Source of the DNA: Candidatus Cloacimonadota bacterium | GTDB taxonomy: Bacteria > Cloacimonadota > Cloacimonadia > JGIOTU-2 | Direction: 5' to 3' | DNA length: 64,000 nucleotides | NCBI GenBank assembly: GCA_016932035.1 | Contig: JAFGDR010000001.1 | Coordinates: 1-64,000, forward strand | Shown: in pieces, positions 1 to 64,000 of the stretch | How the letters are laid out: each line of letters opens with the position of its first letter | How positions within the stretch are numbered: position 1 is the stretch's first letter | The notes under the pieces: model-generated | The model's database searches: none | Seen by the model: only the letters and a program-made list of their open reading frames with translations | What the model was told of the DNA's origin: nothing | Position numbers and translations under genes: made by a program

Positions 1-147
1 ATTTACAATTTTGTGGGTGTGACAGGTATACTGTCCTATTATAATGATCAGAGAATACCTCAAAAAGTTATCACATTGATTAAGATACAGAATGGTAAAC
101 GAATGGTCCTCGAATCATTAGTACCGGCTCATGTACCAAAACCATAA
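1..147 (+). CDS. C-terminal end of a periplasmic-binding-protein-like gene (partial)
   Basis: An open frame runs from the first base to a TAA at 145-147, so about 48 C-terminal residues are visible. The pattern 'F-VGVTG-L-Y' followed by 'V-L-KIQNGK' resembles the end of type 1 periplasmic binding proteins (branched-chain amino acid/LivJ or LpoA-like), where a G-TG strand precedes a final beta hairpin. The rest of the gene lies outside the window, so the family call is a guess. The 95 bases between it and the next gene are AT-rich with no clear terminator. Confidence 0.45.
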   Translation: MYNFVGVTGILSYYNDQRIPQKVITLIKIQNGKRMVLESLVPAHVPKP

Positions 148-242
148 TTGGATAAGACACGATTGTAACAGAAAAATTATTGACATCAATTAAAGAAAAA
201 ATAAATACTCAAATGTAACGTATAAACTAAATCGGAGATTCT

Positions 243-953
243 ATGTATGGAACAAATAATGTTCCGTTTTCTATAAAAGAAAACGACCTCTCGATCGAAG
301 TGAGTAAAGCAAGTTACGGATTTTGCTATACCCGCCAGATTGCTGACAAACCTCCAGTTGAGAAGATTATTTTATCAGACAAATCTCGCATCATCATCAA
401 TCCGGTAGAACCGCTGAATCATCCAAAACACATTACCAATTATTTGCTTCTGGAGTTTGACAGGACACTATCCATTGCACCCCATCGGCAGGAGAGCTTC
501 TATGCAACATTTCCAATAGAAATTGGTGTGTTTATTTTCAAAAAGCAGGATTTCGAACCTTTCGATGATATCAGTTTGGTTCCAGCAAAATATTCTTTGT
601 ATGGAGATCCCCGTAACGGCATTGTGACGAGATATCATAAATCTTCGATCTATGCCGATATTCCTCAGGTCGATCTGCTTCATCAAGGTATTGTGCATGT
701 AACGGTAAAAAATACAGATACGCAGTGGAACACAATTTCAAAAATAGTATTTAATGCTTATGCGATGAAGCTTTATTATAATGATAAATTAGTTCAGCTC
801 TATGCTACGATGAAGATCGCCAACGAAATCACCGCGGAAACGGACTGTTATGCACCTCAGTCCGAGAAAGGCTTCAAAAAAGCGATGGAACTGTATAAAA
901 GCAGAAAGCTAGCTATGCTTTCAACTAAATTTGTCATGATGGAAGGACTCTAA
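243..953 (+). CDS. DUF432 family protein
   Basis: A 236-residue soluble protein with no signal peptide or membrane segment. The pattern of an N-terminal 'YGF-YTR', a central 'I-PVEPLN-P' stretch and then 'ATFPIEIGVFI' matches my memory of DUF432, a family best known from archaea and often encoded next to small mechanosensitive channels. That is the case here: its TAA overlaps the ATG of the mscS gene by one base, so the two are translationally coupled. The start at 243 has a weak Shine-Dalgarno (CGGAGA) about five bases upstream. The biochemical role is unknown; the coupling suggests a cytoplasmic partner or regulator of the channel. Confidence 0.7.
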   Translation: MYGTNNVPFSIKENDLSIEVSKASYGFCYTRQIADKPPVEKIILSDKSRIIINPVEPLNHPKHITNYLLLEFDRTLSIAPHRQESFYATFPIEIGVFIFKKQDFEPFDDISLVPAKYSLYGDPRNGIVTRYHKSSIYADIPQVDLLHQGIVHVTVKNTDTQWNTISKIVFNAYAMKLYYNDKLVQLYATMKIANEITAETDCYAPQSEKGFKKAMELYKSRKLAMLSTKFVMMEGL

Positions 954-1792
954 TGCTTAAAACGATCGTCTGGGGAAATGTCACGCTTCTGAGATTGATA
1001 ATAGCTCTTTCAATTTTTATACTTTCAATAATAATTTCCAAGATTCTATCTCTTTATGTTCGTCGTGCTTTAAAGAATAAGACGTCGAAAGACAGCATGG
1101 AAGTGGTTGTCAAAATTGTATCCTACCTGATACTTCTTATCGGGTTGATCTGGGCTCTTTCTATCATTGGACTGAAGCTTTCCGGGCTTCTTGTTGCAGG
1201 TGGGATCATCAGTATTATTATTGGTTTCGCAAGTCAGAGCATTGTTGGAAATTTGGTTTCTGGAATATTTCTTATGATCGAGCGTCCAATTCGTATCGGG
1301 AATACCGTAAATATTGATGACATCACTGGAATTGTGGAGGACATCAGGATCATCTCCACCACGATTCGAACATTCGATGGATATCAGGTGAGAATTCCCA
1401 ATGAAAAAGTCTTTACTGCGAATATATCTAATTATGTTTCAAATGTAGCGCGTCGATTTGAGTATGATGTTGGGATCCGATACAACGACGATGCAGATAA
1501 AGCCATTGCAATCATTAAAGAGCTTATCAATAACGAACCCTTCGCACTCAAAAATCCTGAACCCCTCGTTTGGGTTAATAAACTCGGTGACAATGCAGTG
1601 AATGTAAATGTGAAGATATGGGCTCCTGTGAGTGAATGGTGGGCACTGAAAACAAGTATGCTTTGGAGGATCAAGAAAACACTTGAACTTCAAGGTATTG
1701 AGATCGCATTCCCACAACGAATTGTATGGTTTGGTGACCGAAGACTTGATAATACTATATTGCCAATTACTAAATCCGAAAAGAAAGAGTAG
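953..1792 (+). CDS. mscS: MscS family small-conductance mechanosensitive channel
   Basis: A 279-residue inner-membrane channel that would release solutes on hypo-osmotic shock. Three hydrophobic segments are visible (about residues 7-31, 48-68 and 73-93). They are followed by the pore-lining signature 'GFASQSIVGN', then the beta domain 'ERP-RIGN-V' with 'G-VEDI-I-ST-IRTFDG--V-IPN', which is diagnostic for MscS. The C-terminal alpha/beta domain ends near residue 260. It is coupled by a one-base stop/start overlap to the DUF432 gene upstream. The length matches E. coli MscS (286 residues), so this is the minimal channel without extra domains. Confidence 0.93.
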   Translation: MLKTIVWGNVTLLRLIIALSIFILSIIISKILSLYVRRALKNKTSKDSMEVVVKIVSYLILLIGLIWALSIIGLKLSGLLVAGGIISIIIGFASQSIVGNLVSGIFLMIERPIRIGNTVNIDDITGIVEDIRIISTTIRTFDGYQVRIPNEKVFTANISNYVSNVARRFEYDVGIRYNDDADKAIAIIKELINNEPFALKNPEPLVWVNKLGDNAVNVNVKIWAPVSEWWALKTSMLWRIKKTLELQGIEIAFPQRIVWFGDRRLDNTILPITKSEKKE

Positions 1793-1803
1793 TACTTTTT
1801 CTG

Positions 1804-4800
1804 GTGATGAACAAAGTTGTTAAGAATAGCCTGAGAATATTCCTTATTACATTAGCAAGTCTGCTCCTGTTGTGTGTAATACTTGTATTGGTTGCAGGGT
1901 CACCTCTTGGTGAGGGTTTTATTAAGAACATTATCGAGAAAAATGTATCTAAAACATTGAGCATGACAGTGTCTATTGAAGAATTCAGAACGAATGTTTT
2001 TTCTCATATCAAGATTAACAGTCTCAATATTTATTGCGATCCCCCTTCGAGCATGTCATCACTATCAGTCTCATCAATTGAAGTTCACTATAATATTTTT
2101 GCTTTGATATCAAATAAACTATCTATCTCAGAGATACTCATTAAAGGGCTGGATGCCACATTACTCCGAGATAAAGATGGTATTTTTTTACTGCCTGAAC
2201 TTCCGGCAGCAAAAGAGCCATCCAAAAAAACATTGCAGCTTGTTCTTGGAAAGATAGAGCTAACCAATTCTTCAATATCCTATGATGACCAGGCAATCCC
2301 ACTCGATGCAACAATCCGGGATTTCTTATTGACGCTTACATCTGAACATATGCATCAAACCTATGGATTTATTGTACAATTTAATTCAGCAGCAATACAA
2401 AAAAATGATCAAATGTACGGAATAGAAAACTTTGCTGTTTCAGGAACCATTTCATCTGATGTTTATAATATTTCTGATATTTCGTTTTCATCAAAAGGAA
2501 TGACGTGTTCGGGAAGCGCAGAAGTTCATATCACAAAACAGGATACAAAAATTCTGGCAAACATAACAATCGATGGAGATCCATCTGAGTATGTGCAGAT
2601 CTTCGGGAAAGACCTTCCTGATAAATTGCGGCTGGAATTAAATAATATTACGCTTGATGTTCACGTCGATGGAACGCCATCGAAACCAAACATTGGAGCT
2701 GTGATCAATATTCCCGATGTAAGAGCAGAAGAAATAAATCTCAAGAATACAACTATTACTCTTTCATTCGAGAGCGATTCTCTTCGAATCAAAAACCTAT
2801 CAACCGAGGTTTTCGGTGGTACAATTTCTGCACGGGGATGGTTAGAAACCCAAAAATCAGAATCCTATCAAACCGAGCTTCAAATTGCGAATATTGATTA
2901 TTCACAACTCTGGGATTTCCTTTATGATAACGAGTCACCGTATTCGGGCTCTATCAACGGATCTTTACATGCTTCGGGTGAGATGAATGCAATGCTCTCA
3001 TCGAGTCTTTCCGGTAACATTAAGCTGGGATCACTTGTCTTTCATAAGAAGAGAATCGATCCTTTGGGATGCACCTTTGCCTATAAAGAAGGTAAGGCGT
3101 CCTTGCGGGTAACTCAGGGCTTGTCTTCTATAGAAAGCGATCTGTCGATACATGATTCTCTTATACGCGGTACTGCGAAAGTCACCATCGATGATATCAA
3201 GCATCTTGCAGGGCTTTTCAATATACCTGATGCAGCAGGCGCTGTTTTTGCAGAAGCAGATTTCAATGGAAGTCTGGATAATCCATCAGTTCGGGCAACT
3301 ATCAAAGGAAAAGGTCTTTCATATATGAATGTGCCCTTGGATTCGCTTTATGCAGATGTTTCTTATGTTGATAGTTCACTTATGATACTCAAGAGTTCTT
3401 TTAAAGGTGCACTTGATTCTCTTGAGCCGCTTGCACAAAAGCTGATGGGTGAGCAGATCAAAGGGCGAGTTCAGTATGCAGGATCCTTAACAGGCTCGAT
3501 GGAGGATTTCTCCGGCTCATTGACCATTCATGCGGATAGTGTTCAGTATAGAGATTTCTCCGTGCCGGTTATCTCTGTATTGTGCCGCGCAAAAAACTCT
3601 GATGTGACCATCGATCAACTTCATATTAAAACAGATAAAATCAGTTGTGATGCCCAAGGCGACGTCTCAGTAAATAATAGAAGTGGATCTCTAACCATTG
3701 ATTTTACCGATGAGATGGAACGTGAGCAAAAGCATCTGGGAACAATCCAAACTAACTTCATTCTCGATGATATGATGACATTCGATGCCCAGTTAAAAGA
3801 TATATCACTTACTATGCTTGGTGCTGTATCAGATTCGCTAACCGGCGTGCAGGGAGATATTTCCGGCAGTATTTCCTTTAAGGGTGATCTGCAAAACCCG
3901 ACAGGTTCAATACAGCTGGCAATTGATAAGCCATCGTACAAAGATATTTTTATTGATGCAATAACACTGCAGGGACAGCTTACTCCCAGTGAATTTATTC
4001 TCAGCAGTGGTCTTGTACAGCTTTTTAATAATGACATTCGTTTTCGTGGGAAACTTGGTCTGGATCGTTATGATGGAAATATTACGATAAGCCCGAGATG
4101 TTCGATTCAAGGGGAAGTTTCTATGACAGATGTTGCACTGGCAGATTTTGCTGAGGAGTTTCTGGATGCTGTTCAAACCAAGGGTATAGTAACAGCTTCA
4201 GGACAAGTAGGTGGAACGCTTGGCAATCCCCAAATAAATGGTTCATTGAGGATAAAAGACGGTTTTGTTCAGCTAGACTCGCATAAATCACCCATAGAGA
4301 ATCTCAGTGCAATCATTATCTTTGCAGATAGTACCCTGAACATCAATAAATTCACTGGTTTGTATGAGAAGAAGAATTTTTCATTTTCCGGAAGTGTCAC
4401 TTCCCGGGACTGGCGTGCAATCTCGACTGATATTGCTCTTTCAATAAACGGACTTCAGGCAATTACCGTTAAAGGAAACTATAAACCTGAAGGAATAAAT
4501 GTTACTTTGAATGCTGATGATTTTGATGTTTCATTCGTTGAAGTCGTACCTGCGATCATGAATGCACAGGGTCTCATGAATGCTTCCATCCATGTGCTGG
4601 GCTCACCACAAAATCCTCGGTTAAGAGGATGGCTGAAGGCATCCGACCTTGAATTGCTGATGGAAGATATTCCAATACCGCTCACCAAATGTATGCTTGA
4701 TATCACTGCCACTGACGAACGTTTCGACATTAATACCTTGTCATGCAAATTTGGTGATGGAACGATCTCGAGTAAGGGTTATGTTTCCTACACAAATAAC

Positions 4801-5817
4801 ACAATAAGTGATATTGCCCTCAATATTCACGCCGAGGATATCTCGTTTAGAGAACCAAAAAAATTCCAAGTTTTGGTAAAAAGTATCGATATGAAGTATT
4901 CGCAGCAAAAGACCGGATATCAAATCGATGGAACAATTATTCTCGGTAAAACAAAATATCTTGAGGATGTCCAGATCTCAAAGGTGCTGGCTTCAATCGG
5001 CAAACCGAAGATATTTAAAAAACCGTCACCTGTGATGATGCAGACGAAGCTCAATATTCGAGTTACGGAAAGCAAAGATATATGGGTCGAGAATAATCTT
5101 GCAAGGATCCGTGCAAAGGCAGACATTACTGTGATCGGAACTCTTGCGCAACCGAATATTGCAGGACGTCTTGAGATCACGGACGGCTATATTGTGTATC
5201 TGGATAGAAAATTCAACATCACACGGGGTGTTCTTGATTTTACAGATTCGAATATGATCAATCCTATCCTCGACATTCAGGCTGAAACAGATATTAAAAA
5301 CTACTCAGAACCTGATGTTGATCCCTATCACATTATTTTTGCGGTTACCGGACCTGCAGATAAAGCGAAGATATCTCTTCAATCAGTGCCTGCACTGGAT
5401 GAAGCAAATATACTTTCGCTCCTCACGTTCGGAACTACCAGGGATCAGATATTTACCCAGGATCCGGACAAGTATGATACTTCGTTAAAGAATATACTCC
5501 TTGAACGCGCTGAACAGTATTCCAGCCAGAAGATATCAGGATTTGTCGCAAGCAGGATGGCGCAGATGTTTGATCTTGACGATGTGTCGATCGAGGGAAA
5601 TCTTTTCAAGTTCGGTGACTCATGGGGTCCTCAACTCGTTGCTTCAAAACAGCTGTCAAAACGAATGAAAGTTACCTATTCGACACGTATCGGGTATATG
5701 AACGAACAAAGCATCGAGCTTGATTATAAACTAACCGACCATTTTTATTTGCAAGGACAGGCAGACCAGGACGGTAATGCCGGCATCGATGTGATCTACA
5801 GGATGAATTTCAAATGA
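1804..5817 (+). CDS. tamB: TamB/DUF490-like translocation and assembly or lipid-transfer protein
   Basis: A 1337-residue protein with one N-terminal membrane anchor (about residues 9-31) followed by a very long repetitive beta-rich region typical of AsmA/TamB 'bridge' proteins. Blocks of the type 'G-L-G-L-NP---G-L-I-DG' recur throughout. The C-terminal 350 residues carry the TamB domain pattern (reduced TDGYIVYLDR, then 'LSLLTFG' and 'Y---L---FYLQGQ'). Such proteins span the periplasm with an Omp85 partner and move phospholipids or help insert outer-membrane proteins. Its stop overlaps the start of the Omp85 gene (ATGA), as expected for a TamB-TamA pair. The first codon could be GTG 1804 or ATG 1807; no strong ribosome site separates them. 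Confidence 0.88.
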   Translation: MMNKVVKNSLRIFLITLASLLLLCVILVLVAGSPLGEGFIKNIIEKNVSKTLSMTVSIEEFRTNVFSHIKINSLNIYCDPPSSMSSLSVSSIEVHYNIFALISNKLSISEILIKGLDATLLRDKDGIFLLPELPAAKEPSKKTLQLVLGKIELTNSSISYDDQAIPLDATIRDFLLTLTSEHMHQTYGFIVQFNSAAIQKNDQMYGIENFAVSGTISSDVYNISDISFSSKGMTCSGSAEVHITKQDTKILANITIDGDPSEYVQIFGKDLPDKLRLELNNITLDVHVDGTPSKPNIGAVINIPDVRAEEINLKNTTITLSFESDSLRIKNLSTEVFGGTISARGWLETQKSESYQTELQIANIDYSQLWDFLYDNESPYSGSINGSLHASGEMNAMLSSSLSGNIKLGSLVFHKKRIDPLGCTFAYKEGKASLRVTQGLSSIESDLSIHDSLIRGTAKVTIDDIKHLAGLFNIPDAAGAVFAEADFNGSLDNPSVRATIKGKGLSYMNVPLDSLYADVSYVDSSLMILKSSFKGALDSLEPLAQKLMGEQIKGRVQYAGSLTGSMEDFSGSLTIHADSVQYRDFSVPVISVLCRAKNSDVTIDQLHIKTDKISCDAQGDVSVNNRSGSLTIDFTDEMEREQKHLGTIQTNFILDDMMTFDAQLKDISLTMLGAVSDSLTGVQGDISGSISFKGDLQNPTGSIQLAIDKPSYKDIFIDAITLQGQLTPSEFILSSGLVQLFNNDIRFRGKLGLDRYDGNITISPRCSIQGEVSMTDVALADFAEEFLDAVQTKGIVTASGQVGGTLGNPQINGSLRIKDGFVQLDSHKSPIENLSAIIIFADSTLNINKFTGLYEKKNFSFSGSVTSRDWRAISTDIALSINGLQAITVKGNYKPEGINVTLNADDFDVSFVEVVPAIMNAQGLMNASIHVLGSPQNPRLRGWLKASDLELLMEDIPIPLTKCMLDITATDERFDINTLSCKFGDGTISSKGYVSYTNNTISDIALNIHAEDISFREPKKFQVLVKSIDMKYSQQKTGYQIDGTIILGKTKYLEDVQISKVLASIGKPKIFKKPSPVMMQTKLNIRVTESKDIWVENNLARIRAKADITVIGTLAQPNIAGRLEITDGYIVYLDRKFNITRGVLDFTDSNMINPILDIQAETDIKNYSEPDVDPYHIIFAVTGPADKAKISLQSVPALDEANILSLLTFGTTRDQIFTQDPDKYDTSLKNILLERAEQYSSQKISGFVASRMAQMFDLDDVSIEGNLFKFGDSWGPQLVASKQLSKRMKVTYSTRIGYMNEQSIELDYKLTDHFYLQGQADQDGNAGIDVIYRMNFK

Positions 5818-7592
5818 GATTAAAAAAATGCATCCTGATGATCCTTGTTTTCTGTATGACGGCATCATTTCTGTATGCTAAAAAAGAGGCGTTCAAAATA
5901 ACATCCATAACCTTTGAAGGAAACAATGTATATCGTTCCGGCACCTTGCGAAAAGTCATGGTTACGCGTTCCTCAAAATTTCTTAGTCCGGGATACTACT
6001 ATCCTGAAATCTTCAGCGATGACCTAAAAAATCTTGCTTTGTTCTATCACCAGAACGGTTATCTTAAAGCAAAGATCGTCGATTATACCGTTGATAGAAA
6101 TGAGGAGAAAAAGAAACTTTCCATTACGATAATCATATCTGAAGGAGAACCAACCTATATCGAAGGAGTCGAGGTCTTTGGTAATTCGGTTTTCTCGGAT
6201 TCTACGCTGATGAAAGAAATCGGGTTGAAAAAAGATAACCTGTTGCAACAAAAGAGGGTTCAGGACGCCACCTATAAACTTCTGACCATGTATGCAAATC
6301 TTGGATATCTCGACGCTGAGGTTGTGCCGGATATCCGCATCAATGAGGAATATCACCGCGCATTGATTGATTTTCGAATAACCGAATATGAACAATATTC
6401 AATCCGGGATATCATCGTACAAGGATTGGATGTCACAAAAAAGAAGATCGTCATGAGGGAGATCACGTTCAAACAGAATGAGATCGTGGACTATTCAAAG
6501 CTCCTCGCTTCCCAGCGCTCATTATATCTCACCGGATTATTTGAAAGTGTATTCATCCGACCCGTTACTCTTGACTCACTTTCATCTCAGAAAGATGTTC
6601 TCGTCGAGATTAAAGAGAAGATACCCGGTGAATTCAATATTGGTGTTGGATATGGCTCCCTGGAACGTGCACGCATCTTTGCAGAACTGCAGAACAGCAA
6701 CCTGTGGGGTACGGCTCAAAAGATAAGTTTGAATGGAAGGTTGAGTTCAATAACACGGAAAATTGAAGCATCTTATACGGAGCCGTGGACATTTGGGATC
6801 CGATTGAAGACTGACATTAATATCTTTGATAGTTTCAATGAAGAGCCGGGATATGATGTATCTCAATATGGTGCCAAGCTGATCATTGGAAAATCCTTTA
6901 CCCATTATGCCAGCATTTCGTTTGCCTACAGGTATGAACGAGTTCATTTCACTAAGGTAGAAGTCCAGGAAATCCCGGATACATATAAGTCTAACTTGAA
7001 TTCACTCATCCTTTCAGCGATCCAGGATAAAAGAGATAATATCTTCAATACGACAAAGGGTTACATGCTGTCTATCGATAATGAACTTGCAGAATCCTAT
7101 CAAAAGAGCAGCAGTCTTTTCGGCAAGATGACAGCAAAGAGTAGATTTTATTGGTCATTGACCCCTAACACAATTCTTGCCACCTCCTTTGAAGCAGGGG
7201 GCTTAACGCTGTTTGGCAATTCTACCTATGTACCCCTTAACGAAAGATTCTATGCCGGTGGACCGCAGTCTATGCGCGGCTTTCGCTACAGGAAAGTTGG
7301 ACCGTTGGATGACAGTGGAAATCCTCTCGGCGGCAGGTATAAATTTGTGGGAAATCTCGAACTAAGACAGACGATCTATAAGATTGTCGGTGCCGTTGCA
7401 TTCTTTGATTTTGGGAATGTGTGGAAATATCTCAAAGATGTAAAAAAGCAACCAATGAGAAGCTGTCCCGGGATCGGACTTCGGGTAAATACACCTCTTG
7501 GCGTGGTACGATGTGATTATGGATTTAATTGGTTTCCCAAAGCAGGTGAACCATCCGGAAAGTTCTATTTTAGTCTTGGGCAGGCATTTTAA
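5814..7592 (+). CDS. Omp85 family outer-membrane barrel protein (TamA/BamA-like)
   Basis: A 592-residue outer-membrane protein with a signal peptide (cleavage near residue 22). About three POTRA repeats follow ('ITFEGNNVYRSGTL', 'VEVFGNSVFSDSTL' and 'IIVQGLDVTKKKI'), then a C-terminal Omp85 barrel. The conserved barrel-lumen RGF motif is present at about residues 488-490 in 'GGPQSMRGFRYR'. The protein ends in phenylalanine, the usual outer-membrane sorting end. Three POTRAs and the ATGA overlap with tamB favour TamA over BamA (usually five POTRAs), but BamA function cannot be excluded because no other bamA is visible here. Confidence 0.88.
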   Translation: MRLKKCILMILVFCMTASFLYAKKEAFKITSITFEGNNVYRSGTLRKVMVTRSSKFLSPGYYYPEIFSDDLKNLALFYHQNGYLKAKIVDYTVDRNEEKKKLSITIIISEGEPTYIEGVEVFGNSVFSDSTLMKEIGLKKDNLLQQKRVQDATYKLLTMYANLGYLDAEVVPDIRINEEYHRALIDFRITEYEQYSIRDIIVQGLDVTKKKIVMREITFKQNEIVDYSKLLASQRSLYLTGLFESVFIRPVTLDSLSSQKDVLVEIKEKIPGEFNIGVGYGSLERARIFAELQNSNLWGTAQKISLNGRLSSITRKIEASYTEPWTFGIRLKTDINIFDSFNEEPGYDVSQYGAKLIIGKSFTHYASISFAYRYERVHFTKVEVQEIPDTYKSNLNSLILSAIQDKRDNIFNTTKGYMLSIDNELAESYQKSSSLFGKMTAKSRFYWSLTPNTILATSFEAGGLTLFGNSTYVPLNERFYAGGPQSMRGFRYRKVGPLDDSGNPLGGRYKFVGNLELRQTIYKIVGAVAFFDFGNVWKYLKDVKKQPMRSCPGIGLRVNTPLGVVRCDYGFNWFPKAGEPSGKFYFSLGQAF

Positions 7593-7657
7593 AACGGTTC
7601 TATTAATTATTTGACGTTAAATTTTCTGAATATTGATTTGCGGTTAAAGGTGTATAC

Positions 7658-8149
7658 ATGAAAACGGTTTTAGTCGTTAGTGACACACACGGAAATTACG
7701 ATCTGCTACAGCATGTGCTGGACAGCAACATCCTTGCTGATGTGATCATTCATCTTGGCGATAATTATGAAGATTTGGATAACTGTGTTTACAACAGAAG
7801 AGGAAGAAAAGTCTATCGGGTTCCAGGTATCTTTCATAAGGATTACCGGAATGGTTCTTTGCCGCACACTCTCGATATTGAGATCGATGGCTGGAACCTG
7901 CACATTGCGCATTCACCAGACGACCTGACTCATTCTGCGGATGCAATGTTGTTTGGTCATACACATAACTGGGAATGTGCAAACAGTATATGGGGCTTGA
8001 TGTTCAATCCAGGGCATTTGAGAGCTGCCGAGGATAAGGGACGTATTGCAACATACGGCATTATCGATGTTTACGATGACAAAATGACGTGCAAAATACT
8101 GAATATTCAACATAAAATAATTGCAGAAGCAACATTAGAAAAACAATAG
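7658..8149 (+). CDS. YfcE/MJ0936-like calcineurin-type phosphoesterase
   Basis: A 163-residue cytoplasmic metallophosphoesterase. Visible metal-binding motifs are 'SDTHGN' (residues 9-14), 'HLGDN' (about 31-35) and 'FGHTHN' (about 99-104), in the order of the YfcE/MJ0936 family, which hydrolyses phosphodiesters in vitro. The usual GN(H/C)D motif is not recognisable: the corresponding place reads 'VPGIFHKDY', so a histidine is present but the asparagine is missing. The family's 'HG' after the second half reads 'AHSPDD'. Activity may therefore differ from classical members. It stands alone between the Omp85 gene and two lipoprotein genes. Confidence 0.82.
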   Translation: MKTVLVVSDTHGNYDLLQHVLDSNILADVIIHLGDNYEDLDNCVYNRRGRKVYRVPGIFHKDYRNGSLPHTLDIEIDGWNLHIAHSPDDLTHSADAMLFGHTHNWECANSIWGLMFNPGHLRAAEDKGRIATYGIIDVYDDKMTCKILNIQHKIIAEATLEKQ

Positions 8150-8178
8150 TATATTTCACAACTTCGGAAGGAGAAGAC

Positions 8179-8820
8179 ATGAAAAAAAGATGGATTAGTT
8201 TGGGTTTGGTCGTTTTGACCATACTTGTTATGGCTGGCTGTTTTAATATCACCCAGCATATTTCTAAAGACGGTGATAATTTGGAAGTATTTATTAAATT
8301 CTCTGTAAGTAAAAGTATTTTCGAGATGTCTAAAAGCATGGGTGGAAAGTCTAATGAGAATCCATGTGAAGATATTTACACATTCAATGAGAAACAGATC
8401 ATAGACACGTTCCCGAAGAGTGTTAAGGCAGATTGTAAGAAAGTCGATACTGAGCTCGAATGCGGGTACGAGATGTATCTTACCATCGATACGAACAGCA
8501 AAGATTACAAGAAGATGAAGAAAGACGATGCTCCAGCATTCGTTCCGCTTATTGACAAGAATGAGATCTACATTGCTTTTCCTCAAGATGATGAAGAAGG
8601 GGAAGATGATCAGATGGCAGCCGGTTTTATGGCCAGTGCTGTGTACCAACTGACCATGAACAGAAATGTTGTGAAGAACATCAAATCAATTTCATTCACG
8701 AATGCTGACGAGTCTTTTGATGTTTCCTTCGTCGAGTTGTCCGATATATTTATCATCGAAGTTCCGCTTGCGTACTGGATTTCCTCTTCCTCAGATGGTG
8801 CATTAGTCATTAAATATTAA
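8179..8820 (+). CDS. lipoprotein of unknown function
   Basis: A 213-residue predicted lipoprotein. The N terminus is a type II signal peptide with a lipobox ending 'VMAGC', so Cys21 would be lipidated. The ATG at 8179 follows a strong GGAAGGAG ribosome site. The mature part is acidic and lysine-rich with no motif I recognise. Three further cysteines near residues 64-94 (one in 'NPCEDIY', one in 'ADCKK', one in 'LECGYE') could form disulfides. It lies 11 bases upstream of a second lipoprotein gene, so the two probably form one operon. Confidence 0.75.
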   Translation: MKKRWISLGLVVLTILVMAGCFNITQHISKDGDNLEVFIKFSVSKSIFEMSKSMGGKSNENPCEDIYTFNEKQIIDTFPKSVKADCKKVDTELECGYEMYLTIDTNSKDYKKMKKDDAPAFVPLIDKNEIYIAFPQDDEEGEDDQMAAGFMASAVYQLTMNRNVVKNIKSISFTNADESFDVSFVELSDIFIIEVPLAYWISSSSDGALVIKY

Positions 8821-8831
8821 GGAGTTTTTAC

Positions 8832-9581
8832 ATGAATAAATCTCAAGTTATATCTAAAATTTGTGCTGTTATTATTGCTATTTTAATGGTTATCGGATGT
8901 TCTGTTCCTCAAATCAAACTTCCATCAGCCCTTCAGAGCGACACATCCATGTACCCCGTCAAGGGAAGGTATGGTTTCAGCTGGAATAAGGTCATTACCT
9001 TTGGTGACTATAAAACATCAAAATTTAACAAGGGTTGGACTACCTCTGAATCTAATACTTCCGATGTTCTTCAAATGAAATCTGCAAAACAGAAATTCAA
9101 TTTTATCCAATACACCCCTGATGGAACTCAGGCAGAAGTGGTCTGTGCAGGTCAATTCGAACAATCCGATGTGAGTGTGCTTAATGACTTTTTCTCGATC
9201 GATCTGTCATATAAGAATTATTTTTACGGTAGTGTGCTTCTCGACAAGGGAATGGATATCTGGAATTTTGTCGTAAATAATCCTGATCAGGGTTCTCCGA
9301 AAAATCTTACGATGGGAGAAGCCAAAAACGATAAGGGAGAAGTGATCACAATTAAGGGCATTCTTCAGGTGGAAGGGCAGAATATTCCCAAGATATTCCA
9401 GGGCGATGTATATGGATATGAGTTTGTGTATAATGACCAGACAATCGGAGCAGTTTCCACGATCAATGCCGGGGCAGTGTGGATAAAGAATGGTATTTCC
9501 GATGATCAGAAACTTTTAATTGCAGGTATGTCTACCAGTTTACTTGTTCGTGATGATCTTGAGGAGCAGAGTAATCAGTAA
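8832..9581 (+). CDS. lipoprotein of unknown function
   Basis: A 249-residue predicted lipoprotein with a hydrophobic signal ending in a lipobox 'LMVIGC' (Cys23). The ATG follows a GGAG site. I recognise no domain. The mature protein looks like one beta-rich globular domain ('GRYGFSWNKVITFGDYKTSKF' region, then repeated short strands), reminiscent of a ligand- or lipid-binding lipoprotein, but this is only an impression from the strand pattern. It follows the other lipoprotein gene closely, and a hairpin lies just downstream. Confidence 0.7.
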   Translation: MNKSQVISKICAVIIAILMVIGCSVPQIKLPSALQSDTSMYPVKGRYGFSWNKVITFGDYKTSKFNKGWTTSESNTSDVLQMKSAKQKFNFIQYTPDGTQAEVVCAGQFEQSDVSVLNDFFSIDLSYKNYFYGSVLLDKGMDIWNFVVNNPDQGSPKNLTMGEAKNDKGEVITIKGILQVEGQNIPKIFQGDVYGYEFVYNDQTIGAVSTINAGAVWIKNGISDDQKLLIAGMSTSLLVRDDLEEQSNQ

Positions 9582-9595
9582 TTAATATAAACGAG

Positions 9596-9619
9596 GTGTC
9601 AGGGAACACTCCCTGACAC
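9596..9619 (+). terminator. hairpin after the lipoprotein pair (terminator-like)
   Basis: A perfect 10-bp inverted repeat, GTGTCAGGGA / TCCCTGACAC, with a 4-base ACAC loop lies 14 bases after the stop at 9581. There is no clear T-run after it, so it may be a transcript-end or stability hairpin rather than a canonical intrinsic terminator. Confidence 0.5.
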
Positions 9620-9644
9620 AAAGATAATTATCAAATCTTCGAAA

Positions 9645-9664
9645 GCGATATTAATCAATATCGC
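9645..9664 (-). terminator. hairpin after the solute-binding protein gene
   Basis: A perfect 8-bp stem GCGATATT / AATATCGC with an AATC loop sits 15 bases beyond the stop of the minus-strand gene at 9680. On the minus strand it is followed by only TTTC, so it is a weak intrinsic terminator at best. It may act jointly with the hairpin at 9596-9619 to separate the convergent transcripts. Confidence 0.4.
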
Positions 9665-9679
9665 GTTATGTTTTAAACA

Positions 9680-10417
9680 TTAATACGAATCAATAATTTT
9701 CTGCAGCGAACCGTTCTGTTTCATTTCTGTAATGATCCTATCAAATTCAGGAAGAATATGGACAAATGATGAATTTTTTCCTACACACAAATAGAAATGT
9801 ATCTCATCAAGAGAGTTAGGGATCTCAATAAGTTTGTCTTCAAGTTTCAATTCTTTGATGTTGTACTTGGTCAAGATAGGGGGCTGAACAAAAATATCAC
9901 CCTTCCCGTTTGCAAGTTCGATCAGTACCTGTTTAATGCCCGGCATCCATTCGACATCAAAATCTGCGAGATGCTGTCTTGCCCATCCGCTGCCCGTATA
10001 GTCGAGTAATGTAAAATCCTTCAACTCGGGGAGGTTTGTGATTTTTTGAATTTCTTCCAAACGTTTGTTGTCTTTTTGAGTAAAGAGAACACATCCATCC
10101 GAAACAAGCGGCTCATTGCTGATTTCTGTGTATTCCCTTCTCTCTGGGGTAGGAACTGTGATGAATGCGTCAGCTTCTCCGTCTTGAACCAGTTTCTGGG
10201 CAACATCCCATGAATGTTCTTGATATACAACAGGAATTCCCATTCGATCTCGTACAACTTCATTAATAATATCGATATAAATGCCGTGCGCATTACCTTC
10301 TGCATCTGTCCAGCAATAGGGTGGATAGTCCAGGTAAGTAAATATCATAGGTTTTTGAGAACAGCTTATAAAAAGAACAAGTATGCAAACAATCATAATA
10401 AATACGATCTTTTTCAT
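9680..10417 (-). CDS. amino-acid-type ABC transporter substrate-binding lipoprotein (SBP_bac_3)
   Basis: A 245-residue extracytoplasmic solute-binding protein. I start it at 10417, where GGAGGAAG precedes ATG by eight bases and the product begins with a lipoprotein signal (Cys19). A longer in-frame extension to 10543 lacks these signals. The mature protein shows family 3 binding-protein features: 'FTYLDYPPYCW' at the start, 'GIYIDIINEV' and 'ADAFITVPTPERREY'. It then has the hinge and ends 'F---I-EMKQNGSLQKII'. No ABC permease or ATPase is adjacent, so it is an orphan binding protein whose ligand is not evident. The ZIP-like gene lies just upstream on the same strand. Confidence 0.85.
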   Translation of the reverse strand: MKKIVFIMIVCILVLFISCSQKPMIFTYLDYPPYCWTDAEGNAHGIYIDIINEVVRDRMGIPVVYQEHSWDVAQKLVQDGEADAFITVPTPERREYTEISNEPLVSDGCVLFTQKDNKRLEEIQKITNLPELKDFTLLDYTGSGWARQHLADFDVEWMPGIKQVLIELANGKGDIFVQPPILTKYNIKELKLEDKLIEIPNSLDEIHFYLCVGKNSSFVHILPEFDRIITEMKQNGSLQKIIDSY

Positions 10418-10445
10418 GATAATCTTCCTCCAGATTTTATGGTCA

Positions 10446-11180
10446 TTATAACAATAGTAAAAGCACCGTATACACAGCAGCGCCGCATGCAAAAGCCCAA
10501 AAACTGCTCTGTTTTTCTTCTGGTAATTCTTCTTTGAGCACATTGAGGATCACGCCACCGGCAAGAAAGGCAACAAGCACGCCGGTCATTGCTTCGCTTA
10601 TCTTTGTTGCAAGTCCGACCAACCAGCCAATGAAGATCATGCCGCTCAGGACCCATCTGCCATACTTTTGGTAAGTATCTTTATGAAACTGCCGTAGTGA
10701 ATAGTCGTTAACAAAAAAATGCAGTCCCATTGCAATGGAGAAGAAAATCAGTCCGTATAAATCCTGTTCCTCTCTATGAACAAGGAGGTATCCGATCAAG
10801 GCATTGTAGAGTGCAAATGAAGCTATATGCAGCCAGAAAACACCCTGGCTTGTTGTTGTTTTCGTATGATTGTGCTGGAGTTTCTGTTTCGATTGTGAAA
10901 GCTTCGCCCCTCGTTCAAGTCCGTAAAAAACGATCAATCCTACTAATGCAATGAGATATGCATGATGTTCGATAAATGGGATGAAGTTCCAATGTGTGGA
11001 GAGATGCTGTTGAGTGAGCTCCAACTCAGGAAAGATATGAATAAATACGTATGAGACCGAGACTCCACCTGCAAAAGAGAGCCATGCACGACGCGAACCG
11101 TGTTTTGTTACATGAAATCTTTCTGCAAACAGGTGGATTAGCACAAATAAGACTGTTATAATTGCCTGTAACCAGATCAT
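10446..11180 (-). CDS. ZIP-like multi-pass membrane protein
   Basis: A 244-residue integral membrane protein with about seven or eight hydrophobic segments. A histidine-containing loop ('LQHNHTKT', about residues 101-108) sits near the middle. The segments 'AMGLHFFVND' and 'AFLAGGVILNVLKEELPEE' resemble transmembrane helices 4 and 5 of ZIP metal transporters, where His and Glu bind zinc or iron. The resemblance is partial: the canonical HN--EG pair in helix 4 reads HFFVND. It could be a divergent transporter or a ZIP-derived protein with another role. The next gene on the same strand, 28 bases downstream, is the solute-binding lipoprotein. Confidence 0.55.
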   Translation of the reverse strand: MIWLQAIITVLFVLIHLFAERFHVTKHGSRRAWLSFAGGVSVSYVFIHIFPELELTQQHLSTHWNFIPFIEHHAYLIALVGLIVFYGLERGAKLSQSKQKLQHNHTKTTTSQGVFWLHIASFALYNALIGYLLVHREEQDLYGLIFFSIAMGLHFFVNDYSLRQFHKDTYQKYGRWVLSGMIFIGWLVGLATKISEAMTGVLVAFLAGGVILNVLKEELPEEKQSSFWAFACGAAVYTVLLLLL

Positions 11181-11261
11181 ACTGTAAATTTTCCTCTTAC
11201 TGAATCATTAATATTAAATCAAAAAACTTAATGAGACTGATGTTTCATAGAAAATGATGTC

Positions 11262-11291
11262 AATAAAAAGGCGAGAATTAGTATTCTCGCC
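11262..11291 (-). terminator. intrinsic terminator of the Ig-like lipoprotein gene
   Basis: On the minus strand, GGCGAGAAT / ATTCTCGCC forms a perfect 9-bp stem with a 4-base loop. It is followed directly by CTTTTTATTG, 37 bases after the stop at 11328. The GC-rich stem plus T-run is a classical rho-independent terminator. Confidence 0.85.
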
Positions 11292-11327
11292 AGTGAAATA
11301 TATTCTATTTTAGAAATATTGAAGCTA

Positions 11328-11963
11328 CTACTTTGTTTCCGTTACAGTAAAATGATATTCTTCGCTGTACTTTGTACTCATTCCAAAGGCATCGACTGCT
11401 TTTACTTTCCACGTTGCTGCACCGTAAATTGTGTAATCGATCGTTTGTGAATTGGTGGCAGGAGTGAGGGGGAATGTTACACTATTGATAACGAGGTCAA
11501 CTTCATATGATAAAGCATTATCAATAGCAGTCCAGGTAAGATTAACAGGATACTGAAGGGTTGCATTGTTGGCTGGTGTCAATGGTTTTGGTGTTATGTA
11601 TGCTTGTTCGGAAAGAGTAACATCGACAGATTTTGTTGTTGTTTTATCATCACTGTCGGTAGCTTCCACTTTTATAGTATGATCCGCTGAATCTGTGAAC
11701 CAATATGTATGCCACTCACATGTATAATTTTTACTATCTGTTGATTGGTACAGGCAAACTGAGTCAGCATAAATCGACACAGAGACAATACTTTTAGTAT
11801 CTTCTACAGACACCTCAATGGTGTAAATCGAGTCATTGATCGTTTCATTGTTTTGTGGATGAACAAATGTAATAGTAGGTGATTCATTTGAACCTGTGCT
11901 TGATGAACATGACATAAGGAAAGCAAGACTGAGTAATGTTAAACCTAAAATTATTTTTTTCAT
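11328..11963 (-). CDS. Ig-like/fibronectin-like surface lipoprotein
   Basis: A 211-residue predicted lipoprotein. The signal peptide ends in 'FLMSC' (Cys19) and is followed by a serine-rich linker. The first domain (about residues 27-117) looks like a bacterial Ig-like domain: 'I-FVHPQNNETI', 'V-VED-K-I--V-IYAD' and 'HTIKVEATDSDDKTTT'. The second (about 123-208) has a fibronectin-III/SusE-like pattern, 'PLTPANNATLQYPVNLTW' with 'ALSYEVDLVI' and 'WKVKAVDAFG'. Such lipoproteins usually act as adhesive or scaffold modules on the outer membrane. It is transcribed alone and ends in a strong terminator. Confidence 0.75.
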   Translation of the reverse strand: MKKIILGLTLLSLAFLMSCSSSTGSNESPTITFVHPQNNETINDSIYTIEVSVEDTKSIVSVSIYADSVCLYQSTDSKNYTCEWHTYWFTDSADHTIKVEATDSDDKTTTKSVDVTLSEQAYITPKPLTPANNATLQYPVNLTWTAIDNALSYEVDLVINSVTFPLTPATNSQTIDYTIYGAATWKVKAVDAFGMSTKYSEEYHFTVTETK

Positions 11964-12059
11964 AGTTAAATCTCCAACATAATAATAGCATTTTTCAAAT
12001 TTGATACATTGAAAAGGTCAAGTAAATAGTATTTTATTTTATATGTAATTGATAGAAAG

Positions 12060-12133
12060 CGCGCCCGCCCCGATTCGAACAGGGAACCGTCTGATCCGTA
12101 GTCAGGTGCTCTATCCAGTTGAGCTACGGGCGC
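12060..12133 (-). tRNA. tRNA-Arg(ACG)
   Basis: The minus strand folds as a full cloverleaf. The acceptor GCGCCCG / CGGGCGC carries discriminator G73, the D-arm is GCTC/GAGC, and the anticodon loop CTACGGA gives ACG at 34-36. The T-loop is TTCGAAT. The first anticodon-stem pair (C27/A43) is mismatched. CCA is not encoded. A34 is expected to be edited to inosine to read CGU/CGC/CGA. Confidence 0.93.
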
Positions 12134-12152
12134 AGATGATTGTATGAATGAG

Positions 12153-12239
12153 TGGTGCAGAAGAGGGGACTCGAACCCCTACATCCTTGCGGACACAAGA
12201 TCCTTAGTCTTGCGCGTCTGCCAGTTCCGCCACTTCTGC
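12153..12239 (-). tRNA. tRNA-Leu with anticodon AAG
   Basis: A class II tRNA with a long variable arm and encoded CCA. The acceptor is GCAGAAG / CTTCTGC with discriminator A. The anticodon stem CAAGA/TCTTG encloses the loop CTAAGGA, giving A34 A35 G36 and G37. The T-arm is GGGG-TTCGAGT-CCCC. The body closely resembles the tRNA-Leu(UAG) at 20631-20717. An A34 leucine tRNA is uncommon in bacteria, which normally use GAG for CUY codons. Confidence 0.9.
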
Positions 12240-12246
12240 ACGAAAT

Positions 12247-12621
12247 TTATTGTTCTTGAGTTCCTGTTTCTTCAGGTATTACTTCAAAACCTTCGGGGAG
12301 TGTTGCAGGTGCATCTTGAGGAGTTTGGTCACTTTGATCAATTTCCTTTTGAAGTTCTTCTGAAACCTGCCCGGCTTCTTTCTGCATTTGGGTCGGCTTA
12401 AGCGTAAGCGCAAGTAAGATGGTTAGCACCATGAATGCACCGCCGAGAACACGGGTGGTTTTTTTTAAGAAATTGGAAGCACTTTGTCCGCCAAAAACGG
12501 TGTCACCACCACCTCCACCGAAAGCACCACCGAGCCCTCCACCTTTGCTTGACTGCAAAAGCACTGAGATCACCAATGCGATACACACAATAACATGTAT
12601 TATAAGTAAGAACGTGTACAT
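12247..12621 (-). CDS. secG: protein-export membrane protein SecG
   Basis: A 124-residue SecG, the auxiliary subunit of the SecYEG translocon. Two transmembrane helices (about residues 1-22 and 51-72) flank the characteristic glycine-rich loop 'LLQSSKGGGLGGAFGGGGG' and 'FGG-SA-NFLKKTT'. The C-terminal 45 residues form an acidic, glutamine- and proline-rich cytoplasmic tail that is longer than in E. coli. I prefer ATG 12621 over a TTG at 12630 because an AGGT ribosome-site remnant is spaced eight bases from the ATG. The gene lies eight bases from the tRNA-Leu gene, which is on the same strand downstream, so both may share a transcript. Confidence 0.93.
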   Translation of the reverse strand: MYTFLLIIHVIVCIALVISVLLQSSKGGGLGGAFGGGGGDTVFGGQSASNFLKKTTRVLGGAFMVLTILLALTLKPTQMQKEAGQVSEELQKEIDQSDQTPQDAPATLPEGFEVIPEETGTQEQ

Positions 12622-12712
12622 AAATTTCAACCTAAGTCATTTTATTGGAACATAAAAGCAATGTGTGGTATTTTACTGTCAAATTATTTAAAGAAATTGG
12701 ATCCATGAATAT

Positions 12713-13711
12713 CTATTCATTTTTCATGAATTGATAATTCGTTCCAATCTTCTCATACACCTCTTGGATTGTTTGCGTAGCTATTTTCTGACTATGAGCG
12801 ATTCCTGCATCAAGAACATCTCGGATATACCCGATATCATCAAGGAGTTTGAGTTTTTTCTCCCTGATCGGAGCAAGTTCGTTGGCAATATTTTCAGCCA
12901 GGATCTTCTTGCATTGGATACAACCGATACCTGCATTTCTACATCCTTCAGCACAATGTGCGATCTGATCCTTTGTTGAGAAGAGTTGATGCAACGAAAA
13001 GATGTTACAGACCTTTGGATCGCCCGGATCAGTTTTTCTTACTCTTTGAGGATCGGTAACTGCGACAGATATTTTTTTCCAAATTTCATCAGGTGTTTCA
13101 TCGATATAGAGGCAGTTATTGAGTGATTTACTCATCTTTGCCTGTCCATCAAGGCCACGCACCAGTGCACCTTCGCACGTAATGGCTTTTGGTTCGGGAA
13201 ATGTATCACCGAAAACATTATTGAATCTGCGAACGATCTCACGCGTCAATTCAAGATGTGGAAGCTGGTCTTCTCCAACAGGTACTGCTTCAGCTTTGTA
13301 TAAGACTATGTCAGCAGCCATGAGTACCGGATAGTCCATCAAACCCATATTGACATTGTCAGTAAAACGCTTTGATTTATCTTTAAAAGTCGGGACTCGT
13401 TCAAGCCATGAAATTGGAGTAACAGTATTTAATATCCAGGTAAGTTCAGTGTGTTCTTTTACTTTGGACTGGATCATGAGGATACATTTTTCCGGATCTA
13501 GACCTGCAGCGAGATACGTGGCAGCACAATCAAGCACTCGTTCTTCCATGCCTTCATGATCGTAAGGAATGGTCATAGAGTGATAATCGACAATACCCCA
13601 GATGCAGTCATACTCGTCCTGCAACCCGATCCAGTTCTTGATCGCACCAAGATAGTTACCAATATGCAATTTTCCGCTGGGCTGTATGCCGCTAAAGATT
13701 CTTTTTCTCAT
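12713..13711 (-). CDS. trpS: tryptophanyl-tRNA synthetase with iron-sulfur-type cysteine motif
   Basis: A 332-residue class I aminoacyl-tRNA synthetase that charges tRNA-Trp. The ATP-binding HIGH motif is 'HIGN' at 16-19 and KMSKS is at 192-196. The C-terminal tRNA-binding part has four cysteines at 235, 257, 264 and 267 (C-x21-C-x6-C-x2-C). This nearly equals the C-x22-C-x6-C-x2-C motif that holds a [4Fe-4S] cluster near the anticodon in Thermotoga maritima TrpRS, and the local sequence 'GC--A-IGC--CKK' also agrees. The gene start overlaps the rimO stop by four bases (ATGA), so it is translationally coupled to rimO. Confidence 0.96.
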   Translation of the reverse strand: MRKRIFSGIQPSGKLHIGNYLGAIKNWIGLQDEYDCIWGIVDYHSMTIPYDHEGMEERVLDCAATYLAAGLDPEKCILMIQSKVKEHTELTWILNTVTPISWLERVPTFKDKSKRFTDNVNMGLMDYPVLMAADIVLYKAEAVPVGEDQLPHLELTREIVRRFNNVFGDTFPEPKAITCEGALVRGLDGQAKMSKSLNNCLYIDETPDEIWKKISVAVTDPQRVRKTDPGDPKVCNIFSLHQLFSTKDQIAHCAEGCRNAGIGCIQCKKILAENIANELAPIREKKLKLLDDIGYIRDVLDAGIAHSQKIATQTIQEVYEKIGTNYQFMKNE

Positions 13712-15015
13712 GTGTTACTCCTGTATTTTTTTACCGGAAGAGCAATAAGATCATACTCAAGACTATCCACAATCTCAACTTCAACAAGATCACCGACCTC
13801 AACTTCTGCTTTTTCAAGATAAATAATTCCATCGATGTCCGGTGCATCGAATTGGGAACGGCACTCATAGATTTTTGGCTTGATTTTCTTGTCAACTATA
13901 ACAGTCAATTTATTGCCGATAAAGCCCTGTAGTTTTTCTTGAGAAATCGATTTCTGGGTTTCCATAATACGATCATATCTTTTTTGTTTTACATTCTCAG
14001 GAACTTGGTTGGGTAACAAGGCTGCTTGTGTTCCATCTTCCTGAAAATAGGTAAATGCTCCGAGATGATCGAACTGTTCCTTTTTGACAAGATCGAGGAG
14101 TTCCTGGAAATCTTGATCGGTTTCACCGGGAAATCCAACGATGAGAGTAGTTCTGATTGATATGTTGGGCACAATGGTTCTGATCAAAGAAAGTGCAAGC
14201 AGAATATCCTCTTTTGATGTTTTCCTGTTCATCGAGTGAAGAATGTTATCACTGATATGCTGAATAGGGATATCGATATATTTGAGGATATGCTTGCTAT
14301 TCCTGATCGTTACAAGTAACTCTTCGGTCACATGCTGGGGATTTACATAGAGCAATCGTAACCAATGCAGATTTTGAATATTGTCCAATCTTTGTAGAAG
14401 TTCTACCAGCCGGCTTTCACCGTAAATATCGATCCCATAATTTCCGATGTCTTGTGCAATAACGATTATTTCTTTAACACCTTGATCAACTAGCTGCTGG
14501 GCTTCATCAATAATATCTTCAATTGATTTGCTTCGAACAGGTCCTCGAATGTATGGAATTGCACAATACGAACAAAAATTTTCACAGCCATCGCTGATAC
14601 GCAGATAGGCATAATGTTTGGGAGTAAGAATGAAACGTTTATCTTCAAATTGTTTATATGAACTGAGAGTTCGAGTGATACCTGAAATATTATCTAGATC
14701 AAAAAAGTAGTCGACTTCCGATAAGGACTTTTGCAGATCTTCTTTATACCTTTGAACAAGGCATCCAGTGACGATGAGCTTTTGACCCATACCCTTGTTT
14801 TTTAAACGTGCAAAATCCAATATTACATCAATTGATTCCTCTTTTGCAGGTTCAATGAATCCACAAGTATTCACGATCAGAATTTCTGCCTTTTCTGGAT
14901 CATGTGTTATTTCTAAACCAGCATCGCAAAGGTTTGAAACGATCACCTCGCTATCAACCAGGTTTTTTGGGCATCCGAGTGTTTCTATGTAGAATGATCT
15001 TTTTTTTCTTGCCAT
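13708..15015 (-). CDS. rimO: ribosomal protein S12 methylthiotransferase RimO
   Basis: A 435-residue radical-SAM enzyme that methylthiolates an aspartate of ribosomal protein S12. The N-terminal MTTase domain contains C15, C51 and C85 for one [4Fe-4S] cluster. The radical-SAM motif C144-x3-C148-x2-C151 binds the second. A TRAM domain occupies the last 65 residues. The N terminus 'IETLGCPKNLVDSE' and the segment 'DGCENFCSYCAIP-IRG' are typical of RimO rather than MiaB ('GC--N--DSE' and 'GC---C--C--P--RG'). It is the first gene of a rimO-trpS unit. Confidence 0.95.
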   Translation of the reverse strand: MARKKRSFYIETLGCPKNLVDSEVIVSNLCDAGLEITHDPEKAEILIVNTCGFIEPAKEESIDVILDFARLKNKGMGQKLIVTGCLVQRYKEDLQKSLSEVDYFFDLDNISGITRTLSSYKQFEDKRFILTPKHYAYLRISDGCENFCSYCAIPYIRGPVRSKSIEDIIDEAQQLVDQGVKEIIVIAQDIGNYGIDIYGESRLVELLQRLDNIQNLHWLRLLYVNPQHVTEELLVTIRNSKHILKYIDIPIQHISDNILHSMNRKTSKEDILLALSLIRTIVPNISIRTTLIVGFPGETDQDFQELLDLVKKEQFDHLGAFTYFQEDGTQAALLPNQVPENVKQKRYDRIMETQKSISQEKLQGFIGNKLTVIVDKKIKPKIYECRSQFDAPDIDGIIYLEKAEVEVGDLVEVEIVDSLEYDLIALPVKKYRSNT

Positions 15016-15135
15016 GAATAGAACCTAAACCTAAATATGTAAGAGAAGCAAGAAATAAAAAACTTGCTTCAAAATTTCAGGTCTCAGAAAAATGTCATCT
15101 AAAATGAAAACGAATTAAACTAATATGAGGTTTTT

Positions 15136-15324
15136 ATGTCAAAGAAATGTGAAATATGCGGAAAAAGCCCGATGTTTGGACATAATAGAAGTAAATCAGA
15201 TAGACGTACGAACCGTCGCTGGGATCCTAATCTGCAAAAGATTTCGGTCGAGGTTGATGGAACAGTCAAGAAGATGACTGTATGTTCAAGCTGTATAAAA
15301 AGCGGGAAAGTGAAAAAAGCATAA
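15136..15324 (+). CDS. rpmB: 50S ribosomal protein L28
   Basis: A 62-residue L28 of the large ribosomal subunit. The typical 'C-ICGK-P-FG-N-SHS---T-RRW-PNLQ' pattern is visible with 'GHNRSKSDRRTNRRWDPNLQ'. Two CxxC pairs (C4/C7 and C49/C52) make this the zinc-binding version of the protein. An SD-like GAGG precedes the start by five bases. It is followed after 19 bases by the HtrA gene. The 120 bases upstream separate it from the divergent rimO and should hold promoters for both. Confidence 0.95.
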   Translation: MSKKCEICGKSPMFGHNRSKSDRRTNRRWDPNLQKISVEVDGTVKKMTVCSSCIKSGKVKKA

Positions 15325-15343
15325 CGAAACGGAGGTTACGTAT

Positions 15344-16804
15344 ATGTTCAGCCGAAGAGTGAAATATTCATTGATCATTCTTTTGTTGGTAATGTGTTTT
15401 TCAACAAGCGCATTCGCATCGATTCCACTCGTTGATAATGATGGGCATAGTCCCTTTGTAAAGATCGTTGATGATCTTATCGGGACTGTTGTCAATATCA
15501 AAGTTGAATGGGAAGTTTCGAATAATTATAAACAATATTCGTCACCTTTTCCTTTCAATGATGATTTTTTTAAGTTTTTCTTTCCACAGCCGGATAATAA
15601 AAGACGTTCCATTGGATACGGCTCCGGTTTTATTTTCAGGAAAGAGGGGAAAGAGGTGTATATTCTCACCAACAATCATGTTGTTGGAAAAAGTGATGAC
15701 GCAAAGATCACTGTCACACTGCACGATCAGATGGAATATAATGCTGAAGTTGTTGGTTTGGATGACAAAACAGATGTTGCGGTAATAAAGATCGAAGTTG
15801 AAAAGGGTGCTGACATCGCTATTGCACCACTTGGTGATTCTGATTGGATAAAAGTTGGTGATTGGGTTATAGCAATTGGTAATCCTTTCTCGGAAAATTT
15901 GCAGGGTACGGTAACCACAGGTGTGGTGAGTGCAAAAGGACGGGCGAATCTCAATTTTGGAGAAGATTCACCGATGTATCAGGATTATATTCAAACCGAT
16001 GCAGCTATCAATCCTGGTAACAGCGGAGGTCCTCTCGTTGATATCAATGGTAATGTGATCGGTATCAATGCTGCGATCTCTTCAGTGAGTGGTGGAAATA
16101 TTGGTATCGGATTTGCAATTCCAATCAATATTGTAAAAGCTCTTATTGACGATCTGATCGATAAGGGATTTGTCGAGAGAGCATATCTTGGGATTTTACC
16201 TCAGGAAGTGACTCCTGCGTTGCAGAAAAGTTTGGATCTCCCGAATCTTGAAGGTGTTCTGATTGGAAAGGTTGAGGATGATACACCCGCAGAAAAAGCT
16301 GGATTGAAAAAACGTGATGTGATCATCGAGTTCGATGGAGAACCGGTGAAGAACATCAATAAATTTAGACTTATGGTAGCCAACAAACAGGTCGGTGATA
16401 AGATTTCCATGACAATTTTACGTGATGGAAAAAAGATCACCAAGACTGCACAGCTTGAAGCATATCCAGACACGGTTGTTGCAGCAAAATCGCCATCCAA
16501 GGAAGATGGAAAAGCATGGCTGGGCATCGAAGTAAAAAGTCTCGATTCGGATTTTGCAAAACAGTTGAATTTGAAAATTGACAAAGGAGTAATCATTTCT
16601 AAGATTGACGTTGATTCTCCTGCGTATGATTCAAATCTCAATGTTGGCGATGTCATTCTTGAACTCGGAGACGAGGAGATAGAAAGTACGAAAGATTATA
16701 ATAAGGCAGTTGAAAAGTTGAAAGACAGCGATACTGAATCCGTGCTTCTCTATGTACTCACCCCTCCGCAGTTCTATCATTATGTAGCGATTAAAGTTCA
16801 ATAA
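15344..16804 (+). CDS. degP: DegP/HtrA family periplasmic serine protease with two PDZ domains
   Basis: A 486-residue periplasmic protease-chaperone that degrades misfolded envelope proteins. It has a signal peptide (cleavage near residue 26) and a trypsin-like domain with catalytic His112 ('TNNHVV'), Asp144 ('DKTDVAV') and Ser227 ('NPGNSGGP'). Two PDZ domains follow (about residues 280-370 and 390-480), giving the DegP/DegQ architecture. A phenylalanine-rich loop (about 68-82, 'FPFNDDFFKFFF') lies between signal and protease domain, like the LA loop region of HtrA proteins. The start follows GGAGG. It probably shares a transcript with rpmB. Confidence 0.95.
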   Translation: MFSRRVKYSLIILLLVMCFSTSAFASIPLVDNDGHSPFVKIVDDLIGTVVNIKVEWEVSNNYKQYSSPFPFNDDFFKFFFPQPDNKRRSIGYGSGFIFRKEGKEVYILTNNHVVGKSDDAKITVTLHDQMEYNAEVVGLDDKTDVAVIKIEVEKGADIAIAPLGDSDWIKVGDWVIAIGNPFSENLQGTVTTGVVSAKGRANLNFGEDSPMYQDYIQTDAAINPGNSGGPLVDINGNVIGINAAISSVSGGNIGIGFAIPINIVKALIDDLIDKGFVERAYLGILPQEVTPALQKSLDLPNLEGVLIGKVEDDTPAEKAGLKKRDVIIEFDGEPVKNINKFRLMVANKQVGDKISMTILRDGKKITKTAQLEAYPDTVVAAKSPSKEDGKAWLGIEVKSLDSDFAKQLNLKIDKGVIISKIDVDSPAYDSNLNVGDVILELGDEEIESTKDYNKAVEKLKDSDTESVLLYVLTPPQFYHYVAIKVQ

Positions 16805-16880
16805 GATAGAGAAAATCAAACATTAAGGGAACTGGAAAAAGCGTTAATTGGTAGTATCTTTCAACGAAAAGTAGAAACTT

Positions 16881-17765
16881 TTGGCAGCAAAAATAATTCC
16901 AATGAATCCTGCTGAGGATAGGGGACTGCAAAAATATCTTTCTGATATTGCAGATTTTCCCACACTAAGCCGCGAAGAAGAGCGTGAGCTGGTTACAAAA
17001 GCCCAAGCCGGTGACGAGAAAGCTATGAACAAACTTATTGAAAGCAATCTCAAATTTGTTGTGAAAGTTGCCAGTAAATTCCAGGGAAAAGGACTCAGCT
17101 TATCCGAACTTATTAGCGAAGGTAATCTTGGTCTCATTAAAGCGATCAAGCGATTCGACCTCAGCAAGGAAACAAAACTAATAACCTATGCAGTATGGTG
17201 GATCCAGCAGTCGATCCAATATGCGATCTATGAGAAGAACCGACTGATCAGAATTCCTGCTAAGACTATTACAACCATCAGCAAGATAGAGGATGCACGA
17301 AGGAAACACCGAGCGAAAAGCGGCGAAGAAGCAACAGCTCAAGAAATTGCAGAAAAAGTGGATGTTAAAGAGGAAAAAGCTCTTGAACTCATGAATACCA
17401 CCACGGACATTGTTCCTCTTGAAAGTATGTATGGAGATACAGATGCTCTTTCCAGGATGGCTGCAAGAAAAGTCGCTGCTCCGTCCTTCCAAGAAGACCT
17501 TATCGATCCTAAGAAAATTTATTATCGAAAAAAACTTCATGAGAAGATCAATAAAAAGCTCGAAAAACTCAATCCACGAGATGCTAGGATAATCCAAGAA
17601 TATTTCGGCTTTGGTGAAGAGGACAAAGGTAAGAATTTTGCTCAGATAGCCCGGGAGCTTGGACTATCACGGGAACGCGTCCGCCAGATATTCAAACAGA
17701 TACTTGAAGAGCTACGAAAAGAAGCTGTTAGCGAGGTAGATATAGATTATCTGTTAGGGATTTAA
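16881..17765 (+). CDS. rpoD: RpoD-type sigma factor, short form
   Basis: A 294-residue sigma-70 factor. Region 1.2 is at about 16-45 ('LQKYLSDI-DFP-LS-EEE-EL') and region 2 at about 55-125 ('NLKFVVKVA', 'DLI-EGN-GLIKA--RFD' equivalent and 'TYAVWWIQQSI'). Regions 3 and 4 end in the helix-turn-helix 'NFAQIARELGLSRERVRQI'. It lacks the acidic region 1.1 and the large non-conserved region, as in RpoD of several FCB lineages, so it is probably the primary sigma factor. The start is uncertain: TTG 16881 gives 294 residues and ATG 16902 gives 287, and neither has a clear ribosome site. A strong terminator follows. Confidence 0.9.
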   Translation: MAAKIIPMNPAEDRGLQKYLSDIADFPTLSREEERELVTKAQAGDEKAMNKLIESNLKFVVKVASKFQGKGLSLSELISEGNLGLIKAIKRFDLSKETKLITYAVWWIQQSIQYAIYEKNRLIRIPAKTITTISKIEDARRKHRAKSGEEATAQEIAEKVDVKEEKALELMNTTTDIVPLESMYGDTDALSRMAARKVAAPSFQEDLIDPKKIYYRKKLHEKINKKLEKLNPRDARIIQEYFGFGEEDKGKNFAQIARELGLSRERVRQIFKQILEELRKEAVSEVDIDYLLGI

Positions 17766-17789
17766 TACCTTAAAATTCGTCCCTAGCAG

Positions 17790-17817
17790 AGAGCAGTTAC
17801 AAACTGCTCTTTTTTTA
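17790..17817 (+). terminator. intrinsic terminator of the sigma factor gene
   Basis: A 9-bp stem AGAGCAGTT / AACTGCTCT with a 3-base ACA loop is followed by seven T residues, 25 bases after the rpoD stop. This is a textbook rho-independent terminator. Confidence 0.93.
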
Positions 17818-17851
17818 TACGTAAGTTAGATGATGGGCATGTGAACAAAAC

Positions 17852-17899
17852 TTGACAGCATATAGCGCTGTCAAAAATCGGGCTTCTATCCGATTTTTG
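17852..17899 (+). promoter_or_regulatory. two abutting hairpins in the valS leader
   Basis: TTGACAGC / GCTGTCAA (17852-17859 with 17867-17874) forms one perfect stem-loop. CAAAAATCGG / CCGATTTTTG (17872-17881 with 17890-17899) forms a second. They share the bases 17872-17874, so they are partly exclusive. The second stem ends in a T-rich arm, like an attenuator. The ribosome site and ATG of valS follow 25 bases later. No T-box consensus is visible. Confidence 0.5.
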
Positions 17900-17923
17900 T
17901 TGCTGAACATCAAAGGAGTAGCC

Positions 17924-20584
17924 ATGAAAGAAATGGAAAAAGTATATGATCCTCATTTGATCGAGAAGAAATGGTATGATTTCTGGACCGAAAAGGAACT
18001 TTTTCATGCAGAAGTAAATCCTAAGAAAAAGCCTTATACAATCGTTATACCTCCTCCAAATGTTACGGATATACTTCATATGGGGCATGTGCTCAATAAT
18101 ACACTTCAGGATATCATTATCCGGTTTAAGAAGCTACAGGGTTATGAGACGTTATGGCTTCCAGGAACAGATCATGCCGGTATAGCAACGCAAAATGTCG
18201 TTGAACGTGATCTCGAAAAAAAGGGCAGTAATCGTCATGATCTTGGTCGCGACAAGTTGATCGAACTAATCTGGAAATGGCGTGAAACCAAAGGCGGAAA
18301 AATACTCGATCAACTAAAAAAACTTGGTGCGTGCTGTGATTGGAGACGTGAACGGTTTACTATGGATGAGGGTCTTTCCAATGCAGTTAAAGAAGCATTT
18401 GTTAGCTTATATGATAAAGGTTTGATCTATCGTGGCAAATATATCATAAACTGTTGCCCGAGATGCAACACGGCTTTATCTGATGATGAAGTCGAACATG
18501 AAGATAAAGCATCCCATCTCTGGTATATTAAGTATCCTTTTAAAAATATTAAACATACATTTATAACTGTTGCTACGACCAGACCTGAGACAATGCTCGG
18601 AGATACGGCTGTAGCAGTAAATCCAAAAGATCCCCGTTTCGTAGAATATATCGGGGAAACACTCATTCTTCCCCTTGTCAATCGGGAGATACCGATTATT
18701 GCTGATGAGTTTGTTGATAAAGAATTCGGAACCGGTTGTGTTAAAGTAACTCCGTCCCATGATCCAAATGATTTTGATATGGCGATGCGCCATGATCTAC
18801 CGAAGATCACAATCATCAATGAGAATGGTATTATGAATGAAAATGCTGGTGATGAATATGCGGGTATGGATCGTTTTGAGTGTCGCGAAAAGGTCATTAT
18901 GGACCTGCGTGACAGAAAGTTACTTGAAAAAATAGAGGATTATCAGCATAATGTCGGGCATTGTTACAGATGTCATACAGTAATCGAACCTTACCTTTCT
19001 AACCAATGGTTCGTTAAAATGAAACCTCTTGCAGAGAAAGCGATGAAGGTTGTCGAAGAAGGTAAGATCGCAATTCATCCACCCCGATATAAAAAGGTAT
19101 TTTTCAATTGGCTTGAAAATATCCGGGATTGGTGTATCTCCCGTCAAATTTGGTGGGGACACAGAATTCCTGTCTATTATTGTGATGATTGCAGTCAGAT
19201 CATGGTTGCAAAGGAAGAACCTGAAGAATGCTCCAAGTGCGGAAGCAGACATATTCATCAAGATCCTGATGTTCTCGACACATGGTTCTCTTCATGGCTG
19301 TGGCCATTTTCAACGCTTGGCTGGCCTGAAAAAACACCTGAGCTTGAATATTTCTATCCAACCGATCTACTTGTCACTGCGTATGACATTCTTTTTTTCT
19401 GGGTTTCCAGAATGATCATGGGTGGTATGGAAATGATGGATGAGATTCCATTTAGGTCTGTTTACCTCCATGGGCTTGTTCTGGATGAAAATGGTGTAAA
19501 GATGAGTAAATCTCTTGGAAACTCACCCGATCCAATAGACATCATGGCAAAATACGGCACAGATGCCCTGAGATTCAGCATGGTCTTTAATACTCCAAAA
19601 GGAAATGATGTACTCTATTCTGATAGTCTTATAGAAACAGGCAGGAATTTTGCCAATAAGATATGGAACGCAGCGCGTTTTGCACTGACCAATGCAGCTG
19701 AGATCACAGTTTTGCCCGATGAGGAAGATGAACAAACTGAACTGACCGATAAATGGATTCTTCATCGTTTGAATGAAGTAAAAAAATCAGTTACTGCAGC
19801 ATATGAAGAATACAGGTTTCTTGATGTAACCCATCAACTCTATGAATTCTTCTGGAATGAATACTGTGCATGGTATTTGGAGATCATCAAGGATAGATTT
19901 TACAATTCCGATGATCAGGCATCAAGAAGAATGGCGAAGTATCTTATGTTGAAGGTTCTTGATGAGTCATTAAAAATGCTTCATCCTGTCATGCCTTTTA
20001 TTACAGAAGAGATATGGCAGCGTGTGAAAGAATTCTATCCAATTGAAAAAGCAGAATCGATCATGCTGGCGGAATTTCCTATTGCTACAAAGCAAGATGA
20101 ATATCCTGAAGAAGCAGAACAGATGCAGCTTATCTTCAAAATAATAACTGCTATTAGAAGCATTCGAAAGGATATGAACGTTCCTCCGGGAGAAATGGTT
20201 GAGATCGTTGTAAAAGACGTACTTCCTGCACGTTGCGCTGTGCTGCAGGATAATCGGCATTACATTAAAGTGATGGCAAAAGTAAAAGATATCTATATCG
20301 GTGACGATGCGATCAAACCTGAAAAATCGACAACGACTGTTGTTGATGACATCGAGATATACATGCCTTTAGAAGGTATCATCGATCTAGAAAAAGAGCG
20401 TGAACGGCTTTTGAAAAAGTTGTCAAAGGTCGAGAATAGTCTGATAAAATGTGTTGGAAAGCTTAATAATGATAATTTTATAAATAATGCACCTTCTCAG
20501 ATAATCGAACAGGAACAAGAACGAAAAGAACAGCTTGAAAATACGATCGAGAAGCTGAAAGCGAATATCTCATTCCTCGAGTAG
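17924..20584 (+). CDS. valS: valyl-tRNA synthetase
   Basis: An 886-residue class I synthetase that charges tRNA-Val. The catalytic signatures are 'HMGH' at 52-55 (HIGH) and KMSKS at 526-530. The CP1 editing domain between them carries 'TTRPETMLGDTAVAV'. Cysteine pairs near residues 420-445 ('CDDC' and 'CSKC') look like a zinc ribbon in the connective region. The C-terminal 65 residues form the coiled coil typical of ValRS (lysine/glutamate-rich, from 'DLEKERERLLKKL'). I start at ATG 17924, where AAAGGAG lies six bases upstream; the 24 in-frame codons before it are the hairpin leader. The tRNA-Leu and tig operon follow. Confidence 0.97.
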   Translation: MKEMEKVYDPHLIEKKWYDFWTEKELFHAEVNPKKKPYTIVIPPPNVTDILHMGHVLNNTLQDIIIRFKKLQGYETLWLPGTDHAGIATQNVVERDLEKKGSNRHDLGRDKLIELIWKWRETKGGKILDQLKKLGACCDWRRERFTMDEGLSNAVKEAFVSLYDKGLIYRGKYIINCCPRCNTALSDDEVEHEDKASHLWYIKYPFKNIKHTFITVATTRPETMLGDTAVAVNPKDPRFVEYIGETLILPLVNREIPIIADEFVDKEFGTGCVKVTPSHDPNDFDMAMRHDLPKITIINENGIMNENAGDEYAGMDRFECREKVIMDLRDRKLLEKIEDYQHNVGHCYRCHTVIEPYLSNQWFVKMKPLAEKAMKVVEEGKIAIHPPRYKKVFFNWLENIRDWCISRQIWWGHRIPVYYCDDCSQIMVAKEEPEECSKCGSRHIHQDPDVLDTWFSSWLWPFSTLGWPEKTPELEYFYPTDLLVTAYDILFFWVSRMIMGGMEMMDEIPFRSVYLHGLVLDENGVKMSKSLGNSPDPIDIMAKYGTDALRFSMVFNTPKGNDVLYSDSLIETGRNFANKIWNAARFALTNAAEITVLPDEEDEQTELTDKWILHRLNEVKKSVTAAYEEYRFLDVTHQLYEFFWNEYCAWYLEIIKDRFYNSDDQASRRMAKYLMLKVLDESLKMLHPVMPFITEEIWQRVKEFYPIEKAESIMLAEFPIATKQDEYPEEAEQMQLIFKIITAIRSIRKDMNVPPGEMVEIVVKDVLPARCAVLQDNRHYIKVMAKVKDIYIGDDAIKPEKSTTTVVDDIEIYMPLEGIIDLEKERERLLKKLSKVENSLIKCVGKLNNDNFINNAPSQIIEQEQERKEQLENTIEKLKANISFLE

Positions 20585-20591
20585 GTTCTGT

Positions 20592-20620
20592 TTGACGGTT
20601 TAAAAAAGTGGCATTATCAT
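20592..20620 (+). promoter_or_regulatory. promoter for tRNA-Leu(UAG)
   Basis: A -35 box TTGACG (20592-20597) and a -10 box TATCAT (20615-20620) are separated by 17 bases. The predicted start is about four to five bases before the mature tRNA end at 20631. The same promoter could also feed tig-clpP-clpX downstream. Confidence 0.6.
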
Positions 20621-20630
20621 ATCATAATGT

Positions 20631-20717
20631 GCGAAAGTGGCGGAACTGGTAGACGCGCTGGACTTAGAATCCAGTGGCCGTAAGGTTGTAGGGGTTCGAG
20701 TCCCCTCTTTCGCACCA
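20631..20717 (+). tRNA. tRNA-Leu(UAG)
   Basis: An 87-base class II tRNA with encoded CCA. The acceptor is GCGAAAG / CTTTCGC. The anticodon stem CTGGA/TCCAG encloses the loop CTTAGAA, giving TAG at 34-36. The variable arm is long (TGGCCGTAAGGTTGT region) and the T-arm is GGGG-TTCGAGT-CCCC. It lies 29 bases upstream of tig and is probably processed from a shared transcript. Confidence 0.96.
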
Positions 20718-20746
20718 ATATCGAAAATATAGATAAGGAAAATAGA

Positions 20747-22066
20747 ATGGAATTGAAACCGAAAATTGAGACTCTGAGTCAAACAAAGAAGAAGATGATA
20801 CTGTCAATACCAGCAGATGAAGCTCAGGAAGATTATAACAAAACCTTGAATGGCTTCCGTCAGTATATATCATTACCCGGATTCAGGAAAGGTAAAGCTC
20901 CCATCAAGATGATCGAAAGGATGTATGCCGACCAGATCAAACAGGCTTTCTTGGAAGATGCGGTGCCCAAATACTATAAAGATGCATTGCAGGAATTAGA
21001 AAAAATGAGCATCCAACCAATCAATCAAGGTGTGCTTGAAAAATCAGACTGGGAAACTGGAAAAGACATGGAGTTAGAATTTGTATTCGAAGTGAATCCT
21101 GAAATTGAATTGAAAGAGTATAAGAATCTTTCTATCGAGTTCGAACCGGAAAAAGTAACCAAAGATATGATTGATGGAGAACTCGCACGACTGCAGGAAA
21201 GTTATGCAACCATTTCTGATAAAGAAGGTGCTGCAGAAAAAGGTGATGTCATCAATTATAGAGTTCTGAAATATAACGGAAAAGACGTAACAAAGAAAGA
21301 TGAGAGTTCATATAAGGTCGGTCAGGGTACATATGGAAAAGCTTTTGATGATGCACTTTTAGGAGCTAAAAAGGGTGATGAGATAACAGCAATGGTCGAT
21401 CTTGGACCTCAAGATGATAAAGATAAACCTCAGAAAAAAGAGATGGTCATTGTCGTTAATGAGGTAAAGAATGTAGATCTACCCGAGTTGAATGATGATT
21501 TCGCAAAGGAAGTCGGCGACTTCGAATCTCTGAAAAAACTTCAGGATGAAATTAATAAGAGCCTTGATGAGCAAATATCACAAAGAAATAATGATCGAAT
21601 TAGATCGCTGATCATACAGAAGATCATTGAGAAGAATCCCTTTGAAGTGCCCGAAAGTTTTGTTGATAACTATGCTGAAGAAATGATAAAAAATTATACA
21701 AAACAGCAGAAGAATCTCAATGCAGAAGCCATGGGGCAGATGAAAAATATCTATAAAAGCTATGCAGAAAATGAAATTCGCGTATATTATGTCATGAATA
21801 AGTTAAAAGAGCTTGAAAAAGTTGAAGTAACTGATGATGAAATTGAGAATGAGATCAAGCTGGCAGCACAGAGAATGGGTATGGATATCGACAAGTACAA
21901 GGAGCTCTATAAAAAGCAGATCAATAAAGAAGAGATCAAGGATCATATCATAAGTGATAAGGTTATAAAGAGCATCGAGAAAACAGTTGAGTTTGTAAAA
22001 CCGAAAAAAGAAAAACCTAAGCAGGAAAAAGCGAATAAGAATAAAAGTAAAAAAGAGGAAAAATGA
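20747..22066 (+). CDS. tig: trigger factor, ribosome-associated chaperone and prolyl isomerase
   Basis: A 439-residue chaperone that binds the ribosome exit tunnel. The ribosome-docking signature GFRKGKAP is at residues 46-53. An FKBP-like domain covers roughly residues 150-235, and a long helical C-terminal cradle runs to about residue 415. The last 25 residues are almost only lysine, glutamate and asparagine, a flexible charged tail not needed for the fold. The gene's TGA overlaps the clpP start (ATGA), and clpX follows. This is the tig-clpP-clpX order seen in many bacteria and links folding with degradation. Confidence 0.96.
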
Positions 22067-22647
22067 CACTGATTCCAATGGTCATTGAGCAAACGGGGAA
22101 AGCTGAAAGAGCGTATGATATCTACTCCCGTTTATTAAAGGATCGTATTGTTTTTGTGGGCTCTGTTTTAAATGATGATGTGGCAAACATCATTATCGCC
22201 CAGCTTCTGCATCTAGAAGCGGAAAATCCGAAAAATGATATTTACATGTACATAAATTCACCTGGCGGCGTGGTCACATCAGGTCTTGCGATCTATGATA
22301 CAATGCAGTACATCAAACCAGATATTTGTACGATTTGTTTAGGTCAGGCAGCGAGTATGGGTGCACTTCTATTGGCGGCAGGAGCACATGGAAAGCGTTC
22401 TGCACTACCCAATTCAAGGATCATGATCCACCAACCTCTCGGTGGAGTACAGGGTCAGGCAGCAGATATTGAGATCCATGCAAAAGAGATTGTAAAGATC
22501 AAAGAACGCATTAATGAGATTTTAAGTAAACATACCGGTCAGAAGGTCGGTAAAATTGAAAAAGATTCTGATCGAAACTTTTTTATGGATGCCAAAGAAG
22601 CACTCAAATATGGTATCATCGATGAGGTGATAACTCAAAGGAAGTAG
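22063..22647 (+). CDS. clpP: ATP-dependent Clp protease proteolytic subunit ClpP
   Basis: A 194-residue serine peptidase that forms the double-heptamer chamber of ClpXP. The catalytic triad is Ser98 ('GQAASMGA'), His123 ('MIHQPLGG') and an aspartate near 168 in the 'KDSDRNFFM' stretch. The length and the N-terminal '[23 protein letters not shown]' are typical of the family. It starts inside the tig stop codon, and clpX begins two bases after its stop, so all three are translated from one message. Confidence 0.97.
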
Positions 22648-22648
22648 T

Positions 22649-23893
22649 ATGGAAGAACAAAAATGTTCCTTTTGCGGAAAAACTCGTGATCAGGTTAGTA
22701 AACTGGTTCGTGGTGTTGACGGAAACATCTGTGATCAGTGTATAACCATATGTAATACAATTCTCGAGAAGGAACGTGAAAAAAAGGTCGATGATAATTT
22801 TGAATTACCAACTCCCCGTGAGATAAAAGAATATCTCGATGAATATGTCATCGGGCAGGAAAATGCAAAGAAGACGATTTCTGTTGCTGTATATAACCAT
22901 TATAAAAGAATTTTCAAACAGAAGCTGGTTAAGGATGTTGAGCTTGAGAAGAGTAATATCATAATGATCGGTCCAACCGGTACAGGCAAAACCCTGATAG
23001 CTCAAACACTTGCAAGATTTCTCAAAGTGCCCTTTGCAATATCCGATGCAACCACCCTAACCGAAGCTGGATATGTTGGAGAAGATGTCGAAAATATTCT
23101 GGTCCGTCTTTTGCAAGCTGCAGATTATGATATTGAGAAAACTGAACGGGGGATCATATACTTGGATGAGATCGATAAAATTGCCCGTAAATCTGAAGCT
23201 CCCTCGATTACACGTGATGTTTCTGGCGAAGGTGTCCAGCAGGCACTCCTCAAACTTCTTGAAGGTGAAAAAGTCAATGTTCCTCCTAAAGGTGGCAGAA
23301 AGCATCCTCATCAAGAATTTATTGAGATCAACACAAAAAATATATTGTTTATTGTCGGTGGTGCATTCAATGGTTTGGAAAAGATCATCGAGCGACGCAT
23401 TAACAAAAAAACTGTTGGCTTTGGTTCTGAATTGCTTGGGCTTTATGATGATAAGAGAAGCGAGATACTGAGTAAAGTGCAACCACAGGATCTTTTAAAA
23501 TACGGTCTTGTACCAGAACTTATCGGAAGACTTCCGGTTAATACTTCATTATCAGAACTTGATAAGGATGCACTCGTAAAAATTCTTACCCAGCCAAAGA
23601 ATGCACTCGTCAAGCAGTATCAGGCATTGTTCAGCCTTGAAGATGTCGATCTTGAGTACGACAGTGAGGCACTTGAAGCGATCGCAGAAATTGCGACTAA
23701 GAGAAATTCGGGTGCGCGGGGACTTCGTGCGATCATGGAAAATGTCATGAAAGATATTATGTACAATCTTCCTGATATGAAGGATGTCAATAAGTGCATT
23801 ATTACCCATGATGTTATTGTTGAAAATGGAACTCCGGTTTTCCAATTTTTACAGACAAAGGATAAGAAGGATCAGGATCAAATGATCGCATGA
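22649..23893 (+). CDS. clpX: ATP-dependent Clp protease ATP-binding subunit ClpX
   Basis: A 414-residue AAA+ unfoldase that feeds substrates to ClpP. It has an N-terminal C4 zinc-binding domain (C6, C9, C28, C31) for adaptor and substrate recruitment. Walker A GPTGTGKT is at 108-115, the pore loop GYVGE at 141-145, and Walker B 'IIYLDEIDK' at about 169-177. The RKH loop lies in '[10 protein letters not shown]', and sensor motifs follow in '[10 protein letters not shown]'. It ends the tig-clpP-clpX operon. No clear terminator is visible after it before the tRNA-Asn region. Confidence 0.97.
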
Positions 23894-23947
23894 TTTCGTT
23901 TTTCTTGACACGATAAAGCGATCACGAGATGTAAGTCTTCACTTCGT

Positions 23948-24026
23948 TCAACAGTAACTCAACGGTAGAGCAGATGGCTGTTATCCGCCAGCTCGCGGAC
24001 GGGATTCCAATCCATTATTCAAGCCA
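23948..24026 (+). pseudogene. decayed tRNA-Asn copy
   Basis: This stretch aligns over its length with the intact tRNA-Asn at 24133-24207 and keeps the D-arm (CTCAACGGTAGAG) and the GTT anticodon loop. The acceptor and T-arm pairings are lost, and the part after the anticodon carries TCCGCCAGCTCGCGGA (23984-23999), a palindrome with one mismatch. Its upstream sequence, including TTGACA at 23905, also matches that of the intact copy with an offset of about 185 bases. It is therefore the remnant of a duplicated promoter plus tRNA unit. Confidence 0.75.
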
Positions 24027-24132
24027 TTTCAGCTTACTAGTTTCTTAATTGTTATGTAGAATTTTAAGTGATATATAGGTACTGATTTTCTTGACATCAT
24101 GGAGCGATCCTCGGATGTAAGACTCCACGCGT

Positions 24133-24207
24133 TCCACAGTAGCTCAGCGGTAGAGCAGGTGGCTGTTAACCACTTGGCCGGGGGTTCAAATCCCTCCTGT
24201 GGAGCCA
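24133..24207 (+). tRNA. tRNA-Asn(GUU)
   Basis: A 75-base tRNA with encoded CCA. The acceptor is TCCACAG / CTGTGGA with discriminator G. The D-arm is GCTC/GAGC, and the anticodon stem GGTGG/CCACT with loop CTGTTAA gives GTT. The T-arm is GGGGG-TTCAAAT-CCCTC. It is followed by TTTTTTT at 24208-24214. A decayed copy lies upstream and a 3' partial copy lies downstream beyond a GIY-YIG pseudogene. Confidence 0.95.
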
Positions 24208-24228
24208 TTTTTTTATGAGGGCATTGAG

Positions 24229-24480
24229 ATGAAATATTATACATATGTGTTGTACTCGAAGCAGTACGATAGTATATACATTGGCTATACAAATAACTTA
24301 GAGCGAAGACTCTATTTCCATAACAAAGGCATCAAAGGTTGGACTGCAAAGTATATTCCATGGGAATTGGTTTATCACGAAGAGTTTGATTCAAAATCTG
24401 ATGCAACGAAACGAGAAAGAGAATTGAAGTCTTACCAATGAAGAAAGTTCATCCGAGAAGAAATTCTTTCTCAGAGGTAA
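24229..24480 (+). pseudogene. GIY-YIG nuclease-like gene interrupted by an in-frame TGA
   Basis: The open part (24229-24438, 70 residues) is a small GIY-YIG domain protein of the UPF0213/YhbQ type: 'YTYVLYSKQYDSIYIGYTNNLERRL' start region, then His31, then 'RERELKS'. A TGA at 24439-24441 ends it. The same frame then continues with 12 more codons reading 'RKFIREEILSQR' to a TAA at 24478. That is what the family normally has after 'LKS--G', and a single G-to-T change (GGA to TGA) explains the stop. With readthrough the product would be 83 residues, the usual family length. The gene lies between intact tRNA-Asn and a 3' tRNA-Asn fragment that begins right after its last stop. Confidence 0.8.
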
Positions 24481-24540
24481 AAGCAGGTGTCTGTTATCCG
24501 CCAGCTGGCGGACGAGGTTCAAATCCCTCCCGTAGAGCCA
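24481..24540 (+). pseudogene. 3' fragment of tRNA-Asn
   Basis: Bases 24481-24496 match the tRNA-Asn D-arm end and anticodon loop (AAGCAGGTGTCTGTTA). Bases 24513-24540 match its T-arm, 3' acceptor and CCA (GGTTCAAATCCC, then GAGCCA), followed again by TTTTTT. The 5' third of the tRNA is missing. Between the two matching parts lies the palindrome at 24497-24512. It starts immediately after the GIY-YIG reading frame, so nuclease gene and tRNA fragment look like one unit. Confidence 0.75.
24497..24512. repeat. perfect 16-bp palindrome TCCGCCAGCTGGCGGA
   Basis: TCCGCCAG is followed directly by its own reverse complement CTGGCGGA. The same sequence with one mismatch occurs in the decayed tRNA-Asn at 23984-23999, at the same place relative to the anticodon loop. 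It is absent from the intact tRNA-Asn. It is much more GC-rich than its surroundings. Confidence 0.85.
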
Positions 24541-24553
24541 TTTTTTGGGAGGT

Positions 24554-27478
24554 TTAGTTAAGTATCAAAATTTTATGATTCGAGATTGTCTTCTCGATAA
24601 CCATCTTTAACAGATATACGCCATTAGCAAGTTTTTCAGTATTCCAATCAAAATTGTACTCACCTGGAGATTGCATTTCATCTTTGATTTTCTTAACGAG
24701 TTGTCCCTTAATATTATATGCTTCAATATTGATATGTGATTTCTTATCTAAATAATACGATATCTCACATACATTCCTCACAGGATTCGGAAATACATTA
24801 ATGGAGAACTCATCATAGTGGTTTTGATCAACGCTATATACTTCCCCGAAATCCTGCATCGCCTGGTGCATAAGCTGTTTTGCACCTTCTTCATCCATGT
24901 AATAAAGTGGGAATCCGAGAAGATAGAGTTTGTAATCACTATCATACCGAAGTGCACAGGGTTTATTTTCCCATTCAGGTGCGTCTATAGAAGAGTCATA
25001 GGTATAGAGGGTATCCGCATCTTCAAGTGGAAATAATTTATAAATATAGCTGAGATTATCACCCCATGTGATTATTGGAACCTTGCCTTCAACCACATCA
25101 AGATAGGGCAATCCGTTCATGCCGAATGCACCCGCAAAATCATCATCTGAATTGTAGGTTGGTAGCGTTGTATGAAGATAATCAACAAAAAGTTCTGATG
25201 GTCCGGGCAAATGTTTCCATCCAGATATGAACATGTTCCCACCTGCGATAAAGTAACTTTTCAAAGGATAAACCGATCCGATGAACTGTGAGGTAAACAT
25301 CTCATCAGAGTGCCAAACAATGCTGCTGTACTTCGCCATCTCAGAGAGTGGAGGTAAATCTCCTTGATCATCAACATCCCATTCTGTAAATTCGTATCCC
25401 TGCAAAAGGTAACAATAAAATGAATCAACTTCAGCATTTGATGGGAATGCAGGGTTTATCTGATCGGTCTCGTCTATCACAAGTATTCCCTGATCAAGAG
25501 AGAAATCAATAGATGTTCCGTGTACTTCATTTGAAAATTTGCTGATATAGTTACGATTATTATCAAGGACTGCTGCAATCTTATAATAATATTCAACCCC
25601 AGCAACGACATTTTCATCAAAATAAAACAAACCAGAAATCGGTTCGTCATTTATCTTTATATATTCTCCAGCAATTTGCTTTCTGTATATATTAAATCCT
25701 TCAATTTGCTGATCGAAGAACTCATCCCAAACCAGCAAGATTGCTCCACGAGTCGCTTCTATCTCATCAAGTATAGGAATTTTCTCATTATATCCGCCAT
25801 CCAATACCCAGTTATCCGGATCGAATATGAGATCATTGAGTGTGCCGGTCAGAGGAAGCTTATTATAACAGAAACCTGAATCAGCAAAAATGCTATAGTC
25901 TGTCTCATTCACACAAACGGGCAGCTGCATGGCAAAATTCTGACCAAATGTACCTTCTGATTGTGTAGCGATTATCAATGAATCTTCGCTGTCAGATGTG
26001 TAAGTTGTGTAGAAATAATAGGGACGACCCTCGTTGTAGAACCACTCATGGAAAAACCAGTCGAGTTCCATACCGCTTGTGTTTTCAGCGATGTCTCTCA
26101 GGTCATCAGTAAGTAAATTGCCGTATTTGAATTGTGGATCCTGCATAAGATTGTATACAGTTGCAAAGAAATCTGTGTCGCCAAGCACACCTCGCAGCAT
26201 GTGCATAGTCCACCCGCCTTTGGAATAAATAACAATATCAAAAATCTGCGATGCAGTTCCATCAGGATCACGGCGCAGGCAGGCATCAAGGTCAGTGCCC
26301 GTGTCGAGTGCATTCATATAATCATGCAAACCCTGTGATCCATAGAGGTATTCTGCCCAAAGCGCTTCGCTATATCGTGCAAAACCTTCTTTAAGCCATA
26401 CATGTTCCCACGAACCGATCGAAAGGCAATCACCAGCCCATTGGTGAGAAAGTTCATGAGCAACGGTTGATTCTGCATCAGGATCTCCTACATAAGCACT
26501 TCTAAAAGAGGTGCAGGTTTGATGTTCCATTGCAAGACAGCTCAAGTTTGCACAGAGTGCATGTCCATATTTCTCTTCGAGGAATGGATATTCGCCATAT
26601 ATCGAAGCATAAAAAGTGATCATTGTCGGAGTAATACTGAAAAGATCTTCACAGGTAGAATACAGTTCTGGAAAGAGATAATGATCGATGGGCATAGTCC
26701 CGTTTGATGATGTATATGACTGGGAATAGATCTGGTAATTTGAGATCGCAAGAGATGTCAGATACGTTGTAACAGGATACGATTCATGCCATTTATCTGT
26801 AACTGTACCGTTTCCGTTATCGATTTGATCTACGAGTAATCCGTTGGAAGCGCACACATACTCATCAGGATAGGTGATCCAGAGATCAAGCGAGTCCGGT
26901 TTATCTGCAGGTGTGTCTTTGCATGCCCACCATTTCCGTGCACCTTTTGGAGAACACATTGTAAATACATTTGGTGTACCACTGTGTGACTCAAATTTCA
27001 TGCCGTCACTCAGTTTTGAATCCGGGTTGCCATCATAAGAAACGACAAGCTCAATCATATCGTCGGTATTATATGTTTCGTATAGTTGAATGGTTATGAT
27101 GTCTTCGGCATGTGTGTAAGAAAGAGGGATACTATTCTGAGTAATATTATTAATTGTGAGATTGTTCGTGAAGTTCATTTGTATCTGAGATGTTTGGTCT
27201 TCACAAATGCGAGCACGCATAGTAATTTCAGATTCAATAAATTCTTCATCAATATCAATATCGATATCAATTTTATAATACGTGACATCGTAATTTTCCA
27301 TTTCCTTTGAATCTATGAGTATCTCTCTGAATTGTTCGTAATAATCTGCTTGCTGATGTAGATTCTGATTGGTTTTTTCGATTAATCTTGAGTAATCTGG
27401 ATAGGAAAGAGTATTGGCTGAGATGATAATGGCAGGAACTAGTAAGAAGAGAACTAACAAAATTATTTTTTTTATCAT
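24554..27478 (-). CDS. secreted M1 family aminopeptidase with C-terminal sorting tail
   Basis: A 974-residue secreted metallopeptidase. The signal peptide (about residues 1-21) is followed by an M1 N-terminal beta domain and the catalytic domain. The latter has zinc motif HELSH at 341-345, third ligand Glu364 (spacing x18, canonical) and an AMEH segment in place of GAMEN. After about residue 560 comes a fibronectin-like module ('GFNIYRKQIAGEY---ND'), then a region without clear homology. The last 80 residues form a sorting-tail-like domain starting 'NVFPNPVRN', with 'YNIKGQLVKKI' and 'LANGVYLLKM'. Such tails direct type IX secretion in Bacteroidota. It would release amino acids from external peptides. 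GAGGATTCTT precedes the ATG. Confidence 0.9.
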   Translation of the reverse strand: MIKKIILLVLFLLVPAIIISANTLSYPDYSRLIEKTNQNLHQQADYYEQFREILIDSKEMENYDVTYYKIDIDIDIDEEFIESEITMRARICEDQTSQIQMNFTNNLTINNITQNSIPLSYTHAEDIITIQLYETYNTDDMIELVVSYDGNPDSKLSDGMKFESHSGTPNVFTMCSPKGARKWWACKDTPADKPDSLDLWITYPDEYVCASNGLLVDQIDNGNGTVTDKWHESYPVTTYLTSLAISNYQIYSQSYTSSNGTMPIDHYLFPELYSTCEDLFSITPTMITFYASIYGEYPFLEEKYGHALCANLSCLAMEHQTCTSFRSAYVGDPDAESTVAHELSHQWAGDCLSIGSWEHVWLKEGFARYSEALWAEYLYGSQGLHDYMNALDTGTDLDACLRRDPDGTASQIFDIVIYSKGGWTMHMLRGVLGDTDFFATVYNLMQDPQFKYGNLLTDDLRDIAENTSGMELDWFFHEWFYNEGRPYYFYTTYTSDSEDSLIIATQSEGTFGQNFAMQLPVCVNETDYSIFADSGFCYNKLPLTGTLNDLIFDPDNWVLDGGYNEKIPILDEIEATRGAILLVWDEFFDQQIEGFNIYRKQIAGEYIKINDEPISGLFYFDENVVAGVEYYYKIAAVLDNNRNYISKFSNEVHGTSIDFSLDQGILVIDETDQINPAFPSNAEVDSFYCYLLQGYEFTEWDVDDQGDLPPLSEMAKYSSIVWHSDEMFTSQFIGSVYPLKSYFIAGGNMFISGWKHLPGPSELFVDYLHTTLPTYNSDDDFAGAFGMNGLPYLDVVEGKVPIITWGDNLSYIYKLFPLEDADTLYTYDSSIDAPEWENKPCALRYDSDYKLYLLGFPLYYMDEEGAKQLMHQAMQDFGEVYSVDQNHYDEFSINVFPNPVRNVCEISYYLDKKSHINIEAYNIKGQLVKKIKDEMQSPGEYNFDWNTEKLANGVYLLKMVIEKTISNHKILILN

Positions 27479-27650
27479 AAGAATCCTCGCTGAAATTTCT
27501 CATTGAGAACTGAGCTATATAGGTGAATCCTGTCAATTAATTTGTCTTAAAGTTGTTGTTTCAATTATTTTGAAATTGCTGAATTTTCTTTACCCTTATC
27601 ACCCATTCAGATAAATTTAACTTTTGGAATGAAAAATCTGAGATCTTGTA

Positions 27651-27671
27651 TGCAACAACGATGTTGTTACA
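27651..27671. promoter_or_regulatory. operator-like dyad upstream of the SDR pseudogene
   Basis: TGCAACAAC and GTTGTTACA flank a 3-base GAT centre and pair at eight of nine positions. The dyad lies in the 272-base gap between the divergent aminopeptidase and SDR genes, 80 bases before the SDR start. It could be a repressor site. The rest of the gap is AT-rich without recognised elements. Confidence 0.35.
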
Positions 27672-27750
27672 TTCCATACTTCAAAACAAATTTATTAACG
27701 AAATATATCACTTTTTCACAGTCCCATTAACAAAAGGAAACGAGGATCGA

Positions 27751-28339
27751 ATGAGTATTATTGCGAACAGAAATGTTTTGATAACAGGAGGAGCATCCGG
27801 TATTGGAAAGAAGCTTGCTTATTTAATGGCTATCGAAGGTGCGCATGTCATCATCTGGGATATCAATCAGAAACATCTCGATGAAGTGGTAAAAGCAATA
27901 CGAAAGAAGGGTTGTCTTGCGACTGGTTATTACTGCGATGTTTCCGATAAAAACCAAATCGATAACATTGCTCAGAAAGTCAAAGATGAGATCGGAAAAG
28001 TAGATATCCTGGTGAACAATGCTGGTATTGTGTTTGGAAAATCTTACTGGGAATACTCTGATGAAGATATTCAGAGAACGATTAAGATCAACCTGATGGC
28101 ACACTTTTGGACGAACACACGGTAAGATAGGTTTCGACGAAATGACACAACCGCAGGTCATTGTAAATGATATCCTGCCTTTTGCACGCAAGAATATCTG
28201 GTGGCATCCTTATAGTAAAAAAATCTATAACGGTGTAAGAGGTATTGTCGAGGTATTGTATGGAACAAGTGTAAAGATGATGCTCAAGGGCTGGAAGAAT
28301 GTTCTCAAAATTGTAGGAAGATACTTCACTGTGGAGTAG
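27751..28339 (+). pseudogene. short-chain dehydrogenase/reductase gene with internal deletion and frameshift
   Basis: The first part (27751-28125) encodes a normal SDR N terminus: 'TGGASGIGK' cofactor motif, 'CDVSD', 'NNAG' and the helix-4 asparagine in 'KINLMAHFW'. It ends in a TAA soon after. A second frame (from about 28112, M at 28142) encodes about 70 residues typical of an SDR C terminus ('QVIVNDILPFARKN-WW-P'). The roughly 80-90 residues that should contain the catalytic Ser and YxxxK are missing. A deletion has thus removed the active site and joined two frames. A GGAAACGAGG site precedes the ATG, so the gene was once intact. No product with SDR activity is expected. Confidence 0.8.
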
Positions 28340-28410
28340 TGCTTTGATTTGACAAATGACGAAATAAGTATATCTTATACTCATTCCTCATAATTCCCTC
28401 CTTTAGGTCC

Positions 28411-28454
28411 GCAGGTATGATGCCCAAATCATCACCTGCCGGTTGCTTTTTTTT
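28411..28454 (+). terminator. terminator-like hairpin after the SDR pseudogene
   Basis: GCAGGT plus GATG pair with CATC plus ACCTGC around a CCCAAAT loop, with a two-base bulge. Eight T residues follow after a six-base gap. It sits 72 bases after the pseudogene stop and before the next lipoprotein gene, so it probably ends that transcript. Confidence 0.55.
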
Positions 28455-28563
28455 AAATGGTAAGCAAGCAATATGAAAAAATTATTGACAGGTATCACAA
28501 CGAATTGCCGTACTTAATGAGTGTTAATTTTATTCATTCATTTCAATGAAAACAGGAGGACAC

Positions 28564-29634
28564 ATGAAAAAAATTGTATTAGTTATTTTTTCAATAACGA
28601 TAACACTCATCATCATCTCAACCTGCTGTGAAAAAAGCACTAGCCCAAGCAATGATACTAAATATGTCGGTTGGATTGTTGGAACCCCCGGCATAGGTAC
28701 AAAATATGGATTGATCTGGAAAACGACTGATAGCGGAGAGAATTGGTTGAGGCAAGGTGACAGTCTGACCGTTCCACTTACTGAACTTAATGCCGTAAAA
28801 GCCGTTGATAGTCTTACAGCATGGGTTGTTGGGGGTGTGTCAGATGGGTATGCAACAATTCTTAACACTGTAGATGGCGGTAATAACTGGCAGCGGATTG
28901 GTAGTAGAGGTGCACTGGATAATGTTGAATTACTCGGTTTACATGTTGTTGATAACAATACTATATGGGTAGTTGGTGCTCATGGTGCAGTAATAATGAC
29001 TGATGATGGAGGTGATACCTGGACATCAAAAGCTGATACCTCATTTTCATATTATGATATAACATCGTTAGAAATCTTTGATCAACACATCTGGGCTTGC
29101 GGAAATGGAACTGGTAATCAAGGTGGGGTGATCATCCATTCTATTGATGGAGGAGATTCGTGGGTGAAAGAAGCACAGAGTAGTTTCCTCGACGCAAGAG
29201 GAATGATCGATATCTCAGCACCATCTGATAGTTGTGTATGGGTTGTTGGTCATGGAAGAACGATATTGCATACCAACAATTCTGGGCAAGACTGGGAAAT
29301 TCAACATGCATTAATTAATCCTACATGGGATGCAAATGGAATTACTGCTATCTCTGAAAAAATTGCGTGGACTGCGGAAGATACTGGAATTATCAGGAAT
29401 ACGACTGATGGTGGATTGATATGGACTGAACAAAAAAACAAACCAGGTAATGCAGCCGGATTTTATCTTTATAGAGTAAGTCCTGTTACGAAAGATATCG
29501 TTTGGATCATTGGAACCGGTATAGGTGATGGTGTTATCCTTTATACTACCAATGGAGGTGAGCAGTGGACAGAACAAGATTACTCGCCTGATGAAATGCT
29601 CAATGATGTCTCTTTTGTCGGGTCAAATCATTAA
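28564..29634 (+). CDS. lipoprotein with YCF48/BNR-like propeller repeats
   Basis: A 356-residue predicted lipoprotein. The ATG at 28564 follows AGGAGG; an in-frame ATG 18 bases earlier lies in the ribosome site and is not used. The signal ends at Cys21/Cys22 ('IISTCC'). The mature protein consists of about six repeats of the pattern 'WVVG--G-I--T-DGG--W', for example near residues 40-55, 92-105, 145-155 and 190-205. This is typical of YCF48/HCF136-like beta-propellers. In plants and cyanobacteria such proteins assist photosystem assembly; in heterotrophs like this one the role is unknown, and extracellular binding is likely. Confidence 0.85.
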   Translation: MKKIVLVIFSITITLIIISTCCEKSTSPSNDTKYVGWIVGTPGIGTKYGLIWKTTDSGENWLRQGDSLTVPLTELNAVKAVDSLTAWVVGGVSDGYATILNTVDGGNNWQRIGSRGALDNVELLGLHVVDNNTIWVVGAHGAVIMTDDGGDTWTSKADTSFSYYDITSLEIFDQHIWACGNGTGNQGGVIIHSIDGGDSWVKEAQSSFLDARGMIDISAPSDSCVWVVGHGRTILHTNNSGQDWEIQHALINPTWDANGITAISEKIAWTAEDTGIIRNTTDGGLIWTEQKNKPGNAAGFYLYRVSPVTKDIVWIIGTGIGDGVILYTTNGGEQWTEQDYSPDEMLNDVSFVGSNH

Positions 29635-29759
29635 TATATTATCCAGTATTTTCAGCTATTTTCAAGAAATTCATTAGAAATCGGGCAATTTCCCAAATAA
29701 CTTGACTGCTCTTGGGGTGCTCCCTTCAAGGTGTCAAAAATTGTACGAGGACTTCATAC

Positions 29760-30218
29760 ATGATAGAGAGTGATTTCGATAAAATTGATGCCGTACTCAT
29801 TCAATTTAAAGGCAGAAAAGGTTCTCTCATTCCCATCCTACAGAATACGCAAGCACAACTTGGTTACCTTTCGAAAGAAGCACTGGAATACATCTCAGAA
29901 AAAACTAAAATTCCAGTTGCCGAAATTTATGGTGTTGCCACATTTTATGCACAATTCCGTCTTGAACCTATAGGTAAAAATATCATTCGTATCTGTCATG
30001 GAACTGCCTGTCATGTTGCAAATGCTTCAAAGATCTCAGAAGCACTCTATGAAGAATTGAAAATTGTACCCGGTGGAACAACTAAAGATCTGAAATTTAC
30101 CGTAGAAGAGGTGGCATGCCTTGGATGCTGCAGTCTTGCTCCGGTGATCATGATCAATGATAAAACCTATGGTCGTCTCACACCCGGTAAGATCAAAGAT
30201 ATATTAGCCCAATATTAA
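29760..30218 (+). CDS. NuoE-like thioredoxin-type [2Fe-2S] subunit
   Basis: A 152-residue subunit of the NuoE/HndA/HydC family, first gene of a three-gene redox operon. The thioredoxin-like domain binds one [2Fe-2S] cluster through C79, C84, C120 and C124 (C-x4-C and C-x3-C; 'CHGTAC' and 'CLGCC'). The segment 'IYGVATFYAQF' is a family hallmark. I start at ATG 29760, preceded by GAGGA, and not at the longer in-frame upstream ORF. It passes electrons to or from the flavoprotein encoded 39 bases downstream. Confidence 0.93.
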   Translation: MIESDFDKIDAVLIQFKGRKGSLIPILQNTQAQLGYLSKEALEYISEKTKIPVAEIYGVATFYAQFRLEPIGKNIIRICHGTACHVANASKISEALYEELKIVPGGTTKDLKFTVEEVACLGCCSLAPVIMINDKTYGRLTPGKIKDILAQY

Positions 30219-30257
30219 ACAAAATAACGAACCAAATTTAATCAGATCGGAGAGAAT

Positions 30258-32036
30258 TTGGAAAAAGCATTAAGAATAAAAGTCGGTTTAGCAAGCTGCG
30301 GAATTGCAGCTGGCGGTTTGGATGTCTTAGAGAAGGTTGAAGCTTTCCTCAAAGATCATCAGGTTGAAGCACAACTGGATCATACAGGTTGTGCCGGTAT
30401 GTGTTATGCAGAAGTGCTGATGGAGATTGAAGATGAAGATTTCGGCAGCACAATGTATGGATATCTCAGTGCAGATGATGTTGATGATATTTTACATGCC
30501 CATTTAATAGATAAGAAACCCCTTCCAGAGCACATCGTTGTCTCCGAGAAGTTCGGTGGGTCGGAAAAAGAGATTATCGATTATCAGACGAGAATTGTGC
30601 TCCGTAACTGCGGTGTTATCGATCCGGAATCAATAGACGAGTATATTTCTCGTGGCGGATATGAAGCTCTGAAGAAAACACTAACGGATTTATCACCTTT
30701 TGATGTCATAGAAGAGATCAAGCAAAGCGGTCTTCGCGGGCGAGGTGGCGGAGGATTCCCAACAGGTATTAAATGGGAACTCACCTATAAAGAGCAATCT
30801 GATAAAAAGTATATTATTTGTAATGCAGACGAAGGTGATCCGGGTGCTTTTATGGACAGAAGTGTTCTGGAAGGCGATCCACATTGTGTTCTCGAAGGAA
30901 TGCTCATTGCTGGTTATGCTGTAGGAGCGGATGAAGGTTATATTTATTGTCGTGCAGAATATCCTCTCGCGGTAAAGAGATTAAAACTGGCTATCGACAA
31001 AGCTACAGAACGCGGTTTTCTCGGAGAAAATATTCTCGATTCCGGATTTAACTTCAAGCTTACTGTTTATGAAGGAGCCGGTGCATTTGTATGTGGAGAA
31101 GAAACTGCCCTCATTGCTTCTATCGAAGGTAGAAGAGGAATGCCGAGAATCCGACCTCCCTATCCTGCACAGTCCGGATTGTGGGGAAAACCAACGAATA
31201 ATAACAATGTCGAAACCTATGCAAATATTGCCTGGATAATGAGAAATGGTGCAAAGAAGTATGCTAAATTTGGAACTGAAAAGAGCAAAGGTACCAAGGT
31301 TTTTGCACTCACAGGTAAGATCAAAAACGGTGGTTTGGTAGAAGTCCCGATGGGCATGACGCTTCGTGATGTGATCTATAAAGTCGGTGGTGGTATACTT
31401 GATGATAAGAAATTCAAAGCTGTTCAACTTGGTGGACCTTCTGGCGGTTGTATCCCTGAAAGTCTACTCGATACACCTGTTGATTATGATTCACTTGTAA
31501 AAACCGGTGCGATCATGGGATCAGGCGGTATGGTGGTCATGGACGAGACGACATGTATGGTTGACATGGCTCGTTTTTTCCTGAACTTTACCCAGGATGA
31601 GTCATGCGGAAAATGTACATTCTGCAGGATTGGGACAAAGAGAATGCTCGAAATTCTTAACAGAATAACCCAGGGCAAAGGTGAAGAAGGAGATATCGAA
31701 AAACTCGAAGAGCTCTCTGTAAAGATCAAAAAAGGTTCTCTCTGCGGATTGGGTCAAACTGCTCCTAATCCAGTACTTACAACAATCAAATATTTCAGAC
31801 ATGAATATGAAACCCATATTAAAGACAAGACCTGTCCTGCTGGTCTATGTAAAGATCTTATCAAATATGAGATTATCGAAGATAAATGTATCGGCTGCGG
31901 TGCATGTAAGCGTGCATGCCCGGTTGATGCGATTGCCGGTGAAAGAAAAGAAGTTCACATTATAAATCAAGATACCTGCATAAAGTGTGGTGCCTGTATG
32001 ACCGCATGTAAATTTGATGCAGTAAAAAAATCATAA
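30258..32036 (+). CDS. NuoF/HydB-like NADH-binding flavoprotein with extra ferredoxin domains
   Basis: A 592-residue FMN and NAD(H)-binding subunit. In order: an N-terminal thioredoxin-like [2Fe-2S] domain (about 1-95, cysteines in 'ASCG' and 'CAGMC'), then the NuoF core with the FMN motif 'GRGGGGFPTGIKW' (about 161-173) and the NADH motif 'NADEGDPGAFMDR'. The [4Fe-4S] N3-type motif 'CGKCTFCRIGT' is near 453. Two C-terminal ferredoxin clusters complete it ('CIGCGACKRACP' and 'CIKCGACMTACK'). This is the architecture of HydB in electron-bifurcating hydrogenases and of HndC. The gene starts with TTG, supported by GGAGAG three bases upstream. Confidence 0.93.
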   Translation: MEKALRIKVGLASCGIAAGGLDVLEKVEAFLKDHQVEAQLDHTGCAGMCYAEVLMEIEDEDFGSTMYGYLSADDVDDILHAHLIDKKPLPEHIVVSEKFGGSEKEIIDYQTRIVLRNCGVIDPESIDEYISRGGYEALKKTLTDLSPFDVIEEIKQSGLRGRGGGGFPTGIKWELTYKEQSDKKYIICNADEGDPGAFMDRSVLEGDPHCVLEGMLIAGYAVGADEGYIYCRAEYPLAVKRLKLAIDKATERGFLGENILDSGFNFKLTVYEGAGAFVCGEETALIASIEGRRGMPRIRPPYPAQSGLWGKPTNNNNVETYANIAWIMRNGAKKYAKFGTEKSKGTKVFALTGKIKNGGLVEVPMGMTLRDVIYKVGGGILDDKKFKAVQLGGPSGGCIPESLLDTPVDYDSLVKTGAIMGSGGMVVMDETTCMVDMARFFLNFTQDESCGKCTFCRIGTKRMLEILNRITQGKGEEGDIEKLEELSVKIKKGSLCGLGQTAPNPVLTTIKYFRHEYETHIKDKTCPAGLCKDLIKYEIIEDKCIGCGACKRACPVDAIAGERKEVHIINQDTCIKCGACMTACKFDAVKKS

Positions 32037-32045
32037 GCGGGTGTT

Positions 32046-35000
32046 ATGGCTGATATAAAAATTTTATTAAATGGAAAAGAAGTGATCGCTCAAAAAGGGC
32101 AGACAATCCTTGAAGTTGCAACAGAATATGGTATTGAAATTCCAACCCTATGCCACGACGAATATCTGAAACCTTACGGCTCATGCTGGGTCTGTTTGGT
32201 TGAAGTCAAAGGTGGAAAGGGCTTTGTTCCCTCCTGTGCTACCAAAGTGTATGAAGGTATGGAGATCTTCACTGATTCCGACGAAGTACGAGCAGCCAGA
32301 CAGATGGCTTTCGAGCTCCTGCTTTCAGATCATTATGCAGATTGTACTGCTCCGTGTATATTGGAATGTCCAGCTCGAGTGGATGTGCAGGGATATGTTG
32401 CGCTTGTCAATGACGGACTTTATCATGAAGCCGTAAAACTTATCAAAGAACAGCTCCCGTTACCGCTTTCCGTAGGGCGTGTTTGCCCGGCATTTTGTGA
32501 AAAAGAATGCCGTCGTCAGATCATTGATGAACCGATTGCAATTAGACAGATCAAGCGCTATGCAGCAGATAAAGATCTTGAAGATTTAGCAAATACTTAC
32601 ATTCCAGAATGCAAATCTGCAACAGGAAAAGAAGTTGCAATCGTTGGTGCAGGACCTGCTGGTCTAACAGCTGCTTATTATCTTGCACAGCAAGGGCATA
32701 AATGCAAAATATATGAAGCCATGCCGGAAAGTGGTGGTATGCTTCGTTATGGAATTCCAGAATATCGTTTACCGAAAGAGATCCTCGATAAGGAAATAGA
32801 TCTCATTAAAACAATGGGTGTAGAGATCCATAATAACGAGCGATTGGGCAGGGACTTCACACTGCAATTCCTCTATAAAGAATATGATGCGATCTTCCTC
32901 GGGATCGGTGCATGGACTGCGGTCAGCATGAACATCGAAGGTGAAGATCTTAAGGGATGTCATCTTGGGATAGATTTCCTGAAAGATGTTGTCGAAGGTA
33001 AGATAAAAAAAGTTGGTAAGACCGTTGCAGTTATCGGTGGTGGCAATACTGCTATCGATGCAGCTCGAACAGCAGTTCGTCTTGGCGCAGAAAAAGTTAT
33101 GGTCGTGTACAGACGAGCTGAAGAACAAATGCCGGCTGATCCTGTTGAAGTCAATGATGCCAAAGAAGAAGGTGTCGAGTTCCATCTTCTTCAGAATCCG
33201 ACAAAGATCATTGGAAAAGATGGCAAAGTAGAGGGAATGCAAGTCATAAAAATGCGACTTGGCGAACCGGATAGCAGCGGAAGACGAAGACCTGTTCCAA
33301 TAGATAATTCCGAATTCATTATGCAGGTCGACATGGTCATTCCTGCAGTAAGCCAGAAACCAAATACTCAATTCCTGCTTGATGAAATAGCAAAGATAAA
33401 TGGAGAGAGTCTGACACTCACAAGGTGGAGTACGATCCAAGTCAATGAAGCAACAATGCAAACGAATATCGATAAGATATTTGCTGGTGGTGATCTCACT
33501 CGCGGACCATCAACCGTGATAGAAAGTGTTGCTGATGCCCACCTTGCTGCAAAGAGCATTCACTCATTCCTCAAAGGTGAAAAGATCAAACCTGAGAAAG
33601 AAAAATTCAACAGCAGAAAAGCAGAATCCTATAAAGATATTTCTCCTGATGATCTCAAAGATTACGATAAAACACCCCGGGTTTCTTCGGGACATCTCAT
33701 CGCAGATGATCGAATTTCGAATTTCCTGGAAGTAGAAAACATCTTTACTGATGAACAGGTTCATGAAGAGACTGCTCGTTGTATCGAATGTGGATGTGAT
33801 GTGAATAGAACCTGTATGCTTAGAAAATATGCAACCGATTATGATGTGATCGCTACCAAATTTGTTGGAGAAGTTAATAACCATCCAATAGATAAAACTC
33901 ATCCGTTTATCCTGCGTGATGCAAACAAGTGTGTGAACTGTGGTCGTTGCGTGCGAACCTGTTTAGAGATACAAGGAGTTGGTGCGCTTGGTTATATCTA
34001 TCGTGGTTTTAAAACACTCGTAGCACCTGAGTTTGGTGAATCGCTTATGAATACCTCATGCATGAGTTGCGGAAAATGTATTGATGTATGTCCTGTCGGT
34101 GCTCTCACTCCTCGAAATACACAGTATAAGCTGGCACCTCTTGATCTTGATGCAATTCAGACGACCTGTGCTCTCTGTGGTGCTGGCTGCAGTGTTTCAT
34201 ACATGAAGGAAAACGATATCATTATGAAAGCTGAAGCAGCTGACAGTCCGATAACAGGTAACAATGTCTGCTTCAATGCGCATTTTGGTTACGAAGTGCT
34301 TCAGGATGAAGAACGTATCACTCAGCCGATGATCAGAAAAGCCAACAAACTCCAGCCCGTCGACTGGGAAGAAGCGATCGATTTAATTACAGATAAGCTT
34401 ACCGAGCTGGAGAGAAAAGTTGCCTTCTTCACCAATGGAAATTATACTAATGAAGAATTCTATCTTATTACCAGGCTTGCAAAGCAATATAAATGTAATA
34501 AGAAATTCTCGTGGGAGTTGAACGGGTCGGTCATACTGGATAAACTCGATATTGGATATTCTCCAAATCCAAGTGCAGATCTGGATCAAGCAGACCTTAT
34601 TGTTATGATCGGCGATGTTACCCATACAGTTGGTGTGAAGATCATGCAAGCACTCAATAATGGTGCTAAACTGATGCTTATACATCCTGATGAAAACAGA
34701 TTTTCAAGACGTGCTGAATTCCATATTCCTACCAATTACTATATCGAGGTCATCAACGAATTTTCAAAATATCTTGTTGAATATCGTCATCATAATATCG
34801 ATTATGTGGCGCGTTATATCGAGAATTTTGTTGATTTCAATCATGAACTCCAACACACGATCCAAACAGATGAGTTCATAGATTATGCGCGTGAGTTTCT
34901 CGGATTTAAAAAAGTTATGTTCGTCTATTCTGAAAGCGATCTGGATTACGAAACTCAGAATGCGATTTTCAATTTGAGTATGCTGCGCGGCAATCTCGGA

Positions 35001-35576
35001 ATTCCCGGAAATGGTATCCTGAGCTGCTCAGAACTTGCAAACAAACCGACCTTATTAGACTTAGGTTTCACTATACCCAAAAATATTCAGAAAGTGAATG
35101 CTGCAGCGATCTTTGGGGAAGATCCTCTTTATAATAATAAGATGGAAACCTATGAATGGTTGAACAATCTTGAATTCCTTCTCGTTGCTGACTGCTTTAT
35201 GACGGAAACAGCCAAGATTGCGCATGTGGTACTTCCGTTCAATTCATTCATCGAATCTGAGGGTACAATTGTCAATGACAATAATGCACTTCAGGTTGTA
35301 TCAAAGGTTCGTAATACTGTAACAGGTAAAGAAAACTGGTATCTGCTGAAAGAACTTCTCGGACTTGATTCCTCATTGGATAAGATTTCGGCTGAAATTA
35401 ACGGCGAAGGCGTGTTAGATTTTTCGGTTGAGAGCAGATATAATTTCTCAGATAATGATAAGAAAATCGGACTAACCTTTTCAAATAAGCCATCTACAGC
35501 AAATGCAACAATAGAGCTGAATGCGACACGAAAAAAGATCAGTGATTTCAAAGAAAAAATGTTAGGGAAAAAATAA
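32046..35576 (+). CDS. giant iron-sulfur flavoprotein: NuoG N terminus + GltD-like + ferredoxin + degenerate FdhA-like domain
   Basis: A 1176-residue fusion. Residues 1-85 form a [2Fe-2S] ferredoxin (C36, C47, C50, C64). About 95-545 is a GltD/NfnB-type FAD-NAD(P)H module with its own cysteine-rich linker and two Rossmann motifs ('VGAGPAGL' near 200, 'IGGGNTAIDAARTA' near 330). About 620-700 has a 2x[4Fe-4S] ferredoxin ('CVNCGRCVRTC', 'CMSCGKCIDVCP'). About 705-1110 resembles formate dehydrogenase/NuoG with its own cluster ('CALCGAGC'). At the Mo/W ligand position (normally Cys or Sec in 'CARLCHSP') the sequence has Asn, and the C-terminal molybdopterin-binding domain is missing, so a molybdenum site is unlikely. 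With the two genes upstream it forms a soluble redox complex, possibly NAD(P)H/ferredoxin-linked and bifurcating. Confidence 0.85.
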   Translation: MADIKILLNGKEVIAQKGQTILEVATEYGIEIPTLCHDEYLKPYGSCWVCLVEVKGGKGFVPSCATKVYEGMEIFTDSDEVRAARQMAFELLLSDHYADCTAPCILECPARVDVQGYVALVNDGLYHEAVKLIKEQLPLPLSVGRVCPAFCEKECRRQIIDEPIAIRQIKRYAADKDLEDLANTYIPECKSATGKEVAIVGAGPAGLTAAYYLAQQGHKCKIYEAMPESGGMLRYGIPEYRLPKEILDKEIDLIKTMGVEIHNNERLGRDFTLQFLYKEYDAIFLGIGAWTAVSMNIEGEDLKGCHLGIDFLKDVVEGKIKKVGKTVAVIGGGNTAIDAARTAVRLGAEKVMVVYRRAEEQMPADPVEVNDAKEEGVEFHLLQNPTKIIGKDGKVEGMQVIKMRLGEPDSSGRRRPVPIDNSEFIMQVDMVIPAVSQKPNTQFLLDEIAKINGESLTLTRWSTIQVNEATMQTNIDKIFAGGDLTRGPSTVIESVADAHLAAKSIHSFLKGEKIKPEKEKFNSRKAESYKDISPDDLKDYDKTPRVSSGHLIADDRISNFLEVENIFTDEQVHEETARCIECGCDVNRTCMLRKYATDYDVIATKFVGEVNNHPIDKTHPFILRDANKCVNCGRCVRTCLEIQGVGALGYIYRGFKTLVAPEFGESLMNTSCMSCGKCIDVCPVGALTPRNTQYKLAPLDLDAIQTTCALCGAGCSVSYMKENDIIMKAEAADSPITGNNVCFNAHFGYEVLQDEERITQPMIRKANKLQPVDWEEAIDLITDKLTELERKVAFFTNGNYTNEEFYLITRLAKQYKCNKKFSWELNGSVILDKLDIGYSPNPSADLDQADLIVMIGDVTHTVGVKIMQALNNGAKLMLIHPDENRFSRRAEFHIPTNYYIEVINEFSKYLVEYRHHNIDYVARYIENFVDFNHELQHTIQTDEFIDYAREFLGFKKVMFVYSESDLDYETQNAIFNLSMLRGNLGIPGNGILSCSELANKPTLLDLGFTIPKNIQKVNAAAIFGEDPLYNNKMETYEWLNNLEFLLVADCFMTETAKIAHVVLPFNSFIESEGTIVNDNNALQVVSKVRNTVTGKENWYLLKELLGLDSSLDKISAEINGEGVLDFSVESRYNFSDNDKKIGLTFSNKPSTANATIELNATRKKISDFKEKMLGKK

Positions 35577-35600
35577 ATCTTCTTAATTCCCCAAAATAAA

Positions 35601-35636
35601 AAAGCCCTCTTCAAAATTAGAGGGCTTTGTTTTTTG
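35601..35636. terminator. bidirectional intrinsic terminator
   Basis: A perfect 10-bp stem AAAGCCCTCT / AGAGGGCTTT with an 8-base loop is followed by TTGTTTTTTG on the plus strand and by TTTTTTATTTT on the minus strand. It serves the convergent redox operon (stop 35576) and gdhA (stop 35647). Confidence 0.92.
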
Positions 35637-35646
35637 TATTACTAAA

Positions 35647-37047
<1,401 letters not shown>

Positions 37048-37121
37048 TCAAATAATAATTCAAAAACATTGACCGAGCCAGTGAAGAAGCACACAAACAA
37101 CAAAAATTCTAAGGGGAGCAC

Positions 37122-37889
37122 ATGCTTGAATATAAAAAAATACTCTCTGGAAAATTAAAAAAACTTTGGGAATCTGACGAAAAAGTGTATACTGCATGGG
37201 AAGGCGGTTCGGTTGCAACTGGATTTGATGATGACTATTCTGACCTTGATATGGCATTGATCTGTGATGATGATTATGTGGATGAATTATTTGAAAAAAC
37301 AGAGCAATTACTTGCAGAACAGTTTGGGATCAAGGAGAAAATCCGCATACCGGAACCATCTTGGCATGGACATTCTCAGACATTCTATTTATTGAAAGAT
37401 TCTCCACCTTTCTTTTATGTGGACCTTCTCATCGAAAAACTATCATCAGGCAATAGATTTATGGAATCAAACCGTCATGGTTATTCGTATGTGTGGTTCG
37501 ATAAAAAAGGACTTATGGATGGGACTCCGATGCCTGAAAAAGAAATTAATAAGCAAATTATTTCAAAACTTACATATCATAAAAAATCTTTTTTTATCAT
37601 GCAAATTGAACTTGAGAAAGCAATCGCTCGTGGTAGAGAAGTCGATGCTCTCGATGGCTATAACAAGCTCATTATGGGAAGACTAGCATTTCTTTTCAAT
37701 GTGAAGAACTGCCCTGCAAAACACGATTTTGGACTGCGATACTCATATCGGGATTGGGCAAAAGAAGATTTTGAATTTGTGAAAACATATTTATTCGTTC
37801 AAGATTTTGAAGACCTCAAAGTAAAAGCTCCAATAGTCATTAACAAAGTCAAAGAAATGATGGAATCGTTGATTTCGGACTATTTATAA
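37122..37889 (+). CDS. nucleotidyltransferase-fold protein
   Basis: A 255-residue protein with a polymerase-beta/aminoglycoside-nucleotidyltransferase motif near the N terminus: 'GGSVATGFDDDYSDLDMAL', with Gly-Ser followed by Asp-x-Asp as metal ligands. A third acidic position may lie in 'FYVDLLIE' near residue 100. The C-terminal half is helical, as in aminoglycoside nucleotidyltransferases. Substrate unknown: it could be antibiotic, tRNA or protein modification. Its last ten bases overlap the convergent gene that follows on the other strand (37880-37889). A GGGGAG site precedes the ATG. Confidence 0.75.
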   Translation: MLEYKKILSGKLKKLWESDEKVYTAWEGGSVATGFDDDYSDLDMALICDDDYVDELFEKTEQLLAEQFGIKEKIRIPEPSWHGHSQTFYLLKDSPPFFYVDLLIEKLSSGNRFMESNRHGYSYVWFDKKGLMDGTPMPEKEINKQIISKLTYHKKSFFIMQIELEKAIARGREVDALDGYNKLIMGRLAFLFNVKNCPAKHDFGLRYSYRDWAKEDFEFVKTYLFVQDFEDLKVKAPIVINKVKEMMESLISDYL

Positions 37890-40846
37890 ATAACAGCTAT
37901 ACCCTTGTACCCATCCATTTTTATAACAAGCGGATGATCAGAATGAATGTGGCAGAAATGCTCAGTTCTTTCTACGAAATCCTGCTTTCTGAGCCAGTCC
38001 CAATCTAGGCATTCAGCATCCGAATTATATGGAATACTGAAATATCCAACGTCCATGGACACGAGATTGTGGAAGAAGTGAGTTCCTTGTGAATGGTCGA
38101 CCGTAAAACCTTTCACACTAGTTTCGACAATTATCTTTGCCATGTTGATATCCATCCATCTTACCGGAATGCCAAGGAATCGATCGCGTGAACCCCATCT
38201 GCCGGGACCGATCAGGATATAGTGTTTGCCTTCAGCCCTCATTTTTTTATTTATCTGTATGATCTCATCTCTCATCTTCTCTGTTTGTGTTCTGTCCCAT
38301 TTTTCAATATCAACAAAAACAACATCATGAACAGAATCGATCATTCCGTTACCCATACCGTTTTCAGTACACAGCATAAGATCGTCACGATTCAGATGAT
38401 CAGTATTAATGGTAATGGTTTCTGTATTGATGGTCAGTGGTCTGATTTGAAGAACATAAAAAGTCGGATAGATGCCCATTGTTTCATCTTTGGTGAGATT
38501 CACAGCAAACTCGATCTCGACGGGCATACCGAGAGCTTTTTCTCCAATATCCAGAATTTCTTCCAGAATCTGTGCTAGGGGGAAGTAATTATACTTAAGG
38601 ATGTCTGCGAATGTTACAATCTTCGATCCCTTTTTCGTCGTGTCATCGACAAGACGCTTGTTTTCATGATCCCATGTCGAAGTCATGTGAATAAGTGATC
38701 CGTGATCCTCAATTTGGCTGATGCGGAGTTTTGCAAGGGTAACATCTTCTCCTTCGAGAAGGTTGAAAGATGGCATGTCCATCGAGATTGCATACATAAA
38801 ATCCTGTGATTCTTTAACCTGTTCTTCAGGGGAGGAGATTGACATTTTTGGGTGTTTCGGACAGAATCTGAATGTCCGATCTCCCTCAACAACCGTCTTA
38901 CCAAGTCCAACTGCCAGAGAAACAACACCATCGCTGCTTTTCAGGTAAGAGACAGGATAAAAATTATGCGACTGACCAACACCTGAAAAATGTGGGTAAA
39001 AATATTCATTAAAAAAAGCTGAACCAACGACTTCCTGGATGATCACCGCCATTTTTTCCTCTTCAACCTTGAAATTGATGCTTTCTATATACCCGCGAGA
39101 ACCTTCAAGATAGACTGAAGAGAAAACTAGTTTGATGGCATTACAAAGCTGATTCAAGCGTTTTGAATTATCTGGATGATTGTTAGGGATCAGGAAGGTT
39201 TTATAGATACCCGCAAAAGGTTGAGATTGTGAATCTTCAAGAAGTCCTGAAGATCGTACGGCAAGTGGATTGGTGATTTCTTGGATGATGATCTCGAGTT
39301 TTCGAACGAGTTCTTTTGATAATTCACCTTGCAGGAAAATTTCCTGGATCTCGATGTCTGATTTCGTAATGATCCATTCGTCTATCTTGTTCTTTTCGAT
39401 AAATCTATCATACTCGGAAGTGCCGATTATGGAAGTACTTGGGAGGGCGATATGTACATTCGGAAATTCCTCTTCGAATTCCATCGTGACAAGGAGTGCG
39501 TTGAGAAAAGCAAGTCCACGTCCTTTGCCACCTAATGAACCTTCCGCAAGGCGAATGATGCGGTCATTCATGGTCAGCGCAGATGGATCGAAGTTTATGA
39601 TCTTTCCACGTGTGCGTTTCTTCCTAACTGTCTTAAATACTTCGAGAAGGTATGATCTCAGTTCTTCCACATCCTTAAAATCCTCGATTCTTGCCGGGAG
39701 GATTTTCTTAGCCACCTGGATTTCTCCGTGTGCTACAAGCCAGCTTGAGAAATGATTTCTTTCACCATGATAGAGGATTGATTCGCCGGGTAAAGCTTTG
39801 ATCTTCTTTTCAAATTCAAGCATCGTTGCAGCTCTTCCGATCTCGGCACCTTCGTGATCTCTAAAAACAAAATCACCATATCCAAGATTATTCGTTATAA
39901 TATTCCTTAAATCGTGAAGTAGTGTCTTAGAAGTTTTATTCAAGAAATTTACATGCAGGTTCCGGGCTTGCTCTTCATTTTCAATATCTGAAGATTGCAA
40001 AACAACAGGTATTTCAAGATGCTGCTCTTTCATCTTATTAATAAGCTTGAAGCCTGCATTTTCGTCCAGAACTCCATTGTTGAAGAATTTTACATCAGAG
40101 ATAACAGCAACAAGGAAATCTTTATATTTTTCTACATAGGTTACTGCTTTTTCGTAGGATTGGACGAGTAGAACCTTGGGACGTGCACGCATCTTAAGGC
40201 GTTTATCAATATCACTCAGCTCCTCATTAATAAGGCGCTGCGTCTGCTTGAGTATGTCTGCATAGAGCAGGGGCAGGAACATAGAATAATATTTAATTGA
40301 ATCCTCGATAAGCAAAATCACTCGAACATATCCTTGTTTGGTATCATACTCCACATTTTGGGAATCCTCAATCATTTTGATCATCGCAAGAAAGAGTTTC
40401 GTGTCCCCATTCCATAAAAAAACTTTATCGATGTGCTTCAGTTCATGTTTGTTCTTTTCAATAATTGAGATGTCTGACTGAACATTGAGAAGGAGAAGGA
40501 TAGGCATGTTTGGACTTTGTTCTTTGATGCGTTTGCTCAACTCGAATGGGCTGATCTCACCAATTCTCATCATCGTGATGACCAGATCGAATGAACGTTC
40601 CTCCAGTAAGTCGAGGGCTTGTCTTCCGGTTGGTACACTAGTCACACGCGGAGCAGTACTGAGATTGAGCTGGCGATATTCACCGAAGATCTGTTCCGAG
40701 AGACGTCCGTCCTGCTCGAAGATGAAGGCATCATAAAAGGTGGAAACGAGAAGTATCTCTTTGATGCGATACTTCATCAGGTTGTGAAAATTATCTTCAC
40801 CGAACTTGAATTTATTATAATAATAATTGATTTTCGAAAGGTCCAT
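37880..40846 (-). CDS. receiver-like domains fused to a PPDK_N (PEP/pyruvate-binding ATP-grasp) domain
   Basis: A 988-residue cytoplasmic protein. The N-terminal ~300 residues contain two receiver-like folds: the first around 'RQALDLLEERSFDLVITMMRIGE', the second around 'VLLVQSYEKAVTYVEKYKDFLVAVISDVKF'. After a linker comes the ATP-binding half of PEP synthase/PPDK, with 'SLGGKGRGLAFLN', 'NPLAVRSSGLLEDSQSQPFAGIY' and a final 'VLQIRPLT'. The swivelling phosphohistidine domain and the PEP-binding barrel of true PPDK or PEP synthase are absent, replaced by about 150 other residues ('IGPGRWGSRDRFLG'). Similar proteins are annotated in Bacteroidota as PEP/pyruvate-binding proteins. I start at ATG 40846 with AGGAG five bases upstream. 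Function unknown; probably a regulated phosphotransferase. Confidence 0.8.
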   Translation of the reverse strand: MDLSKINYYYNKFKFGEDNFHNLMKYRIKEILLVSTFYDAFIFEQDGRLSEQIFGEYRQLNLSTAPRVTSVPTGRQALDLLEERSFDLVITMMRIGEISPFELSKRIKEQSPNMPILLLLNVQSDISIIEKNKHELKHIDKVFLWNGDTKLFLAMIKMIEDSQNVEYDTKQGYVRVILLIEDSIKYYSMFLPLLYADILKQTQRLINEELSDIDKRLKMRARPKVLLVQSYEKAVTYVEKYKDFLVAVISDVKFFNNGVLDENAGFKLINKMKEQHLEIPVVLQSSDIENEEQARNLHVNFLNKTSKTLLHDLRNIITNNLGYGDFVFRDHEGAEIGRAATMLEFEKKIKALPGESILYHGERNHFSSWLVAHGEIQVAKKILPARIEDFKDVEELRSYLLEVFKTVRKKRTRGKIINFDPSALTMNDRIIRLAEGSLGGKGRGLAFLNALLVTMEFEEEFPNVHIALPSTSIIGTSEYDRFIEKNKIDEWIITKSDIEIQEIFLQGELSKELVRKLEIIIQEITNPLAVRSSGLLEDSQSQPFAGIYKTFLIPNNHPDNSKRLNQLCNAIKLVFSSVYLEGSRGYIESINFKVEEEKMAVIIQEVVGSAFFNEYFYPHFSGVGQSHNFYPVSYLKSSDGVVSLAVGLGKTVVEGDRTFRFCPKHPKMSISSPEEQVKESQDFMYAISMDMPSFNLLEGEDVTLAKLRISQIEDHGSLIHMTSTWDHENKRLVDDTTKKGSKIVTFADILKYNYFPLAQILEEILDIGEKALGMPVEIEFAVNLTKDETMGIYPTFYVLQIRPLTINTETITINTDHLNRDDLMLCTENGMGNGMIDSVHDVVFVDIEKWDRTQTEKMRDEIIQINKKMRAEGKHYILIGPGRWGSRDRFLGIPVRWMDINMAKIIVETSVKGFTVDHSQGTHFFHNLVSMDVGYFSIPYNSDAECLDWDWLRKQDFVERTEHFCHIHSDHPLVIKMDGYKGIAVIYK

Positions 40847-41030
40847 GCATACTCCTGAAAAAGAATACAAACAATATAAGCCGGAATCTAATTTTACATG
40901 CAATCTTTTTGTAAAATTTGTGAAGTTACTCCGTCAGAGAGTGGTCTTCGACGACTCTAATAAACCTATAAATTTTGACATATTTTCTTCCAATTATGAT
41001 TGTCATCAAAAGTAACATTGAAAGAGAACA

Positions 41031-41957
41031 ATGAAGAACGAATATCTTGAAATCTCTCCTGAAGTTCAGGAAGCATTGAATCTTGGGAAACCCATTGTTG
41101 CGCTTGAATCGACTATCATTGCTCACGGCATGCCCTATCCGGAAAATATCAAGACCGCAAAGGAAGTCGAGCAGGTGGTCAGAGAAAATGGAGCAGTGCC
41201 TGCAACAATTGCAATCCTCAAAGGAAAAATGAAGGTCGGAATTTCAGATGAGGAATTGGAATTTCTGGCGAAAAGTAATGATATACACAAAGTTTCACGA
41301 CGAGATATTCCCTTTATAATTTCTCAAAAACTGTATGGTGCAACAACTGTTGCAGCAACGATGATCATCGCAGAGATGGCAGGAATAAAAGTGTTTGTGA
41401 CGGGTGGGATCGGCGGTGTGCATCGAGGTGCATCAGATACTTTTGATATTTCAGCTGATCTGCAGGAACTGACAAAAACGAATGTTGCAGTGGTTTCTGC
41501 TGGTCCCAAAGCAATTCTCGATATCGGGCTTACACTCGAATATCTTGAAACATATGGCGTGCCTGTTATCGGTTTTCAAACAAATGATATGCCTGCGTTT
41601 TATTCAAGAACCAGCGGATTCAAGGTTGATGTCAGGATCGATACACCCAAGGAAATTGCCGAGTTGCTTAAAACAAAATGGGATCTTGGTCTCAATGGAG
41701 GAGTCGTTATTGCAAATCCTATCCCAAAAGAATTCGAGATGGACAAGAAAATTATTGATCAAGCGATCGATTCAGCATTATATAACGCAAAAAAGAATAC
41801 AATAACTGGTAAAAATATAACACCCTTTTTGCTGGATTCTATCAAAAATATAACAGGTGGGAAAAGTCTCGCTTCCAATATTGAATTGGTGAAAAATAAT
41901 GCAGAGGTCGGAAGTAAAATAGCTTGTGAACTTACTTCTCTCTATGATGAAGATTGA
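41031..41957 (+). CDS. psuG: pseudouridine-5'-phosphate glycosidase
   Basis: A 308-residue enzyme that splits pseudouridine 5'-phosphate into uracil and ribose 5-phosphate. Family hallmarks are 'P-VALESTIIAHGMPYP' near the start (Glu26 region), 'VTGGIGGVHRGA' and 'NGGVVIANPIP', and the length agrees. The partner kinase PsuK is not next to it, so pseudouridine phosphorylation must be encoded elsewhere or be supplied by another kinase. It is followed by pyrG after a 97-base gap and probably forms a separate unit. The 184-base gap upstream holds a TTGACA box (40975) without a convincing -10 partner. Confidence 0.95.
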   Translation: MKNEYLEISPEVQEALNLGKPIVALESTIIAHGMPYPENIKTAKEVEQVVRENGAVPATIAILKGKMKVGISDEELEFLAKSNDIHKVSRRDIPFIISQKLYGATTVAATMIIAEMAGIKVFVTGGIGGVHRGASDTFDISADLQELTKTNVAVVSAGPKAILDIGLTLEYLETYGVPVIGFQTNDMPAFYSRTSGFKVDVRIDTPKEIAELLKTKWDLGLNGGVVIANPIPKEFEMDKKIIDQAIDSALYNAKKNTITGKNITPFLLDSIKNITGGKSLASNIELVKNNAEVGSKIACELTSLYDED

Positions 41958-42054
41958 CCATCAATTTATCAAAGAAATCTGAATCTGAAAAAAAATCATA
42001 AAAATTTTCAATCCTCTTGACAAAAGAAATTTTTGTGATGGTATTTACACGCAA

Positions 42055-43695
42055 ATGAAAATAAAGACGAAACACATCTTCATCACCGGAGGAGTGGTGT
42101 CGTCTCTGGGAAAGGGGATTGCTTCCGCCTCAATTGGCTTTCTATTAAAGAAACTCGGATATGAAGTTACAATCCAGAAATTGGATCCCTATTTGAATGT
42201 TGACCCCGGCACGATGAGTCCATTCCAGCATGGTGAAGTTTTTGTGACTGACGATGGAGCAGAAACTGATCTCGATCTTGGTCATTATGAGAGATTCCTC
42301 GATATTTCTCTTAATAAGATGAGCAATCATACAGCAGGACAGGTATACGACACGATCATCCAAAATGAAAGAAGAGGGGTGTATCTTGGGAAGACTGTTC
42401 AGGTCATACCACATATCACGAATGAAATCAAACGCCGTATTACCAGCCTGGATAACGAAGCAGATATTGTTATAACCGAGATAGGGGGAACGATCGGTGA
42501 TATCGAGAGTCTGCCATTTATCGAAACGATTCGACAATTCCGTCTGACCTATGGTGCCAAGCACTGTTTCTTCATCCATCTCACACTGGTGCCATATATT
42601 ACTGTTGCCGGTGAGTCTAAAACAAAACCGACACAGCATAGTGTCATAAAACTTCGCGAGATCGGTATTCAACCGGACATGCTTATCTGCAGAACAAGTA
42701 CACGTCTCACTAAAGAGATGATAAAGAAGATCTCACTGTTTACGAATGTGTTTCATGAAAATGTGATCGAAGGACGTGATACTTCCTGCATATATGATAT
42801 TCCAATTCTGTATTATGAACAGGGAGTGCACAATATCATCTGTGATTATTTCGATATACCCACAAGTGATGTTAATTTTGATAAACTTAAGGGATATATT
42901 TCAAAATTTACCAATCCCAGCAGAACTATAACGATCGCTCTTTGCGGAAAATATGTCAGGCATCAGGATGCATATAAAAGTATTACAGAAAGTCTGATAC
43001 ATGCAGGAGTCGACTTCTCAACACGGGTAGTGATAAAAAGCATTGATACTGATAGACTTTTCCCTAAGGATACAATCGTAACTGATGAAGATCTTCAAGA
43101 AATCCTTAAAGATGTTGATGGTATACTAATTCCCGGCGGTTTTGGTGTGCGCGGTATCGAAGGTAAGATCGAGATTGTCAACTATGCCCGGAAACATGAA
43201 ATTCCATTCTTTGGTATTTGTCTGGGTATGCAGTGTGCAGTCATCGAATTTGCAAGAACCGAATTAGAATATGATGATGCTAACAGCGCAGAATTTGATC
43301 CTGAAACGACCCACCCGGTCATTGATCTTATGCCTGAACAGAAAGAAATCGAAGATATGGGTGGTACAATGCGTCTCGGTGCATATCCCTGTGTTCTGAA
43401 AAAGGATTCGCTTGCTCATTCGATTTATGATAATGAAAAAATTTCTGAACGACACAGACATCGATACGAATTCAATAATGAATATAGAGAAGAGTTTGAG
43501 AAAAAGGGAATGGTTATTTCCGGGATATCCCCAGACAATAAACTCGTTGAGATCGTTGAAATCCCTGACCATCCGTTCTTTATAGGAGTGCAGTTCCATC
43601 CTGAGTTCAAGTCGAGACTCGAGCATTCCCATCCGATATTTCATAATTTTGTAAAAGCTGCATTGACATATCATGCAAAACAAAAGACATCCTAA
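42055..43695 (+). CDS. pyrG: CTP synthase
   Basis: A 546-residue glutamine-hydrolysing enzyme that aminates UTP to CTP. The synthase half starts 'KHIFITGGVVSSLGKGI' and contains 'DPYLNVDPGTMSPFQHGEVFVTDDG'. The glutaminase half has the nucleophile Cys389 in 'GICLGMQ' and the His/Glu pair in 'QFHPEF'. It lies directly before kdsA (two bases between them), as in many Gram-negatives; the link is CTP demand for CMP-Kdo. No Shine-Dalgarno precedes the ATG. A TTGACA at 42017 lies upstream, but its -10 is unclear. Confidence 0.97.
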   Translation: MKIKTKHIFITGGVVSSLGKGIASASIGFLLKKLGYEVTIQKLDPYLNVDPGTMSPFQHGEVFVTDDGAETDLDLGHYERFLDISLNKMSNHTAGQVYDTIIQNERRGVYLGKTVQVIPHITNEIKRRITSLDNEADIVITEIGGTIGDIESLPFIETIRQFRLTYGAKHCFFIHLTLVPYITVAGESKTKPTQHSVIKLREIGIQPDMLICRTSTRLTKEMIKKISLFTNVFHENVIEGRDTSCIYDIPILYYEQGVHNIICDYFDIPTSDVNFDKLKGYISKFTNPSRTITIALCGKYVRHQDAYKSITESLIHAGVDFSTRVVIKSIDTDRLFPKDTIVTDEDLQEILKDVDGILIPGGFGVRGIEGKIEIVNYARKHEIPFFGICLGMQCAVIEFARTELEYDDANSAEFDPETTHPVIDLMPEQKEIEDMGGTMRLGAYPCVLKKDSLAHSIYDNEKISERHRHRYEFNNEYREEFEKKGMVISGISPDNKLVEIVEIPDHPFFIGVQFHPEFKSRLEHSHPIFHNFVKAALTYHAKQKTS

Positions 43696-43697
43696 TT

Positions 43698-44489
43698 ATG
43701 AAAGATAAAAATAAACAACTGAATTTTTTAATTATTGCCGGTCCTTGCGCTATTGAGACTCTCAAAGATTGCGAATGTATAGCAGAGACATGCAAATCGT
43801 TATGTGAAAAGTATGGTTTTCATTATATTTTTAAGGCATCATACAAAAAAGCAAATAGAACAGTAAGTGATTCTTTTCGTGGAATAGGGATTGAAAAGGG
43901 ACTACAAATTCTGGCTGACATCAAAGATAGATTTTCTGTTCCTATTCTCACCGATGTGCATGAAACTTATGAAGTTGAACCGACATCCCAAGTTGCTGAT
44001 ATTCTCCAGATCCCTGCATTTCTTTCCAGGCAGACAGAGCTTATCGAAGCTGCAGCGAAAAGTGGAAGGTCAATCAATATAAAAAAGGCACAATTCATGT
44101 CTGCAAAAAGCGCTCAATTTGCCTATGAAAAAGCAGCACAGGCAGGTGCATCAAAGGTATATATTACAGAGCGAGGTACCTTCTTTGGCTACAACGACCT
44201 TGTTGTTGATTTCAGGAATTTCAAACTTCTTGATTCGTGGGGAATTCCTGTGATTTATGATGTTACGCACAGTCTTCAAAAGCCTTCTGTGGATACGACT
44301 TCAGGTGGAACTCCTGAATTTGTTTTGAGCATGGCTTCAGCAGCTGTTGCAACAGGGCATGTGTCGGGATTGTTCATAGAAACACATCCTGAACCATCAA
44401 GAGCAAAGAGCGATGCACGTTCAATGCTCCCATTACATGAACTAGAAAGGGTATTGATTAGAATAAGAAAATTGTTAGATTTGATTTAA
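43698..44489 (+). CDS. kdsA: 3-deoxy-D-manno-octulosonate 8-phosphate synthase
   Basis: A 263-residue class I aldolase-like enzyme that condenses PEP with arabinose 5-phosphate to Kdo-8-phosphate. Family motifs are 'IAGPCAIE' (about 13-20), 'FKASYKKANRTV-SFRG', 'DVHE' and 'TSGGTPEFV', with the metal-binding Cys17. It starts two bases after pyrG and so is in the same operon. It shows that the cell makes Kdo and hence lipopolysaccharide. The next step, Kdo-8-P phosphatase, is encoded 77 bases downstream. Confidence 0.96.
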   Translation: MKDKNKQLNFLIIAGPCAIETLKDCECIAETCKSLCEKYGFHYIFKASYKKANRTVSDSFRGIGIEKGLQILADIKDRFSVPILTDVHETYEVEPTSQVADILQIPAFLSRQTELIEAAAKSGRSINIKKAQFMSAKSAQFAYEKAAQAGASKVYITERGTFFGYNDLVVDFRNFKLLDSWGIPVIYDVTHSLQKPSVDTTSGGTPEFVLSMASAAVATGHVSGLFIETHPEPSRAKSDARSMLPLHELERVLIRIRKLLDLI

Positions 44490-44510
44490 ACCATATTTTT
44501 TTCACCAACC

Positions 44511-44516
44511 TATAAT
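44511..44516 (+). promoter_or_regulatory. possible -10 box of the kdsC-lpt unit
   Basis: A perfect TATAAT lies in the 77-base gap between kdsA and kdsC. No matching -35 at 16-18 bases is evident. A GGAG ribosome site at 44561 then precedes kdsC. The element could supply extra transcription for the lpt genes. Confidence 0.35.
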
Positions 44517-44566
44517 AAAAAAGTTGCATTTTTTTTCTCAAGTTTATAAATTTACATTGGAGCTAC

Positions 44567-45085
44567 ATGAGATATAAATTATTTATTTTTGACATTGACG
44601 GTGTATTTACTGATGGGGGATTGTATTATTTGGATAATGGGCAAGTTGCGCGAAAATTCAATGTCCGTGATGGACTCGGTATTCGCCTTTTACAACAAAC
44701 TGAGATAATTCCTGCAGTTGTAAGCGGCAAAAAAACTAACACGATCGAAGCACGAATGAAGATCTTAAAAATCGAACATGTGTATCTTGGAATTCGTCAT
44801 AAACTCAGAACTGTTGAGAAAATCATGCAAGAGTGCAATGCTTCTTTTGATGAAGTTATTTTTATGGGAGATGATTGGAATGATATGGCACTACTCAAAA
44901 AAGTTGGTTGTGCAATTACAGTACCTGCAGCATCTCAAGAAATAAAAGAAGTGTGTGATTATGTTACGGAAAATCATGGTGGTAATGGTGCTGTGCGCGA
45001 GGCTATCGAATGGGTATTGAAAAGAGAGGATCTCTTTGACAACGCAGTTAAATCGTTTGTTTCCTATTTACAGAAGAATGAATAA
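44567..45085 (+). CDS. kdsC: 3-deoxy-D-manno-octulosonate 8-phosphate phosphatase KdsC
   Basis: A 172-residue cap-less HAD phosphatase that removes phosphate from Kdo-8-P. The HAD motif I is 'FDIDGVFTDG' with nucleophile Asp9 and acid/base Asp11. Motif II is 'VVSGKK', and motif III/IV is 'IFMGDDWNDMALL'. The tail 'GGNGAVREAIEWVL' is typical of KdsC and contributes to the tetramer active site. It overlaps the lptC gene by eight bases. Confidence 0.95.
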   Translation: MRYKLFIFDIDGVFTDGGLYYLDNGQVARKFNVRDGLGIRLLQQTEIIPAVVSGKKTNTIEARMKILKIEHVYLGIRHKLRTVEKIMQECNASFDEVIFMGDDWNDMALLKKVGCAITVPAASQEIKEVCDYVTENHGGNGAVREAIEWVLKREDLFDNAVKSFVSYLQKNE

Positions 45086-45614
45086 ATTATTTGGTTTGAT
45101 TATTGTTATCATAATACTTTCAGCATGTTCTGATAGTAAAGGACCTGTAACATTCAAGGATATGGGCAAGCAAAGTGTTGAAATTACAGATTCTATCGTG
45201 ATTTATAGTTCGTCAAAAGATATTACACTTTGGGAATTACAAGCTGTTAGACTGAAAAAATTTCCAAAGGATAACGTAATCTATTTCAGTGATATTGAGC
45301 TTAAACTTATGAATAAAGATGGCACTTTAGCTGCAACCATTTTTGCAGATAGTGCAGTTGTGAATGATGATATTGAAGAGGTTTATGCAGAAGGTAATAT
45401 TGAAATTTACTCGCAGGAAGGTGATATTTTTGGCGAATCACTTACCTGGGAGCGAAGGAATGATAAGATATTTTCCGATGATTCTGTAAAAGTCATACAG
45501 CAAGGCAATGTGATACGCGGTTCAAGCTTTACCAGTGATGCACGTTTTGAACACGTTACCCTACATACTGCAAGCGCAGAAGGAGAAGTTGATGAATCAA
45601 AAGTTCTTTGGTAG
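45078..45614 (+). CDS. lptC: LPS export protein LptC-like lipoprotein
   Basis: A 178-residue protein with an N-terminal membrane signal ending in 'LSAC' (Cys17), so it is probably a lipoprotein, unlike the anchored E. coli LptC. The mature part has the LptC/OstA-like strand pattern ('DITLWELQAVRLKKFPKDN', 'F-DIELKLMNKDGTLAATIFADSA', 'VYAEGNIEIYS'). I start at ATG 45078, inside the end of kdsC; longer frames upstream overlap kdsC heavily. It would hand LPS from the LptBFG transporter to LptA. The next gene starts 23 bases before its end. Confidence 0.85.
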   Translation: MNKLFGLIIVIIILSACSDSKGPVTFKDMGKQSVEITDSIVIYSSSKDITLWELQAVRLKKFPKDNVIYFSDIELKLMNKDGTLAATIFADSAVVNDDIEEVYAEGNIEIYSQEGDIFGESLTWERRNDKIFSDDSVKVIQQGNVIRGSSFTSDARFEHVTLHTASAEGEVDESKVLW

Positions 45615-46689
45615 TCTTCTCCTTGTTTGTATGTTCGCTGTTTCGATTGAATTATCTGCAGCAGAAAACAGTCATCATTATATTCTCAAAAATGCTAATA
45701 TTGTAAAACTGGATATTGTCGAGAATGACACGATCACAACCCTCAAAGGAGATGTCGATCTGATATATGACGAGATCGAGTTTTTTGCAGATAATGCCCA
45801 AATCTTCCAGAGAGATCGGCTGGTAAAACTTTTCGGAAATGTCCGAGCTGTCGATGATACGCTTGAAGCTGGAGCACAAAAAGCCACCTATTCTCATGTA
45901 GGTACTATATTAAAACTCGAGGAAGATGCATATTTCTTAGAAAGTTCGAAGGATACACTCCTTAAAAAAGTAACTGCTGAGTTCATCGAATATCAAAAAG
46001 ATGAACAGAAAGTTCATGCCTTGAACAATATTATTGCAACAGATTTTATTGAAGATGTGACCTGTACATGCGGGAAGTTCAGATATAATCTGGAAACAGA
46101 TTATGGGCTTGCAATGGACAATCCAGTCCTCACTTTTAAACAGGATAACGAATTGAAGATATACAGCAGGCAGATGGAACTTTTCGCTGAAGAGAAGAAA
46201 TTTACTGCAACGTATGATGTCAAAGTGGAAACAGAAGAAACCCTGGCGACTTCGAATTTTCTCATTTATTTTAATGATGAAGAGAAAGCAGTCATGCTTG
46301 GCAATCCCTATTTTTCCAGTGACCTTTCAACAGCTGAAGCAGATGAGTTCCAGGTTTTTTTTCACGATAAGAAGATCAGTCAACTTCATCTTATAAAAAA
46401 TGCTGTCATACATTTTAAGGAAGAAAAAAGTGTTGGTAAGGAAAACTACCTTTACGCTGAAAAAGTAAGAATGGATATTACCAATGATAGGCTGAGATAT
46501 TTGCTTGCTCAGAAGGTTTCAAAAAGTTTTTTTGAAGAACGAAAAGATAATGATATTCTGGAAAACAAACTCGCAACCTTACAACTACAGGTTTTCTTCG
46601 ATGAAAGAGAAAACATACAAACGATCATTGCTGAAGATGATATAAAGGGAACTTATACATTTTCAAGCTCGGATCAAATCTTGAAATAA
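45592..46689 (+). CDS. lptA: OstA/LptA-like periplasmic LPS transport protein
   Basis: A 365-residue protein with a signal peptide (cleavage near residue 24, 'LSAAEN'). Its N-terminal half matches the OstA/LptA beta-jellyroll repeat ('GDVDLIYDEIEFFADNAQIFQRDRLVKLFGNV'). It is about twice the length of E. coli LptA, and the C-terminal half adds more such strands, as in FCB-type OstA proteins. AGGAG precedes ATG 45592 by six bases. It lies between lptC and lptB and probably forms the periplasmic bridge for LPS. The permeases LptF/G are not in the window. Confidence 0.8.
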   Translation: MNQKFFGSLLLVCMFAVSIELSAAENSHHYILKNANIVKLDIVENDTITTLKGDVDLIYDEIEFFADNAQIFQRDRLVKLFGNVRAVDDTLEAGAQKATYSHVGTILKLEEDAYFLESSKDTLLKKVTAEFIEYQKDEQKVHALNNIIATDFIEDVTCTCGKFRYNLETDYGLAMDNPVLTFKQDNELKIYSRQMELFAEEKKFTATYDVKVETEETLATSNFLIYFNDEEKAVMLGNPYFSSDLSTAEADEFQVFFHDKKISQLHLIKNAVIHFKEEKSVGKENYLYAEKVRMDITNDRLRYLLAQKVSKSFFEERKDNDILENKLATLQLQVFFDERENIQTIIAEDDIKGTYTFSSSDQILK

Positions 46690-46693
46690 GCAT

Positions 46694-47440
46694 ATGATAC
46701 AAAAGGAAAGCATACTACGCACGCAGGATCTCGTGAAGATCTACGGAAAGAAAAAAGTCGTAAAGCAGGTTTCGATAGAGGTCAAACAAGGGGAAATCGT
46801 TGGGTTGCTCGGTCCAAACGGCGCAGGTAAGACAACAACTTTTCATATGATGATCGGACTCATAAAAGCAAATGGCGGTCATGTTTTCATCGATGATGTG
46901 GATATCACGAAGATGCCGATGTATAAACGGGCACGAATGGGCATCAGCTACCTTTCTCAGGAACCGTCTGTTTTCAGCAAACTCACCGTAAAACAGAATG
47001 TGATGGCAATCCTCGAAACCCAGAATTATACGCGGATGGAACGAAAAGCCATTCTGCAAGAAGCTCTAGATGAACTTGATCTTACGAAATTATCGAATCA
47101 AAAAGCATATTCGCTGTCTGGAGGGGAACGTAGAAAACTCGAAATTACCCGTTCGCTCATCACAAAACCAAAGTTCCTTTTTCTTGATGAACCTTTCTCT
47201 GGTGTTGATCCACTTGCAGTTTCAGATATTCAAGATATCATCAAAAAATTACAGAAGAAAAATATTGGTATTCTGATAACAGATCACAATGTGCTTGATA
47301 CTTTACAAATCACGGATAGAGCATATATTATCTATGAAGGTAAAGTCCTTCTTTCGGGTACATCCCGGGAATTGGTCAATGATCCGCAAGCACGGAAAAT
47401 TTATTTAGGTGAAAGATTTTTAAAATATGATTTTGATTAA
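46694..47440 (+). CDS. lptB: LPS export ABC transporter ATPase LptB
   Basis: A 248-residue ABC ATPase that powers LPS extraction from the inner membrane. Walker A is 'GPNGAGKTT' (about 39-47), the Q-loop is 'YLSQEPSVFSKLTV', the signature is 'LSGGERRK', and Walker B is 'FLFLDEPFSGVDP'. The C-terminal 'ITDHNVLDTLQITDRAYIIYEGKVL-SG' and 'AR--YLG--F' are typical of LptB. It follows the lptC-lptA genes with only four bases between, in the order of known lpt operons. Confidence 0.96.
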   Translation: MIQKESILRTQDLVKIYGKKKVVKQVSIEVKQGEIVGLLGPNGAGKTTTFHMMIGLIKANGGHVFIDDVDITKMPMYKRARMGISYLSQEPSVFSKLTVKQNVMAILETQNYTRMERKAILQEALDELDLTKLSNQKAYSLSGGERRKLEITRSLITKPKFLFLDEPFSGVDPLAVSDIQDIIKKLQKKNIGILITDHNVLDTLQITDRAYIIYEGKVLLSGTSRELVNDPQARKIYLGERFLKYDFD

Positions 47441-47448
47441 ATTTTCCA

Positions 47449-47476
47449 TTTACATTTTCACATAAATCTCTATAAT
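47449..47476 (+). promoter_or_regulatory. promoter of lipA giving a near-leaderless message
   Basis: TTTACA (47449-47454), a 16-base spacer, and TATAAT (47471-47476) lie in the gap between lptB and lipA. The expected start of transcription would be about one to three bases before the lipA ATG at 47485. No Shine-Dalgarno is present, so translation may be leaderless. Confidence 0.45.
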
Positions 47477-47484
47477 AAAAATAC

Positions 47485-48360
47485 ATGAATAGAATTCAAC
47501 GAAAACCATCCTGGTTAAGAGCTGAAATGCTTGGGGCATCAAACACGGCACATCTTACGAAAATGCTTTCAGAGTATAAACTTCATACAGTGTGCGAAAG
47601 CGCTCGATGTCCAAACAGAGGAGAGTGCTTCGAAAGAGGTTCGGCAGTTTTTCTTATTATGGGAAATGAATGCACGAGGAATTGCAGGTTTTGTGCAATC
47701 CCGACAACGGTACATGCAGAACCACTCGATCCTGATGAGCCAAGAAGAATTGCAGAAATGTCAAAAGAACTCGGCTTGAAACATGTGATCATCACTTCGG
47801 TTACACGGGATGATCTCGCTGATGGTGGAGCTGATCATTTTCGAAAAACGATCCAAGAGGTCAGAGATCTACTTGGTAATGAAGTCTATATAGAAGTGCT
47901 TACTCCTGATTTCAAGGGTGATAAAAAAGCTATTGATATTGTGGCAGATGAAGAACCAACAATATTCAATCATAATATTGAAACAATACATCGTCTGTAT
48001 CCAACTATTAGACCTCAAGCAGATTATGATCGATCTTTGTCCCTTCTGAAAAGAGTGAAACAAACACATCCTGCCATTAGAACAAAAACAGGCATCATGG
48101 TCGGGCTTGGAGAGTCAAAACCGGAAGTGATACAGGTAATGGAAGATGCTCGCAACGCAGGTGTAGATATGATGACTATTGGTCAGTATTTACAGGCAAC
48201 AACCAAAAATTATCCAGTTCAGGAATATATTCATCCGCACGTTTTTGATGAGTATAGAAAAGATGGAATGGATATGGGATTTCTCTACATTGAGTCTGCT
48301 CCTCTGGTAAGAAGTTCCTACTATTCCACAGATTTATCAACCATTCTACAAAATAAATAA
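47485..48360 (+). CDS. lipA: lipoyl synthase
   Basis: A 291-residue radical-SAM enzyme that inserts two sulfurs into octanoyl groups on lipoyl-domain proteins. The auxiliary cluster is held by C37, C42 and C48 ('CESARCPNRGEC') and the radical-SAM cluster by C63, C67 and C70 ('CTRNCRFC'). The C-terminal 'RSSY' serine that completes the auxiliary cluster is present near residue 279. The octanoyl transferase LipB is not adjacent. The upstream TATAAT lies eight bases before the ATG. Confidence 0.97.
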   Translation: MNRIQRKPSWLRAEMLGASNTAHLTKMLSEYKLHTVCESARCPNRGECFERGSAVFLIMGNECTRNCRFCAIPTTVHAEPLDPDEPRRIAEMSKELGLKHVIITSVTRDDLADGGADHFRKTIQEVRDLLGNEVYIEVLTPDFKGDKKAIDIVADEEPTIFNHNIETIHRLYPTIRPQADYDRSLSLLKRVKQTHPAIRTKTGIMVGLGESKPEVIQVMEDARNAGVDMMTIGQYLQATTKNYPVQEYIHPHVFDEYRKDGMDMGFLYIESAPLVRSSYYSTDLSTILQNK

Positions 48361-48376
48361 AGCGAGGTACGTAACT

Positions 48377-48886
48377 ATGCAGATCACAATTACAGCACGT
48401 CATTTCGAGTTAACCGATCCTATCAAGGATTATGCGGAAAGCGCAATGAGAGGACTTAAAAAGTATTTCGACCATATCATCGTAGCTGAGATGATACTCA
48501 GGGTCGAGAAAAATAGGAATATTGCTGAAATAAATCTCAGTGTTAAAAAGCTGAATTTAGTTGCAAAAGCTCGCGAACAGGATATGTATACTGCCATCGA
48601 CAGTGTAATCAAGAAGGTTGAACGGCAGATAAAAAAACAGGTTGGGAAGATGAAGCGGCATCATTCGAATGATAAGGTTGCACTGAAGGAACTTGAAAAA
48701 GCCGAGATCGCAGCTCTCAATGTTATCAAAAAAACAATTAAACCTGTAGAACTTGACCTCGATAGAGCAATTGACGAGTTCAATAAAAGAGATAATGGCT
48801 TCTTCCTTTTCAAGGATATCAGCACCGAGAAATACTCGATTCTTAAAAAATTTGATGACGGATATGAAGTCATAGAAATTCAATAA
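48377..48886 (+). CDS. hpf: ribosome hibernation-promoting factor, long form
   Basis: A 169-residue protein that inactivates ribosomes in stationary phase. The N-terminal S30AE domain (about 1-100) binds the decoding centre ('MQITITARHFELTDPIKDYAE'). The C-terminal 55 residues carry the dimerisation domain ('K-IKPVELDLDRAIDEF', 'FFLFKDISTEKYSILKKFDDGYEVIE'). This is the long type that joins two 70S ribosomes into 100S dimers. It follows lipA by 16 bases, with an AGCGAGGT ribosome site, and is followed by hprK, so hibernation and carbon signalling genes share a transcript. Confidence 0.93.
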   Translation: MQITITARHFELTDPIKDYAESAMRGLKKYFDHIIVAEMILRVEKNRNIAEINLSVKKLNLVAKAREQDMYTAIDSVIKKVERQIKKQVGKMKRHHSNDKVALKELEKAEIAALNVIKKTIKPVELDLDRAIDEFNKRDNGFFLFKDISTEKYSILKKFDDGYEVIEIQ

Positions 48887-48894
48887 ATGAGGCA

Positions 48895-49866
48895 ATGATG
48901 AATGCATTAACAGTTGGAAAGCTCTTCGAGATCAAGCAGAAAGATCTGACACTAACGCTCATTTCAAAAAAGAAGGGGCTGACCAAAGAAATTACAACAC
49001 CCGAATTGTCACGCCCAGGCCTTGCTTTCGCAGGTTTTACAGATACTTATGCGTATGATAGGATCCAGGTTCTCGGCGAAACGGAAGTACAGTATTTGAA
49101 ATCACTTGAACCATCGGTGAGATATGATAAGATCAAAGAGCTTTTTTCACAATTTGAAATTCCCTGCTTCGTGGTATCAAAAGGGCTTTTTCCAACAAAA
49201 GAACTTGTCTTTCTTGCTGACGAACATAATATACCTGTTATCCAATCCCGTATGACAACGATCAATCTGTATCATGCTCTTACAAATTTCCTGCAGGATT
49301 GGTTCGCACCGTCAAAATCTATTCATGGAACGCTTGTTGATGTGTTTGGTGTCGGGATTCTCGTTACCGGTCAAAGCGGAATCGGGAAAAGCGAATGTGC
49401 TCTCGAACTTGTATCGCGTGGACATCGGTTAATCTCTGATGATGTTGTGCATATCAAGAAGAAAATGAATATTATTATGGGTGAAGCGAACATGCAGCTT
49501 GGGCATTTTATGGAAATCCGTGGCATTGGACTTCTTGATATCGAAACAATGTTCGGCATTAGAGCTATCAGGATGCAGAAGCGCATTGAGACACAAGTTG
49601 AGCTAATCCCATGGCGTCATAATATGGACTATGAAAGGATCGGGCTAAAAGAGCGTTATAATCGCATTCTCGATATTGAGGTCCCCATCATATACTTACC
49701 GGTTTCACCAGGAAAGAGTATTGCTGCTATTGTCGAAGTCATTGCAATGAACCACATGCTCAAGGTGTATGGACACAACGCTGCTGAAGTATTTAATGAA
49801 CGAGTTCAGAAAGAGATAGAAAGAAAAAATCGCATTCGAACCTACCTGGAGACTGATAAAGAATAA
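48895..49866 (+). CDS. hprK: HPr kinase/phosphorylase
   Basis: A 323-residue bifunctional sensor that phosphorylates or dephosphorylates HPr on Ser46. An N-terminal domain of about 130 residues is followed by a P-loop GQSGIGKS (about 159-166) and 'LISDDVVHI'. The signature 'EIRGIGLLDIETMFGI' of the HPrK family follows. Two adjacent ATG codons (48895 and 48898) exist. GAGG at 48889 is closer to the optimal spacing for the second. The next gene, ptsH, begins directly after the stop. Confidence 0.95.
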   Translation: MMNALTVGKLFEIKQKDLTLTLISKKKGLTKEITTPELSRPGLAFAGFTDTYAYDRIQVLGETEVQYLKSLEPSVRYDKIKELFSQFEIPCFVVSKGLFPTKELVFLADEHNIPVIQSRMTTINLYHALTNFLQDWFAPSKSIHGTLVDVFGVGILVTGQSGIGKSECALELVSRGHRLISDDVVHIKKKMNIIMGEANMQLGHFMEIRGIGLLDIETMFGIRAIRMQKRIETQVELIPWRHNMDYERIGLKERYNRILDIEVPIIYLPVSPGKSIAAIVEVIAMNHMLKVYGHNAAEVFNERVQKEIERKNRIRTYLETDKE

Positions 49867-50133
49867 ATGATCATAAAAATTGTTATACTGACCAATAAAC
49901 TTGGCATACACGTTCGTCCTGCCTCGCTTATTTCTAAAACTGCTTCCAAATATAAAGCCAGTTTCATTATCAGAAAGGATGATATGGAGATAAATGGAAA
50001 GAGCGTCATGGGTATCATGATGCTTGGTGCAGGAAAGGATACGGCTCTTGAACTTGTCTTTGATGGAGTTGATGAACAGGAAATGATGGAAGAGATCGTT
50101 GAACTCTTTGAGGAAAAATTTGGAGAAGAATGA
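49867..50133 (+). CDS. ptsH: phosphocarrier protein HPr
   Basis: An 88-residue phosphocarrier. The EI-phosphorylated histidine is His15 in 'GIHVRPAS', and the HprK target is Ser46 in 'NGKSVMGIMML', so both phosphorylation sites are intact. It starts immediately after the hprK stop and its own TGA overlaps the ptsI start, so hprK, ptsH and ptsI are coupled. No EIIA, EIIB or EIIC is encoded nearby. The C-terminal tail is very acidic. Confidence 0.95.
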   Translation: MIIKIVILTNKLGIHVRPASLISKTASKYKASFIIRKDDMEINGKSVMGIMMLGAGKDTALELVFDGVDEQEMMEEIVELFEEKFGEE

Positions 50134-51851
50134 TGAAAGAATATAGAGGATATCCTATTGCTCCGGGTGTCATTGCAGGAAAGATCACCCTTGTTGAAGG
50201 TGATCTCTTCACGGTTTCGAAAGGGCACATCAAAGCATCAGAAGTAAAGGGACAAATCAGGAGTTTTCAAAAGGCAGTTCAACTCTCAATCAATGAGATC
50301 GACCTCTTGCTTACCTATCTTGAAACTAGAGCGATAGAGGAAAGAGAGATATTGCAATCCCACCAGGAAATTCTAAAAGACGCTGTCCTGATTGAGGATA
50401 TTGCTGAGATCATAAAAAACGAGCTCAAACCAGCTGATAGAGCTGTTCAGGATTATTTCAACAAAATGATCGACCATCTATCTGATATCGAAGATCAAAT
50501 ACTGAGCCAGAGGCAGGAAGATTTTGAAGATATAAAATTACGCCTTATCCGCAACATGCATCACCAGAATTTCCATATTCATGATTATGTGAAACCGAAG
50601 CGTGTTGTCGTTCTTTCAGAGATAATCCCATCTATGGTGCTGAGTATCAAAGAATCTCATCCGCTTGCAGTTATTGTTGAAAAAGGTTCTCCTCATTCGC
50701 ATTCTGCTATCATAGCAAAATCAATTGGTATCCCTGTGATCTTTAATATTGAAAACGCACTCAATGAGTTCAAAGAAGGTGATTTTGTTATTGTTTATGG
50801 CAAAGAAGGTAAAGTAATTCTTGAGCCTGACGATGAAAGTCTTATTGAATATAAAGCATTCGAAAAGAAGGCAAAAGAAGAATTTAAAAAGAAAATCGCA
50901 CTACTTAAAAAAGAGACAGCAACCAAGGATGGAGTAAGCGTTGAACTCATGGGGAACATCGAATTTCCTGAGGAGTGTGAAATTCCGGAAATACAATTTA
51001 TTGATGGTGTGGGACTTTTCAGAACGGAATTTCTGTATTTCATGGAAAATTCATTTCCCTCTGCTGAAAAGCAATTTGCCGTATATAAACAGGTAATTCA
51101 AAATTTACCGAAAGACAAACCGATTTATGTTCGTACTTTTGACGTTGGTGGAGATAAACTGCAACGGGAGTTCGGACTTAAAAAAGAACTTAATCCAAAC
51201 CTTGGGTGCAGAGGGATACGATTTCTTTTAAAATACAAAGAAATTTTCAGACAACAAATTCAGGGCATTCTCATGGCTTCTGCTTTTGGTAATCTTAAGA
51301 TCATGCTACCGATGATCTCGTTGATGAAAGAGGTGGTTGAGGTTAAGGAGCTGATAGAACAGGAAAAAGTTAAACTGAAAAAGAAAAAAGTTCCTTTTGA
51401 TGAAAATATTGAAGTCGGTATTATGATCGAAATTCCCTCTTCTGCAATCTTAGCTGACCGATTTGCTCAACATGTAGATTTTTTCAGTATCGGTACCAAT
51501 GACCTAACGCAATATGTTCTTGCTGCAGACAGGAATAACGAAGCTCTTTCCGATGAGTTTACCTATTTTGATCCTGCTGTTATTGAGCTCATAAAAATGA
51601 CCATCGATGCAGGGAAGAAGCATAATATCGACGTTAAATTGTGCGGAGAGATGGCAAGTGATCCTATGGCAGTACCCTTGTTGATTGGTTTAGGACTAAG
51701 GTCATTCAGTGTAAATATCGCCGGCATCCTTCAGGTGAAGAAGATACTTGCCCGATACTCAATCGCGGAACTTGAAACATTTTATAAGAAACATCAGAAT
51801 TTATCACAAGAAACATTACAACACGCTTATAAACAGCTTGTAAAAAAATAA
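50130..51851 (+). CDS. ptsI: PTS enzyme I (PEP-protein phosphotransferase)
   Basis: A 573-residue enzyme that transfers phosphate from PEP to HPr. The N-terminal HPr-binding helical domain (about 1-145) is followed by the phosphohistidine domain with His191 in 'SPHSHSAIIAKSIGIP'. The (beta/alpha)8 PEP-binding barrel has 'DGVGLFRTEFLYF', 'VRTFDVGGDK', 'LNPNLGCRGIR', 'IGTNDLTQYVLAADRNN' and the acid Cys in 'KLCGEMASDP'. The two possible ATG codons (50130 or 50133) are within the ptsH stop; GGAGAAG lies just before them. Confidence 0.96.
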   Translation: MMKEYRGYPIAPGVIAGKITLVEGDLFTVSKGHIKASEVKGQIRSFQKAVQLSINEIDLLLTYLETRAIEEREILQSHQEILKDAVLIEDIAEIIKNELKPADRAVQDYFNKMIDHLSDIEDQILSQRQEDFEDIKLRLIRNMHHQNFHIHDYVKPKRVVVLSEIIPSMVLSIKESHPLAVIVEKGSPHSHSAIIAKSIGIPVIFNIENALNEFKEGDFVIVYGKEGKVILEPDDESLIEYKAFEKKAKEEFKKKIALLKKETATKDGVSVELMGNIEFPEECEIPEIQFIDGVGLFRTEFLYFMENSFPSAEKQFAVYKQVIQNLPKDKPIYVRTFDVGGDKLQREFGLKKELNPNLGCRGIRFLLKYKEIFRQQIQGILMASAFGNLKIMLPMISLMKEVVEVKELIEQEKVKLKKKKVPFDENIEVGIMIEIPSSAILADRFAQHVDFFSIGTNDLTQYVLAADRNNEALSDEFTYFDPAVIELIKMTIDAGKKHNIDVKLCGEMASDPMAVPLLIGLGLRSFSVNIAGILQVKKILARYSIAELETFYKKHQNLSQETLQHAYKQLVKK

Positions 51852-51886
51852 TTATATTTCATATATTTTATGAAGAAAGGAGAGTA

Positions 51887-52975
51887 ATGTCTTCATCAAT
51901 AAGTTTAGATTATACTGGTAATTTCAATCGATTTGATCCTGAGCAGATGTATGAACAGATCATTTCTCTTCCACAGCAGATCGAAGAATGTTATTTTGAC
52001 CAGGAGAAGAGTGATATTGCAAGGTTCTACAAGAACATCTCTAAAATCTATATTTGCGGGATGGGCGGTTCTGCAATTGCAGGTGATATCGCGAAAACAC
52101 TTTTTGGCGATAAGCTCGTGATACGGGTGTTCAAAGATTATAACATTCCGGCGTTTCTCGACGAATCAACATTGGGGATCGTTTGCAGCTATTCAGGAAA
52201 TACATCCGAAACTGTTTCGTGTTTTGAAACACTCAAAGAAGCCGGAGCTCAGATCGCCATGATAACATCAGGCGGTATCCTCAAGCATTATGGTTCTGAG
52301 GAAGGATATCTTATTAAAATGATCCCAGTCGGATACCAGCCCCGTGCAGCAATCGGTTACCTGTTTTTCTCGATCGTGAAGATCCTTGAGGAATTAGGAT
52401 TGATTGAAGATCAAACAATCAATGCAAAACTGACACATCTGAACATAACGACCAAACTAAAGCTCATCAATAGAGATGTGGAAGAATCAAAAAATCTGGC
52501 GAAGGGATTAGCCCAAAAAATATATAAAAAGATACCGGTCATTTATAGTAGCAATCCAAAACTTTTTCCTCTTGCATACAGGTTCAAATGCCAGATCAAT
52601 GAAAATGCGAAATGCCATGCATTTTGTAACACTTTCTCAGAAATGAATCATAATGAAATCGAGGGCTGGGAGAGTGATTATAATCTTCCGCTCGTACCCA
52701 TTTTCATTAGTGATTTCGAGGAGAAAAAGGAATATCTTAAACGTATGCAGGTATTCAAAGATATTTTACGATTGTCCGAAGAAGAGAAAAAAGAGGATAA
52801 TCCTGCCCACGAAGAGGTCGAATATCTTGAAATATTTACCGATGGGAAGACCATGATGGGTAAGATGTTCTCCACCATACTTCTCTGTGATATGATCAGT
52901 TATTATCTTGCAATCTTGAACAGAGTCAATCCGAACGAGATCAATTTTATCGATATGTTGAAGAAATCTCTATAA
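51887..52975 (+). CDS. bifunctional phosphoglucose/phosphomannose isomerase
   Basis: A 362-residue SIS-domain isomerase of the short archaeal/bacterial PGI-PMI family. The first SIS domain has 'ICGMGGSAIAGDI' and 'SYSGNTSETV' (phosphate-binding serines). The second part has 'NENAKCHAF-NTFSEMNHNEIEGW', which holds the catalytic Glu and His. It interconverts glucose-6-P or mannose-6-P with fructose-6-P, so it supplies glycolysis and mannose-containing sugars. It follows ptsI by 35 bases with AAAGGAG before the ATG and may share its control. Confidence 0.92.
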   Translation: MSSSISLDYTGNFNRFDPEQMYEQIISLPQQIEECYFDQEKSDIARFYKNISKIYICGMGGSAIAGDIAKTLFGDKLVIRVFKDYNIPAFLDESTLGIVCSYSGNTSETVSCFETLKEAGAQIAMITSGGILKHYGSEEGYLIKMIPVGYQPRAAIGYLFFSIVKILEELGLIEDQTINAKLTHLNITTKLKLINRDVEESKNLAKGLAQKIYKKIPVIYSSNPKLFPLAYRFKCQINENAKCHAFCNTFSEMNHNEIEGWESDYNLPLVPIFISDFEEKKEYLKRMQVFKDILRLSEEEKKEDNPAHEEVEYLEIFTDGKTMMGKMFSTILLCDMISYYLAILNRVNPNEINFIDMLKKSL

Positions 52976-52981
52976 ATCATC

Positions 52982-53581
52982 ATGTCAGCAACTTTCAACA
53001 TTGCATTTCTCACGTCTGGTAAAAGTAGGGGTTCAAATTTCGAATCCATCATAAAATATATCCGGAAATCTCAAGTACCGATTAAAGTAAAATTTCTTGT
53101 AATCACTCGTTCTGATGCACCGATAGTTCACCGTGCAGACATGTTTGGAATTCCATATATTCTGCTTGATGAGAATGCATCATTTGAGAATGAGTTGCTG
53201 ATTCACATAAATAATGAAGATATTCATCTTATCGTACTTGCAGGATTTATGCGAAAACTATCGGAAAATTTTCTGACAAATTTTTCTGGAGATATTATCA
53301 ATATACATCCGGCATTGCTTCCTAATTACGGCGGTAAAGGAATGTATGGGATGAAGGTGCACGAAGCAGTTTTCGCTGCGAACGAAAAATATTCCGGAGC
53401 ATCGGTTCATTATGTCAATGAACGGTATGATGAGGGAGAGATCATAGATCAGCGGAGAATACCTATCGAACATTGCAAAACACCAGATGAGATTGCGCAT
53501 GAAGTACTCAAGATCGAGCACGAGCTCTACCCGGAAGTGATCGAGAGATTAGCTGCAGATTTTCTCGCTAACCACAAATAG
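52982..53581 (+). CDS. purN: phosphoribosylglycinamide formyltransferase-like protein
   Basis: A 199-residue formyltransferase fold protein. The pattern 'IAFLTSGK-RGSNFESII' matches the N terminus of PurN. 'LAGFMRKLSENFL' and 'IINIHPALLPNYGGKGMYGMKVHEAV' carry the catalytic Asn and His, with an Asp expected near 'YDEGEIID'. It would transfer a formyl group from 10-formyl-THF to glycinamide ribonucleotide in purine synthesis. No other pur gene is near. It starts six bases after the isomerase gene, so it is part of that transcript. Confidence 0.9.
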   Translation: MSATFNIAFLTSGKSRGSNFESIIKYIRKSQVPIKVKFLVITRSDAPIVHRADMFGIPYILLDENASFENELLIHINNEDIHLIVLAGFMRKLSENFLTNFSGDIINIHPALLPNYGGKGMYGMKVHEAVFAANEKYSGASVHYVNERYDEGEIIDQRRIPIEHCKTPDEIAHEVLKIEHELYPEVIERLAADFLANHK

Positions 53582-53592
53582 ATCAGCACATC

Positions 53593-54873
53593 GTGAAGAA
53601 GCTTGCCACCGTGACCCTCGGGTGCAAAACGAACCAGTTCGAGTCAGAAGCTATTCTTAACCAGTTTATTAAAGAGGGTTATACTTTGTGTAACTTCAAT
53701 GACCAGCCGGACATTGCGATCATAAACACCTGCTGTGTTACGAATCGAGCAGAATATAAAACACGTTATGCCATCAGAAAAGCGCTCAAGAGTATCTCCC
53801 CGGACGGAAAAGTTATTGTAATGGGTTGTTATGTCAATAAGGGAAGTTCATATTTTGAATCTTTACCGGAAAACGTATTACTTGTTCTCAATGACCAAAA
53901 ACATCTTGTTCTTCAAAATATAACTCAGACTACAAACAATACAAATCCAGAGTTCCTCGATCTGTCAACAGACTCCTATCATTTGCATACTCGCGTACCG
54001 GTAAAGGTTCAGGATGGATGCAATTTTTTCTGCGCATACTGCATTCTACCGTATGTTCGCGGCAAACCGAAAAGCCGTTCTCTCGAATCAATCATAAATC
54101 AGGTTAATACTCTCGCTGAAAAGGGGACAAAAGAGATCATTCTTACAGGAATAAATCTGGGACTGTATGGCGTGGATAAGGAAAATGTGTCTCTGCTCGA
54201 ACTCTTGAAAGCAATGGTCAGGACTGATATTTCTCAAATACGCTTGAGTTCGATCGAACCAATGTTCTTTAATGACGACTTGATTGGTTTCCTTGCATCA
54301 CAGAAAAAGATATGTCCTCATTTTCATATTCCACTTCAAAACGGTTCTGACAAAGTACTTACTAATATGAACAGAACTTATACAAGAGATGAGTTTGATA
54401 AGATAATCCATAATGTAAAAGAAGCAATTCCTGATGCAGCAATCGGATGTGATGTCATTGTTGGCTTCCCCGGAGAATCGGAGGATGATTTTAATGCCAC
54501 TTATGATTTTATCGAAAAATTGCCGATAGCATATCTTCATGTGTTTCGATATTCTCCTCGAGAGTTTACAAAAGCGTATAAGATGAAACGACACGTTGAC
54601 GGGAGTGTCAGCAAAAAAAGAATGCAAAGCTTGCAAAAATTGGGGCAATGTAAGAAAAGTGATTATTCAAAATATATCATTGAAAAGAAGGTTCCAATGA
54701 GAGCTGTACTTGAAACCAGGGAACAGAAGTATTGGTCCTCGGTTTCAGATCACTATCTTCGTATTTTTTTAGAAGATGATAAAGGTTTTTCAAACGGAAT
54801 GTTGAAAACCGTCATTGCAAAAAGTATGTCGCCCGATAACGAGGGATTGATCGTCGAAGCATATCATGATTGA
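53593..54873 (+). CDS. mtaB: tRNA t6A37 methylthiotransferase MtaB-like
   Basis: A 426-residue radical-SAM methylthiotransferase. The MTTase domain has C11, C47 and C79, and the radical-SAM motif is C143-x3-C147-x2-C150. 'TLGCKTNQFESEAI' and 'NTCCVTNRAEYKTR' are MtaB-like (MiaB has 'TFGCQMN', RimO 'TLGCPKN'). A TRAM-like tail follows. It would make ms2t6A at position 37 of ANN-decoding tRNAs. It starts with GTG, with no clear ribosome site, and its end overlaps mlaF by eight bases. With rimO this is the second methylthiotransferase in the window. Confidence 0.93.
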   Translation: MKKLATVTLGCKTNQFESEAILNQFIKEGYTLCNFNDQPDIAIINTCCVTNRAEYKTRYAIRKALKSISPDGKVIVMGCYVNKGSSYFESLPENVLLVLNDQKHLVLQNITQTTNNTNPEFLDLSTDSYHLHTRVPVKVQDGCNFFCAYCILPYVRGKPKSRSLESIINQVNTLAEKGTKEIILTGINLGLYGVDKENVSLLELLKAMVRTDISQIRLSSIEPMFFNDDLIGFLASQKKICPHFHIPLQNGSDKVLTNMNRTYTRDEFDKIIHNVKEAIPDAAIGCDVIVGFPGESEDDFNATYDFIEKLPIAYLHVFRYSPREFTKAYKMKRHVDGSVSKKRMQSLQKLGQCKKSDYSKYIIEKKVPMRAVLETREQKYWSSVSDHYLRIFLEDDKGFSNGMLKTVIAKSMSPDNEGLIVEAYHD

Positions 54874-55585
54874 GATCAGGAATCTTAAAAAAGAACTCGA
54901 TGGCGTCCCTATCCTTAAGGGTATAGACCTAATTATTGATAAGAATAAAACCACAGTCGTGATCGGCGAAAGCGGCTGCGGGAAAACAGTATTACTCAAA
55001 CACATTATTGGATTCTATACACCGGATGAAGGTGAAATTTTTTGTGACGGAGAGCGAATCGATACCCTTTCATGGAAAGGTTGGAATGACATTAGACGAA
55101 AGATGACAATGGTTTTCCAGAACTCTGCTCTCTTTGATTGGCTGAGTGTTTATGATAATGTTGCGCTTCCACTTCGTGAACAGAATGGTCTTCCAGAAAA
55201 CGAAATCGTCAATCAGGTGAAAGAAAAATTGGAAATGGTGGGTATGTCTGGTGAGGAACAGAAGATGCCGGCAGATCTGAGCTTTGGTATGCAGAAAAGA
55301 GTGAGTCTTGCACGGGCTATGGTCATCAATCCTGAATACATACTTTACGACGAACCTACAACCGGACTTGATCCCATCATAGCAAATAATATCATCGAAC
55401 TGTTCTCCACCTTCAAAAAAGTATATCATACAACATCGCTTATCGTGTCTCATGACATCAGTATTGTTTTTAGGATTGCTGACAAGGTGGCTTTGATGAA
55501 AGAAGGCAGGATCATTTTCCAGGGCTCGGTCGAAGAACTCGGGAATGTAGAAAATACATATATAAAAAAATTTATTTCAAGATGA
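54866..55585 (+). CDS. mlaF: MlaF-like ABC transporter ATPase (lipid/MCE transport)
   Basis: A 239-residue ABC ATPase of the MCE/Mla lipid transport type. Walker A is 'GESGCGKTVLLKH' (about 33-45). The segment 'MVFQNSALFDWLSVYDNVALPL' is typical of MlaF. The signature is 'LSFGMQKR', with Phe in place of the usual second Gly, as in several Mla members. Walker B is 'YILYDEPTTGLDP'. The MlaE permease usually encoded between or before these genes is not present here. The MCE protein gene follows nine bases downstream. Confidence 0.9.
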   Translation: MIEIRNLKKELDGVPILKGIDLIIDKNKTTVVIGESGCGKTVLLKHIIGFYTPDEGEIFCDGERIDTLSWKGWNDIRRKMTMVFQNSALFDWLSVYDNVALPLREQNGLPENEIVNQVKEKLEMVGMSGEEQKMPADLSFGMQKRVSLARAMVINPEYILYDEPTTGLDPIIANNIIELFSTFKKVYHTTSLIVSHDISIVFRIADKVALMKEGRIIFQGSVEELGNVENTYIKKFISR

Positions 55586-55594
55586 GAAAATAGT

Positions 55595-56461
55595 ATGAAA
55601 ACGAAAAAAAGTGAATTTATCGTCGGTTTTATTATTATTATTGCGGTTTTGATCGTGATTGTTGGAAAAGTAATAATCTCTGGAACTCAGGAGAGATCTG
55701 AAATTACGGAGATAACCGTACAGTTCCCACAGATCGGGGGACTGGATGTTGGAAATTCAGTCTTTATCCATGGCGTTCGTGCAGGTAAGGTTGCTGATAT
55801 AGATCTTCAACAGGATGGAGTTGTAGTAAAGCTTCATATTAATAAGAAAATATCCATGAAAGAAGATGCCAGGATTGTTATATCTGAAAGAGGAATGATG
55901 GGTGAAAGAGAGATATCGATCGATCCCGGTAACTCGCATAACAAATTGGATGTCTCGGGCATTTTACAAGGTCAATATAGTGTTGGGTTTAATGAAACGA
56001 TATCAGAAATTGGCGTGACCATTCAGAACATTAATAAACTCTCACAAAAACTGGAAGATTTTATCGGAGACGATTCACAAACTAAAACAATCCAGGATGT
56101 GATAAAAAATTTGGATGTACTCCTGGTAAATATGAACAAGATTTTTATTAATAATGAAGATTTCACGATAGATTTCGAACATATCAACAACATTATCTCA
56201 AACCTTGATTCACTTATTTCTTCTAATGATGAAAAAGTCGAAAGGATACTCACCTTTGCAGATGACAAAGTTCCTCAAATCGAACGTATGCTTAGTCAGA
56301 TGCAAACTCTGCTTGATAAGCTGGAAAGAGAAGACACAGATATTGGACGACTTACAGCAAATGATTCACTCTATAATAAGATCAATTCGACGATAGCTCA
56401 TTTTGATTCATTAGTAACAGATATTAAAGAAAATCCGAAGCACTATTTTAGGTTATTTTAA
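55595..56461 (+). CDS. mlaD: MlaD/MCE domain protein
   Basis: A 288-residue membrane-anchored MCE protein. One transmembrane segment (about 8-28) is followed by the MCE domain (about 35-120) with 'GGLDVGNSVFIHGVRAGKV' and 'DARIVISERGMMGEREI'. The C-terminal 150 residues form a helical stalk ('LSQKLEDFIGD', then many Asn, Asp and Leu heptads), as in hexameric lipid shuttles. With mlaF upstream it would move phospholipids between the membranes. Confidence 0.92.
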   Translation: MKTKKSEFIVGFIIIIAVLIVIVGKVIISGTQERSEITEITVQFPQIGGLDVGNSVFIHGVRAGKVADIDLQQDGVVVKLHINKKISMKEDARIVISERGMMGEREISIDPGNSHNKLDVSGILQGQYSVGFNETISEIGVTIQNINKLSQKLEDFIGDDSQTKTIQDVIKNLDVLLVNMNKIFINNEDFTIDFEHINNIISNLDSLISSNDEKVERILTFADDKVPQIERMLSQMQTLLDKLEREDTDIGRLTANDSLYNKINSTIAHFDSLVTDIKENPKHYFRLF

Positions 56462-56474
56462 AAGGAATTTTTTA

Positions 56475-59438
56475 ATGAAAAAATATATTGTCCTGCTAAC
56501 TTTGCTGATAGTATTAACTTCGTCATTGAATGCTGCTTTTTTTGGAAAGAATAAGACGAATCTTCCAAACTTGAAATGGTCTGTCATGAAGACAACCCAT
56601 TTTGATATTTATTATGAAGAGGGACTCGACATTGTTGGTCAGATAACAACAGTGATCGTTGAAAATGCATATTATAGATTTCAGGACCTGTTTGAATACT
56701 CGCTGCCACACAAAATTCCCGTACTGATCTATAATTCCCACAATGAATTTGAAGAAACAAATATACTCTATCAGATTATCGAAGAAGGAGTTGGGGGTTT
56801 TACTGAGTTTATCAAAAACCGTGTCGTCGTACCGTTTGACGGTGACTATAAAATATTTGAAACAACAGTCGTACACGAGCTCTGCCATGTATTTATGTAT
56901 TTCAGCATGCAGGGTGGGAGCTTTGCGAATGTTGCGAGCGGTCTGTTCTATTCATTACCATTCTGGTTTTCGGAAGGATTACCGGAATGGTCATCAGAAC
57001 ATGGATCAGCCAGTAATGAGATGTATATCCGAGATCTTATTATAAATGATAAACTGGTTCCCCTCGAATATGTTTCAGGTTACTATGCCTATCGTGAAGG
57101 CGAATCCTTCCTAATATTCCTTGAAGAAAAGTTTGGCTCCAACAGCATCATTGAACTCCTCTATAATTTCAGGTTATATAAAAGTATCGATGAAGGTGCG
57201 AAACGCACATTTGGGTTCGGGATAAAAAGTCTTGAGGAGCAGTGGCGCTATTATCTACAAAAAAAATATAGCACGATCATTGATGAAAATGTTCTTCCGG
57301 ATATTAAATATCAGCAACTCACAAAACATGATCCTCACGAATCTAATGCAAATTGGGATCCTGTGTTTTCTCCAGATGGAACCCAGATACTCTATTATTC
57401 AAATAAAAATTATACACTTGGTATTTATAAACGATCAACGCTTGGATTATACAAACCCAAGAAGATCATTACAAGCGGCTATAATGATGATTATGAGGGA
57501 TTTCACTATCTTAAGACTTCTCTCTCATATTTTCCTGATGGCGAGCGTTTTTCCTTTGTAGCAAAGACCTCAGACGGTGATGATATTGTCATAGCAAGAG
57601 TTAGTGACGGCAAAGAATTGCAGAGGATCACACTGGATTTTAAAAGTATTTTCGAGATCGATGTATCTCCGGATGGAAATAAAATTATCCTGGTTGGTTT
57701 GCAGGATGCGCAAAATGATTTGTATGTATATAATTTAAAAACAAAGTCATTGTCCCGAATAACTGATGACTATTTTGATGATCGATATCCTCGCTGGTCA
57801 TCAGATGGAAAAAAGATCGTATTTTCATCTCAGAGATTCATAACTGAGCCCTTCCAGCAGGAGGATGAACACCTCATTTTTTCAAATTTGTATTACAACG
57901 TATTTATGTATGATATAGCTGATGATTCGATAACTGCTCTGACAGATGCATCCTACGATCATCAATATCCATCTTGGACAAAGGATCAGAAAAATATTGT
58001 ATTTAGTGCATACCGGAATGAGGTATCCAATATTTTCGTATATGACTTCGAAGAACAGGCAATAGCCCAGCTTACGAATATATTCAGCGGAACATTCTCC
58101 CCTTGTGTCAGTGAAGATAATTCCGAAATGGTGTTTTCGAGTTTCTATAACATGGGATGGGATTTGTACTTGTATAGCAATCCACTCGACAGTCTTACAT
58201 ACATTGAATATCAAAGCCCTACAACTCCAGATAATAATTCTTTTGAAAAGGTTTTCCACCTTGATGAGTTTAGACGATTTTATCGTCAAAAAGAGACTGT
58301 GATTACAGAAAAATCTCGTTTTGAAAGAGGATTTTTCTTTGAAAAAGATACCCTGGAAGCCAAACCGGAATATCGCGAAGATGTTGAGCCTGAAGTGGAG
58401 GAATATAAAATCAAGTTCACACCGGATTTCCTTTTTGGTGGTCTTGCATATACAACAGGCTATGGTGTTACAGCACAGGTCTATATCTCACTCAGCGATA
58501 TTCTTGGCAACCATCAAATAGATATTTTCACTGATGTGAATAAGAACCTTTCTGAGAGCAATGTTATTCTCAATTATTATTATATAAAGAAACGAATTGA
58601 TTACGGGGCTGGACTATTCAATCTTATCGATGACTATTATTATTTGAATTACTGGTATGATCCCTCGACCGGTTACGTTTATGATGGTATGAAAAAGGAC
58701 CGAAGTACCGGAATCAATGCGCTTGTCAGTTATCCACTCGACAAGTTCAATCGGGTAGACTTGTACAATAGCATGTTCTATAATAAAATCGAGTGGTACT
58801 GGTGGAATGGAGAGGACTGGCAAATTCTCAATCAATATACGCGGGATGCATGGGTGTATGCACCGACACTTATCTATACTCATGATACTGCCCTGTGGGG
58901 GATAACCGGACCGATCAAAGGTTCGCGCTATCAAGCAGCGATCCAGAAATGTTTTGGATCGAAGAATGACTATCTGAATATTTACGGCGACTTTCGGAAA
59001 TATATTGCCTTGAACAGGAAATATCAATTGGCAGGTATGTTCAATGTGGGTTTCAGTACGGGACTCGATAAGCAGGATTTTATCATGGGCGGGTACTACA
59101 ATCTACGCGGTTATCTCGATAAGGAGTTTTTAGGACACAATATTGCGATTGGAAGTGTAGAGTTCAGATATCCGTTTATAGAAGAACTGAAACTCGGATT
59201 TCCATTACCACTATGGATTAGAAGTATACGAGGAGCGATCTTTGCAGATGTCGGAAAAGTCTGGGATACAATGGATGATTTCAAGAATAGTCATGACCAT
59301 CCAGTTAGAGTTGGATATGGAATCGGCACCAGGATGAATCTTGGGTACTTTATCCTGAAGTTCGACTGGGCATGGAAAAGTACAAAGGGTTTTGAATCAG
59401 CACCATCATTTTATTTCTCACTTGATGCAGAGTTTTAA
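56475..59438 (+). CDS. gluzincin-like peptidase + TolB-type propeller + Omp85-like barrel fusion
   Basis: A 987-residue outer-membrane protein with a signal peptide (about 1-20). Residues 30-270 are a Peptidase_MA-like domain with the zinc motif HELCH at 134-138 and Glu167 in 'FSEGLPEW'. About 290-570 has WD40-like PD40 repeats as in TolB ('DPVFSPDGTQILYYS', 'ISPDGNKI', 'PRWSSDGKKIVFSS', 'PSWTKDQKNIVFSAY'). About 640-987 is a BamA/Omp85-like barrel with an RGY motif in 'GGYYNLRGYLDKEF' and the phenylalanine end. It probably sits in the outer membrane with the peptidase and propeller in the periplasm or exposed. It follows mlaD by 13 bases. Confidence 0.85.
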   Translation: MKKYIVLLTLLIVLTSSLNAAFFGKNKTNLPNLKWSVMKTTHFDIYYEEGLDIVGQITTVIVENAYYRFQDLFEYSLPHKIPVLIYNSHNEFEETNILYQIIEEGVGGFTEFIKNRVVVPFDGDYKIFETTVVHELCHVFMYFSMQGGSFANVASGLFYSLPFWFSEGLPEWSSEHGSASNEMYIRDLIINDKLVPLEYVSGYYAYREGESFLIFLEEKFGSNSIIELLYNFRLYKSIDEGAKRTFGFGIKSLEEQWRYYLQKKYSTIIDENVLPDIKYQQLTKHDPHESNANWDPVFSPDGTQILYYSNKNYTLGIYKRSTLGLYKPKKIITSGYNDDYEGFHYLKTSLSYFPDGERFSFVAKTSDGDDIVIARVSDGKELQRITLDFKSIFEIDVSPDGNKIILVGLQDAQNDLYVYNLKTKSLSRITDDYFDDRYPRWSSDGKKIVFSSQRFITEPFQQEDEHLIFSNLYYNVFMYDIADDSITALTDASYDHQYPSWTKDQKNIVFSAYRNEVSNIFVYDFEEQAIAQLTNIFSGTFSPCVSEDNSEMVFSSFYNMGWDLYLYSNPLDSLTYIEYQSPTTPDNNSFEKVFHLDEFRRFYRQKETVITEKSRFERGFFFEKDTLEAKPEYREDVEPEVEEYKIKFTPDFLFGGLAYTTGYGVTAQVYISLSDILGNHQIDIFTDVNKNLSESNVILNYYYIKKRIDYGAGLFNLIDDYYYLNYWYDPSTGYVYDGMKKDRSTGINALVSYPLDKFNRVDLYNSMFYNKIEWYWWNGEDWQILNQYTRDAWVYAPTLIYTHDTALWGITGPIKGSRYQAAIQKCFGSKNDYLNIYGDFRKYIALNRKYQLAGMFNVGFSTGLDKQDFIMGGYYNLRGYLDKEFLGHNIAIGSVEFRYPFIEELKLGFPLPLWIRSIRGAIFADVGKVWDTMDDFKNSHDHPVRVGYGIGTRMNLGYFILKFDWAWKSTKGFESAPSFYFSLDAEF

Positions 59439-59443
59439 TTTCT

Positions 59444-61942
59444 ATGAAACAAACTATAATTCTTATATCGATATCACTCTTGATTGCTTGTTCAGGAGCT
59501 ATTCCTTATAAAAATACCAACAAAAAAGACTGGAATGGTCTCAAACAAGTTGATGAACTCATCCAAGAGCATCAATTTAACCAGGCAAAAAAAGTCTTGG
59601 AAAAATATATCAAGAACAATCCTTCTCACATGGATGGGTATGAGAAACTCTTCTTTTTATATCGTGTTGCCCAAACGCCCCAAGACGAAATCATACGAGA
59701 TCAGCAGAAGTATCTTTCAAAATTTGATGAAATGCACGTATCCGATAGTGTGGCATTGCAGGTTGAATATATGTATTTATCTGCACTGGATGATACAACT
59801 TCATCGGCTTTGCTTGAAAGGATAATTGCAGAATATCCATACTGCATAGTAGTAAATGAGCATGCACAGGAGCAGGTCTTTAATTATGCAGTGATGAGAG
59901 ATGATTCTACTAGAGCACTTGGTTTAGAGGAATTTTTGGTTACTTTTCCGAATAATATTTGGTCTCCGCTTGCCTGGCGGTATCTTCTTTATTCTTATGA
60001 CAACCTGAAGAATGAGGAGAAACTTGATTCTGTGTTAACAATCATTGAGAATAAATTTCAGAACGATGCCCGGATGGTCAATACTGCTTCACGTTACTAT
60101 CTGGACAGAAAAGAAAATCTGAATGAGCAAGAGATCATACTACGAACTATTATTGATTCTTTAGATAACGCTGAATGGGAAACGAGTTTTTATTTCTTTG
60201 GCGACAAATCCAAGGGTGAACAATTGGCGACATATCGATTGACGCTTGCTGAGTTATTATTTGAACAGGAAAAATATTATGAAGCATTTGATGTACTAAC
60301 AGCAATTCCATCCAAAGATCTTCTTGCACAGCACTATTATCTTATGGGAAAGATCGAGCATCAGTTCGGAAGAGATGCCCAGGCATTTGATTATGTTCTT
60401 CATGCTGTCATCATGGGAGATGAGCGCAACACATGGACACCAAAAGCAGACTCTCTCCTTCATGAACTCTACGCAGAACTTTCTGATGGGGGAAGGGCTT
60501 TTCGGAAATTCGTTGACGTATGGGCAAAATATGACGGACCACTCTTTGTGGATGTCACAGAAGAAGCTGGATTAATTGATTGCAGGAAAACACGAATTGC
60601 ATGGGGTGATTACAATAATGACGGGTATGACGATATCCTTTTGAATGGCAATACTCTTTTAAGAAATAATCAAGATGGTACGTTTATTGATGTCAGCGGA
60701 GAAGCAGGTATTTCGGACGGAAATACAAATGGCGGCTTGTGGGCAGACATCGATCGAGATGGCTTTCTCGATTTTTATGCCACTTCATCTTCATCGAATA
60801 GGGAAGACAAACTCTGGCTCAATAAAGGAGATGGAACATTTGCTGATATTACATCACTTTCTGACATAGGTGATACTTTGCAAACCGAAGGTGCCGGATG
60901 GGGCGACATAAATGGCGACCTGTATCCCGACCTCTATATTGCTAATTATGAACACAGCGGAATCTATGACAAAGAACCGGATTTCCTTTTTATTAATAAT
61001 ACAGACAGCACTTTTTCTGATGTAACAGAAGAACAACAGATTGTTCCACCATTTAATGAAAACCAGGCAGGTAGGGGGGTGAACTGGGGAGATTATAATA
61101 ATGACGGTTACCTCGATATATTTGTTTCGAATTATCGATTGGATAAGAATTTTCTCTGGAAAAATATCAATGGTGAGCAATTCATCAATGTTGCTCATAA
61201 AGTTGGTTTGGAAGGTAACTACGTTGAAGGCTGGTATGGGCATACGATTGGAAGCGAATGGGGCGATTTCGATAATGATGGAGACATGGATTTGATCTGT
61301 GCAAACTTGGCACACCCTCGATATATAAAATTTTCTGATATGACCCAGCTCTTTGTGAACGATCTCAAAAAGAGCCGATTTTATGATATACGTGAATTAG
61401 CAGGTATTACCTATGACGAATGCCACAGCGATCCCTCGTGGGGAGATGTGAACGGCGACGGCTATCTCGATCTTTTCATTACATCGATCTATCCAAACAG
61501 GAGGAGTTACCTTTACCTGAACAATGCCGACAGAACTTTTACTGACATAACCTATCTTGCCGGGGTGAGAACCTTCAACTCTTGGGGAGCAGCATTTTCG
61601 GATTATGATAATGACGGAGACATCGACCTGTTGGTATGCAGTAGTGAAGGAATTCATCTGTTCAGAAATGATTCGACACCAAAACATTGGCTCAAAGTTA
61701 AGATCGTCGATAAAAACGGGCACACACCTATTGTTGGTACAAGGGTCGAGGTTGTGCAAAATGGTATGAAACAAATCCGCGATATCGAAGGTGGAAAAGG
61801 CACCACGAACCAGCACAGCATGGTTCAGTATTTTGGATTTCCATCAAGCGGTAATGTGTCAGTGAATGTATCTTTTCTCGATGGAACTGAACGAAAACTG
61901 ACGGAGCAAGAAATAAATCAGACAATAATTATACAATACTAA
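59444..61942 (+). CDS. lipoprotein with TPR-like and VCBS/FG-GAP repeats plus ASPIC/UnbV domain
   Basis: An 832-residue predicted lipoprotein (signal ending 'LIAC', Cys16). Residues 30-350 form a helical TPR-like region ('ELIQEHQFNQAKKVLEKYI', 'LAELLFEQEKYYEAFDVL'). From about 365 on there are at least six calcium-binding repeats of the pattern 'WGDYNNDGYDDI' or 'DFDNDGDMDL', typical of VCBS/FG-GAP propellers. The end ('HWLKVKIVDKNGHTPIVGTRVEV') is the ASPIC/UnbV domain. Such proteins are surface-exposed and common in FCB bacteria; their ligands are mostly unknown. It follows the fusion gene after five bases. Confidence 0.88.
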   Translation: MKQTIILISISLLIACSGAIPYKNTNKKDWNGLKQVDELIQEHQFNQAKKVLEKYIKNNPSHMDGYEKLFFLYRVAQTPQDEIIRDQQKYLSKFDEMHVSDSVALQVEYMYLSALDDTTSSALLERIIAEYPYCIVVNEHAQEQVFNYAVMRDDSTRALGLEEFLVTFPNNIWSPLAWRYLLYSYDNLKNEEKLDSVLTIIENKFQNDARMVNTASRYYLDRKENLNEQEIILRTIIDSLDNAEWETSFYFFGDKSKGEQLATYRLTLAELLFEQEKYYEAFDVLTAIPSKDLLAQHYYLMGKIEHQFGRDAQAFDYVLHAVIMGDERNTWTPKADSLLHELYAELSDGGRAFRKFVDVWAKYDGPLFVDVTEEAGLIDCRKTRIAWGDYNNDGYDDILLNGNTLLRNNQDGTFIDVSGEAGISDGNTNGGLWADIDRDGFLDFYATSSSSNREDKLWLNKGDGTFADITSLSDIGDTLQTEGAGWGDINGDLYPDLYIANYEHSGIYDKEPDFLFINNTDSTFSDVTEEQQIVPPFNENQAGRGVNWGDYNNDGYLDIFVSNYRLDKNFLWKNINGEQFINVAHKVGLEGNYVEGWYGHTIGSEWGDFDNDGDMDLICANLAHPRYIKFSDMTQLFVNDLKKSRFYDIRELAGITYDECHSDPSWGDVNGDGYLDLFITSIYPNRRSYLYLNNADRTFTDITYLAGVRTFNSWGAAFSDYDNDGDIDLLVCSSEGIHLFRNDSTPKHWLKVKIVDKNGHTPIVGTRVEVVQNGMKQIRDIEGGKGTTNQHSMVQYFGFPSSGNVSVNVSFLDGTERKLTEQEINQTIIIQY

Positions 61943-62246
61943 CAAAAATCTCTACTACATACTACAAAACCCCAGCTTGGAAACGAGATTGTTATAATGC
62001 AAATAAATTTTAGCCCGATCCTGCTACGCATGATCGACCTTCTTCTGCCGAGGAGAAGGATAGCGGAATTTCGACATCTCTAACTGTTTTTCAGTGCAAT
62101 CAGCCCAATCAGCGTTATTCTGCATAGTATTCTACTTTTCCAACTCCAAATTTTGATTTTCATTTTATGAAGTGAAACTGTGAAAAATCCAACAAAATTG
62201 ACATAAAAATATCTCCTTCTGAGATACCTTCAAAGGAACATCATAT
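61943..62246. other. intergenic region with a possible repeat remnant and hairpin
   Basis: This 304-base gap has no gene. Near 61968 there is CCCCAGCTTGGAAACGAG, which resembles a dispersed repeat half-site seen in several phyla (from memory). At 62038-62059, CCTTCTTC pairs with GGAGAAGG around TGCCGA (one G-T pair). The stretch 62012-62080 is richer in G and C than its flanks. It may be the remains of a repeat or of a small RNA. The last 100 bases are AT-rich promoter-like sequence for the aminotransferase gene. Confidence 0.4.
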
Positions 62247-63992
62247 ATGAATATCGAAAAACAAATCAACAACCTGGAATGGCTGAGAAAAAGCATCATT
62301 GGTAGAAATGTGCCTTTTGAAACTCCCTTTGGAACAAAGCCGCTGGTCTATGCAGACTACACTGCAAGTGGTCGCGGAATTGATTTCATCGAAGATTATG
62401 TGAAATACATTCTGCAATTCTATGCCAATACTCATACGGAAGATGACCTCACGGGTAAAACCATGTCGGATTTGCTTCATAAAGCAGAAGCAACAATTAA
62501 AAATATGGTTCACGCTGGTGAACATGGAAAGGTTATCTTTACTGGAACCGGTGCAACAGGCGGCATTACTCGACTTCAGCAAATTCTCGGTGTTTACTGG
62601 TCACCGGCAACAAGGGAAAAAGTACATGAGTTCCTCAATAGCTGTATAGACCATCAAAAAGAGAACCATGCACAATGCCATGAACGACTTCTTCAATATA
62701 TTGAACAACATAAACCGATCGTTTTTGTGGGGCCATACGAGCATCATTCAAATGAGATCATGTGGCGGCAGACGCTGTGCGAAGTAGTGGAAATACCTCT
62801 CGATGCAAAAGGAGAGCTTAATCTGCATGCCCTCGAAGAACAGGTTTCTGATCCAAAGTATAAAGACAGAACAAAAATCGGTTCATTCTCTGCAGCATCA
62901 AATGTGACTGGCATACGAACTCCAGTGTATGACGTCGCCAGAATCCTTCATGAAAATGATGCGCTTGCCTGTTTTGATTTTGCAGCATGCGCACCCTATA
63001 TCGAAATCGATATGAATCATGATGAAAACAGCTTCTTTGATGCGATCTTCTTTTCACCGCATAAATTTCTCGGTGGACCTGCTTCATCCGGTATCTTGGT
63101 CATCAATGAGAGGATTTACCGGAACGACCTCCCCCCAACCATTGCTGCTGGAGGAACCGTTCGATATGTAACCAAGGATAAAGAATGCTACATCGAGGAT
63201 ATTGAGACTCGTGAAAAACCGGGAACTCCGGGAATTCTTCAGGCAATTCGTTCGTCTATGGTCATGATTCTGAAGGACAAAGTTGGCACAGATACTATCG
63301 ATTCAATCGAAGAGTACTATACAAGAAAGTTTTTTGATAAATTTGGAAAGAATGAAAATATCGTGATATATGGTCCAGATGATCCGAAGAAGAAACTTGG
63401 TATTATTGCATTTAATATCAGGCATAAAGATCGACGACTTCATCCTAAATTTGTCACGCAGCTTCTTAACGATCTTTTCGGCATTCAGACACGAGCAGGC
63501 TGCTCCTGTGCAGGACCCTACGGACATCAACTGCTTCATGTCGATGACTTGCATGCAAAGATGTATCGATGTATGAGCGGCATCATCAAATATGAAGGTC
63601 TGAAACCCGGCTGGGTACGATTCAATGCTCATTACTCATTGTCAGAACCTGAGTTTCAGTATATCCTCGATGCGATTCAGTTTGTGGTCGATCATGGATA
63701 TATGTTTCTTTCTTTGTACGAATTCGACATCAAATCCGGAAGCTGGTCACACATCGATCGTGATTTTAAGAATTTTGAATTAGATTTCAGTTACGATGCA
63801 ATAAAAGAGAAAAAGCAGGTTTTCAGACCAGATATAAACGAAGGGGTAGGATTTCAGAATAATCTGAAACAAGCGGATGATATTGCTAAAAAATTAAAGG
63901 AAGATTCAATTGAGACGAGATACATTACTATGGATGACGACATTGAACGGGGCATGACATTTTATGTGATCAATATGAAACAAAAGAAGTAA
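62247..63992 (+). CDS. class V aminotransferase (SufS/NifS-like) family protein
   Basis: A 581-residue PLP enzyme, longer than typical SufS (about 400). The PLP lysine lies in 'FFSPHKFLGGP' (about residue 273), and a conserved Ser/Thr set is in 'GATGGI'. A cysteine in 'TRAGCSCAGPYGH' (about 418-420) sits where cysteine desulfurases carry the persulfide Cys. An extra 150-residue C-terminal region ends the protein. It may be a cysteine desulfurase or a related lyase. It is separated from the lipoprotein gene by 304 bases and starts after AAAGGA. The next gene is outside the window. Confidence 0.85.
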   Translation: MNIEKQINNLEWLRKSIIGRNVPFETPFGTKPLVYADYTASGRGIDFIEDYVKYILQFYANTHTEDDLTGKTMSDLLHKAEATIKNMVHAGEHGKVIFTGTGATGGITRLQQILGVYWSPATREKVHEFLNSCIDHQKENHAQCHERLLQYIEQHKPIVFVGPYEHHSNEIMWRQTLCEVVEIPLDAKGELNLHALEEQVSDPKYKDRTKIGSFSAASNVTGIRTPVYDVARILHENDALACFDFAACAPYIEIDMNHDENSFFDAIFFSPHKFLGGPASSGILVINERIYRNDLPPTIAAGGTVRYVTKDKECYIEDIETREKPGTPGILQAIRSSMVMILKDKVGTDTIDSIEEYYTRKFFDKFGKNENIVIYGPDDPKKKLGIIAFNIRHKDRRLHPKFVTQLLNDLFGIQTRAGCSCAGPYGHQLLHVDDLHAKMYRCMSGIIKYEGLKPGWVRFNAHYSLSEPEFQYILDAIQFVVDHGYMFLSLYEFDIKSGSWSHIDRDFKNFELDFSYDAIKEKKQVFRPDINEGVGFQNNLKQADDIAKKLKEDSIETRYITMDDDIERGMTFYVINMKQKK

Positions 63993-64000
63993 AAGGTTTG

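Follow-up and report, generated by a model that had tools for sequence, protein, structure and literature searches.

A GIY-YIG nuclease gene among tRNA-Asn copies in a Candidatus Cloacimonadota genome, a probable member of a family of very small homing-like elements at tRNA genes

The tRNA-Asn locus and its nuclease gene

The stretch of DNA analysed here, referred to as the window, is the first 64,000 nucleotides of a contig from a Candidatus Cloacimonadota bacterium [GenBank: JAFGDR010000001.1]. It contains three copies of tRNA-Asn, arranged around a small gene for a GIY-YIG endonuclease (Table 1). An initial annotation of the sequence had described one intact tRNA, one decayed copy upstream and one 3' copy after the nuclease gene, and this is confirmed, the intact tRNA by ARAGORN and Rfam and the two other copies by repeat analysis. 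The decayed full-length copy, the position of which is approximate, starts 185 bp 5' of the start of the intact gene. The 5' half repeated in it is 88% identical to that gene, and the sequence on its promoter side has its counterpart at 24086-24128, with a spacing of 186. In the 3' copy, the final 31 bases are 94% identical to the 3' end of the intact tRNA.

Both defective copies carry the palindrome TCCGCCAGCTsGCGGA with zero mismatches, against a chance expectation of 0.02 matches per window. As had been annotated, the palindrome begins right after the anticodon loop in the two defective copies only, and the intact tRNA is without it. Hairpin-bearing tRNA copies are also present upstream in three relatives (L015, L019 and L020).

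Table 1. Features of the tRNA-Asn locus, in positions of the window
Feature	Position	Strand	Evidence
Duplicate of the promoter-side flank, belonging to the decayed tRNA-Asn copy	23900..23942	+	77% identity to 24086-24128
Decayed full-length tRNA-Asn copy, palindrome replacing tRNA nt 38-47	23948..24026	+	Repeats D1-D3
Palindrome TCCGCCAGCTCGCGGA immediately 3' of the decayed copy's anticodon loop	23984..23999	.	Exact motif match
Intact tRNA-Asn (GUU), the unit's host gene	24133..24207	+	ARAGORN; Rfam RF00005, 70.4 bits
GIY-YIG endonuclease ORF, 70 aa	24229..24441	+	PF01541, E 1.1e-16; invariant alignment columns
Former C-terminal codons of the nuclease, severed by TGA 24439-24441	24442..24480	+	Sequence; frame open in relative L015
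3' portion of tRNA-Asn in displaced position, from D loop to CCA; forms the unit's right end	24470..24540	+	87-94% repeats D1, D4; counterpart in 58/108 related loci
Palindrome TCCGCCAGCTGGCGGA in the displaced copy, replacing tRNA nt 38-47	24497..24512	.	Exact motif match; interval shared with other tRNA-Asn loci and with initiator-Met loci

The match of the nuclease ORF to the GIY-YIG domain lies above the Pfam cut-off. The catalytic residues Y6, Y17, G19, R27, H31 and E63 are present, and Y6, Y17, R27, H31 and E63 are invariant columns in the nuclease alignment (A1). This combination of the domain with the conserved Y, Y, R, H and E places the protein in the GIY-YIG superfamily, where it is UPF0213-like. 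At 66-70 aa the domain leaves little space for DNA binding by a further domain, and it is therefore not evident that the nuclease would be strictly specific for its target. Close pairs of these nucleases mostly have dN/dS of 0.1-0.3, and the genes are under purifying selection.

Where the gene ends and the tRNA copy begins differs in part from what had been annotated. The 3' copy does follow the gene, but its homology to the tRNA begins slightly before the supposed stop codon, around position 24470 and within the D loop. That stop, the TAA at 24478-24480, lies within the D-loop sequence and is the ancestral one; the current ORF has lost its last codons to the TGA. In relative L015 the nuclease frame is open and terminates in a TAG that is supplied by the tRNA D loop.

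No group I or group II intron was matched around the GIY-YIG gene in the window at the Rfam gathering score. Likewise, the unit at 24208-24540 has neither an ORF nor the room for an integrase, and the GIY-YIG ORF is its sole plausible gene.

Recurrence, empty sites and tandem arrays

Is this arrangement particular to one locus? In the genome from which the window comes, each of the three stand-alone GIY-YIG genes lies 24-131 bp downstream of a tRNA-like 3' end. These ends belong to the tRNA-Asn of the window, a tRNA-Ala (contig C40) and the tmRNA (contig C15). With 42 tRNA and tmRNA genes in 2.44 Mb, the chance of all three nuclease genes being so placed is about 1e-9; a fourth GIY-YIG match, inside a 613-codon frame, was left out of the stand-alone set. 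Within the phylum (125 genomes), the proteins most closely related to that of the window are encoded beside tRNA-Asn, followed by tRNA-Asp, tRNA-Pro and others. In a scan of named genomes the arrangement turns up in Marinimicrobia, Ignavibacteria and Bacteroidota as well, at tRNAs for Gly, Ala, Met, Pro, Lys, Val and Thr. The 13 Firmicutes homologues in the same scan, which serve as an internal control, include none with a nearby tRNA. A survey of 119 Bacteroidia genomes adds Arg, Ser, Glu and Phe tRNAs, and other surveyed genomes add Leu.

Across Cloacimonadota, Marinimicrobia, Ignavibacteria, Bacteroidota and Patescibacteria, the survey yielded 127 GIY-YIG genes that are preceded on the same strand by a tRNA or tmRNA gene at a distance of up to 262 bp (median 53 bp; 15 kinds). 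Its queries were relatives of these proteins, and the fraction found at tRNAs is no estimate for GIY-YIG genes as a whole. A search of related genomes for such genes beside tRNAs had been proposed in the initial annotation, where finding the arrangement at this locus only would have spoken against a mobile unit; instead, the unit recurs at many tRNAs and at tmRNA. The number of GIY-YIG genes per genome varies from 0 to 16. In a tree of 145 of the proteins, weakly resolved because they are short, the identity of the associated tRNA changes 14 times, compared with at least 34 times in 300 shuffles. The nuclease clades follow tRNA identity, and do so across phyla.

The GIY-YIG genes that are not associated with tRNAs fall into clades of their own, including one that interrupts protein genes, and Rfam detects essentially no other RNA genes beside them. 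The interrupting clade consists of inserts of about 280-305 bp with terminal inverted repeats of 10-18 bp, often similar to ACCCCGTTAGA/TCTAACGGGGT (L058, L062, L063, L070, L072, L076, L078, L080, L084, L088, L093, L096 and L188). They lie repeatedly at one conserved site (SNIA^EG) of four-helix-bundle genes, and also in a Xer integrase and other genes, these gene families having been named by eye. The host reading frames continue on both sides, and the clade is possibly a separate new type of mobile element. A third clade away from tRNAs is often found near ATTCCCG...CGGGAAT or related palindromes (L056, L060, L066, L067, L073-L075 and others).

One indication of mobility comes from an orthologous site, the clpX-tRNA-Asn locus. 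About ten species of the family have the unit there, and four genomes (G114, G116, G119 and G123) have the site empty, so that the empty sites at tRNA-Asn sought on the basis of the annotation do exist. Presence/absence polymorphism at a fixed host-gene site, the mark of a free-standing homing element, is thereby found here. When the empty site of G119 is compared with the occupied site of G120, the insert is bounded by a repeat of the tRNA end plus terminator. One terminator base in this comparison fits the import of a working 3' end; the tRNA ends are otherwise too conserved to be informative. The empty sites could also come from loss of the unit, and in genome G110 the locus retains only a unit remnant. 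At the G120 locus (L017), which also has a GIY-YIG unit, tRNA-Asn is split in the anticodon loop by a group I intron at about 805-1441 (Rfam RF00028, 80.3 bits).

Movement between host genes and amplification are both suggested by near-identical units. The tRNA-Ala and tmRNA units of the window's genome have almost the same sequence between the tRNA 3' end and the end of the ORF and diverge outside this segment, which is how units that have moved between the two genes would appear. In genome G225 a tRNA-Met is followed by ten GIY-YIG/tRNA-end units of 457 bp, nine of them identical, and a tRNA-Asn by four full units and one partial unit of 379 bp (L280, L281; G225:C9). From their sequences, the units amplify in tandem to as many as ten copies. 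Carriage by phages or plasmids was considered and set aside, there being three distant phage matches and no plasmid match.

Displaced tRNA copies, hairpins and dispersed palindromes

Among the 108 loci with enough sequence, 58 have a displaced 3' copy of the same tRNA after the nuclease gene, and no clear copy is present in the other 50. The displaced copy is truncated, comes together with its flanking sequence and forms a direct repeat with the intact gene. When each tRNA was compared with the locus of another tRNA, none of the 108 mispaired controls gave such a copy. In these 58 loci, as at 24133-24540 of the window, the nuclease gene lies between the 3' end of a working tRNA gene and a displaced one that is putatively native. 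A mirror type also exists, in which a hairpin-bearing 5' part of the tRNA is followed by the nuclease and then by the intact tRNA (L269, Phe; L274, Asn; L215, Asp; and L198, Tyr, in a Levyibacteriota genome).

The palindrome can be placed on the tRNA in 63 loci, in most of which a hairpin replaces one of three exact intervals. These are nt 27-43, the whole anticodon arm, in tRNA-Ala, Arg, Lys, Met, Pro, Thr and Val; nt 38-47 in tRNA-Asn and initiator-type Met; and nt 50-57 in tRNA-Asp and Gly. The interval is constant for each tRNA across genera and phyla, despite differing palindrome sequences. Within displaced copies the sequence of the palindromes varies and complementarity is kept, the outer six pairs being set by the search criterion. 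In 74 of 114 loci a GC-rich palindrome lies no more than 160 nt from the end of the domain, compared with 9 of 105 windows further away (about 9%).

The palindromes are also dispersed. Five of the seven palindrome sites in the window's genome are away from GIY-YIG and tRNA genes; the off-unit sites include RNase P RNA, the coding gene of a secreted protein and a position directly after an endonuclease ORF that was assigned by eye to a DUF559-like family. Off-unit palindromes were recorded at 1501-1516 of each of three loci of this genome (L003, L004 and L006). A role for the palindrome as a signal specific to the unit, by which tRNA-Asn would be targeted, had been part of the initial annotation and is rejected on these grounds; what stands of the proposed tie is the strong enrichment in displaced tRNA copies, at exact positions. 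Relatives have hundreds of similar dispersed palindromes, TCCCGA...TCGGGA reaching 338 copies in one of them, and in most genomes of families that do not have these units such palindromes are near the control level. Genome G014, without matching GIY-YIG genes, has 108 TCCCGA...TCGGGA palindromes, nearly all of those listed being TCCCGAACACTTTGCTCGGGA.

Two sources of the palindrome load were examined and rejected. The number of GIY-YIG genes is weakly related to it within families (rho 0.60 in family f1; 0.23, not significant, in f12), and the number of Y1 transposases correlates with it about as well in f1. The palindromes are not the REPs of RAYTs either, as 16 Y1 loci of relatives carry other hairpins, and the window's genome has no match to the Y1 (HUH) transposase family PF01797. 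The Y1 transposase genes of relatives (L320-L334) are flanked by hairpins of their own, for example GCGAGAATATAAATATTCTCGC and CCCAGCCGTTCACGGCTGGG.

It might be argued that the palindromes are independent repeats that gather in non-functional or loop-tolerant sequence, through neutral decay and without bearing on the mechanism. Such independence, which would be compatible with a mobile unit, fits the dispersal of the palindromes through the genome, RNase P RNA and a coding gene included, and their hundreds of copies in relatives. Against it are the exact arm intervals that are replaced, each constant for its tRNA across genera and phyla while palindrome sequences differ, the enrichment close to the domain, and the dissimilarity to the hairpins flanking the RAYT-type Y1 transposases of relatives. 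We regard it as rather unlikely.

A probable homing-like element and its relation to known systems

Taken together, the locus in the window probably belongs to a widespread family of very small, homing-like mobile elements at tRNA genes, of which it would be a slightly decayed example. The family appears to be made up of units of about 300-460 bp, whose only gene encodes a GIY-YIG endonuclease of 70-100 aa. That a mobile, homing-like unit combines such a gene with a tRNA end had been suggested in the initial annotation, and its recurrence, the direct repeats of the tRNA end and the polymorphic orthologous site all favour this.

By analogy with the mORFs and SegB discussed below, we infer that the nuclease would cut an unoccupied tRNA gene in or near the anticodon arm, and that repair from an occupied copy would bring in the nuclease gene together with a fresh tRNA end. 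The tRNA would thereby be regenerated, with the old end shifted to the far side of the nuclease gene. The hairpin swap may delete the recognition site in the displaced copy and so protect the occupied allele, and recombination between tRNA-end repeats could generate the tandem arrays. Self-protection is not fully explained in this way because the intact tRNA of the occupied allele still has the proposed target. A broader proposal, offered only tentatively, is that these are minimal selfish elements of bacterial tRNA and tmRNA genes in which each nuclease lineage would be specific for one tRNA, the host gene would be regenerated and the displaced copy would be disabled by the arm-for-hairpin exchange, with nuclease and dispersed hairpins forming one system that would also seed palindromes genome-wide.

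Alternatively, the nuclease could be a domesticated repair or RNA-processing enzyme that is co-transcribed from tRNA promoters, the hairpin-bearing tRNA copy regulating or processing its mRNA. The position of the gene on the strand of the tRNA at a short distance, the purifying selection and the maintained complementarity of the hairpins would all suit a host function. This is nevertheless improbable, given the patchy occupancy of one orthologous site, the range of 0 to 16 copies per genome, the jump between tRNA-Ala and tmRNA, and the mirror-type units upstream of the tRNA. The 3' ends of tRNA genes are hot spots of integration, and direct repeats of tRNA ends are a hallmark of integrase islands. 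That such islands duplicated the tRNA ends and left the GIY-YIG genes behind, or carried them as cargo, is in keeping with those repeats and with the decay of some units, yet it is very improbable in view of the lack of an integrase in the window unit, the size of only about 300-460 bp, nuclease clades that track tRNA identity across phyla, tandem arrays of the nuclease unit alone and a hairpin swap at fixed positions.

Among the closest known parallels to the homing-like reading are the mORFs of fungal mitochondria (Allomyces atp6; Glomus atp6, atp9, cox2 and nad3), in which an endonuclease gene imports a substitute 3' end of the host gene and the native end is displaced downstream; the endonuclease is of the GIY-YIG type in Glomus atp9 and of the LAGLIDADG type in the others (PMC3630166). 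The tRNA units likewise pair a homing-type nuclease gene with a putative substitute gene end and a displaced end that may be the native one. They differ in occupying tRNA and tmRNA genes of bacterial chromosomes, in the small nuclease of about 70-100 aa, in the hairpin that stands for an arm in the displaced copy, in the tandem arrays and in the mirror type, which displaces the 5' part. The other is SegB of phages T4 and T6, a free-standing, tRNA-associated GIY-YIG homing endonuclease; it introduces breaks in tRNA-containing DNA and promotes tandem amplification by recombination (PMC13096335). Both systems have a GIY-YIG nuclease adjoining tRNA genes and tandem amplification, and cleavage of tRNA genes by the units would be a further likeness. 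SegB, however, acts in phages, the proteins of the tRNA units match the UPF0213 structures 1ZG2 and 1YWL, and the passages covered on SegB describe no regenerated tRNA accompanied by a hairpin-bearing copy in displaced position.

Islands and ICEs with tyrosine integrases share with the units insertion in a tRNA gene, a direct repeat of the tRNA end and the retention of tRNA function, but the units have no integrase, are a few hundred bp long and contain the nuclease as their only gene. REP/RAYT systems resemble them in linking small GC-rich palindromes to a small nuclease gene. In that case the nuclease fold differs, RAYT-type loci in the same family have other hairpins, and the window's genome has the palindromes without a Y1 match. 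A literature search, from which most subscription papers were missing, found no description of tRNA-linked GIY-YIG units in bacteria.

If this interpretation is correct, a class of homing-like elements that is common across Bacteroidota and related phyla, and that has apparently not been described, would reside at tRNA genes. The origin of many stand-alone GIY-YIG genes, and of their tRNA-derived C-termini, would be explained, and a very small, possibly tRNA-specific nuclease family would be added to those known. The system bears on how a selfish gene lives in an essential RNA gene, and on how cells obtain exact exchanges of an arm for a hairpin in tRNA copies.
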